Source of the DNA: a virus
Length of the DNA: 31,669 nt
IMG/VR virus record: IMGVR_UViG_3300048822_000033
Location: 1-31,669 of that record
Reading direction: 5' to 3' (one strand)
The notes beneath the pieces were generated by a model. It searched no databases. It was not told where the DNA came from and was given only the letters and a program-made list of their open reading frames with translations. Positions within the stretch are counted from its first letter, which is position 1; each line of letters opens with the position of its first letter. Shown here piece by piece: positions 1-31,669 of this stretch. The position numbers and the translations under genes are program-made.

Positions 1-1
1 A

Positions 2-613
2 GCCACAGCTCTTGCTAAAGCTCAAAGTGAAATGCATGGAGCAAAGAAAAACTCTGAAAATCCTTTCTTTAAAAGTACTTTTGCAGATCTTGAATCAGTT
101 TGGGATGCATGTAGAGAACCATTAACTAAAAATAATTTAAGCATCGTCCAATATATTTGGGGTACTAACCTAATAACGCTTCTTCTACATTCTTCTGGTC
201 AATGGATACAAAGTGACTATCCGTTAAAGCCAGTTAAAGACGATCCTCAGGGTATGGGATCTGCCATATCCTATGCGAGACGTTATTCTCTAGCGGCTAT
301 GGTTGGGGTATATCAAACTGATGATGATGCTGAATTAGCTCAGAATAGAAAAGAAAATCAAAGTATTGTCTATGATCAAACTACCGCTTATTTTGAGCCC
401 CTTCCTGCATTTGATGAAATCCCAGAATCTAAACCAAAACTAACCAAAACTTCACTTGAGGAAATTAAAGAATTTACCGAGAAGATGAGTAAGAAAGCAC
501 AAGAAAACTATCTGCATAATCATATATGGAAGCCTAATAAATATGGGCCAGGGCAATATTGTTCAAGTAAACTTCCCAATGGAGAATATTGTAAGGAGAA
601 GAAAAATGAATGA
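2..613 (+). CDS. ERF-family single-strand annealing protein, N-terminus cut by window edge
   Basis: The frame is open from the first complete codon of the window, so the true start lies upstream; the first internal ATG is at 32. The segment ENPFFKSTFADLES followed by a region ending in GMGSAISYARRYSLAAM and a DDDAE stretch is the recognisable core of the ERF superfamily, phage proteins that anneal complementary single strands in recombination and genome circularisation. The C-terminal third is low in conservation and ends with a small Cys/Trp-containing tail (WKPNKYGPGQYC...), probably a phage-specific DNA- or protein-binding extension. The last 8 bases overlap the next small gene. Family assignment is from sequence recognition; activity is inferred. 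Confidence 0.85.
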   Translation, partial: ATALAKAQSEMHGAKKNSENPFFKSTFADLESVWDACREPLTKNNLSIVQYIWGTNLITLLLHSSGQWIQSDYPLKPVKDDPQGMGSAISYARRYSLAAMVGVYQTDDDAELAQNRKENQSIVYDQTTAYFEPLPAFDEIPESKPKLTKTSLEEIKEFTEKMSKKAQENYLHNHIWKPNKYGPGQYCSSKLPNGEYCKEKKNE

Positions 614-704
614 CATAAGAGAAGAAAATTTAATCGTCGCCTATCATATGGGGTTAATAAACATTTTTCAATATTTGGAAGCATGGAGACTTTTGAATAA
701 CTAA
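606..704 (+). CDS. Small hypothetical protein, 32 aa
   Basis: A 32-residue ORF beginning inside the end of the ERF gene, with a strong ribosome site (AAGGAG, about 6 bases upstream of ATG). The product is rich in hydrophobic and aromatic residues (LINIFQYLEAWRLL) and looks like one amphipathic helix. No family is recognised. The good ribosome site and the tight overlap argue that it is translated, coupled to the ERF gene. Confidence 0.5.
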   Translation: MNDIREENLIVAYHMGLINIFQYLEAWRLLNN

Positions 705-726
705 AGAAAACGGAGGATAGACTAAA

Positions 727-834
727 ATGAAAATCATTATATTTGATATTTTACTAATCATTTCATTTTTTATTTCGGGGTATCTGCTTTATTTAAATTC
801 TTTAGCATTTACTCAAATTTTAGAGTTATTGTAA
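727..834 (+). CDS. Small single-span membrane protein, 35 aa
   Basis: A 35-residue ORF preceded by GGAGG about 8 bases upstream of ATG. Nearly the whole chain is hydrophobic (IIIFDILLIISFFISGYLLYL), consistent with a single transmembrane helix close to the N-terminus. It lies between the recombination genes and a structured leader. No family is recognised; small membrane proteins of this kind are common in phage accessory regions. Confidence 0.5.
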   Translation: MKIIIFDILLIISFFISGYLLYLNSLAFTQILELL

Positions 835-845
835 TTGATGTCCAA

Positions 846-922
846 TCGCCTCACAGCGAAAGGTCAACCACCCCACCTTTCTGATCTAACGGTCAGAGAG
901 GTGGGACTTTCACAAAGGAAGT
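846..922 (+). promoter_or_regulatory. Structured 5' leader with ribosome-site hairpin
   Basis: Three hairpins precede the gene starting at 928: 846-849/856-859 (4 bp), 872-884/893-905 (13 bp with one wobble pair, 8-base loop) and 906-911/917-922 (6 bp), whose 3' arm contains the GGAAG ribosome site. A second pairing, 858-864 with 875-881 (7 bp), would break the 13-bp stem, so two folds exclude each other. Positions 841-920 hold 41 G/C of 80, above the surrounding DNA. There is no U-run after the big stem, so it is not a normal terminator. A translational switch or a protein-binding site is inferred; no known riboswitch class was recognised. Confidence 0.5.
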
Positions 923-927
923 TTCTT

Positions 928-1221
928 ATGGAAGATGGTGAACTAATAAAACAAATAAGCCAAATTATGTCAGTTAGATGGTGTGGTCATTGTAAAGAAC
1001 AATATGTTTATTATGATGGTTGGGAAAAATACGCTAATCTCAAATTCAAACGTAAATGTTGCACCTGGCGAATAGCTAAAGAAAAAAACATTAAAAAAAA
1101 TCCCATAGCTCTTAAACCATGGCCACCAATGAAAGATCTGGAAGAAATTTATGGTACTCCTTCAGATAATTTAGAGGCTTATGATGATTTTTACAAAAGA
1201 ATTAATAAGAATGAAAAATGA
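928..1221 (+). CDS. Hypothetical protein with CxxC...CC putative zinc site, 97 aa
   Basis: The start at 928 is chosen because AAAGGAAG lies just upstream and the 90 bases before it form hairpins. The frame is open back to TTG 835 and ATG 838, so a longer N-terminus is possible. The product has WCGHC near residue 16 and KRKCC about 25 residues later, a likely metal-binding ribbon, with a Lys-rich middle and an acidic C-terminus. No family is recognised. It sits just before a RusA-like resolvase gene, so a DNA-metabolism role is possible but unproven. Confidence 0.6.
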   Translation: MEDGELIKQISQIMSVRWCGHCKEQYVYYDGWEKYANLKFKRKCCTWRIAKEKNIKKNPIALKPWPPMKDLEEIYGTPSDNLEAYDDFYKRINKNEK

Positions 1222-1230
1222 AACAACCTA

Positions 1231-1626
1231 ATGATACTATTCAAAGCAATATTAATTGGGCGAGTTGGAATCAAGAAAAATGGGAAAAGTGCATTTGTCA
1301 AAAATGGAAGAACCTTTGTTACAACAAGTCAGCGTTATAAATCTTGGGAAAAACAAGCCACCTTGCAATTACTGCAAGCGAAGGTTAGGTCATCTATTGA
1401 CCTGCCAATTCGAATCCCAATCAATCTCTCCATCAAATTCTATTTTCCCAACCATCAACATGAATCCGACCTCACAAACCTTATTCAAGGCCCAGAAGAC
1501 CTCCTCCAAACTCTAGGTATAATTGAAAATGATAAGTTGGTTCATAGTCTCGATGGGTCTAGGAAAATATTCGGAGCAGATCAGTTTTACACAGAAATTG
1601 AAATTTCTACTTGCAATCTAATCTAA
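1231..1626 (+). CDS. rusA: RusA-type Holliday junction resolvase / endodeoxyribonuclease
   Basis: A 131-residue protein, close to the usual RusA length of about 120. The hallmark is the acidic pattern D80-x-x-N83, D90 (in GPEDLLQTLGII), D101 and basic K112 (SRK). In RusA such aspartates bind the metal that drives cleavage of four-way DNA junctions. The N-terminal GRVGIKKNG...KNGRTFV resembles the substrate-facing strand pair of the family. In phages the enzyme resolves or trims branched DNA before packaging, and it fits next to the ERF annealing protein. The start is not strongly supported: no clear ribosome site is seen, and translation may be coupled to the gene ending at 1221. Confidence 0.85.
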   Translation: MILFKAILIGRVGIKKNGKSAFVKNGRTFVTTSQRYKSWEKQATLQLLQAKVRSSIDLPIRIPINLSIKFYFPNHQHESDLTNLIQGPEDLLQTLGIIENDKLVHSLDGSRKIFGADQFYTEIEISTCNLI

Positions 1627-1666
1627 AGTCATTTTAATCTCTTTTTAAGAAGAATAAGGAGAAAAA

Positions 1667-1975
1667 ATGGCAAAATCTCTCAGATCAATCACTGACATCA
1701 ATCAAGAATACTTTCAAACCGCTGCAATTCTAGGTGATCTAGTATGGAAAGTTTCTAAATTCACTGGTGAGTCATTGGGTGCAGGTCAAATCGATGAGCT
1801 TAAAAGAAAACTTCGAGTAATAGATAATGAAATGGATGAAGTTCAAAAAGCTCAAGCAAAGCAAGAAAGCATCAACAAAGATCTAGCTGAAAAAAGAAAA
1901 GCTAAGTCAATTTCCTCACCTTCAACTATTCCTCAATCACCCATTGAATCTATCCAAGATACTGTGACTCAATGA
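1667..1975 (+). CDS. Hypothetical helical protein, 102 aa
   Basis: Preceded by a strong AAGGAG seven bases before ATG. The middle (about residues 38-78, including IDELKRKLRVIDNEMDEVQK) is charged and heptad-like, suggesting a coiled coil, and the tail is Ser/Pro-rich. The stop overlaps the next ATG by four bases. No family is recognised. Its position between the resolvase and terminase genes suggests a phage-specific accessory factor. Confidence 0.65.
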   Translation: MAKSLRSITDINQEYFQTAAILGDLVWKVSKFTGESLGAGQIDELKRKLRVIDNEMDEVQKAQAKQESINKDLAEKRKAKSISSPSTIPQSPIESIQDTVTQ

Positions 1976-2325
1976 TTAAACAAGAATTTTCAGATAATGA
2001 GACATATCTTCCAGTAACAATGGAACAATTTGAATCTCTCGCTAATGAAATGCTTACAGCCTTTAATGTCATATCCGCTCCCCACTTTTTAAATGCAGAC
2101 ATCATGGCAACGGTTGTTCATTCTTCAATTCATCATTTAAATCATTCAATAGGGATAATTAAAAAATCAGAATTGTTCGATGCCTGTGTAAATAGGATAA
2201 GTAACAATCTAACTTTCAGAATCGCCGAAGGAATTAGACAAAAAATGGAATTAGAAGAAGTACAACGAAAAGCTGCTAATGGCGAAGTCCCACTTAAAGC
2301 AGTTCCGGATTCAGAGCCTGGCTAA
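1972..2325 (+). CDS. Hypothetical protein, 117 aa
   Basis: Begins in a 4-base ATGA overlap with the preceding gene, a usual sign of translational coupling. The product looks mainly helical, with His-rich stretches (VVHSSIHHLNHSIG) near residues 48-60 and an acidic to basic C-terminal helix. No transmembrane segment or known motif is seen. Its last 47 bases overlap the next gene in another frame. Confidence 0.6.
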   Translation: MIKQEFSDNETYLPVTMEQFESLANEMLTAFNVISAPHFLNADIMATVVHSSIHHLNHSIGIIKKSELFDACVNRISNNLTFRIAEGIRQKMELEEVQRKAANGEVPLKAVPDSEPG

Positions 2326-3148
2326 TAAATGTAGTCATTTTAATATCACTGAAAGCTGTGAATATTGTCATAAGTCACAGATCAAATGGTATCAAAAGAT
2401 TAAGAAAAAAGGCTTTGAAGATATAGAAGATAATAATCTGGGATATCTAAAGAAATGGACAGGAATATCTTCAATAATCGATAATCAAGTTCAAGAATCG
2501 TGGCCAGAACCAAATTTTAGTAGGGAAGAAGAGTTATTAAATCATTCAGACTTTAAAGTGATATGCGAGAATTTATTTAAGCATCAAAATAACGTTATAA
2601 CATCAAAAGTAATGATTAATATATGGGGAAGTCATTGCAAAGGGTTATCCTTGAGGCAACTAGAGAATAAATATAAAATACCCAATCCTACAATATTTAG
2701 GGCCATTAGAAAATTAAAAGGGTTCATGAAAATTATGGATCTAAATCAAAATGTTGTAGTCGTTATCAGATCCTTTGATCCAGAAGAAGATTCAAAACTT
2801 ATCTTCTCTAGTTGGAGAAAAAGTGTATGGTTTGATACCCATGAAAATAATCAAATAGATTTTGCATTCTTTCGAAAAAAGACCAAGGAAATAAAAAATA
2901 TCCTAAATGATTCCAATACAATAGTCAAAATAGCATGTGATAAAAATAAGCCAGATCAAATTGTAGGGTATTCTGTAATGACTAATAATTCAATAGAATT
3001 TGTTTATATAAAGTTTGACTATCGTAAAGAGGGAATAGCCACTCTTCTCACTAAAGGATTTAAAACAATAGCAAAACCATCAACAAAAATAGGCGCATCT
3101 ATTGCAAAAAATCACGGACTAAAGGAGAGAGATGAAAAAGAAGAATGA
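2279..3148 (+). CDS. Zinc-knuckle / HTH / GNAT-like multidomain phage protein
   Basis: 289 residues with three apparent parts. Residues 18-30 carry a Cys cluster (C18, C27, C30 with a nearby His), like a small zinc site. Residues about 123-147 (KGLSLRQLENKYKIPNPTIF...) form a helix-turn-helix of the sigma-region-4 type. Residues about 160-275 resemble a GNAT acetyltransferase: an IRSFDPEED start, FVYIKFDY, then RKEGIATLL, which matches the R/Q-x-x-G-x-A acetyl-CoA loop. Related proteins occur before terminase genes in podoviruses. The ATG at 2279 overlaps the previous gene and no good ribosome site was seen, so the exact start is uncertain. Both DNA binding and acetyl transfer are inferred. 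Confidence 0.6.
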   Translation: MAKSHLKQFRIQSLANKCSHFNITESCEYCHKSQIKWYQKIKKKGFEDIEDNNLGYLKKWTGISSIIDNQVQESWPEPNFSREEELLNHSDFKVICENLFKHQNNVITSKVMINIWGSHCKGLSLRQLENKYKIPNPTIFRAIRKLKGFMKIMDLNQNVVVVIRSFDPEEDSKLIFSSWRKSVWFDTHENNQIDFAFFRKKTKEIKNILNDSNTIVKIACDKNKPDQIVGYSVMTNNSIEFVYIKFDYRKEGIATLLTKGFKTIAKPSTKIGASIAKNHGLKERDEKEE

Positions 3149-3440
3149 TCCCTATGAAATTTCAAATACGCAAATTAAAGGTCTAGGTCCACAAGATGAT
3201 TTCTTATGGTCTTCAAAACAAGTTGGAAGACCATCTTATTATGTTAGATTTCATCAACCCGTTCCTCCAGCTGAAGATAAAGAACCAGTCTCTGAGTTTA
3301 GATTAGAATCCAAACAATCAAAATATGTCGTTGATTCTATATTATGGACCATTCATGGAGTGATAGTGAAAGCATTTGGTGAAACTCAAATCATTCCCTT
3401 AGCTAATGTCATTTATTGTAGATGGATGACTGAGCTATGA
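3132..3440 (+). CDS. Conserved-looking phage hypothetical protein, 102 aa
   Basis: Starts inside the end of the previous gene with AAAGGAGAG immediately upstream. The C-terminal half has the pattern ILWTIHGVIVKAFGE then IIPLANVIYCRW, alternating strands suggesting a small beta-barrel or PH-like fold. Proteins of this size and pattern are often found just before small terminase genes, but no function is known to me. After its stop there are 40 bases with no gene before the small terminase. Confidence 0.6.
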   Translation: MKKKNDPYEISNTQIKGLGPQDDFLWSSKQVGRPSYYVRFHQPVPPAEDKEPVSEFRLESKQSKYVVDSILWTIHGVIVKAFGETQIIPLANVIYCRWMTEL

Positions 3441-3480
3441 CACCTGATGCTAACGTCCAGTATGTGAGATTTATTGTCTA

Positions 3481-3975
3481 ATGGCGGGTCAACCTACCCT
3501 TTATAAAGAAGGATACTGTGTTGCTCTTATAGATCACATGTCTAAAGGGTTTAGTTATGAGAGTTTCGCAGCAAAAATAGGTACTTGCAGGCAAACGTTA
3601 TACAACTGGGAGAAGGAACACCCCGAATTCTTAGACAGTAAAAAACAAGCTCAAGAGCTTTGTCAATATTGGTGGGAAAGTGCTGGAATTAACGGCCTTT
3701 ATACAATCGTTGAGCATGGAGATGGTGGGGAAAAGAACATCATCGAAAAGAAGATCAACCCCTCCATGTGGATCTTTAATATGAAGGCAAGGTTTCGTTG
3801 GAAAGATGAGGACCAAAAGCCACTCCCAACCCTAGCAGAGAAAGAGGTGCTTACAATTGAAGAGAAAAGACTTCTTCTTGCACAAGCGAAAGACGAGATT
3901 AAAAAACTTGAAGCCGAAATCGGGTCCTCTAATGGAAATAAGAGTGACAGAATATGCGAACCTGGCAGCGGATAA
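3481..3975 (+). CDS. terS: Terminase small subunit (DNA-recognition)
   Basis: 164 residues. Residues about 24-45 (FSYESFAAKIGTCRQTLYNW) form the helix-turn-helix expected of a small terminase. The central GINGLYTIVE region and the MWIFNMKARFRWKDE segment are typical of phage small terminases, and the C-terminal helix (EEKRLLLAQAKDEIKKLEAE) should form the oligomerisation or large-subunit contact. The protein recognises the packaging site on the concatemer and hands DNA to TerL, encoded just downstream. No clear Shine-Dalgarno sequence precedes the ATG. A small ORF overlaps its 3' end. Confidence 0.8.
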   Translation: MAGQPTLYKEGYCVALIDHMSKGFSYESFAAKIGTCRQTLYNWEKEHPEFLDSKKQAQELCQYWWESAGINGLYTIVEHGDGGEKNIIEKKINPSMWIFNMKARFRWKDEDQKPLPTLAEKEVLTIEEKRLLLAQAKDEIKKLEAEIGSSNGNKSDRICEPGSG

Positions 3976-4042
3976 ACCAGGCATTGGGCCATTTAAATGG
4001 GTTAAGAATAAAGATGGGACTTTCTCAATAGAGAAAATGTAA
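3932..4042 (+). CDS. Small hypothetical protein between terminase genes, 36 aa
   Basis: The ATG at 3932 is in frame with an open frame that goes back to 3857, but only the segment from here has a plausible composition. It ends in a taATG overlap with the large terminase gene. The product contains KPGIGPFKWVKNKDGTFS, a Gly/Lys-rich strand-turn-strand pattern. No family is recognised. Its main evidence is the tiling: it bridges the small and large terminase genes without a gap, so it may keep ribosomes coupled into the large terminase gene. Confidence 0.45.
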   Translation: MEIRVTEYANLAADKPGIGPFKWVKNKDGTFSIEKM

Positions 4043-5502
4043 TGAGCTACAGCGCCCTTCAGGCATTAACAAAAAAGTCACCTCTTGAGCTTGTACAGTC
4101 TGCAGCTTTCCCAGAACAACGCAAATTTATAGACGATCACGCTAAACTCAAAGCCCTTCATTGCACTAGACGAGCAGCCAAGTCTTATACTGCCGGACTT
4201 TATATGGTCGAAACGTGCTTGAAATATCCGTTGGCTAATTGTCTATTTATCGCCCTGACTCGCGAAACGGCATTTGATATTATAGATAAAGATATCCTTC
4301 AGGTGATAAATAGAAAAAACAATCTTGGAATGACTTTAAACAAACAGGCTCTCATCTACACCTTTCCTAATGGGTCAATAATAAAACTTGCAGGTATCAA
4401 TAAAGATGAAACTGAAATGGATAAGAGATTAGGCAAGAAATACCGGCTGGCCTGTATTGATGAAGGATCTCTCTATACCGTTAACGTGAGGCATTTTATT
4501 TATGACATTCTTGGTCCAGCTATGGCCGATGAAGAGGGTGTGACATGTTTCTTTGGAACGAGCTCAAATATTACTCAGGGATTATTCTTTGATATCACCA
4601 CAGGTAAAGAAGCTGGATGGTCTTTACATAAATGGTCGGCACATCAAAACCCACACATTAATTGGCAAAAGCAGCTAGATGAAATAGCCAAAAATCGTCC
4701 CCTCTACATGGAAACTCCTCAGTTTAGACAATGGTATTTGAACGAATGGGTGATCGAGACAGATAAGCTCGTCTATAAGTTCCACCCAGAAAGAAATCTA
4801 TTTCGAGATCTCCCTTACCCACAATCCAAGGGATGGCATTATATACTTTCATGTGACTTGGGATGGGAGGATGACACAGCCATAGTCTTAAGTGCGTATC
4901 ACGATAACGACCCAACATTTTATATATTAAAAGCTTTCGCACAGAAGCATATGACCTTCGACATGGTAGAGAAAAAGCTATTAGAATTTTTAAACGATAA
5001 AGAATTTCCATGCAATTCGGTTATCATTGACGGCGCCAATAAGCAAGGTGTCGAGACCATGACCATGCGCTCGAATATCTTATTTGAATATGCCGACAAA
5101 CTAGGTAAGGCCGATCATATAGAAATCATGAATGGAGACCTAATCCAAGGGAAGGTTAAAATCCATCAAGATGAACACGACCTAATCGATGAGCTAATGG
5201 CCTTAGTCTGGAAGACCGCAGGAGATAAAATAGTATACCCCAAGAAAGAGCATCCCTCCCTCCCAAATCACAGAGCTGACGCCATGCTTTACGGGTGGTT
5301 TAATGGGTATCACTTTTTAGCAGTAGAAGCTAAAAAAGCATACATGCCCGGATCTATTGAATATATCAAAGAACAAGAAAATCTTCATAAAGAAGCTATC
5401 ATGGAAAAGATCAAGCGCGAACAAGCCATGAAAGACGGTGGTCCTATGGGCTGGGTTAAAGATCAGTTTGGCCGCGACCCCTGGCATAACTACGAAGACT
5501 AA
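4042..5502 (+). CDS. terL: Terminase large subunit, ATPase-nuclease packaging motor
   Basis: 486 residues, normal for TerL. The N-terminal ATPase shows a Walker A-like CTRRAAKSY at 41-49, Walker B LACIDE at 136-141 with the catalytic Glu at 141, and a coupling-motif-like FGTSS at 171-175. The C-terminal RNase H-like nuclease shows D272 in LSCDLGWEDD, D330 in VIIDGAN and D413 in NHRADAM, the usual metal-binding acidic triad. The enzyme cuts concatemeric DNA and pumps it through the portal. The Walker A lacks the classical GKT, which is common in phage terminases. Start is by overlap with the preceding stop. Confidence 0.95.
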   Translation: MSYSALQALTKKSPLELVQSAAFPEQRKFIDDHAKLKALHCTRRAAKSYTAGLYMVETCLKYPLANCLFIALTRETAFDIIDKDILQVINRKNNLGMTLNKQALIYTFPNGSIIKLAGINKDETEMDKRLGKKYRLACIDEGSLYTVNVRHFIYDILGPAMADEEGVTCFFGTSSNITQGLFFDITTGKEAGWSLHKWSAHQNPHINWQKQLDEIAKNRPLYMETPQFRQWYLNEWVIETDKLVYKFHPERNLFRDLPYPQSKGWHYILSCDLGWEDDTAIVLSAYHDNDPTFYILKAFAQKHMTFDMVEKKLLEFLNDKEFPCNSVIIDGANKQGVETMTMRSNILFEYADKLGKADHIEIMNGDLIQGKVKIHQDEHDLIDELMALVWKTAGDKIVYPKKEHPSLPNHRADAMLYGWFNGYHFLAVEAKKAYMPGSIEYIKEQENLHKEAIMEKIKREQAMKDGGPMGWVKDQFGRDPWHNYED

Positions 5503-5528
5503 GAATATGAAGCACTTCCACATGTTTG

Positions 5529-5780
5529 ATGACGAAGCTGCCCTTCTTACAACCTAAAGGTCCTCAACCTCCTCGCCGATACCTTGGCGAAGCACGCTAT
5601 GCCTTTGACGAAGCTTCTGAACTCGTGGAACAAGCCTTAGATGAATTAATCCATGCAATTCAATCCAAAGATCCAAAGAAATTAGTCAATGCAATCATGG
5701 CCTTAATTGAATGCGTTATAGCTAAAGAAAGTGAAATAAAAGATGCCACTCATCCACAGCAAGAAGCCAGCGGCATTTAG
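5529..5780 (+). CDS. Hypothetical helical protein with duplicated domain, 83 aa
   Basis: ATG at 5529 is used; a TTG directly before it is in frame, and no clear ribosome site is seen. After a Pro-rich start the region about 35-70 is helical: QALDELIHAIQSKDPKKL and on through MALIECVIAKES. This stretch closely resembles the C-terminus of the next gene product (QELMGAIESKDYKK...MEALILSCMNKK), so the two proteins share a domain, probably by duplication. Its 3' end overlaps the next gene by 38 bases. Function unknown; position after TerL and before the portal suggests a minor virion or assembly role. Confidence 0.65.
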   Translation: MTKLPFLQPKGPQPPRRYLGEARYAFDEASELVEQALDELIHAIQSKDPKKLVNAIMALIECVIAKESEIKDATHPQQEASGI

Positions 5781-6366
5781 TAAAAATGTCTCAAGTGAGA
5801 TGCATGCCGGTAAACCTCAAAAGCAGGCCTTAGCGATTGCGTATTCAGTTAAACGTAAAGCTGAAAAGAAAAAGCACTATGACGATGGTGGCGAAATTAA
5901 AGATGATTCAGAGGATCAGATTCATCCAGATCCAGACAAAACTGCCGCCGCTCAAGATTCTATGCGCAAGGCTTTTAATTTTGCTTCTGGAGGTCATGTT
6001 CAAGGATGTCAATGCGCTCAATGCATGGCTGAAGGTGGACAAATTAAAGGCGTACATGAACCAATGAAAATTGCAGGGGAATATCCCGAGCATGGTGGTG
6101 AGTCTTGGAAATCTAGAGTAAGCACTGGGGCTTCAAAAGAGAAATCAAAAGAAAATCTAAAAGATCTTAAAGAGATGCCCAATCCTAAGCTTCAAGGTCT
6201 AGCCGAGGGTGGGGAAGTTGAATCTAATCCTGATGATGAAATCCAAGACATGGTCGGTCAAGAGCTCATGGGAGCTATCGAATCTAAAGACTATAAAAAG
6301 ATAATGCAAGGTATGGAAGCTCTAATTCTATCCTGCATGAATAAAAAGGATAATGAAAATGCTTGA
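5743..6366 (+). CDS. Virion-associated GG-motif protein with CxCxxC, 207 aa
   Basis: The N-terminus follows a pattern common in podoviruses: MPLIHSKKPAAFSKNVSSEM then AGKPQKQALAIAYSVKR. Short hydrophobic-GG-x-V/I motifs follow (about residues 49, 83, 98, 118 and 156), with a GCQCAQC knuckle at 88-94. Residues 98-105 (GGQIKGVH) and 146-157 (PNPKLQGLAEGG) recur in the protein at 20585-22495. The C-terminus (about 171-203) repeats the helical domain of the gene ending at 5780. Function is unknown. The shared modules tie it to the putative ejection proteins, so a virion component is inferred. The start has only a weak ribosome site. Confidence 0.65.
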   Translation: MPLIHSKKPAAFSKNVSSEMHAGKPQKQALAIAYSVKRKAEKKKHYDDGGEIKDDSEDQIHPDPDKTAAAQDSMRKAFNFASGGHVQGCQCAQCMAEGGQIKGVHEPMKIAGEYPEHGGESWKSRVSTGASKEKSKENLKDLKEMPNPKLQGLAEGGEVESNPDDEIQDMVGQELMGAIESKDYKKIMQGMEALILSCMNKKDNENA

Positions 6367-6625
6367 TGGAAAATCTCTCTCGGAAATGATCAGAAAAAAG
6401 AAAAAGAATGCTCTTCGGCCAGATATGGATGACGCAGGTCAAGAGGCCGTAGATCCTAATGCCGCATGGGATGAAAAACAAGCATCTGAAATTAATGATG
6501 TGCTTGATGACCCAGACCATGAGCCAGCTTCTGCCTCTATGATGGGAGAAAATGAATCTAGCCAATCCTTAGAAGCTAGAAAGAAGATCTCCGCTCGTAT
6601 AGCTAAATACATGGAAAGTTTATAA
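6359..6625 (+). CDS. Hypothetical charged protein, 88 aa
   Basis: ATG 6359 is preferred over ATG 6353 because AAAAGGA is then about 8 bases upstream. A Lys run (RKKKKN) at about residues 12-18 is followed by an acidic, Asp/Pro-rich middle and a helical C-terminus (SLEARKKISARIAKYMES). No motif is recognised. It overlaps the previous gene by 8 bases and lies in the block of small proteins between TerL and the portal. Confidence 0.55.
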   Translation: MLDGKSLSEMIRKKKKNALRPDMDDAGQEAVDPNAAWDEKQASEINDVLDDPDHEPASASMMGENESSQSLEARKKISARIAKYMESL

Positions 6626-6628
6626 GTC

Positions 6629-6877
6629 TTGAATATTCAAGAAACGCTTGCTTTGATAGAAGCACTTAAAGCTAGTGGTGTAATTAAGTTCAAATCTCAG
6701 GAACATGAGATCGAATTTAATGTAAATCATACTGTGAATATTAAAAAACCTGAAGTTACACAAGAATTGCCTCCTGAAACTAAAGAAGCTACTGAGAAGC
6801 TCAAGAATCTAATTAATACGATAAGTCTCAGTCCGGAAGAACTAGCTAATCAGATCTTTCCTGATGGTGCCTTGTGA
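6629..6877 (+). CDS. Hypothetical protein before portal, 82 aa
   Basis: Starts with TTG at 6629, with GGAAAG about 11 bases upstream; no ATG gives a better product. The N-terminus (ETLALIEALKASGVIKFKSQ) is a helix followed by a strand, the centre is Pro/Glu-rich and the C-terminus ends in SPEELANQIFPDGAL. Similar small proteins precede portal genes in related phages as far as I recall, with no known function. The stop overlaps the portal start by four bases. Confidence 0.6.
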   Translation: MNIQETLALIEALKASGVIKFKSQEHEIEFNVNHTVNIKKPEVTQELPPETKEATEKLKNLINTISLSPEELANQIFPDGAL

Positions 6878-8805
6878 ATTGGAAGGTAGAACCAATTGAG
6901 ACTATCAAGATCAAAGACAAAGTCATTGATCCGCGGGATAAAAAGAAACAAGAAAAAGAAAATAACTACTACCAATGGTGGTTAGCTCAAGATGATAAAG
7001 AACTTTGCGCACAACTTCTTTCAACAACTGCATTTCTTGAAAAATTCCATTCTCCACGGATTAGACAAGCGTCACTTTATTCTAGGCTATTTAGTGGGAA
7101 ACCTCTTTACAATTATCTAGCTTCGACCTCGACTTTGGACAACTCACAACAAATGCCTATGGGACGCCCCACCGCTAACGTGGTCTACTCTTGCATTGAT
7201 ACTATCACCTCAAAAATAACTCAAGATAACCCTATGCCAGTCTGGATTCCAGATGCTTCTAGATATCGTGAACGACTTATTTCAGAACAAGTTAATAACT
7301 TCATTCAAGGCGAGTTTTGGAGATGCAAAGCTTATGAAAAAGGTCCAGAAGCTTTTAGAGATTCAGGAATATTAGGAAATGGCTTCGTTAAGGTTGTTGA
7401 GAAGAGTAAAAAAGTAGCCCTTGAACGAACTATAGAGACTGAACTACTAGTCGACTTTAACGATGGTTATTACCGTAATCCTAGATCATTAATTCATAAG
7501 AAACTTTGTGATAGAGGTATTCTTGCAGGAGAAATGCCTAAAGAAGAATCAAAGATATATTCTTCTCAAAGCGGAACAGTAGACAGCTCTCCTCAGTCTA
7601 CTGAAACCTTATCAGATCAAATTATTGTTTCTGAAGGTTGGCATCTTCCTTCTTTTGAAGGAGCCAAAGATGGTCGACACGCTATCGTATGCACCGAAGG
7701 TACCTTACTAGACGAATCATGGGAGTATGATTACTTCCCATTTGAGAAACTAGATTATAACGCCAATACGGTAGGGTGGTTCAGCCAAGGTCTAGGAGAA
7801 ATCCTTTTTCCAACACAGATGGAAATCTACAAGATGCTTATTATTGCATCTCAGTCGATAGAAATGACTGGTGTTCCAAAGATCATAATTAGTGATCTTT
7901 CAAAAGCTCTTGAGTCAGCGTTTAATAATAATATCTCAAGTATCATTAAAGTTAAGACTATGGCCGAAGCTCCTCAGTTTGTTAACGCGACTTCTAACAA
8001 TTCTGAGATTTATGAATATATCAAGTGGCTCATTGAAAATGCTTATCAGATATCTGGAATTTCTTCACTTTCAGCTGCCGGGTCTAAACCTGCAGGATTA
8101 AATAGTGGCGAAGCTCAACGTGAATACATGAACATTCAATCTGATCGTTTCTCTGCCATGCAGAAGCGCTATCAACTTTTCTATCCAGGTTTAGCTTCAA
8201 AGATGATCGATAAGGCTGCAGAAATTCATAAAGAATATGGAAAATATGGAACAGTTTATGCTGGTCCTAAAGGAACAAGAGAGATCGATTTTGGTGAATT
8301 AAAACTTCTCAAAAACACCAATGTCATTCGCTGCTATGAAGAATCATCTCTTCCTAAAGATCCAATCGGAAGACAATCAAAACTCAGTGAAATGCTTGCC
8401 GCTGGAGAGATCACTAACCAAGAGTTTAGACGCTTATCTCGACTTCCAGATCTAGAACAATCAGATCAGTTAGCAGTCGCGTTAGAAGAACGTATCTTAC
8501 ATGACCTTGATCAAATTGTTGAAGAGGGAAAGAAGGGATACAATTCTCCAGATGAGTTTATCCTAGATCCTACAGACCTTGCCACTCAACTCACGGTTCA
8601 AACTTACAATAAATATGTAGTCACCGACATGGAAGAAGAAAAACTTCAGTTAATTAGAGATTATTTCAATGCGGTTCAAATCCTCAAAGCTAAAGCCAAT
8701 CCTCCTCCAGTTCAGCCGGCTCAAGCACCAGAAGGTCAAGGTCCACAACAACCGGTTGCTCCTCCAGCACAAAGTATAAGTCCTACGAGTAATGTAGCTG
8801 TTTAA
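6874..8805 (+). CDS. Portal protein
   Basis: 643 residues, within the range for podovirus portals. It begins with GTG, overlapping the preceding stop. Recognisable portal features are MGRPTANVVYSCIDTITSKI near residue 95, the RDSGILGNGFVKV strand near 160, DYFPFEKLDYN near 285, and a long clip/stem helix region (YQISGISSLSAAGSKPAG...NSGEAQREY) around 390-420. The C-terminus is helical and then Pro/Gln-rich, as in barrel or tail-end extensions. The dodecameric ring is the DNA entry and exit channel of the head and docks TerL and later the connector. It is followed closely by the scaffold and capsid genes, the standard order. Confidence 0.9.
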   Translation: MNWKVEPIETIKIKDKVIDPRDKKKQEKENNYYQWWLAQDDKELCAQLLSTTAFLEKFHSPRIRQASLYSRLFSGKPLYNYLASTSTLDNSQQMPMGRPTANVVYSCIDTITSKITQDNPMPVWIPDASRYRERLISEQVNNFIQGEFWRCKAYEKGPEAFRDSGILGNGFVKVVEKSKKVALERTIETELLVDFNDGYYRNPRSLIHKKLCDRGILAGEMPKEESKIYSSQSGTVDSSPQSTETLSDQIIVSEGWHLPSFEGAKDGRHAIVCTEGTLLDESWEYDYFPFEKLDYNANTVGWFSQGLGEILFPTQMEIYKMLIIASQSIEMTGVPKIIISDLSKALESAFNNNISSIIKVKTMAEAPQFVNATSNNSEIYEYIKWLIENAYQISGISSLSAAGSKPAGLNSGEAQREYMNIQSDRFSAMQKRYQLFYPGLASKMIDKAAEIHKEYGKYGTVYAGPKGTREIDFGELKLLKNTNVIRCYEESSLPKDPIGRQSKLSEMLAAGEITNQEFRRLSRLPDLEQSDQLAVALEERILHDLDQIVEEGKKGYNSPDEFILDPTDLATQLTVQTYNKYVVTDMEEEKLQLIRDYFNAVQILKAKANPPPVQPAQAPEGQGPQQPVAPPAQSISPTSNVAV

Positions 8806-8832
8806 GAAGAAATATTAACTAAGGAGAAAATT

Positions 8833-9759
8833 ATGGGATTTACTACCGAAAGCATGCCCGCTGCCCCTACCGCAAGAGCTCTAGAAGTACCAGCCGAATT
8901 TGATTTACCAGTGAAAGAATTCGTTGGTTATGATCCAAAAGGAACGACAAGTATTACAGGTTCACCTTTAGTCCAGAAAACTAAAGAAGAGCCAATAGCA
9001 GCCCCTCCTATAACTCCCATTGAACCTCCTGAAGAGTCAGTGACACTTTCTCCTAAAGTAAGTGCCATTGCTCGTAAAGAACAGGCTCAAAGAATGAGAG
9101 AACGCCAATTAGCTGAAAGAGAAAGATCTTTAAGTGAAAAGCTCCAAAAAGCTGAAAAATATGAACAACTCACAGCAAAACTCGCGGCGAACGATTATTC
9201 AGCGGTTGATGAACTCGGACTTCAATACGAAGAAATTGTAAAGCACGAGCTCAATAAAGAAGCCTCAAAAAACCCTGAACAAGAGCGGGTTAGGCAATTA
9301 GAAGAAAAGCTTTCTCAAGTTCAGAAAGCACAAGAAGAAAGAGAAGTTAAGGAGTATCAGGCTAATCAAGCCTTGTGGAAACAAGAAATACTGAAAACTG
9401 TTAAAGAAAATGATGATTTCTCTACCATCAGAGATCTTGGTGCCGAAGACATTGTGCTTCAACATATCAATGACTCTTTTGAGGAAGATAATCTCGAACT
9501 AACAGTTGAAGAAGCAGCTAAGGAAATCGAATCAGCTCTCTTAGAAAGGGCAGAGAAATTTGCCTCGGTTTCTAAGATAAAAAATAGAGTCCCGGAAGGT
9601 AAAGTGTTAGGCCCTCCGAAGACTGCAGTTAAAACCATAACACAAAATATGACGACATCTTCATTGAAGACTGTCGCCAAGCCGTTTCACCTTATGTCTG
9701 AATCTGAACAAATTGCAGAAGCTTACAGAAGGGTGCAAGCCGCTAAACTACAAAGGTGA
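8833..9759 (+). CDS. Capsid scaffolding protein
   Basis: 308 residues with a strong AAGGAG site. Composition and position identify it: a Pro-rich N-terminus, then a long charged coiled coil (about 85-185, KEQAQRMRERQLAERERSLS onward), an acidic helical region and a basic C-terminal tail (KPFHLMSESEQIAEAYRRVQ). Scaffold proteins of this kind sit between portal and major capsid genes and organise procapsid assembly, often through a basic C-terminal helix-turn-helix. No protease domain is visible, so scaffold is probably released intact or cut by another enzyme. Assignment is by context and composition rather than a signature motif. Confidence 0.75.
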   Translation: MGFTTESMPAAPTARALEVPAEFDLPVKEFVGYDPKGTTSITGSPLVQKTKEEPIAAPPITPIEPPEESVTLSPKVSAIARKEQAQRMRERQLAERERSLSEKLQKAEKYEQLTAKLAANDYSAVDELGLQYEEIVKHELNKEASKNPEQERVRQLEEKLSQVQKAQEEREVKEYQANQALWKQEILKTVKENDDFSTIRDLGAEDIVLQHINDSFEEDNLELTVEEAAKEIESALLERAEKFASVSKIKNRVPEGKVLGPPKTAVKTITQNMTTSSLKTVAKPFHLMSESEQIAEAYRRVQAAKLQR

Positions 9760-9764
9760 TATAA

Positions 9765-11114
9765 ATGGGTACTCCAGCTAATCCAGCGATTGCGTATAGT
9801 AACTCGCAGGATAATCTTCAGGTTTTAAAACAGCTTTATAGTGATGATTCATGGGTCATGAAGGATCTGGTTTTTAATAAAAACCGCTTCCTTAGCATGG
9901 TCGATAAGGACGAAACTGAAATGGGCTTGGGCGGTCTTAACTTCCCAATTCCCGTGCTCTATGATGTTGGTGGTGGTGGTAGTGCAAACCTTGGTAATGC
10001 TCAAACCTACCAAACTGCACCTGCAACTGCTTCTTTCCTCTTAACCACGGTTAACGTTTACCGCGTTGGATCTATCCAGAACCAATTCTTACGCGCATCT
10101 GCTCAAAACATCGGTGCTTTCATGCCCGCTGCTAAGATGAACGTTAAGAGTCTGTATATGGGTGCCGCTAACGACATTGCTTTCCAAATGTTTAGCGATG
10201 GATCAGGTACCCGCGGTAGCTACGGCGCTAACGGCGGAGCTGGTTCGATCGTGAACGGTGTTATCACTCTTGATAACCTTGGCCAAGTTTACCAATTCTC
10301 CGTCAACATGGCTTTGAATAGCTTCTCTGTCTCTGGTAGCACTGCAACTCAATCCACTGGCGCAGCCCTTGGATTCGTAATCGCAGTCGATACTGGCGCA
10401 GGAACTGTAACTGTAAGTGCTACTCAACAAGGTGCTGCTGGAACTCCTTCTGGATGGTCCACCAGCTTTCCTTTCTTGAGCCGTGCTGGTGACACGAGCT
10501 TTGCTACCAACGGACTGAATAGCGCAAACATGCTCTGCATCGCAGGCCTCGGCGCATGGATTCCTAGCGTAGCTCCCAGCAGCTCAGATTCTTTCTTTAC
10601 TCAAAACCGATCCGTAAGTCCTACCAAACTTGCAGGACTTCGCTTTTCAGGTTCGAGTGAATCGATTCAAGATTGCTTGATTGATGGTACTAACCAACTT
10701 GCAGCTCAAAGCTCTGAAGCAGGTGACCCTGATGTTATCTTTATCAATCCCGTTTCTTACCAAACTTTGGTAAAAAACCTGACTGGTCAAGGTCAATATC
10801 AAATGATCAGGGCGAAAGTGAACGAAGAAGTTGAAATCAGCTTTAAGGCATTGGTACTTCCCACTGCCAATGGTGAGATTTCAATCATTCAAGACCGTAA
10901 CTGCCCTGCACAGACTGCTTATATCTTGACCATGAAAAGCTGGAAGTTGAGATCGTTGGGGAAAATTCCTCAGTTTCTTACCTTCCCCGGATTTTACGAT
11001 ATGTTAGGGTTCCCAATTCCTGGACAAGACGCTGTCGAAATCCGCGTTGGGGGGTACCTAAACTTGTCTTGTAACGCTCCGGGTGCAAATGCTGTCGTAT
11101 CTTTGCCTCAATAA
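9765..11114 (+). CDS. Major capsid protein
   Basis: 449 residues immediately after the scaffold gene, with AGGTGAT upstream. An HK97-like arrangement is suggested by an N-terminal arm region, LGGLNFPIPVLYD, a long helix-like segment around ASAQNIGAFMPAAKMNVKS, DPDVIFINPVSYQTL near 325 and a C-terminal QDAVEIRVGGYLNL beta element. Codon use differs from neighbouring genes, with many more C-ending codons (for example GGC, AAC, GAC, CGC), as expected for the most highly expressed virion gene. A strong terminator follows at 11170. No cleavage site for a protease is evident. Confidence 0.9.
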   Translation: MGTPANPAIAYSNSQDNLQVLKQLYSDDSWVMKDLVFNKNRFLSMVDKDETEMGLGGLNFPIPVLYDVGGGGSANLGNAQTYQTAPATASFLLTTVNVYRVGSIQNQFLRASAQNIGAFMPAAKMNVKSLYMGAANDIAFQMFSDGSGTRGSYGANGGAGSIVNGVITLDNLGQVYQFSVNMALNSFSVSGSTATQSTGAALGFVIAVDTGAGTVTVSATQQGAAGTPSGWSTSFPFLSRAGDTSFATNGLNSANMLCIAGLGAWIPSVAPSSSDSFFTQNRSVSPTKLAGLRFSGSSESIQDCLIDGTNQLAAQSSEAGDPDVIFINPVSYQTLVKNLTGQGQYQMIRAKVNEEVEISFKALVLPTANGEISIIQDRNCPAQTAYILTMKSWKLRSLGKIPQFLTFPGFYDMLGFPIPGQDAVEIRVGGYLNLSCNAPGANAVVSLPQ

Positions 11115-11169
11115 CTAGAACTTTGAGCTTCAGCCTTTAGGTTGCGGCGCTTGAGAAGTTTATAGTGGA

Positions 11170-11200
11170 AGGGCTTCCAGAAATGGGGGCCCTTTTTATT
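11170..11200 (+). terminator. Rho-independent terminator after major capsid gene
   Basis: AGGGCTTCC pairs with GGGGGCCCT (9 bp including G-U pairs) around a 6-base loop AGAAAT, followed by TTTTATTT. It lies 55 bases after the capsid stop and abuts the 3' end of the antisense tRNA. The T tract is only on the + strand side, so termination is expected for rightward transcripts. The roughly 55 bases before it (11115-11169) hold no gene. Confidence 0.8.
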
Positions 11201-11276
11201 TGGCTGGAACGGTAGGGATCGAACCTACGACCACAGAATTAACAGTTCTGAGCTCTACCGACTGAGCTACGTTCCA
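11201..11276 (-). tRNA. tRNA-Asn (anticodon GTT)
   Basis: Read on the minus strand, 76 bases fold as a complete cloverleaf: 7-bp acceptor TGGAACG/CGTTCCA, 4-bp D stem GCTC/GAGC, 5-bp anticodon stem CAGAA/TTCTG around CTGTTAA (anticodon GTT), a 5-base variable loop, 5-bp T stem GTAGG/CCTAC with loop TTCGATC, discriminator G and an encoded CCA. All arms are fully paired. It is transcribed against the structural operon, 28 bases downstream of a small minus-strand ORF. Phage tRNAs may offset codon bias or replace host tRNAs cut in anti-phage defence; which applies here is not known. Confidence 0.95.
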
Positions 11277-11304
11277 ATATGTGAAGCGATAATACACAAC
11301 CAAC

Positions 11305-11478
11305 TCAGCTACTGACCAATGGATAATCTTTAAAAAATTGTTCTCCTGCTTTCGTTAATTCTTTTTCCCATATAATCCAACCATAATCTGGATGCCATAC
11401 TTTATCGGGAATACCGCCTTCTTTTTTTACAAATTCTGCGGCCTCGAAAAGTGCTTGTTCCAACTCAGTATCTGTCAT
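11305..11478 (-). CDS. Small acidic hypothetical protein, 57 aa, antisense to the structural operon
   Basis: An ATG-started minus-strand ORF of 57 residues with a natural-looking sequence: helical LEQALFEAAEFVKKEG, then IPDKVWHPDYGWIIWEKEL and an aromatic C-terminus. It reads towards and ends 28 bases before the tRNA-Asn, so the two are probably one transcript. No Shine-Dalgarno sequence is seen, which weakens the call. No family is recognised. A phage accessory protein carried with the tRNA is inferred. Confidence 0.55.
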   Translation of the reverse strand: MTDTELEQALFEAAEFVKKEGGIPDKVWHPDYGWIIWEKELTKAGEQFFKDYPLVSS

Positions 11479-11500
11479 TTGTGAAGCAACTTATCATAGG

Positions 11501-11574
11501 TGTAGGACCACCTACAAGCGACTAGACTAGATCCCTGACACTCTAGCGCATCATTTTCAGGGATAGAGGTCCTA
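11501..11574 (+). promoter_or_regulatory. Foldable leader with alternative ribosome-site pairing
   Basis: TAGGACC at 11503-11509 is a perfect complement of GGTCCTA at 11568-11574, which covers the AGAGGT ribosome site just before the ATG at 11576. The same 11503-11509 segment also lies in a short hairpin (TGTAGG/CCTACA, 11501-11516, 4-base loop), so the two pairings exclude each other. Between them ATCCCTGA 11531-11538 pairs with TCAGGGAT 11557-11564 (8 bp). This looks like a translation-controlling leader. No promoter consensus was found in the interval 11479-11575. Confidence 0.45.
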
Positions 11575-11575
11575 T

Positions 11576-12964
11576 ATGGCTAACGCTATCGGGAATAACG
11601 GCGGAAGAATCTATTCTTTCGGCGCTCAACCAGTCCTTATTGATTGTAATTTCATAGTAGATAGTGCAAATGGAAATGGCCTAGGTATTCGTACCTTAAA
11701 AGGCCAAGGCGTTAAAAACGTTTTCATGCATACCTCTGCTACTCCCGCAGTACATCGAGGTTATTTAAATCCAAACCCAGCAGTTGGTTATGCTCTTGTT
11801 CAATTAGATGGAAATTATAATAGATATCTTGGTGGATTTAGTGGTTTTGCTTCTCCTACAACTGGAAGTACAAGTGTTATCAATTCTACTGCTCTAACGG
11901 CAGGAAACCCTTACATCATCGCTTCAGTTGGTACTGGACCTTCTGGTTCAGCTACAATTGCTCCAGTGGCGGATGTTTCTGGAAGTTTAGCTAGTACATA
12001 TTTTTCTCTTTATGATGCTTATGGAAATACTTTTATTATCTGGTTTTTTGTTACCGGAGTGGGTGGATCTGCACCTAATCTTGGTCTACCTGCAGCTTTT
12101 GGTCAACGTGGTCTTCAATATGTGCAACAAACCATTGCTTCAGGCTCATCTGCTGCAACCATTGGTGCAGCTCTAGTAAGTACAATCAATTTACTTCCTA
12201 GCGGTGTTAATGGTGTGTTTAGCTTTACTGCAACTGGCACAACGACTGTGACAGTTACTTCGACAGTAGCAGCTCCTTTAGCTGGTGTGCCTCAAGATGG
12301 TAATCAAGTAATTGCTCCTAGTAATTCTCAGCCTGTACCGATCTTTTTTAATATCTCAAGTGGTTCAGCTACCGCTGGTTCTATATGGGGAGATGGATCT
12401 GGTAACTTATACACTGTTACAACTACACTCTCTAGTGGGACTCTCTTAAAAACTTCGGGTGTACAACCTCCCTCCCCGTCTTCTGGTACTTTGACCTTTG
12501 TATCAGGTACTGGTGCTACAACGGCGTTAAACTATTCTTCTGCTGTAGCGGGTCTAGCTACTGGGTTTACTTTCGCTCTAGTTAATTTCAATACCAATTC
12601 AAGTTGTTGGGCTGGAGTAGGCGTTCCTCCTGGGGTTGTTCCTGCAGTAGGAGTAAGCTTTATTGCTACCAGTACTGGAGTTTCTAGTGGTGGTGGATCT
12701 TCTGGGACTGTCATTGCAGCTGGGATTTCTGGAATTACCTCTATTGAATTGATTGGCAATCCAAATCTATCAATTGCTCCCCTACCTTTAGGACCTACTA
12801 ATCATGTTGGATCTTTTTTATTAGTTCAATTCCTTGCTCCGACTAGTTCTTCTGTCACAACTTTAATTCCTACGGCCCCTGCTTCCGGTACTACGATTGG
12901 AATGAGCTTTTATGTTGATTTAAGATCTAGTCCTAGCAATTCAGGTACTAACGGGACGGGGTGA
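11576..12964 (+). CDS. Virion structural protein, probable head decoration
   Basis: 462 residues, first gene after the capsid gene. The N-terminus (MANAIGNNGGRIYSFGAQ, IDCNFIVDSANGNGLGIRTL) and GYALVQLDGNYNRYLGGFSG, followed by Thr/Ser/Gly-rich beta-type repeats, resemble podovirus minor head or decoration proteins. The bulk of the chain is low-charge and beta-prone (TATGTTTVTVTSTVAAPLAG), as in Ig-like or surface-exposed domains. It has AGAGGT five bases before ATG, a foldable leader upstream and a strong terminator downstream, so it is bracketed as its own expression unit. The function is inferred from context. Confidence 0.65.
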   Translation: MANAIGNNGGRIYSFGAQPVLIDCNFIVDSANGNGLGIRTLKGQGVKNVFMHTSATPAVHRGYLNPNPAVGYALVQLDGNYNRYLGGFSGFASPTTGSTSVINSTALTAGNPYIIASVGTGPSGSATIAPVADVSGSLASTYFSLYDAYGNTFIIWFFVTGVGGSAPNLGLPAAFGQRGLQYVQQTIASGSSAATIGAALVSTINLLPSGVNGVFSFTATGTTTVTVTSTVAAPLAGVPQDGNQVIAPSNSQPVPIFFNISSGSATAGSIWGDGSGNLYTVTTTLSSGTLLKTSGVQPPSPSSGTLTFVSGTGATTALNYSSAVAGLATGFTFALVNFNTNSSCWAGVGVPPGVVPAVGVSFIATSTGVSSGGGSSGTVIAAGISGITSIELIGNPNLSIAPLPLGPTNHVGSFLLVQFLAPTSSSVTTLIPTAPASGTTIGMSFYVDLRSSPSNSGTNGTG

Positions 12965-12984
12965 GTCATTTAGTTTGAAATAAT

Positions 12985-13016
12985 AAAGGCTAGCTGGGAT
13001 TTCCAGCTGGCCTTTA
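12985..13016 (+). terminator. Strong hairpin terminator / attenuator
   Basis: AAAGGC-T-AGCTGG pairs with CCAGCT-G-GCCTTT: 13 bp with one wobble and a 5-base loop (GATTT), ending in TTTAT. It lies 20 bases after the decoration-like gene and only 17 bases before the connector ATG, leaving no room for a promoter. It should lower but not abolish transcription of the tail genes. Confidence 0.8.
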
Positions 13017-13032
13017 TATGTAGAGGGCATAA

Positions 13033-14109
13033 ATGGCAGTCGTACGCAATGTAATTTTACAAACCGGAAATGGACAAAATTTTCTCACTTGGGATCTCAT
13101 CGCTGGAATACCTAATTATACTGTTCAGCGTAGTCTTGATGGAATTAATTGGACTACAATTGCATCTCCTGCCATCAATAACTATTTAGACGCCACAGTA
13201 GTCATTGGAACTAATTACTTTTATCAGGTGAGTTCAGGTACCGGATTTACCCCTTCTCAACCTAATTCTATTACCCCGTGTGCTCCAGGACAAATCAACT
13301 TAGGATATATTAGATACCAGGCCCAACTTAGAACAGATATGCTCAAGTCTAAGTTTGTCACCATGGATGAATGGAACATTGAGATTAATCAATCAGCTAA
13401 AGAGCTATACGGTCTTCTTGTACAAAAATACGGAGAAGATTATTTCTTAGCCCCACTACAAGTATTTTACAGTTCTGGAAGCGTTTTTTACCCACTCCCT
13501 AATGGTCAAAACTTTTTAAACATCAATGGTCAACCTAATGCAAGCGGAACAGCGGCCCCAGCATGTTTTAAGGTTCATAAATTGGAAGTAAATTCTTTCG
13601 GAGCTCAGGCCACAAATGCCACTGGATGGGTGCCGGCCGCAAGATGTAACGCTTCAGATTTTGATAAATACAATCTTCTATTAGGGGCTGCATCAAATGT
13701 TGTCTCTGGTCAATATTGTCAATTTCAATACCGTGAGATGGGGGTTAACTTAGGAATTATCCCCGTTACCGCAGGACAGGCCATGAGACTTTGGTATGTC
13801 CCTCTCACACTAGATCTTCTTCAGGATACTGATATGCTTCCCTATTCCTATTCTGGGTGGCATGAATATGTTGTAGTTGATGTTGCCTCAAAATCTCTAG
13901 ACAAGAAACAATTCGCAGATCAAGCCGCAAGACTAGATGCTAGAAAAGATGCGCTCATGCTTAGAATTGAAACCGAAGCTGCCAATAGAAATGTGGGTCA
14001 ACCAAACACTGCAACAAACTCTAGATCTATGTATGGCGATCCTAATTTTGGAGGCGGCATGTTTGGGAATGGATTTGGCGGTGGCGGGGGCTTCGGATAT
14101 GGCTCTTAA
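13033..14109 (+). CDS. Head-tail connector (adaptor) with N-terminal FN3-like domain
   Basis: 358 residues, AGAGGG ribosome site. Residues 1-85 have a fibronectin type III pattern (NFLTWDL...YTVQRSLDGINWTTIAS...NYFYQVSSG). From about 93 the chain matches podovirus adaptors: YIRYQAQLRTDMLKSKFVT, a helix with NQSAKELYGLL, AMRLWYVPLTLDLL, then WHEYVVVDVASKSLDKKQ and RLDARKDALMLRIETEAANR. The C-terminus is a Gly/Phe-rich tail. Adaptors of this type form the ring under the portal. The FN3-like addition would face outwards. The next gene starts within its last codons. Confidence 0.75.
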   Translation: MAVVRNVILQTGNGQNFLTWDLIAGIPNYTVQRSLDGINWTTIASPAINNYLDATVVIGTNYFYQVSSGTGFTPSQPNSITPCAPGQINLGYIRYQAQLRTDMLKSKFVTMDEWNIEINQSAKELYGLLVQKYGEDYFLAPLQVFYSSGSVFYPLPNGQNFLNINGQPNASGTAAPACFKVHKLEVNSFGAQATNATGWVPAARCNASDFDKYNLLLGAASNVVSGQYCQFQYREMGVNLGIIPVTAGQAMRLWYVPLTLDLLQDTDMLPYSYSGWHEYVVVDVASKSLDKKQFADQAARLDARKDALMLRIETEAANRNVGQPNTATNSRSMYGDPNFGGGMFGNGFGGGGGFGYGS

Positions 14110-14395
14110 TATCTATCAAAGCCCAGACCAAACTTTAATGCTAATGCAAAAACAATGGGCCTCTCAATTAAACCCATTACTAGCCAACATTTTTCCTCAA
14201 GGAAGTCTTTTAACAAATGTGAAGTTGATAAATGGGGCTAGCACTTTTAACCACTATCTTGGAAGTCAAATGACTGGTTGGGTTTTGGCAGATCAAAATG
14301 CAGCTGCTTCAATTTATAGAAGTGCTCCTTTGAATTCTCAGACTTTAACTTTAACGAGCAATGCGGTAGTGACCGTAAGCTTATGGGTTTTCTAA
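14099..14395 (+). CDS. Tail / head-completion protein, 98 aa
   Basis: Starts at ATG 14099 inside the end of the connector gene, with a G-rich ribosome site. The pattern NPLLANIFPQGSLLTNVKL, GASTFNHYLGSQMTGWVLAD and a C-terminal NAVVTVSLWVF is one I recognise from short conserved podovirus proteins encoded right after the connector. Length and order fit. Its exact position in the virion is unknown; a neck or tail-assembly part is likely. The frame is open further upstream but those codons lie inside the connector gene. Confidence 0.65.
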   Translation: MALNIYQSPDQTLMLMQKQWASQLNPLLANIFPQGSLLTNVKLINGASTFNHYLGSQMTGWVLADQNAAASIYRSAPLNSQTLTLTSNAVVTVSLWVF

Positions 14396-15544
14396 ATGGC
14401 TAATACAATAGTTGAACCAGTGATGAATCTAGTACTTCCAACTCCCGGATCAGATCCGGGCCCAGATTATGCAAATAATCAAAATCAAGATTTACTTATC
14501 ATAGCTTCTCACACACATGGTCCTGGGAGTGGAGTACAAGTCACTCCAACAGGTCTTAATATAAATACAAATCTTCCTTTTAATAACAATAGTGCCACTG
14601 GACTTTTTGGAGTTCAGTTTTCTCTATCAACATCAAGCAGTTTGACTAGATTTTTATATACAGCTCCTCAATCAGGAGGTGGGATTGATGATCTTTTCTA
14701 CAATGACGGTGCAGGAAATGTTATTGCTCTGACAAAAGCAGGCTTAGTCAACGCTACGATTGCTTCTCTACCAGGAGAAAGTTATGCTGGTGGCACCTTT
14801 ACTTGGAAACAAGGTAGTGGCTCCACTACTCCTGCCAACTTTGATATTGGATCTGTAACAATAAGACCAAATACTGCAGGGACGACAAATGGTGTTGTCC
14901 TAGGTCCTCCTTCTGGAATTTCATCTTTATATAATTTGCAATTACCTCCCGTTCCTGGAGTAACAAGTTTTGTTACAATTGACTCTTCTGGAAATATCAA
15001 TCCTGGTCCAGCATTAGCTGCAGGCATTTCTACTACCAATATCGCGAATCAATCTATCACTCAAATTAAACTCGCTCCAAAAACTACTGGCTCTACAGTG
15101 GCTGCTGGAGGGGTGGGGATAAGTAGTTCGTCAGTTGGTTTTAATACAACCTCTGGATCTCCAGTAAGTGTGACAAATTTATCAGTTACGATTACTACGA
15201 CCGGAAGACCTGTTTATCTATTTCTTCAAAATGATGGACTTGGAAATGGAGCAGCGGTTGTCACATTAATTGTTACAAATTCTGGGGCTGCATTAAATGG
15301 ATCTGCTCAATTATATTTTAATAATAGTATTTCAAGTGTCGAAATGGGCTCTTTACAATTTAATACGCCAGTTGTCGGAACTTTTACTGAATCAATTCCA
15401 TCGAGTTCATTTTTAGCAATGGATTTAGCAGTCAATGGACTTCCAGGAACATATACATATTCAATTCTTGCTTCTGTAAATGGATCTGGAACTTCTAACA
15501 CAATAGCAATTTCAAATACTGTTTTAGTAGCCTATGAGATTTAG
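14396..15544 (+). CDS. Tail protein, head-binding type, beta-rich C-terminus
   Basis: 382 residues starting directly after the previous stop. The N-terminus has the pattern PDYANNQNQDLLIIASHTHG...GSGVQVTPTGLNIN, common in podovirus tail-spike or fibre attachment proteins, where a D/S-H-T-H-G segment precedes the repeat INTNLPFNNN. After a Gly/Ser-rich middle, residues about 240-382 form a beta domain (SVTITTTGRPVYLFLQ ... TYTYSILASV). A role in anchoring fibres to the tail is inferred from this pattern and from its place before the large tail protein. Confidence 0.6.
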   Translation: MANTIVEPVMNLVLPTPGSDPGPDYANNQNQDLLIIASHTHGPGSGVQVTPTGLNINTNLPFNNNSATGLFGVQFSLSTSSSLTRFLYTAPQSGGGIDDLFYNDGAGNVIALTKAGLVNATIASLPGESYAGGTFTWKQGSGSTTPANFDIGSVTIRPNTAGTTNGVVLGPPSGISSLYNLQLPPVPGVTSFVTIDSSGNINPGPALAAGISTTNIANQSITQIKLAPKTTGSTVAAGGVGISSSSVGFNTTSGSPVSVTNLSVTITTTGRPVYLFLQNDGLGNGAAVVTLIVTNSGAALNGSAQLYFNNSISSVEMGSLQFNTPVVGTFTESIPSSSFLAMDLAVNGLPGTYTYSILASVNGSGTSNTIAISNTVLVAYEI

Positions 15545-18500
15545 ATGGCTGGAATAATACCACAGCCTGTAACAATTAATTTTGGTCAAGGCGTAGATCT
15601 AAAAACTGATCCCTGGCAAATTGCTATGGGTAATTGGTTATCTTTGGAAAATAGCGTTTTTACAACTGGGAATAGACTTACTAAAAGAAATGGATATGAA
15701 CTATTAATAACAATTCCCAATGCCGCTACCACTACGACATACTTAAGTAATCTGATTTCAATAGGTACTAACTTAAATATTTATTCTGAAGACACAAAAT
15801 CTGCCATTAATACTGGTACGCTTCAGCCAATGAATTTAAATGTTCTTCCAATGGTAAGACGCGCCACCTCACAAACCACTGTGGATACTGTTATAGCTCC
15901 TAATGGTTTATCATGTGAAGTATGGCTTGATTCAGATGGGAACTCTTATTACCAAATAAATGATTCAGTTACGGGTGGAACGATTGTCCCCACAGTAGCA
16001 ATCACCACAGCTACTGATGTGTCTGCTACTCTTCCAAGAGTTTTTGTTTTAGGTAACTATTTTTTAATAACTTATCTTGCGACAGTTTCATCTAATGCAA
16101 CGCTTAGATATTTAGCCGTCCCATATAACAGCCCACAATCTCCATTTTCTCCAGTAACAATTTCTACAGCTATCACGAATATATCTGCAGCATACGATGG
16201 ACTAAGCGTAAATGTTAACTCTGGAGTTTTGTATCTAGCTTGGGAAGATGCAGGAGCATTAAAACTTACACAAATTAGTAACACATTAATTCAAGGATCA
16301 ACTGTCACACAAGCTTCATCAGCTGCGACTTTAATTTCTCTTTCTTTTGATTATGTAAATAGTCAACTCTGGGTTTCATTTTATAGTCCCACTACGATTA
16401 AAGCTTCAGCCTATTCTTCAAGTCTTTCTATAATTTTGGCATCAACTACTGTCGTAAGTTCTATAACTCTAAACAATGGTCTGACTTCCACTGCCAATGC
16501 TGGGCAATTAAATTTATTTTACGAGGTGAGTAATTTTTATGGTTACGATTCAAATCTCAGAACTGATTATTTGGCTAAAAACACATGCACTATTGGAGGG
16601 GTCGTTGGGACTCCTACTGTCCTGTTACGTAGCGTCGGCCTGGGAAGCAAGGCTACCTATCTTAGTGCTACAGGCCTTAGCTATATGCTTGTGTCTTATA
16701 GCAGCGCTTACCAACCTACCTATTTCTTAATTACCTCCACTGGAAATATTATAGGGAAATTTGCCTATTCAAATGGTGGTGGATATGTCATAAATCAAAT
16801 TTTACCACAGATAAATGTTTCAACAAATTCTAGTAATCAAACTGTTTTTCAAATTGGATATCTTTTTAAGGACTTTTTAGCGAGCATTGCAAATCCAGTG
16901 GGTCCAATGGGTTCTAATGTTGGAAGTAATAAAACAATGGGTGCTTCTGCCCCTCCAATTTATACTCAAACTGGTTTAAATGTGGCCACCTTTACATTTA
17001 ATACTCAAGTCGCTACAGCTGAAACAGGTCGAATTCTTCATATGGGAGTTGGATTTCCACTCATGTTTGATGGAGTGAGTCCCGTAGAACATCAATTTCA
17101 TGTATGGCCAGATGCTATCGAAGCTTCTACTGCAAATTCAGCTGGTGGATTATTTGCTCAGCAATATTATTATCAAGGAATTTACAACTGGACAGATGGA
17201 CAAGGTAACCCTCAATATAGTGCTCCAAGTATCCCAATTTCAGTAACAGTAACAGCTGGATCTGGGATAACTTTTCACTCTGTTTTTTCATCTGGTGTTT
17301 CATCTATTACCGTTAGTTCTGCGAGTGGACTCTTTGTTGGTCAAATCATTACCGATACGACTACTTCTGGAAATATTCAGGCAAATACTAAAATTACATC
17401 AATTTCTGGGACAACAATTGGTCTAAGTCTACCTACCGCAGGGGCATCTACAACAACCCCTGGAGATGCATTACAGACTTTAGACCAAGGAACAAATACA
17501 ATCTATTTTCCAACTCTAAGACTTACCGATAAGTCAGTAAATAATGTAAGACTCAATCTATATAGATGGTCAACCCTGAATCAAAACTTCTATGAAGTGA
17601 CATCGGTTTCAAATCCAACACTCAATAATCCTACAATTGATTATGTTACCATTACCGATACACAAAATGATTTAGCAATTGTTGGGAATTCTCTAATTTA
17701 CACAACTGGAGGGGTGGTAGAAGACATTGCAGCACCTTCATTTTCAATATGTACAATGTTTGACGACAGACTTTGGATTGTAGATAATGAAGACCCGTAT
17801 ACCATGTGGTATTCAAAACAAGTGCTGAATGGCACTGGTGTAGAATTTAGTGATCTTTTTACTTATTATGTTGCACCAACTCAAGGCGCTCAAGGATCTA
17901 CGGGCCCTATAACAGCTCTTGCTCCAATGGACACAGAACTGATTGTGTTTAAGCAAGATGCTATGTTTTACTTAAATGGTACGGGTCCAGATAACACTGG
18001 TGCTAATTCAACCTATTCTCAACCTATTTATATTAGTTCAACGGTGGGTTGTTCTAACCCTAATAGTATTGTCCAAACTGACGAAGGTTTGATGTTTCAA
18101 TCTGATAAAGGTATTTGGCTATTAGGTCGAGGTCTACAGCCTAGTTATATTGGAGAAGGTGTAGAAAGACTTGTTTTAGGGAATACCGTAACCGCTGCCA
18201 CAGTTATTCCAGAAACGACACAAGTTAGATTTATTCTAAATACTGGAATTACTCTTATGTATGATTATTTTTATCATCAATGGGGATGGTTCACAAATAC
18301 CCCTGGCATTTCAGCCACTCTTTATCAAGGTCTTCATACTTATCTTGACACCTATGGACGTCTTGTCCAAGAAACTCCCGGGTTATATTTAGACATTTCA
18401 ACTCCAATAAATATGTATGCTCTTTCAGGATGGATAAAACTACAAGGGCTTTCAGGATATCAAAGATTTCTAGAACTCCAGATTTTAGGTTCTTATATTA

Positions 18501-18841
18501 CTCCGCATACATTAAATGTTGAATTTGGTTATGACTATGGACCTTTGTCTGAATCAGCTGAAATACAACCCGTCAATGGTACGGGGAATTATGGCACAGA
18601 CGCTCTTTTTGGCCAAACCTCTCCCTATGGTGGGACGGGGAGTCTTGAACAATGGCGTATTCAAAACGCAACTCAGCAGTGTCAATCATTTCAAGTTTCT
18701 ATCCAAGAAGTGTATGATTCTACTCAAGGGGTTCCTGCAGGTGCAGGTTTGACTTTATCTGCTTTCACAGCAATAGTTGGCGTGACCAGAAGCTATCGAC
18801 CTCTGAAAGCTGCAAATACGGTGGGGACAAATGGACCTTAA
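15545..18841 (+). CDS. Large tail protein, P22-gp10-like stabilisation / tail-hub protein
   Basis: 1098 residues, by far the largest in the window. The N-terminus (INFGQGVDLKTDPWQ, LSLENSVFTTGNRLTKRNGY) is conserved among podovirus tail proteins. The C-terminal half has the arrangement known from P22-gp10-like DNA-stabilisation proteins: FDDRLWIVDNEDPYTMWYS, TGPITALAPMDTELIVFKQD, and DEGLMFQSDKGIWLLGRG, consistent with a beta-propeller. Residues about 560-640 hold a Ser/Thr-rich insert (VSSITVSSASGLFVGQIITD) like domains seen in phage fibres. Its size, about twice that of P22 gp10, suggests additional surface domains. The final 11 bases overlap the next gene. Confidence 0.65.
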   Translation: MAGIIPQPVTINFGQGVDLKTDPWQIAMGNWLSLENSVFTTGNRLTKRNGYELLITIPNAATTTTYLSNLISIGTNLNIYSEDTKSAINTGTLQPMNLNVLPMVRRATSQTTVDTVIAPNGLSCEVWLDSDGNSYYQINDSVTGGTIVPTVAITTATDVSATLPRVFVLGNYFLITYLATVSSNATLRYLAVPYNSPQSPFSPVTISTAITNISAAYDGLSVNVNSGVLYLAWEDAGALKLTQISNTLIQGSTVTQASSAATLISLSFDYVNSQLWVSFYSPTTIKASAYSSSLSIILASTTVVSSITLNNGLTSTANAGQLNLFYEVSNFYGYDSNLRTDYLAKNTCTIGGVVGTPTVLLRSVGLGSKATYLSATGLSYMLVSYSSAYQPTYFLITSTGNIIGKFAYSNGGGYVINQILPQINVSTNSSNQTVFQIGYLFKDFLASIANPVGPMGSNVGSNKTMGASAPPIYTQTGLNVATFTFNTQVATAETGRILHMGVGFPLMFDGVSPVEHQFHVWPDAIEASTANSAGGLFAQQYYYQGIYNWTDGQGNPQYSAPSIPISVTVTAGSGITFHSVFSSGVSSITVSSASGLFVGQIITDTTTSGNIQANTKITSISGTTIGLSLPTAGASTTTPGDALQTLDQGTNTIYFPTLRLTDKSVNNVRLNLYRWSTLNQNFYEVTSVSNPTLNNPTIDYVTITDTQNDLAIVGNSLIYTTGGVVEDIAAPSFSICTMFDDRLWIVDNEDPYTMWYSKQVLNGTGVEFSDLFTYYVAPTQGAQGSTGPITALAPMDTELIVFKQDAMFYLNGTGPDNTGANSTYSQPIYISSTVGCSNPNSIVQTDEGLMFQSDKGIWLLGRGLQPSYIGEGVERLVLGNTVTAATVIPETTQVRFILNTGITLMYDYFYHQWGWFTNTPGISATLYQGLHTYLDTYGRLVQETPGLYLDISTPINMYALSGWIKLQGLSGYQRFLELQILGSYITPHTLNVEFGYDYGPLSESAEIQPVNGTGNYGTDALFGQTSPYGGTGSLEQWRIQNATQQCQSFQVSIQEVYDSTQGVPAGAGLTLSAFTAIVGVTRSYRPLKAANTVGTNGP

Positions 18842-20585
18842 TAAACAAAGAAAATTCAATGAAAAAATGGGGCGCCCTAAGTATTCTAAAGGTGGCTATA
18901 TTAAAAAGATTGCTAACAGAAAATACTTTGATGATGGAGGAGATGTAAGTTCTGGTTCAGCTGTCGGAGGAGCAACTAATCTCACAAATACTAATACTCA
19001 AGGTATTGGAGGAATCAGTACAGCCCTTGGCTTAAATGCTCAAAGTGCAAATATCACCCCTGGAACAAATACTTCTCAATTAAATTCAGCTTATACAAAT
19101 GCCCAGTCAGGACTTGGTCAACAACAAGGAATTGTAAATACAGTTGTTCCTGGAGTTCAAACAGGTGTTAATGCTCAAAATCAGATTGAGAATCAAGAAT
19201 TAGCGATGACTCAAGGTGCGGGTCCAAATCCTGCGCAAGCTCAGTTGTCTCAAGCTACTGGGACAAATGTAAATAATGAGGCTGCACTCTTGGCAGGTCA
19301 ACGCGGAGCAAGTGGAAATGTGGGATTAGCTGCTCGCAATATTGGACAACAAGGCGCAAATACAGAACAACAAGCTGTAGGTCAAGCCGCGACAATGGAA
19401 GCTCAACAACAAATTGCAGCTCAACAAAATGCTGCAAATATAGCGGCTCAACAAGTAGGCCAAGCTCAAGGTGCTACCACTGCTCTTAATACCGGTGAAC
19501 AAAATGAGCAAAATATTTTGCAGAATGCAAATACTTCGGCAAACAATGCTGCAACTGGAATGCAATCTAATATTAATAGCGTAAATTCTTCTGCAAATCA
19601 GGGAATATTAGGGGGTATTGGTTCAGGGGTGTCGGCATTGACTGGAGGATTATTTTCTGAAGGCGGTAAGGTTTCGCCTCATGGAAAACACAAATTAGAA
19701 TTTGTCCATAAAATGGCAAAAATGGGGTTAGAACATTTTGATGATGGAGGAGATGTATATAATCAAAGTCAACCTTCTTCTGGTCCTGAAATCCAAGCTC
19801 CACCACAATCATCCAAAGGATCTAGTCCTTTAGCTGAATTAGCTCCAATTGCTGCAGCATTTATGGCTGATGGCGGACAAATTCAAGCTAATCCATTAAT
19901 TGCAGGAATTGTAAACTCCCCAGGAAGTCTAAATTCGCAATCTCCTGGATATAGTTCAAGTTCTGCCACTAATGGACCAAACGTACCAGGTGCACCATCA
20001 GCTTCTAGTAGTAATGGTTTAGGTCAAAGTATTTCTTCTGGATATAAATCAGGTCAACAATGGAAAGCTAAACAAGCAGCACAAAATAACCCAATGAACA
20101 ATTCACAGAATCTACAAGCTTCAGATGATTCAGAGTTTGGAGGATCACAAATAGGTGATAATGTTGACGTAGACCCTGATACTGTTTTTTCAGCCAAGGG
20201 CGGAGAGATATGGAATATTCATCCCTCTCAACACGCTGAATATGCAGCAAAACATTTTGCTAATTATTTTTCTAAAGGTGGAGAATCTAAAGATGTTCCA
20301 GCTATGGTATCTCCAGGGGAAAGATACTTAAATCCAGATGAAGTTAAAATGGTACAGCATGGGGCAGATCCTACGAAGCTTGGTCACATCTTTCCTGGAA
20401 AAGCAAAAGTAAAAGGCGACTCCCTTAAAAATGACAATATCCCAGCTACTCTAAAAGAAGGCGGCGTTGTTATCGATCGAGAACATATGGGTCATCCTGA
20501 TAAAGAAAAACTCTTTGTATTGAAGTCCATGCGTGCCACTGGAAAACACAAACCTACTCACATGAAAAAACCTGGGGTTAATTGA
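18831..20585 (+). CDS. Probable internal / ejected virion protein with GG motifs
   Basis: 584 residues, Gln/Ala/Asn-rich. Residues about 125-250 (GPNPAQAQLSQATGTN, LLAGQRGASGNVGLAARNIG, Gln-rich helices) match a domain frequent in podovirus ejection proteins. Seven F/Y/A-x-x-GG-x-V/I motifs occur (for example YFDDGGDV at about 32, FDDGGDV near 304, ATLKEGG near 543). Near the C-terminus is VSPGERYLNPDE (about 493) followed by GKAKVKGDSLKNDNIPATL, a recurrent but unexplained phage motif also seen in tape-measure-like proteins. It starts within the end of the preceding gene and ends next to the following ATG. Ejection with DNA is inferred from family likeness and from the missing tape measure. 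Confidence 0.6.
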   Translation: MDLNKQRKFNEKMGRPKYSKGGYIKKIANRKYFDDGGDVSSGSAVGGATNLTNTNTQGIGGISTALGLNAQSANITPGTNTSQLNSAYTNAQSGLGQQQGIVNTVVPGVQTGVNAQNQIENQELAMTQGAGPNPAQAQLSQATGTNVNNEAALLAGQRGASGNVGLAARNIGQQGANTEQQAVGQAATMEAQQQIAAQQNAANIAAQQVGQAQGATTALNTGEQNEQNILQNANTSANNAATGMQSNINSVNSSANQGILGGIGSGVSALTGGLFSEGGKVSPHGKHKLEFVHKMAKMGLEHFDDGGDVYNQSQPSSGPEIQAPPQSSKGSSPLAELAPIAAAFMADGGQIQANPLIAGIVNSPGSLNSQSPGYSSSSATNGPNVPGAPSASSSNGLGQSISSGYKSGQQWKAKQAAQNNPMNNSQNLQASDDSEFGGSQIGDNVDVDPDTVFSAKGGEIWNIHPSQHAEYAAKHFANYFSKGGESKDVPAMVSPGERYLNPDEVKMVQHGADPTKLGHIFPGKAKVKGDSLKNDNIPATLKEGGVVIDREHMGHPDKEKLFVLKSMRATGKHKPTHMKKPGVN

Positions 20586-22495
20586 TGCTAGAGCTTCTTA
20601 AAGACATGAAGAAAACAAAAGAAGATGCTAAGAGTGTCACGATGACCCATCCTAAGGGCCATAGTGTAGTTTTAGTTCTTAGTAAACTTCCAGGGATTCA
20701 AAAAGAAGCTCTAAAGCGTCTCCCTCTTTACGAAGGTGGGGATATCAAAGGGGTTCATAAATCCTCAATGGGCGTTGAAAGGCCCGACACCTCTAAATCA
20801 TGGAATGAAAAGAGAATGGCTGGAAGTTCCAAAGCAGGAGATGCAGCCAAAAACACTATACCAGAACGATTAAATCCGGATAGGGAAGAGCGCGAAGAAA
20901 ATAAAAACCTAATTGGTAAAGCTAAAGATGAACATCATCGAGTTCTAGGGGAAATTAAAGCCCAACCTAAACCTAAATTACAAGGATTGGCTAAAGGTGG
21001 GCATGTAAAGGGATGCCAATGTGCTCAATGTTTTGATGAGGGAGGAAAAGCTGATTCCGATTCTGACGATTCTGATAATAGTAATAGCCCTGATACTAAG
21101 CAAGCTCCAGTTGTAGTGAATGTTGGTCAGCCTCCAATTCAAAGTCCCGCAGCTCAACAAGCTGCCACCCCTGCTGCCGCCTCGCAACCCGCACCAACAC
21201 CTTCAAATATGCAAATGACGCCTCCTCAAGGGAATGCTCCTCAAGAACAACAAATGGCAAAAACTTATGGAGCCTATGGAAATGAACTGAATGCCGTCCA
21301 GGCTCAGAATGCGGCCAATAGAACTGCTGTCGATAAAGCCCACGAAGGTTGGGATGCTTTTAATGCTAATCCTGATAATAAATTTGATGCTGATCAATAT
21401 AGAAAAAACATGAGTTTACCTGCAAAAGTCTCAACAGGGATAGGCTTGTTTTTAGGTGGTTTTTCAGTACCTTTTGGTGGGCAAAATTTCGCTCAGGATT
21501 TTTTAAATAAACAAATTCAAAATAATATTGATGCACAAAAAGAAAACTACGGTCGCCAAAAAAATGTGTGGGGTGCCGCTAAAGATCTATTTGGAGATAA
21601 TCAAGTTGCCGATAACTTTGCTAAAACAACTGCGCTTGATCAGGTTAATAACCAGATTGCACAGACAGCACTTTCAAATAAGACTCCCCTCGTAACGGCT
21701 AGAGCACAGAATTTAATTAATACCAATAAAGCACAGCAAGAAGCTTTAAAAAATAATAGTGCTCAGATTCTAACTAACAAACAACAAGCTTCCCAAAATC
21801 AATCTCCTTCCTTTTTGGATAAAGTAAAATCGGCATTAGGGGCAACATCGAATTGGCTTCCTACAGGTGGTCCTTCTACAGAGGCAGGAACTAGCCCTCC
21901 GTCTCAAAGTGGACCAAAACCAGGAAAGAATGAAGCGGGGATCACGACCGAAGTTCCTCAAACTGATCCAGTGCCACAGTTTTCTATTGATGAGAGTGGT
22001 CTTAAAAATAGTCAGTTTTTAGGCGCTAAAGGAGTTCCGAATCAAATCACTCCTGGGGAAGTTGGATCAGCCAATGAAGAATCGGCAAAAGCAAAAGCTA
22101 CAAATGATAAGTTAAACTTGATTCATCAAAACTTTGCAAAGATGTGGCAGAACAGATCTGATTCGAATGCGGCACTTCAATACCTTTCTGGTTTAGGCGT
22201 AAATGCGGGAGGCTTTCACCTAGCTACTCCCAATATGACGGCATGGACCGAAGGAACAAAAAACTACTATCGTGCGGCCTCTACGATTGAGAATGAACTA
22301 GCCTCTCTTGTGGGTGGTGGGGGATTGACTCACGAACAAGCTGAAACCATTAGGAATAAGTTTATAAAGACGAATGACTCTCCTGATGATTATAGGGACG
22401 TTCTCAAATCAATTGATAACAACGTATTAAGTACTGTACAAACACCTGTTCTAGATAAATATGGAAAAATAAAAAGGCCCAAGATAACGGAATAA
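20585..22495 (+). CDS. Probable ejected virion protein with CxCxxC and GG modules
   Basis: 636 residues from ATG 20585; a TTG directly before it is also possible. Residues 20-50 carry MTHPKGHSVVLVLSKLPG, then GGDIKGVH at 51-58, PKPKLQGLAKGGHV at 128-141 and the knuckle GCQCAQC at 143-149; these three modules are shared, in a different order, with the protein at 5743-6366. Residues about 160-245 are Ser/Asp/Pro/Gln-rich. From about 280 (GIGLFLGGFSVPFGG, FLNKQIQNNIDAQKENYG) the chain resembles podovirus ejection proteins. The C-terminus is helical. The role is inferred. Confidence 0.6.
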   Translation: MLELLKDMKKTKEDAKSVTMTHPKGHSVVLVLSKLPGIQKEALKRLPLYEGGDIKGVHKSSMGVERPDTSKSWNEKRMAGSSKAGDAAKNTIPERLNPDREEREENKNLIGKAKDEHHRVLGEIKAQPKPKLQGLAKGGHVKGCQCAQCFDEGGKADSDSDDSDNSNSPDTKQAPVVVNVGQPPIQSPAAQQAATPAAASQPAPTPSNMQMTPPQGNAPQEQQMAKTYGAYGNELNAVQAQNAANRTAVDKAHEGWDAFNANPDNKFDADQYRKNMSLPAKVSTGIGLFLGGFSVPFGGQNFAQDFLNKQIQNNIDAQKENYGRQKNVWGAAKDLFGDNQVADNFAKTTALDQVNNQIAQTALSNKTPLVTARAQNLINTNKAQQEALKNNSAQILTNKQQASQNQSPSFLDKVKSALGATSNWLPTGGPSTEAGTSPPSQSGPKPGKNEAGITTEVPQTDPVPQFSIDESGLKNSQFLGAKGVPNQITPGEVGSANEESAKAKATNDKLNLIHQNFAKMWQNRSDSNAALQYLSGLGVNAGGFHLATPNMTAWTEGTKNYYRAASTIENELASLVGGGGLTHEQAETIRNKFIKTNDSPDDYRDVLKSIDNNVLSTVQTPVLDKYGKIKRPKITE

Positions 22496-22539
22496 TTGAA
22501 TAATTGTATGTGTGAAAGTTATACTAAAAATAGAAGATA

Positions 22540-22548
22540 TGCTATAAT
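22540..22548 (+). promoter_or_regulatory. Extended -10 promoter for the small membrane-protein gene
   Basis: TGCTATAAT matches the extended -10 consensus (TG-n-TATAAT) exactly. It lies in a 72-base gap between two virion genes, 20 bases before the ATG at 22568. No good -35 box is seen at the usual distance, which is tolerated with an extended -10. A separately expressed gene is inferred. Confidence 0.5.
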
Positions 22549-22567
22549 TGATGTTATGGAGGTCTTT

Positions 22568-22777
22568 ATGACTCTATTCAATAGAACAAACTTTATTATC
22601 TTTTTTAGTCTAACCTTTATATTTGGCGCTCACGACTCTATTCTTTATTTTATATATTATAAAGTAGGATCTTTCCTTTGTAGCTATATGAATAAGGACT
22701 GGGCTAATAAATTAGGGTTTTTATCATTTTGTACGCTTTCATTAATGGCAATTGTTTATTTAATTCGTCAGGGGTAA
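22568..22777 (+). CDS. Small two-span membrane protein, probable moron, 69 aa
   Basis: ATG 22568 is chosen because GGAGGT lies four bases upstream; the frame is open back to TTG 22496. The product has two hydrophobic stretches, about residues 8-30 (NFIIFFSLTFIFGAHDSIL) and 48-66 (KLGFLSFCTLSLMAIVYL), separated by a short polar loop. It interrupts a row of virion genes, has its own promoter-like element and is more AT-rich than its neighbours, all typical of an inserted accessory gene. Possible roles are superinfection exclusion or a holin-like action; nothing in the sequence decides between these. Confidence 0.6.
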   Translation: MTLFNRTNFIIFFSLTFIFGAHDSILYFIYYKVGSFLCSYMNKDWANKLGFLSFCTLSLMAIVYLIRQG

Positions 22778-22789
22778 GTACTATGAAGA

Positions 22790-24115
22790 ATGTCTGAAAA
22801 AAAAGACGAAGATAAACAAAGAATTCATCTTTCTAATCCGCATATTGATGGCTTTGCTAAGTGGTCGACGCCGAATACATCAACGGTAGCCAATGATCCA
22901 TCTAATCAAATTAACCGTGCTAAGGGTGAACCGAATAAAAATCCAGCTACTCCAGGAGATATTCCTCCATCTAAAAGCACTTCAAATGGAATAACTACAA
23001 TTACTGATGGAAAGACAAAAGTAAAAACATCTGTAGAAAAAAATACGGATATTTCTAGAGGAGCAAGACAGGCATATTTTAATCAACATGGAGTGTGGCC
23101 CCCGTGCCTGAATTCAGATTGTTCAAAATATTTGGTTGCTGGTGGTCACCCCAATTGTGCTTGTTATCAAAATTCTCCTGAATATGGTTTGGCTCATGGT
23201 GGATGCGTTGGAAATCACAAAGAAGACTGTGAATACTTTGCCTCTGGCGGAGAAGTAGAATTTAACAAATTGCATTTAAATAATCCACAAGCTGCACTTG
23301 ATCTTGTCGGAGCACAAAAAGGCTTATTACATCTGATTACAAAAACAGGTCAGAATGGTAAATCTCAAGATCCACATAAACACCTAGAAGAATATGTTGA
23401 TAATGCAAGACGTGGCCACAAAACCCTTGATTCTCACGTTTCAAAACTTCTGGGTCCAGAAAAATTAGATGTTGATTCTAACAGTGGTGATGTTACAGCC
23501 CTAAGATCTCACTTAGACGACTTACAAGCCAATCCAGAAAAGGCTTTAGATGTTGGTGGAGATCTTGGATCAACTTTACCCATGCATGGTGCAGCCCTTG
23601 GATCAAAGTTAGCCAATTCTCTAAACTATTTCCAATCTTTAAAGCCTCAAGCATCGCAAAATTCTCCTCTGGATCCAATTATTCCACCTAGCAAAGCATC
23701 AGAAAATGCATATCACCGCCAGCTCGAGATAGCTGAAAATCCCATGCTTGTTTTACATCATTCTAAGTTTGGTACTTTGCAACCTCAAGATTTAAAAACT
23801 CTCCATACAATCTATCCATCTCTGGGTCAATCAATGACTCAAAAGTCTGGAGAAGCCTTGATAGATGCCAAACAAAAGAATACTTCAATCCCATATCGAC
23901 AAAAACAAGGGTTATCTCAGCTTCTGGGCCAACCTCTTGATTCAACGCAAACAGTTGGAGCAATGCAGGCGATAATAAAAGCAAATACTCCGAGTCAAGT
24001 TCCTCAAAGCCAAGGACAATCCAAAAAAGCTTCGGGAACTGAGTTAAAGCAAATAGATAAAGTAAATGAAGACTTTGCTACGCCTACGCAAAAAAGACTC
24101 ATGGGTAAATCCTGA
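22790..24115 (+). CDS. Virion-associated protein with Cys/His knuckles and GG motifs
   Basis: 441 residues; ATG after GAAGA. Residues 90-150 hold two Cys/His clusters: C106, C111, H120, C123 and C125 (in PPCLNSDCSKY and GGHPNCAC) and C139, H143 and C147 (GGCVGNHKEDCEYF), then ASGGEVEF. These resemble zinc knuckles seen in similar virion proteins of podoviruses. The remaining two thirds are helical and polar (MLVLHHSKFGTLQPQDL near 323). It is the last of the GG-motif proteins before the fibre genes, so it is probably a virion or ejected component. No enzymatic motif was found. Confidence 0.6.
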   Translation: MSEKKDEDKQRIHLSNPHIDGFAKWSTPNTSTVANDPSNQINRAKGEPNKNPATPGDIPPSKSTSNGITTITDGKTKVKTSVEKNTDISRGARQAYFNQHGVWPPCLNSDCSKYLVAGGHPNCACYQNSPEYGLAHGGCVGNHKEDCEYFASGGEVEFNKLHLNNPQAALDLVGAQKGLLHLITKTGQNGKSQDPHKHLEEYVDNARRGHKTLDSHVSKLLGPEKLDVDSNSGDVTALRSHLDDLQANPEKALDVGGDLGSTLPMHGAALGSKLANSLNYFQSLKPQASQNSPLDPIIPPSKASENAYHRQLEIAENPMLVLHHSKFGTLQPQDLKTLHTIYPSLGQSMTQKSGEALIDAKQKNTSIPYRQKQGLSQLLGQPLDSTQTVGAMQAIIKANTPSQVPQSQGQSKKASGTELKQIDKVNEDFATPTQKRLMGKS

Positions 24116-24147
24116 AAATGTGAAGCATTCTGACACCTAAGAAAGCC

Positions 24148-24178
24148 GCGGGAATTAGCATCCCGTAAACTCTTTTTG
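24148..24178 (+). terminator. Hairpin with T-tract before the fibre genes
   Basis: CGGGA 24149-24153 pairs with TCCCG 24161-24165 (6 bp if the flanking G-T is counted, 7-base loop), with AAACTCTTTTT after it. The stem is short, so termination is probably partial. It runs into the only available start codon of the next gene. Confidence 0.5.
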
Positions 24179-24676
24179 GGAAGGCAGGGTAATAAAATTT
24201 CAGGAAAGAATCAAGCACCCATAGTCTTGGGTATTAATGCTCCAACATTTGGATTTCTTCCAAGTTATCCTGGATTAAGCTGGCAGGCTACAAGTCCTGT
24301 AACAGGTTTTTATCCACAAAATATGACAGTTCAAGGACAAGGATCAATTCCTTCAGGAAATCCCTCCGGATCAATGGCGAGTACAAATACAATTTACACT
24401 CAAATTGTCGATGTGAGTCGCATGGATAATATTGGTTTAGAGATAAATTGGACGGGCACTCCTGTAGGAACAATCTCTATTGAAGTATCAAATAGCGGAA
24501 TTAATTTTTATCCACTTTCTGATTTTAGTTCTTCAATTTCCCAACCGAGTGGATCAGCTAGTGGATTTGTTTTAGCCTTACTTCAATTGCCTTATAAATA
24601 TTTCTTCATTCAATATGTGAATAGCTCTGGATCTGGAACATTAAAGGCTTATTGTCAGGTAAAAGATCTTAATTAA
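24176..24676 (+). CDS. Virion / fibre-associated beta protein, 166 aa
   Basis: The frame is open from 24134, but no ATG occurs before residue 67; TTG 24176 is the best start though it has no ribosome site and follows a hairpin and T-tract. The product is beta-rich: IVDVSRMDNIGLEINW, GTISIEVSNSGINFYPL and YKYFFIQYVNSSGSG, a jelly-roll-like pattern common in phage structural proteins that decorate heads or fibres. It heads the fibre gene block. The start is uncertain; a rare codon, coupling or frameshift from upstream cannot be excluded. Confidence 0.55.
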   Translation: MGRQGNKISGKNQAPIVLGINAPTFGFLPSYPGLSWQATSPVTGFYPQNMTVQGQGSIPSGNPSGSMASTNTIYTQIVDVSRMDNIGLEINWTGTPVGTISIEVSNSGINFYPLSDFSSSISQPSGSASGFVLALLQLPYKYFFIQYVNSSGSGTLKAYCQVKDLN

Positions 24677-24696
24677 ATATGTCATAGGAGTGTCAA

Positions 24697-26424
24697 GTGA
24701 GCAGCGATATAGTATGGCCCGCAGCTAGTAGTGGTGGTGGTGGTAGTGGAAATGCTGCGGCTGGTCCGACTGGTTCGTCTGTTCCAGCAGATGCAGATTA
24801 TATTGGGTTTAATGTAGGTGGTGTTCTTACTGGAGTTTCGGCTTCTACTCCTCTACCAGTAACCCTTGAAAATTCTGGCGGATTATCTAATGTAAATTTA
24901 GTAGATGTTGGTGGAGCGGCCATTGCTCTTGGCCAGACAACTCAAAGTGCTTCTCTTCCTGTAACTATAGCCTCCAATCAATCAGCAATACCAGTTTCTC
25001 AATCAGGGACTTGGACTGATACCGTTACCCAGGCGACTGCAGCTAATTTAAATGCCACAGTAGTTGGTTTAGGAACAGCGGGAACTCCTAGTGGAGGAGT
25101 TGTCAGTATTCAAGGGGTATCCTCTGGAACAGTGGTTCCTGTTTCTATTTCTTCTTCTGTTATTCCCACCGGTGCCGCGACTTCGGCACTTCAATCAAGT
25201 GTTCAGGGTACAGTGGCACCAGGAACTGCAGCAACTAATTCTGAACTTGTAGGAATGGTTTATAATTCAACTGCTCCTGCTCCAAGCAATGGTCAAGGTC
25301 TAGCTCTTCAATCGGATGCATTCGGAAATCTTTTAACTACGCAAATAGACACAGTTGTCACTGGAGCATCTGCCCAAACAGCAACCGTAAATAATATTCT
25401 GACTACTTCTTCTGGTACTGCTGCTACACTTACAACTGGCTTTAGAAGTATGTCGGTGCAAGTAAATAGTACCGGCACTGCTGGGACATACATCTTTGAA
25501 GGATCTAACGATAATAATACTTTTTCAACATTATATGTTTATCAAACTGGAAGTAACTTAGGAACTAATATGCTTGTTTCCGCTGCCATAACGGCAACGG
25601 CATCGAGTATAATTTATTCTTTTCCTGTAACGACAGAATATGTCCGTCTTAGAATTGCTAGTACCGTTACCGGGGGCAGTATTCAGGCCTTCACGAGAAT
25701 GTCTCCACAATCATGGGTTCAACCAACTCTCACGACTGCTTCAGTTCTACTTGGGAGTAGTCAAGGTATAGGATATATAGGTTATGTAGTAAACTCTTTG
25801 ACCACTGATGTTGCATCAGGAGCAATCGCAACCACTACAACATCGGCAACTATCACACCTTCAAATGGAACAAGCTATCTCATCGATATTCCAGTTACAG
25901 CAGTTTCTGGGACCAATCCTACACTTTCCGTTGCAGTTCAAGAATCTCCAGATAGTGGTACTAATTGGTATACAGTTTACACATTTCCTACAATTACTGC
26001 TATTGGGTCATATACAAGTCCGATGATTACTCTAACGGGTAATCGAATTAGATATGTTCAAACTATTGGTGGAACGGGAAGTCCTAGTTTTACTAGAGCG
26101 ATTGCTCGACAAGTTTCATCTCAACCCAATTATGCTCAACCCACAGGAACTATTTATACAGATAGAAGTGGAACGACTAGCGGAACACCTAGTACATCTA
26201 CTCAAGTAGCGGCTTATAACCAACAAAGAAGATATTTCATTATTCAAAATTTGAGTGCGACAGCAACAATTTATGTCAATTTTACATCTTCTGCAAGCAC
26301 AACTAATTCTTTACAACTTTTGCCAGGTGGATCTTACGTGATGGAATCAAATACTATTACTACAGAGGCCATAAATGTTTTATCAGCTACAGCATCAGTG
26401 CCTTTTGCTGCCAAGGAGGGATAA
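24697..26424 (+). CDS. Tail fibre / structural beta protein, 575 aa
   Basis: Starts with GTG, GGAGTG upstream. The N-terminal half carries SLPVTIASNQSAIPVSQSG (residues about 88-106), a widespread phage structural repeat of the PVxxASxQ type. Two central beta domains (TGTAGTYIFEGSNDNN and VAVQESPDSGTNWYTVY) look like Ig or carbohydrate-binding folds. The C-terminal QRRYFIIQNLSATATIYVNF and LLPGGSYVMES form resembles the tail-end domain of phage capsid- or fibre-associated proteins. Its stop overlaps the next start. Receptor contact or fibre trunk is inferred. Confidence 0.6.
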   Translation: MSSDIVWPAASSGGGGSGNAAAGPTGSSVPADADYIGFNVGGVLTGVSASTPLPVTLENSGGLSNVNLVDVGGAAIALGQTTQSASLPVTIASNQSAIPVSQSGTWTDTVTQATAANLNATVVGLGTAGTPSGGVVSIQGVSSGTVVPVSISSSVIPTGAATSALQSSVQGTVAPGTAATNSELVGMVYNSTAPAPSNGQGLALQSDAFGNLLTTQIDTVVTGASAQTATVNNILTTSSGTAATLTTGFRSMSVQVNSTGTAGTYIFEGSNDNNTFSTLYVYQTGSNLGTNMLVSAAITATASSIIYSFPVTTEYVRLRIASTVTGGSIQAFTRMSPQSWVQPTLTTASVLLGSSQGIGYIGYVVNSLTTDVASGAIATTTTSATITPSNGTSYLIDIPVTAVSGTNPTLSVAVQESPDSGTNWYTVYTFPTITAIGSYTSPMITLTGNRIRYVQTIGGTGSPSFTRAIARQVSSQPNYAQPTGTIYTDRSGTTSGTPSTSTQVAAYNQQRRYFIIQNLSATATIYVNFTSSASTTNSLQLLPGGSYVMESNTITTEAINVLSATASVPFAAKEG

Positions 26425-26672
26425 TGTCAAGTTGGACAGGTAAAAATTGGGGCTTTTGGCCAATAGTTGATGTTCAAATTCTTCAACAACAATCTGATAG
26501 TGCGGGAAACATTGGATGGGTTATTTTAAATACTTCTCAAACATGGGAAACATCTGCACAAGCATTAGCTTATTTAAATACATTACCTCAACCCAATCCC
26601 CCGGGGCAAAATTATATTGCTCAAATTATTTATGGAAATAATTCCTATGCAACTATTTTGGCACAGGTGTAA
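26424..26672 (+). CDS. Small fibre-block protein, 82 aa
   Basis: Starts in a one-base TAATG overlap with the preceding gene, with AAGGAGG upstream. The product is Trp/Gln/Asn-rich (WTGKNWGFWPIVDVQILQQQ ... QNYIAQIIYGNNS) with no charge clusters, suiting a small structural or chaperone-like fibre protein. No family is recognised. It lies directly before the poly-glycine adhesin. Confidence 0.6.
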   Translation: MSSWTGKNWGFWPIVDVQILQQQSDSAGNIGWVILNTSQTWETSAQALAYLNTLPQPNPPGQNYIAQIIYGNNSYATILAQV

Positions 26673-26674
26673 TA

Positions 26675-27337
26675 ATGGGTTTAAATAACCTCTTTCAATC
26701 TATTGCACCTACAGTTCAACAATTCACATCTGGAACTGGAACTTACACCACACCCACTTCTCCTAGAACTCCTCTTTACATAAGAGTCCAAATAGTTGGT
26801 GGTGGTGGTGGTGGTGGTGGTAGTTCGGCTTCTGGCGCTACAGCCGGCGGAGCAGGAGGGAATACCACATTTGGAACTTCTTTATTGACGGCTAATGGTG
26901 GTGGTGGTGGTGGGGCTGGAAGTCCAGCTGGAGGTGCTGCTGCGGGTTCTGGCGGTACAGCGACAGGGTCTGCTGGGAATATATTAATCTCTGGGGGCAG
27001 CGGAACAGGTGACTCGGGATTAGCTAGTACTAGTGGTGGTGCCGGAGGGCATTCATTTTTTGGCGGTAGTGGTGGTGGTGGGGCTGGAAGTGGAACACAA
27101 ACAGGAAGTAGTGCTGCGACAAATTCAGGCAGTGGAGGAGGAGGAGGAGGAAGTACAACTGGGAATACTAGTGCAGCAGGTGGTGGAGCTGGTGGATATG
27201 TCGAAGCAATTATTTTAAATCCTAGTGCCACTTATTCTTATGCAGTAGGAGCAGCAGGATCAGCGGGTACTGGGGCTTCTGCTGCTGGTGGTGCGGGTGG
27301 CTCTGGATTAGTTCAAGTGACTGAGTACTATAACTAA
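26675..27337 (+). CDS. Glycine-rich tail-fibre adhesin
   Basis: 220 residues. A short N-terminal segment (VQQFTSGTGTYTTP, PLYIRVQIVGGGG) leads into repeated poly-Gly blocks separated by Ala/Ser/Thr (about 46-53, 75-81, 130-135, 153-158), ending in SGLVQVTEYYN. This is the layout of glycine-rich phage receptor-binding proteins, where parallel polyglycine-II helices form a stiff tip. The start and end segments (FTxxGTYT, GGSGLVxVxEY) match this class. It probably binds the host surface. Long GGT runs may vary the block length. Confidence 0.75.
   Translation: MGLNNLFQSIAPTVQQFTSGTGTYTTPTSPRTPLYIRVQIVGGGGGGGGSSASGATAGGAGGNTTFGTSLLTANGGGGGGAGSPAGGAAAGSGGTATGSAGNILISGGSGTGDSGLASTSGGAGGHSFFGGSGGGGAGSGTQTGSSAATNSGSGGGGGGSTTGNTSAAGGGAGGYVEAIILNPSATYSYAVGAAGSAGTGASAAGGAGGSGLVQVTEYYN
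26798..26821 (+). repeat. (GGT)8 microsatellite coding poly-Gly
   Basis: Eight perfect in-frame GGT repeats, encoding eight glycines at the first Gly block of the adhesin. Slippage by whole units would lengthen or shorten the block without a frameshift. Confidence 0.85.
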
Positions 27338-27346
27338 GGAAAGAAA

Positions 27347-27868
27347 ATGGCAATTTTAGCTGCTACATATAAACAAGTCCCAGAGCACTCAATATTGGAT
27401 CATTTTAATAAACAAGTGTATTTAGGAAATCAATACTCCGTAAATAAATCATTCACAATTGGAGCATCTGAAATTCCATTACTTTATTTAAATAATTCTC
27501 AAGCCGGTAATCAACAAAATCTAAAATCATTATTCCAAAATAACTTTAAAATGGCCTTTGAATCAGCATCTGGGAATTTGACATTAAATGCCTATCTCGA
27601 TGCCACTGTCACCGGTGGCACTCCAGTTACTCCCATTAATATGAGACCTTCATATGGCATTTCTAATATTGTTGGGACAGTGGTTTCTAGTCCTACGATT
27701 GTAAGTATCGGAAGTCTCGTCGACACTATTTCAGGGGCGGCCGCTAATCCCGTTTCGGTCTCAGAGATGCTTAAAATACTAGATAATGGACAAAACATGC
27801 TAATCACTGGAATAGCCAGCGGGGCTGGAATTGTTGGTAATGTAATTTTACAATGGTATGAGCAATGA
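27347..27868 (+). CDS. Hypothetical virion protein after the adhesin, 173 aa
   Basis: Strong AAGGAAAG site upstream. The chain alternates strands and polar loops (LDHFNKQVYLGNQYSVNKSF, EIPLLYLNNSQAG, NLTLNAYLDATVTGG) and ends VILQWYEQ, resembling a single beta-sandwich domain. No family is recognised. It overlaps the endolysin start by four bases, so it may belong to the fibre block or be cotranslated with the lysis genes. Confidence 0.6.
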   Translation: MAILAATYKQVPEHSILDHFNKQVYLGNQYSVNKSFTIGASEIPLLYLNNSQAGNQQNLKSLFQNNFKMAFESASGNLTLNAYLDATVTGGTPVTPINMRPSYGISNIVGTVVSSPTIVSIGSLVDTISGAAANPVSVSEMLKILDNGQNMLITGIASGAGIVGNVILQWYEQ

Positions 27869-28386
27869 ATAATTTTATTTCAGCATTCAATTATATGATA
27901 GTGAATGAAGGAATAAATTATACCGATATTCCAGGAGATTTAGGTGGACCTACTAAGTTCGGAATTACTCTCAATACTCTTTCTAGTTATCTTGGCGTTA
28001 CTGCTAGCGCATTAGATGTTGAAAATTTAACTGAAGATGTTGCTCAAGCCATTTATCTCAAAAATTACTGGACTCCATTATGTTGTGACAAGTTACCTGT
28101 CATCATAGCTACAGCATTATTTGATTGTGGAGTGAATAGAGGCCCTCAAGTTGCAATTAAACTAGCTCAGCAATGTATTGGAGGACTTGTTGTTGATGGT
28201 ATTATAGGACCAAAAACAATTTCTACTTTGAACTCGACAAATCAATCAAACTTTATTTATAAGTTCATGGGGGCTCTGCAATCTTCGTATGTTAAAATTT
28301 GTATATCTAGCCCTAGTCAATTAGAGTTTTTAGAGGGATGGTTGGCTAGGGCTAGACGTCTTTTTACATTGGTGATGAATGGATAA
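27865..28386 (+). CDS. Endolysin, GH108-type N-acetylmuramidase
   Basis: 173 residues, the usual length of GH108 lysozymes. The catalytic Glu is E15 in MIVNEGINYTDIP, followed by the family signature DLGGPTKFGIT at 25-35. The middle (LKNYWTPLCCDKLP, TALFDCGVNRGPQVAIKLAQ) and a C-terminal VDGIIGPKTISTLN segment, like a peptidoglycan-binding end, agree with the family. It hydrolyses the glycan strand of peptidoglycan. No signal peptide is present, so it needs a holin to reach the cell wall. The overlap with the preceding ATGA places it first in the lysis block. Confidence 0.9.
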   Translation: MNNFISAFNYMIVNEGINYTDIPGDLGGPTKFGITLNTLSSYLGVTASALDVENLTEDVAQAIYLKNYWTPLCCDKLPVIIATALFDCGVNRGPQVAIKLAQQCIGGLVVDGIIGPKTISTLNSTNQSNFIYKFMGALQSSYVKICISSPSQLEFLEGWLARARRLFTLVMNG

Positions 28387-28480
28387 AATGCTAGATGCTT
28401 TAATTGACAGTTTTTTTATCTTAAGTATCTTTTTTATCATCTCTTCTTACGCATCGGTCTTCATAAAGAAAAAGGAATAA
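28379..28480 (+). CDS. Tiny single-span membrane protein, holin candidate, 33 aa
   Basis: An ATG at 28379 inside the end of the endolysin gene gives a 33-residue product with one hydrophobic stretch (SFFILSIFFIISSYASVFI) and a C-terminal KKKE. This is the only membrane-span gene next to the endolysin, so a pinholin- or holin-like role is possible. There is no strong ribosome site; translation would be coupled. The ORF also explains the gap between the endolysin and the next gene. Confidence 0.45.
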   Translation: MDKMLDALIDSFFILSIFFIISSYASVFIKKKE

Positions 28481-28481
28481 A

Positions 28482-28772
28482 GTGATTCAACTTGAGGACT
28501 TCTACAAAGGTCTAGGATTAATGGTAGGGTTTTTAAGTCATGCAGGGGTAGTGAAATATGAACTGAGACGTCAAACAGCTAGCTTAGTTAAGCATATTGA
28601 TTCTCAAGGACAGAGATTAGGAAATATGGAAAATGGATTTGCAGATATCAAAAAAGATGTCATTATTATAAAAGAAGACGTGGATAAATTATCTAATCGT
28701 GTAACTGTTTTAGAACAAAAGGAAATAAAATATGAATTTAAAAGCAATTCTAGCATTCCTGGCTCCCTTTGA
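28482..28772 (+). CDS. Lysis-block protein with coiled coil, 96 aa
   Basis: GTG start with AAAAGGA seven bases upstream. The N-terminus (DFYKGLGLMVGFLSHAGVV) is weakly hydrophobic and could associate with the membrane; residues about 38-85 are heptad-like (MENGFADIKKDVIIIKEDVD, LSNRVTVLEQKE). This combination resembles small phage lysis proteins of the XhlA or inner-spanin kind, but no signature is seen. Its 3' end overlaps the next gene by 41 bases. Confidence 0.5.
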   Translation: MIQLEDFYKGLGLMVGFLSHAGVVKYELRRQTASLVKHIDSQGQRLGNMENGFADIKKDVIIIKEDVDKLSNRVTVLEQKEIKYEFKSNSSIPGSL

Positions 28773-28935
28773 AGCTCTCTTAAAACCTGAACTTTTAAGT
28801 CTTGAAGCTTCAGGTCAAGCTGAACTTAAGGCTCTTATTTCAAGTAAAGTGTCATCTCCTGACCTTCAAGCACTTCTTGTAGCTTTAGATGGAGCACTGG
28901 ATTCATTTTCAAAATTAGAAATCAGTAAGCTTTGA
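28732..28935 (+). CDS. Small hypothetical helical protein, 67 aa
   Basis: ATG with AAAAGGA nine bases upstream, inside the previous gene. The product is Leu/Ala/Ser-rich (LAFLAPFEALLKPELLSLEA) and should form two or three amphipathic helices; no membrane span is convincing. The stop overlaps the next TTG. Function unknown; the place in the lysis cassette is the only hint. Confidence 0.5.
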   Translation: MNLKAILAFLAPFEALLKPELLSLEASGQAELKALISSKVSSPDLQALLVALDGALDSFSKLEISKL

Positions 28936-29318
28936 GTGATCTTCCAACTGAAGAAAACCAAATTGCTACTGTTTTAAATAAGTTCTTAAGAATTTTAGTA
29001 TCCATTGGAGATAAAGCGGCTGAGGATTATCTGACATCCCTTGACCCAGCCCTTTTATCTCTTCCTATTATAAGTAATATTTTAGATTTCGGGGTATCTG
29101 AGATAGGAAATGTTATTTATACTTTCATGGCTGAAAGTTTGACAAGTATCGTCATAGATATAGAAACAAACAAAGAAGAATCCAGTGTGGTCAATGCTTC
29201 AACTGCATTGCAATTAGCACAAGCTTCGGGAGATACGGATGCCATTCAAAAAGCTCAAGCAAATGCGGTTACCGCTTGGTCAAATCTTATTCGTTATGAT
29301 GGGAGTTCTCCAATTTAG
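28932..29318 (+). CDS. Lysis-block hypothetical protein, 128 aa
   Basis: TTG start sharing bases with the preceding stop. Residues about 40-65 (ALLSLPIISNILDFGVSEIGNVIY) are hydrophobic, possibly membrane-associated or a buried helix, and the C-terminus is helical (ALQLAQASGDTDAIQKAQAN) ending in IRYDGSSPI. I recall a similar layout from other phage lysis regions but no function. The start of the next gene is buried in its last 80 bases in another frame. Confidence 0.5.
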   Translation: MSDLPTEENQIATVLNKFLRILVSIGDKAAEDYLTSLDPALLSLPIISNILDFGVSEIGNVIYTFMAESLTSIVIDIETNKEESSVVNASTALQLAQASGDTDAIQKAQANAVTAWSNLIRYDGSSPI

Positions 29319-29631
29319 CTGTAGTAAGGTTTTAATCAGTGACTCTGTTTGGATAGGCAGTTTAGGAAGCCAAGGAGGGGTCAAGGTTCATTCATTAGCC
29401 AATGCTCCTAGTACCACTATCACTTTGGCTGAATTCGCCGCCTTATGGGATTCAAGCGCTGATCCATTAATTTGTACAAATTCTAGTGTCTTTGCGTCAT
29501 GGAAAGCAGATCTTGAAAAATTATGCTCCGATACCAATAAATGCACTTATAACGACTTAGCGGCCGTTCAGACGGCTTCTAAAATCATTGGTAATGTTCT
29601 AGAACGCCACAAGGCTGCGTTAAAACCTTAA
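29239..29631 (+). CDS. Putative exported / lipoprotein-like lysis protein, 130 aa
   Basis: ATG 29239 has GGGAG six bases upstream although it lies inside the previous gene. The N-terminus has the three parts of a signal peptide: basic MPFKKLKQMR, hydrophobic LPLGQILFVMMGVLQ and then FSC at 26-28. The -3 residue is Gln, so the lipobox is poor; signal peptidase I processing, or none, is possible. The mature part has three more Cys (near PLICTNSS, LEKLCSDTNKCTY). An outer-membrane spanin is suggested by the embedded start and the export signal, but not proven. It ends opposite a convergent gene. Confidence 0.5.
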   Translation: MPFKKLKQMRLPLGQILFVMMGVLQFSCSKVLISDSVWIGSLGSQGGVKVHSLANAPSTTITLAEFAALWDSSADPLICTNSSVFASWKADLEKLCSDTNKCTYNDLAAVQTASKIIGNVLERHKAALKP

Positions 29632-29867
29632 TTATAGGTAATATACTGCTTTATTACATTTACGCATGTTAAAAGGAATTCTGCGAGCTCGTCAGAAGTT
29701 TTAGGGTCACCAATCATTTCATAGAAAGTTTCAATTAGTTCATATGATTCAGCGATAGTGATAGGTTCTTCTTCAAAGTTCCTATCGGGTGCTTTCAGGA
29801 TAAGACGAAGTTCGTCTGTTAAACGCTCTCTATCCACAAGACCTCTTCTAAGGGAAGTCTCTTCCAT
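29628..29867 (-). CDS. Small acidic hypothetical protein, 79 aa
   Basis: Last gene of the minus-strand operon; its stop overlaps the stop of the lysis gene on the other strand by three bases, with no terminator between them. The product is acidic and helical (PITIAESYELIETFYEMIGD, DELAEFLLTCVNVIKQY). No Shine-Dalgarno sequence precedes the ATG. No family is recognised. Confidence 0.55.
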   Translation of the reverse strand: MEETSLRRGLVDRERLTDELRLILKAPDRNFEEEPITIAESYELIETFYEMIGDPKTSDELAEFLLTCVNVIKQYITYN

Positions 29868-29905
29868 GAGACTTTTAAATAATAAGATTTTCTAAATTAA
29901 ATAAT

Positions 29906-30094
29906 CTACTTATTTTTTAAAGAATGTCCCTTTTCCTGATGATCATGTTTAATTCCACAAGATACAGAGCAGAATATTTTCCCATACTTAGAAGATTTTA
30001 TTCGAGAGACGTATTCAAATTCTTTTATCTTTTTTTTCTTTAAGCACCATGAACACTCAAATGTTTTATCCGGGCCATAACGTTTCCTAGGCAT
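29906..30094 (-). CDS. Small zinc-binding-type protein, 62 aa
   Basis: AAAGGAC lies 8 bases upstream of ATG. The protein is basic, with CSWC at about residues 15-18 and CSVSC at 42-46, a treble-clef or zinc-ribbon spacing, followed by a His-rich tail (KHDHQEKGH). Such miniature zinc proteins are common in phage early regions and may bind nucleic acid or host proteins; no specific function is known. It follows the small HTH gene by 12 bases. Confidence 0.65.
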   Translation of the reverse strand: MPRKRYGPDKTFECSWCLKKKKIKEFEYVSRIKSSKYGKIFCSVSCGIKHDHQEKGHSLKNK

Positions 30095-30106
30095 TCGCAG
30101 AGTCCT

Positions 30107-30298
30107 TTACTTCTCTAATTTCAAATCAATTGTTAAGACGCCATCTTTCAAACTCATATCTCTCCAAGCGCGGTAGGAGATTTTTTTACAAACTCTGCTT
30201 ACGGAACCAGTTCCTATTGATAGTTTTTTAGCGATCTTCTCTTGGGACAATCCGTCTTTTCTAAGTTTCTCAATTTTAGATATCATAGTCTCATTCAT
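30107..30298 (-). CDS. Small helix-turn-helix protein, 63 aa
   Basis: The start at 30298 (on the minus strand) is supported by AAAAGGA 9 bases upstream. Residues about 5-36 (KIEKLRKDGLSQEKIAKKLS, then GTGSVSRVCKKI) form a helix-turn-helix of the resolvase/transposase-DNA-binding type; the C-terminus is a short strand pair. The frame stays open to an ATG at 30472, with its own good ribosome site, giving 121 residues. That extension is encoded by the hammerhead and the GC-rich structured RNA, so it is treated as alternative rather than the main product. It could be a small transcription regulator. Confidence 0.65.
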   Translation of the reverse strand: MNETMISKIEKLRKDGLSQEKIAKKLSIGTGSVSRVCKKISYRAWRDMSLKDGVLTIDLKLEK

Positions 30299-30305
30299 AA
30301 CTTTG

Positions 30306-30420
30306 AATCCTTTTGTAAAAAGTGGCGGCCCAGATGTTGCCAGGACCCTTGCGTTGGCAACCCACGGATTTGTGAGAAAGCGCAAGAGCTGGTGACCAGT
30401 TATTCCCCGCCAGGGGTCAC
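30306..30420 (-). ncRNA. GC-rich structured RNA downstream of the hammerhead, possible pseudoknot
   Basis: Between the hammerhead and the HTH gene, positions 30321-30430 contain 67 G/C of 110, far above the flanks. On the minus-strand RNA GUGACC (30420-30415) pairs with GGUCAC (30397-30392). CUUGCG (30386-30381) pairs with CGCAAG (30353-30348), and GUUGCCA (30361-30355) with UGGCAAC (30342-30336); these last two interleave, as in a pseudoknot or two rival folds. A weak UGGC/GCCA stem is followed by CUUUUU near 30317. No known RNA class was recognised. The same stretch can also be read as protein in frame with the HTH ORF. Confidence 0.5.
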
Positions 30421-30421
30421 T

Positions 30422-30466
30422 CCACGGGACCTTTCTGTTTCGTCCATTAGGACTCATCAGCCGTGG
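30422..30466 (-). ncRNA. Type I hammerhead self-cleaving ribozyme
   Basis: Read on the minus strand: stem I 5' arm CCACGG (30466-30461), core CUGAUGA (30460-30454), stem II GUCC-UAAU-GGAC (30453-30442), GAAA (30441-30438), a very short stem III (AC/GU, possibly an A-G pair, loop GAAA), cleavage triplet GUC and stem I 3' arm CCGUGG (30427-30422). Every position of the hammerhead core is present, stem I is perfect over 6 bp, and both ends open at stem I, so it is type I. Cleavage is predicted between 30428 and 30427. The 2-bp stem III may make the monomer weak and favour a double hammerhead. Confidence 0.9.
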
Positions 30467-30776
30467 TTTCATTTCTTATCCTTCTCTCCAACAGGTTGGA
30501 TAACCTTTTGTAATTTGCATCGCCATAGCCATAGCCAGAGCCATCGCCATAGCCATAGCCAGAGCCATCGCCATAGCCATAGCCAGAGCCATAGCCAGAG
30601 CCATAGCCAGAGCCATCGCCATAGCCAGAGCCAGAGCCATAGCCAGAGCCATAGCCATCGCCAGAGCCATCGCCAGAGCCATAGCCATCGCCAGAGCCAG
30701 AACCATAGCCATAGCCAGAGCCAGAGCCATAGCCTACTGCTCTAGGCGCATATTCAATGGTTATCTTTGTGTCCAT
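30447..30776 (-). CDS. Gly-Tyr/Ser/Asp repeat protein, 109 aa
   Basis: TAGGAG lies 7 bases before ATG. A 14-residue leader (MDTKITIEYAPRAV) is followed by 36 Gly-x dipeptides (x = Tyr, Ser or Asp, residues 15-86), then a charged C-terminus (ANYKRLSNLLERRIRNETTA...). The start overlaps the previous gene by 16 bases, so it is coupled to it. The last six codons and the stop lie inside the hammerhead ribozyme. The repeat is likely disordered or phase-separating, or a flexible fibre; function is unknown. The other frames through the repeat are open too, as expected of such a DNA repeat. Confidence 0.65.
   Translation of the reverse strand: MDTKITIEYAPRAVGYGSGSGYGYGSGSGDGYGSGDGSGDGYGSGYGSGSGYGDGSGYGSGYGSGYGYGDGSGYGYGDGSGYGYGDANYKRLSNLLERRIRNETTADES
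30481..30495 (-). repeat. Second copy of the gene-junction repeat
   Basis: The same 15 bases as at 31457-31443, here inside the 3' end of the Gly-x repeat gene in a different reading frame, 9 bases before the ATG at 30472. AAGGA follows, so it gives a credible ribosome site for the alternative 121-residue ORF running through the hammerhead. Confidence 0.7.
30519..30734 (-). repeat. 36 tandem hexanucleotide units coding Gly-x
   Basis: Each unit is GGC plus TAT, TCT or GAT on the minus strand, so only two positions vary. The 3' part is a higher-order 24-base repeat (Gly-Tyr-Gly-Tyr-Gly-Asp-Gly-Ser) present nearly three times. Whole-unit slippage would keep the frame. Confidence 0.9.
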
Positions 30777-31066
30777 TCTTTAACTCCTACAATAGATTCT
30801 CGAGCTTTATCGCTTACTGGCAAAATCTCGATACCTTGAGAAAGATCAATAGTTGGAACCTCACAAGGAAATTTACATTCTTTGGGATTTGAGGTTCCAT
30901 GAACTGCAAGTTCACTTAAACTCGAAGCGCCTGCCCAATACCAAAGTCTACGGGCATTTTTAAGAGTCACTTCAAAGTAACCCGCGGCATTTGTAGTTTT
31001 GCTTTCAAGGTCACCGGCGAATACTCCAGCCGATTGAGTTCGAACAATTACATACTTTTTTTCCAT
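30761..31066 (-). CDS. Small phage accessory protein, DUF6948-like, 101 aa
   Basis: AAAAGGAG precedes the ATG, which shares a base with the preceding stop. The pattern KYVIVRTQSAGVFAGDLES, YFEVTLKNARRLWYWAGASSL then SELAVHGTSNPKECK and a C-terminal ILPVSDKARESI resembles the small phage family annotated as DUF6948. I make this match from memory and not by search. The fold is likely a compact beta domain. Function unknown. In this operon it directly precedes the Gly-x repeat gene. Confidence 0.6.
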   Translation of the reverse strand: MEKKYVIVRTQSAGVFAGDLESKTTNAAGYFEVTLKNARRLWYWAGASSLSELAVHGTSNPKECKFPCEVPTIDLSQGIEILPVSDKARESIVGVKEWTQR

Positions 31067-31440
31067 TATTTTTCTCCTTTTATAGTTTCTTTTTCAACAG
31101 GTTCCGGATCTGTCTTAATTTCTAGTTCCATGGTGTATAACCTAGGGCTTGTACAATACTCACTAAACTCCATGGCGAAGACGTCGTTGTCTCCCGACCC
31201 CTGTGCAACAAATGGTCTTAGCCACTCACAGAAATCCTCTATCCCACGGCCCCATTTTCTTTGCCCGACCAATACAATTTCTAGCCCATCTTCTCTACCT
31301 TTTTCGATACTGATTACCTTTTCTTGACTTTGATAGGCAGAATCATAGAGTTGGAAATCTTCCAGCTTTTCAAGAAGCTGTTCTTTTTTTAATCCCTTAT
31401 TAGTGGTGCAAGAAACTATCAGTTTACTATAATCGCCCAT
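31066..31440 (-). CDS. Hypothetical accessory protein, 124 aa
   Basis: ATG 31440 follows GGAGAGAAGTG, part of the repeated junction cassette; a GTG directly before it is in frame but less likely. The product alternates helices and strands (LIVSCTTNKGLKKEQLLEKL, LEIVLVGQRKWGRGIEDFCE) and ends EPVEKETIKGEK, resembling the end of the upstream product (QPVGEK). No family is recognised. Confidence 0.6.
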   Translation of the reverse strand: MGDYSKLIVSCTTNKGLKKEQLLEKLEDFQLYDSAYQSQEKVISIEKGREDGLEIVLVGQRKWGRGIEDFCEWLRPFVAQGSGDNDVFAMEFSEYCTSPRLYTMELEIKTDPEPVEKETIKGEK

Positions 31441-31658
31441 CACTTCTCTCCAACAGGCTGAGAACCAGCTGTAATCGGTTCACGTTTAAGACGAATGTCC
31501 CATGCACGTCTTTCTAACCATGTAGCAAGCATCTCTGCAGTTTTTGGTGCCATTCCGCAATGAGGTATATGACAAATTCTAATCGCACCATCACGACATT
31601 CTAGAATTACTCCGTGATGCGAAAACGTCTTTTTATTGGATTGATATTTAAGTCTCAT
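31440..31658 (-). CDS. Hypothetical accessory protein, 72 aa
   Basis: ATG 31658 preceded by GGAGAGAAGTG. The protein has HHGVILECRDGAIRICHIPHCG, with Cys/His pairs that could bind metal or simply be structural, then a helix (KTAEMLATWLERRAWDIRL) and a C-terminus of SQPVGEK. Its stop and the next start share a base. No family is recognised. Confidence 0.6.
   Translation of the reverse strand: MRLKYQSNKKTFSHHGVILECRDGAIRICHIPHCGMAPKTAEMLATWLERRAWDIRLKREPITAGSQPVGEK
31443..31457 (-). repeat. Gene-junction repeat copy with ribosome site
   Basis: CCTGTTGGAGAGAAG on the minus strand, directly before the start codon of the gene at 31440. The identical 15 bases recur at 30495-30481, and the last nine bases recur at the window edge (31669-31661). 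It contains the ribosome site GGAG. Confidence 0.7.
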
Positions 31659-31669
31659 CACTTCTCTCC
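31659..31669 (-). promoter_or_regulatory. Ribosome site at window edge, partial third junction repeat
   Basis: GGAGAGAAGTG immediately precedes the ATG at 31658. It matches the junction repeat so far as the window allows; the next bases beyond the edge would show whether the CCTGTT part is present. Confidence 0.6.

Follow-up and report, generated by a model that had tools for sequence, protein, structure and literature searches.

What lies behind the hammerhead ribozyme in a 31.7-kb virus record whose head genes match SU10-type phages? The window, the whole stretch of 31,669 nucleotides that was analysed, carries on its minus strand, to which all features described for it belong, a type I hammerhead at 30466-30422. 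All core bases are present, and the match to RF00163 (30.4 bits, E 1.9e-5) lies slightly under the Rfam gathering score of 34. The ribozyme consists of stem I (30466-30461/30427-30422), CUGAUGA (30460-30454), stem II (30453-30442), GAAAC (30441-30437) and a tiny stem III, with the cut predicted between 30428 and 30427. Its blocks follow the order C-G-S of type I and not the S-G-C of type SGC; the exact hammerhead pattern with the window's stem I gave no further match. The stop codon UAA of an upstream ORF (30776-30447, 109 codons), which encodes a Gly/Ser/Tyr-rich repeat protein with no Pfam family above the cut-off, lies inside the stem II loop; between 30476 and 30776 this ORF is built of near-tandem 6-base units. 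An ORF of 62-63 codons (30298-30107, likely start 30298), HTH-like by eye, begins about 120 bases past the hammerhead; it had no Pfam match and no relative in viral contigs. Searches with the window end against cultured phages at the nucleotide level and with the major capsid by tblastn yielded no match.

An earlier note had proposed that the G+C-rich region behind the cut is a new structured, pseudoknotted RNA outside known classes. Its base count was exact, with 67 G or C among the 110 bases at 30321-30430 (60.9%, there rounded to 61%) compared to 33-36% in the flanking sequence towards lower coordinates. The two helices it described as interleaved, CUUGCG/CGCAAG (30386-30381/30353-30348) and GUUGCCA/UGGCAAC (30361-30355/30342-30336), are perfect, its third is GUGACC/GGUCAC (30420-30415/30397-30392), and a fourth that it had missed is UGGCGG/CCGCCA (30412-30407/30328-30323). 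Taken by itself, this single sequence exceeds chance only weakly: its four perfect helices, each of at least 6 bp, were matched in 28 of 500 dinucleotide shuffles, and the pseudoknot-free minimum free energy has a z of -0.39. Such unremarkable single-sequence folding, together with an ORF that spans the RNA, would be compatible with chance G+C-rich or coding DNA that has no RNA function, and homologues were needed to decide the matter.

A hammerhead pattern scan of IMG/VR led to phages with a related RNA right behind the hammerhead. A motif for the first half of this RNA (half A) retrieved 37 viral stretches, and a motif for the second half (half B), blind to A, retrieved 82, some of them by chance; one pattern match, in Marinoscillum (L153), was rejected as a chance hit. 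From IMG/VR and cultured phages, 65 distinct copies were parsed (57 representatives), 52 of which are permuted and 13 not. The covariance model R1, whose training set did not include the window, scored it at 38.7 bits (E=2e-7) through the A half (E 1.8e-7). The B half gave 14.4 bits with an E of 0.19 and still aligned with every helix kept. The window copy is a divergent member of the family.

The structured RNA was accepted because its helices covary, both in 54 cores rotated to a common order and in 32 permuted homologues in natural order. The rotated cores have 96.4% of their cells paired and double changes in 25 of 27 pairs; these double changes number 419 versus 103 in shuffles, and the covariation score is 0.774 versus 0.177 in shuffled alignments and at most 0.127 in slid controls. 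The 32 permuted copies in natural order, with eight helices including the hammerhead stems, are paired in 98.8% of cells and hold 316 double changes versus 79 when shuffled. Covariation and permutation together leave chance G+C-rich or coding DNA with practically no probability. The earlier note had named purely coding conservation as what would overturn its proposal, and this did not materialize: homologues vary by compensatory pair changes, A and B exchange places between copies, synonymous conservation of a frame was not found, and the 121-codon frame across the RNA is merely an upstream extension of the HTH-like ORF.

The fold, two interlocked hairpins A and B, is thereby established by covariation. 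The RNA measures about 100 bases and is doubly pseudoknotted. Its core comprises two half-modules, the loop of each hairpin being base-paired to the 3' tail of its counterpart. Half A has the consensus CGCGGAG-[H1]-loop-GGGAAUAAC-[H1']-CAG-tail and half B the consensus CGUGGG-[H3]-CA-loop-GCAG-[H3']-CAUCU-tail. PK1 (6 bp) joins the A loop to the B tail, H2 (7-8 bp) joins the B loop to the A tail, and the A loop also contacts CUGG of B through 2 bp. Each helix is supported individually in the 54 cores: H1 (98.8% of cells paired, double changes in 5/6 pairs), PK1 (97.8%, 6/6), H2 (92.8%, 8/8) and H3 (100%, 4/5). The covarying strands follow in the order P0, H3, H2', H3', PK1', stem I, H1, PK1, H1', H2, P0'. 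Many unpaired core bases are invariant or strongly conserved in the aligned cores; as these alignments were built around the search motif, conservation of the motif letters in A and B is partly due to selection, and that of the pairing is not.

All these elements can be placed in the window. Half A (30427-30381), homologous to the A half of the 65 collected copies, reads CCGUGGAGU...GGGGAAUAACU...CAG plus tail. Its hairpin H1 (30420-30392) is the GUGACC/GGUCAC helix closing a loop at 30414-30398, and within that loop lies the 5' strand of PK1, UGGCGG (30412-30407). The tail of A supplies the H2 5' strand CUCUUGCG (30388-30381). Half B (30366-30323), which aligned with 53 relatives, runs CGUGGG, H3, CA, H2 3' strand, H3', CAUCU and PK1 3' strand. 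Its hairpin H3 (30360-30337) pairs UUGC (30360-30357) with GCAA (30340-30337), is extended by the invariant pair G30361-C30336, and holds in its loop the H2 3' strand CGCAAGGG (30353-30346). The PK1 3' strand CCGCCA (30328-30323) ends about 9 bases ahead of a Shine-Dalgarno-like AAAAGGA (30314-30308). Between A and B, a vestigial P0 connector (30376-30361, CUCAC...GUGGG), read from the sequence, overlaps the invariant CGUGGG of B.

The relation of this core to the hammerhead is less simple than the window suggests. Layout 1, hammerhead-A-B, is that of the window and of enterobacterial phages, and layout 2, B-hammerhead-A, found in most copies, is its circular permutation. The hammerhead site is constant, at the junction of B's end and A's start on the tip of stem I. 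At least ten copies (for example, L124, L157, L159, L161, L163, L174, L179, L184, L191 and L196) have no hammerhead but a small hairpin or short linker at its site, so the shared payload is the core and not the ribozyme, on which the core does not depend. The proposal that the hammerhead makes the 5' end of the RNA therefore stands in part: GUC cleavage in the window layout would set that end at 30427, but a hammerhead ahead of the RNA is too narrow as a general rule because it is mostly embedded between B and A and is replaced in these copies. The core bases of the ribozyme are invariant in the 32 permuted homologues of alignment A4, which were chosen for a J region of 38-58 nt, and its stems covary. 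Two details of individual ribozymes were noted. The stem II loop UAACG is common to about half of the permuted copies and may be a docking contact with the core; in L126 (around 9500), the hammerhead stems are kept and core bases are changed (GUAAAGAG, GCAA), and this ribozyme is presumably dead.

The earlier note had further suggested a switch in which a second CCGUGG competes with stem I. This idea was not borne out, as positions 30366-30361 read CGUGGG, with which B invariably begins in 54 of 54 aligned cores, and stem I is itself a separate conserved helix with 96% of cells paired in the 32 permuted copies. The broader reading, that the RNA regulates the downstream gene in cis, as a riboswitch or attenuator whose output is the hammerhead, draws on the strongly conserved unpaired bases and on the closeness of PK1 to the Shine-Dalgarno-like sequence in the window. 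We consider it improbable, given that its proposed competitor is the conserved start of B, that the permuted layouts place a different half beside the gene, that the element occurs inside tRNA arrays and that downstream genes agree neither in class (no PHROG family common to more than 3 of 63) nor in distance (about 10 to over 1,000 nt to the next ORF). For the window copy alone, a local effect on the HTH-like ORF 25 bases past the RNA is possible.

The distribution of the RNA was then considered. All 35 whole records hold a single copy per phage record, which also fits a cis element needed once. The RNA was detected in 15 of 5,426 E. coli genomes, lying between Q and holin in the prophage examined, and in one of 369 gammaproteobacterial genomes, namely the search centre itself, which fits a phage-borne element. 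In Enterobacter phage SDFMU_EhYP it sits between a short ORF after the capsid gene and the gene for tail tubular protein A, and in cultured Pectobacterium and Dickeya phages it adjoins tRNA-Met; capsid, lysis and terminase regions also carry it. Large plasmids of Acinetobacter, which PLSDB types as mobilizable, have the RNA as well (L218 2692-2969). Apart from tRNAs, neighbours are diverse and no gene recurs among them. Of 56 copies, 14 have a tRNA within 200 nt, which is true of 6.9% of positions drawn at random from the same loci. The 27 tRNAs so located all share the strand of the RNA, and the RNA often starts 1-3 nt past a tRNA 3' end.

Such spacing raises the alternative that the core is a second nucleolytic ribozyme, one that frees the tRNA 3' end as proposed for theta ribozymes, and the many conserved unpaired bases and the natural permutation, known in ribozymes, would suit it. 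No Rfam ribozyme model fits, though, the arrangement of P0/H3/H1 with PK1/H2 differs in strand order from the HDV topology, and in mRNA contexts the presumed cleavage point falls within a long continuous helix, which makes a second ribozyme very improbable. An HDV-like or theta identity was likewise rejected, since the order P1, P2, P3, P3', P1', P4, P4', P2' was not found and there is no Rfam HDV match.

Comparison of closely related phages points to an accessory RNA that moves between unrelated phages. In E. coli prophages with flanks 97-99% identical, Q-RNA-holin alternates with Q-tRNA-Asn-tRNA-Thr-holin, and another prophage holds a different insert in the same slot. The T7-like Enterobacter phages phiKDA1 and Entb_48 have a different short insert within the same outer stem, SDFMU_Pec has none, and Pectobacterium phage Ymer keeps the tRNA and lacks the RNA. 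The outer stem CAACAGGUAAGAGCAYUG/CAGUGCUCUUUCCGUUG is common to lambdoid E. coli prophages and a T7-like Enterobacter phage, suggesting that the cassette has moved horizontally. Loci L224, L225, L226 and L227, at Q/holin or capsid/tail tube positions, thus show a late-operon slot that tRNAs, the RNA or other short inserts in the same outer stem can fill.

We favour the view that this is a processed, accessory and probably trans-acting phage RNA. Copies are mostly borne by long outer stems, mostly of 15-25 bp, and most permuted relatives have a long P0 helix, whose duplex energy in permuted copies outside tRNA arrays has a median of -27 kcal/mol. Hammerhead cleavage would create the 5' end of A, and RNase III may cut the outer stems, which are of the approximately 20-bp type in many copies. 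For copies in tRNA arrays, RNases P and Z/E would act on the ends of the adjacent tRNAs. The RNA would thus be excised as a discrete stable molecule and act in trans, as the product of an accessory gene that phages carry in the manner of a tRNA gene. In permuted copies, PK1, H2 and stem I would keep the molecule together despite the nick at the hammerhead. The window copy lacks both a long P0 and a significant outer stem, which would leave only the hammerhead to mature it; as it has no tRNA nearby either, it may instead act locally on the HTH-like ORF.

The main rival, to which we assign a clearly smaller but appreciable probability, is a cis-acting processing clamp on late mRNA. Here the hammerhead would cut a polycistronic late transcript, and the double pseudoknot and outer stem would enclose both newly made ends, 3' and 5', giving each mRNA segment protection and a half-life of its own. 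Consistent with a clamp, both cut ends lie inside PK1/stem I, the capsid/tail tube and Q/holin contexts are late-operon boundaries, and an intact hammerhead core is kept in 33 of 42 copies in mRNA contexts away from tRNAs, compared to 3 of 8 beside tRNAs, a small sample. A clamp does not account for the core being kept in hammerhead-less copies, for the same gene boundary occurring without the element in close relatives, for its replacement by tRNA genes, or for the many invariant unpaired bases, which exceed what a clamp would be expected to need.

As to what the processed accessory RNA might do, a counter-defence or translation-related decoy is a doubtful suggestion. A compact cloverleaf-like RNA in tRNA slots, with the 2',3'-cyclic-phosphate/5'-OH nick of the hammerhead in one arm, would mimic the product of a host anticodon nuclease acting on a tRNA; neither ARAGORN nor RF00005 scored the RNA as a tRNA cloverleaf. 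The hints are few. In L193 (618-1772), a phage rtcB RNA ligase gene lies 21 nt downstream of a permuted copy with an intact hammerhead, and enzymes of the RtcB class join the kind of ends made by a hammerhead; the link, seen in 3 of 50 RNA-bearing records versus 1 of 50 records picked by the hammerhead pattern, is not significant. In L174, where the copy has no hammerhead, a Ro60/TROVE-like protein (PHROG 850, RNA-binding; Ro60-like by eye) is encoded at 3-1184, about 1 kb upstream of the RNA.

The claim of a new class held up. No Rfam 15 family exceeded its gathering threshold for the RNA behind the hammerhead in the window, and loci L019, L124, L129, L134, L136, L137, L140 and L147 returned only hammerhead, tRNA and sub-threshold noise. 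Sub-threshold YrlA matches in L140 and L021 overlap tRNA genes and were not counted as evidence. Judged by sequence comparison, this is a structured and pseudoknotted phage RNA family absent from Rfam 15. It is undescribed in the open-access literature examined (Perreault 2011, PMC3088659; Eckert 2023, PMC10085705; Kienbeck 2024, PMC10879173), and a prior description may exist elsewhere.

Among known systems, type I hammerheads of RF00163, including those of phages and prophages (PMC3088659), share the catalytic core, block order and intergenic phage location, whereas here the ribozyme adjoins, or lies within, a larger pseudoknotted RNA, and this RNA is also found without it. Hammerhead variants of PaP3 and Bcep176 were tested by Perreault et al. 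in 2011 (PMC3088659), and a search of these two phages with R1 found no such core. The theta (HDV-like) ribozymes of gut phages likewise lie beside phage tRNA genes, a few nt from the tRNA 3' end (PMC10879173), but they differ in topology and sequence, the present RNA has its own hammerhead or none, and the tRNA-adjacent location applies to only the above minority of copies. Type-SGC and non-circular hammerhead permutations and HRIMA motifs (PMC10085705) are also permuted hammerhead-linked RNAs with several pseudoknots; there, mainly in metatranscriptomes, the hammerhead itself is permuted, whereas here the attached RNA is permuted and the hammerhead is of ordinary type I. Phage tRNA genes such as those between Q and holin in E. 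coli prophages share slots, late transcription and accessory presence with this RNA, which differs in its pseudoknotted core and in having no CCA end. Circularly permuted (two-piece) tmRNA (RF04321) is another RNA with a permuted two-piece gene order, as here; neither a tag reading frame nor an alanine tRNA-like domain was recognized in the present RNA, and an RF04321 match in L134 (26.3 bits, gathering score 47) was discarded because it lies upstream of the hammerhead, off the RNA.

If these readings are right, a widespread class of phage non-coding RNA has been missed by Rfam 15, in which a natural self-cleaving ribozyme is built into a larger structured RNA and a complex pseudoknotted RNA is naturally circularly permuted, its pairing partners holding the cut molecule together. 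It would give a concrete context to some of the many phage hammerheads that lack an explained purpose, and the exchange with tRNA genes in the same slots would allow the role of accessory phage RNAs to be tested, with E. coli prophages and cultured Enterobacter and Pectobacterium phages as material.

Other hammerhead-linked RNAs were observed alongside. In a third, rare family (L092, L097 and L223), strands pair by eye in a hammerhead-A-P0-B topology with different letters (GGUUGUG, GGAUACGAAG); a search for further copies of family F2 gave three loci only. A second hammerhead-linked structured RNA, with stem I AGACAG, occurs in L053 (3864-4062), L015, L021, L067, L082 and L099. Its A-like hairpin has the loop UUGUGGU, whose pairing partner ACCACA lies far off, immediately ahead of a gene or tRNA, and in L015 and L021 this RNA sits in large tRNA arrays.

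Follow-up and report, generated by a model that had tools for sequence, protein, structure and literature searches.

The hammerhead motif on the minus strand of the window, the whole 31,669 nucleotide stretch analysed from IMG/VR virus record IMGVR_UViG_3300048822_000033, is, as judged by sequence comparison, not a lone ribozyme but the leading part of a larger RNA with a knotted fold. The 105 bases that follow the predicted cleavage site (30427 to 30323, minus strand) are a copy of an RNA element made of two halves, here half B and then half A, which is predicted to fold as a double pseudoknot. This appears to be a new family of phage RNA, absent from Rfam 15 and from the open-access papers searched; a description elsewhere is possible. 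To our knowledge, phage hammerheads have so far had no defined job. For a large subset of them there is now a specific RNA partner, strongly conserved and in a base-exact register, and what this RNA is and why it is predicted to be cut have become testable questions.

The motif occupies positions 30466 to 30422 of the minus strand, reading CCACGG CUGAUGA GUCC UAAU GGAC GAAA C AGAAAG G UC^CCGUGG. It has the type I order and, as described in the sequence-only reading of this DNA, an intact core, a 6 bp stem I and a 4 bp stem II. Stem I is open and pairs 30466-30461 with 30427-30422; the core CUGAUGA is at 30460-30454, stem II pairs 30453-30450 with 30445-30442, and the GAAA is at 30441-30438. 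Of the features of a type I hammerhead, CUGANGA, GAAA and UH before the cut, paired stems I and II and an open stem I are present. Stem III consists of A30438-U30429 and C30437-G30430, with an A.G next around the GAAA, and has the loop AGAAAG. By the hammerhead rule, self-cleavage is predicted after the GUC, at 30428^30427, where the earlier reading had also placed it, and an independently built model of the downstream RNA (R2, below) begins at 30427.

A search with the Rfam model RF00163 (Hammerhead_1), one of the checks named in that reading, gave a match over the full length of the model (positions 1-45) with 30.4 bits and an E-value of 1.6e-5 for 601 bases searched. This is under the gathering score of 34, therefore a default Rfam scan misses the window hammerhead and reports the tRNA alone. 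The relative L123 also scores low (28.7 bits), which suggests that the cut-off misses hammerheads of this subclass. By core and position, the window sequence is hammerhead-like, not a curated member of RF00163. A type I descriptor matches once in the window and twice in 150 dinucleotide shuffles, and a stricter one, with 6 bp in stem I and 4 bp in stem II, matches once in the window and once in 150 shuffles. Judged on the motif alone, a chance origin would have a small but not nil probability. It is the match to the family that refutes chance.

Downstream of the cut, half B forms the hairpin S1 (30420-30392), in which GUGACC (30420-30415) pairs with GGUCAC (30397-30392). The S1 loop holds S3a, GGCGG (30411-30407), and the conserved AAUAAC (30404-30399). 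S2a (GCUCUUGCG, 30389-30381) then follows, its partner S2b (30353-30345) being in the loop of the half A hairpin. Half A starts with CCGUGGG (30367-30361), repeating the CCGUGG of half B (30427-30422), and its hairpin S4 (30361-30336) pairs GUUGCC (30361-30356) with GGCAAC (30341-30336). The stretch from 30336 to 30324 holds CAUCU (30336-30332) and then S3b, CCGCC (30328-30324), which pairs with S3a. The window copy has the features of the family, namely S1, S4, the S2 and S3 pseudoknots and the conserved GGGGAAUAAC, CGUGGG and CAUCU.

The covariance model R2 was built from 14 relatives that share the order found in the window, leaving out the window itself and all hammerhead sequence. It matches the window once only, at 30427-30323, with 72 bits and an E-value of 3.2e-23, and model position 1 is base 30427, the first base past the predicted cut. 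The suggestion made earlier that flanking structure might help the short stem III fits this result, the 105 bases past the cut being a covarying double-pseudoknot RNA; the accompanying suggestion of dimeric action is unsupported. Minimum free energy folding of the region as a whole gives no information (z -0.19), which a pseudoknot would lead one to expect.

The window copy is slightly atypical and, for this reason, the predicted activity of its hammerhead could be weak. Its 2 bp stem III, rightly singled out as unusual, is the weakest among 50 parsed hammerheads of the family (2-9 pairs), the other 49 having 3 to 9 bp. A would-be sixth pair of S3 is broken (G30329-G30406), and S2a is joined to half A by a short loop, where copies with half B first usually have a hairpin. 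When the hammerhead is folded alone, the CUG of its core pairs preferentially with a CAG, giving a competing fold.

Phage hammerheads are common, since a scan of IMG/VR for CTGATGAGTCCNNNNGGACGAAAC found at least 119 stretches. Among the matches listed, L088 resembles the window well beyond the hammerhead core and differs from it just past the cut by a double compensatory change, with GUUGCC-CCUGGCGGGGAAUAACU-GGCAAC in place of GUGACC-CCUGGCGGGGAAUAACU-GGUCAC. BLASTN with the stretch past the cut found the same block in phages of Enterobacter, Pectobacterium, Dickeya and Microcystis, as well as in an Aquitalea plasmid carrying phage genes, and a degenerate pattern for the block matched at least 119 stretches in IMG/VR, together with 10 contigs from GTDB genomes. 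A total of 104 copies were parsed, a few of which are near-identical. IMG/VR was also scanned with a pattern for half A only, so that copies were not picked by half B alone. This gave 26 distinct copies; half B was matched by script in 21, and the remaining five have an adjacent half B with small variations, read by eye. Hosts of the phages that bear the element include Enterobacter, Pectobacterium, Mycobacterium, Arthrobacter and Microcystis, and the host range spans Proteobacteria, Actinobacteria, Cyanobacteria and Firmicutes. Mycobacterium phage Gaia, Arthrobacter phage Constance and Pectobacterium phage Pappous are among these phages and have named laboratory hosts. There is one copy per record in the 8 records examined, where two double matches were the halves of one split element. 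In L239, two tandem elements are present at about 1380-1640 (reverse-complement coordinates), with a hammerhead in each.

Across the family, half A has the order NCGUGGG, S4 5' strand, loop with S2b, S4 3' strand, CAUCU and S3b, and half B has the order NCGYGGAGU, S1 5' strand, S3a, AAUAAC, S1 3' strand, ACC and S2a. S1 and S4 are hairpins, S2 joins the S4 loop to the tail of half B, and S3 joins the S1 loop to the tail of half A. These pairings make the element a double pseudoknot of two-fold appearance. Covariation in related phages, whose absence had been named beforehand as grounds for rejecting the motif, is strong in the copies and in two alignments. S1 is paired in all 104 copies, with up to 4 pair types per position, and S3 covaries and is paired in 90-92 of 92. 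S2 is found in every parsed copy with differing sequences and has 6-9 bp in all but one, where it has 4 bp. In MAFFT alignments, the covariation score is 0.386 for the window-type order, against 0.128 for shuffles, and 0.458 for the other order, against 0.187. No shuffle reached either score and sliding the partners destroys the signal.

The element occurs in two circular permutations, with half A first in 88 of the 104 copies and half B first in the other 16, including the window. The base N that precedes CGUGG is identical in the two halves in 101 of 104 copies, with all four letters represented, and this also holds in most copies that have no hammerhead. A junction able to swap partners would explain the shared base. 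The bases preceding the NCGUGG of half A are not conserved. An origin of the two halves by internal duplication was rejected, as their similarity beyond NCGUGG is weak (mean z 0.68) and the symmetry is one of topology only.

Where a hammerhead is present, it ends exactly before half B in both orders, and the 3' side of its stem I is the element's own NCGYGG (NCGUGG) strand. By strict parse, 76 of the 104 copies have a canonical hammerhead at the A/B junction; six more, cut short in parsing, were recognized by inspection, so that the same core and junction are found in about 80% of the copies. Around 20 have no hammerhead and mostly have a linker of 2-3 bases instead. In L151, the core is wrecked (GUAAAGA, AACG) and the stems are kept. 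These cases suggest that cutting by the hammerhead is not essential to the element. L177 has a U3/A8 core variant, which is known in natural hammerheads according to PMC3088659. L131, L154, L245, L247, L250 and L254, several of them from Firmicutes genomes, have a long insert in stem III with a common GAGTAATTA...TTATGAATGTCAA pattern.

Of 99 loci, 31 have a tRNA gene near the element, whereas 6.9 would be expected from other positions within the same loci (maximum 12 in 2000 draws). Within 600 bases there are 98 tRNAs on the same strand as the element, often only 0-30 bases away, and none on the opposite strand. The tRNA array of L187 also holds a tmRNA. Copies without a hammerhead are not significantly commoner in tRNA arrays (p 0.19). 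Outside the arrays, the neighbours are varied, with late and packaging genes recurring (terminase, portal, scaffold, antiterminator). PHROG scans and an all-against-all BLASTP comparison of the neighbours found no constant protein partner, which rules out a two-component system with a constant protein. That an RNA is common to phages of four phyla, lies near tRNAs and lacks a protein partner suggests that it either has a universal host target or works on its own. Computational support is good for the fold and the family, for the fixed position of the hammerhead and for the association with strand and tRNAs. The sole tRNA of the window is 19 kb from the element; it is a lone tRNA-Asn (11201-11276, minus strand) that lies right after an SU10-like major capsid gene, with the structural genes on the opposite strand.

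In the window, the hammerhead lies between a gene for a Gly-Tyr/Ser/Asp (Gly-x) repeat protein upstream (30447..30776, minus strand) and a gene for a small helix-turn-helix (HTH) protein downstream. The noncoding junction proposed earlier holds insofar as the site is between two genes, but the final 20 bases of the Gly-x ORF overlap the hammerhead, which is also inside a 121-codon ORF (30107-30472). The phrog_2308 profile match begins only at residue 59 of the latter, suggesting that the HTH gene probably starts at ATG 30298 (30107..30298, minus strand), about 25 bases beyond the end of the element, and that the first 58 codons of the longer ORF are probably the RNA. Pfam HTH matches to this gene are weak and below the cut-off. 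That the HTH protein has its N-terminus encoded by the hammerhead region was ruled out by the profile match from residue 59 and by a stop in the matching frame of L088, and no relatives of the 121 amino acid ORF were found in IMG/VR. It had also been proposed that cleavage separates the Gly-x and HTH mRNAs. The site does sit between these genes; the uncoupling is probably incidental, because the neighbouring genes differ from phage to phage.

Several features of the element are shared with known systems. With the type I hammerhead (RF00163) it has in common the CUGAUGA/GAAA/GUC core, the three-way junction, the open stem I and the predicted cut site. It differs in its stem I strand, which is common to the larger RNA, in its score under the cut-off, in the lack of an obvious stem I loop contacting loop II and, in the window, in the 2 bp stem III. 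The hammerheads that Perreault et al. 2011 (PMC3088659) reported from phages and prophages, for example those of PaP3 and Bcep176, are likewise at phage intergenic sites and have no known function, whereas the double-pseudoknot model has no match in PaP3, Bcep176 or 80 other phage hammerhead loci. Theta ribozymes are described in PMC10879173 as HDV-like, tRNA-associated phage RNAs that cut at the tRNA 3' end. They too are small self-cleaving RNAs, often beside phage tRNA genes on the sense strand, but the predicted cut of the element is inside or before a separate structured RNA, and Rfam scans of the window and its relatives found no HDV-like (theta) fold. The VIPR vrRNA (preprint PMC13142463) has 9-16 tandem YNNGG repeats and then a 3' tail. 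This is also a phage ncRNA with a pseudoknot tail, and hammerheads are present in some arrays. The element is single, with no constant protein neighbour, and the absence of tandem YNNGG repeats from it rules out that it is a vrRNA. The type SGC and CSG permuted hammerheads (PMC10085705) are similarly a family of RNAs whose strands occur in different orders. In that case the permuted RNA is the hammerhead, whereas here it is the host element, and the hammerhead stays type I. The element is not described in the main texts of these four sources, and at the gathering threshold Rfam 15 scans of the element and its relatives returned only tRNA and tmRNA genes, with Hammerhead_1 sub-threshold. Mimicry of rRNA was rejected, since alignments of the element to 23S and 16S are no better than those of shuffles, although GGGGAAUAAC is similar to GGGGAUAAC in the peptidyl-transferase centre of 23S.

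The broad host range, the same-strand tRNA arrays, the strict conservation and the lack of a protein partner favour a stand-alone phage RNA that acts in trans and is cut by its own hammerhead during maturation, with a probability of roughly 0.55. The mature RNA, whose cleavage, ends and action in trans we infer, would be a compact fold of two hairpins, each loop pairing with the 3' tail of the other. It would be transcribed together with its neighbours, which in about one case in three are tRNAs, and would act on something present in very different bacteria. The hammerhead would be a built-in processing device, cutting co-transcriptionally exactly before half B and leaving a 5'-OH end. In the order seen in the window (hammerhead, B, A), the cut would trim off a leader; where half A comes first, as is commoner (A, hammerhead, B), it would give two fragments, which S2 and S3 would hold together. 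Such a cut inside the RNA in the A-first copies is odd for simple end processing. Processing of mRNA in cis is rather unlikely. The hammerhead would here cut a polycistronic transcript, with the pseudoknotted B/A fold capping and protecting the 5' end that the cut creates on the mRNA (or tRNA precursor) downstream. The downstream product does start at half B in both permutations, the HTH gene of the window starts shortly past the element, and phage hammerheads often adjoin genes (PMC3088659). However, the downstream genes are not conserved, about 20 copies lack a hammerhead, and a cap would have no need of the strict unpaired GGGGAAUAAC and CAUCUGGCCC.

The highly conserved unpaired bases of the element look like a binding pocket. 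Since stem I is built from the element's NCGUGG, with the same N in both halves, a natural ligand-controlled hammerhead could be envisaged, in which the double pseudoknot is the sensor, its folding makes or breaks stem I and the 5' strand could switch between the two NCGUGG copies. This is improbable, as the identity of N is also seen in most copies with no hammerhead and there is no constant class of downstream gene, as a metabolite sensor would have. There is similarly little probability that the element is itself an undescribed ribozyme that would cleave, ligate or recombine at the repeated NCGUGG, the hammerhead being a secondary guest. Circular permutation is typical of small ribozymes, the sequence is strictly conserved in phages of distant hosts with no protein partner, and hammerhead-free copies persist; on the other hand, there is no conservation before the NCGUGG of half A to indicate a second cleavage site. 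A hammerhead standing alone or in decay beside unrelated sequence, or a chance match, could be argued from the 2 bp stem III, the Rfam score and the shuffle matches, but is very improbable indeed, and both the lone hammerhead and the chance match are refuted by the flanking match (E 3.2e-23), which comes from an independent model and starts exactly at the cut.

The stand-alone, trans-acting RNA may be extended, tentatively, to a wider reading. It is possible that the element represents a class of phage RNA not described before, in which two hairpins interlock at a four-way junction, and which would have spread like an extra 'tRNA' across phages of distant bacteria and would bind a universal host machine. 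It would be matured by its internal hammerhead, whose stem I would swap between NCGUGG copies, coupling folding to self-cleavage.

Some observations concern the other genes of the window. The Gly-x ORF is made of GGC-NNT codons, in which the second codon is almost only TAT, TCT or GAT; its repeats follow a codon period of 6 bases, and three dinucleotides account for most of what is seen at the variable place. In the same operon, positions 30761-31066 (minus strand) encode a Pfam DUF6948 protein (E 1.8e-26). Two gene ends, at 30482-30496 and 31443-31457, share a common CTTCTCTCCAACAGG (plus strand); read on the minus strand, this includes the Shine-Dalgarno-like GGAGAG of the gene that follows.

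The double pseudoknot is not common to all phage hammerheads, as a match to the double-pseudoknot model was found in L088 alone of the 83 hammerhead-bearing loci searched. Among the matches listed, a second common layout has a GUC, a closed stem I hairpin and CUGAUGAG...GAAAC in type III order (L006, L007, L008, L012, L017 and many others), often right after a terminator-like hairpin, for example GTGTCTTCAAAGACAC, and just before a start codon. A hammerhead of fixed sequence, CTGTCTCTGATGAGTCCGTAGGGACGAAAC, also recurs in many of the contigs listed (L003, L011, L014, L018, L023, L054 and others). It is sometimes directly after a tRNA gene and, in several cases, has behind it a GACCTTGTGGTGTAGG-like block, which may represent a further conserved RNA.
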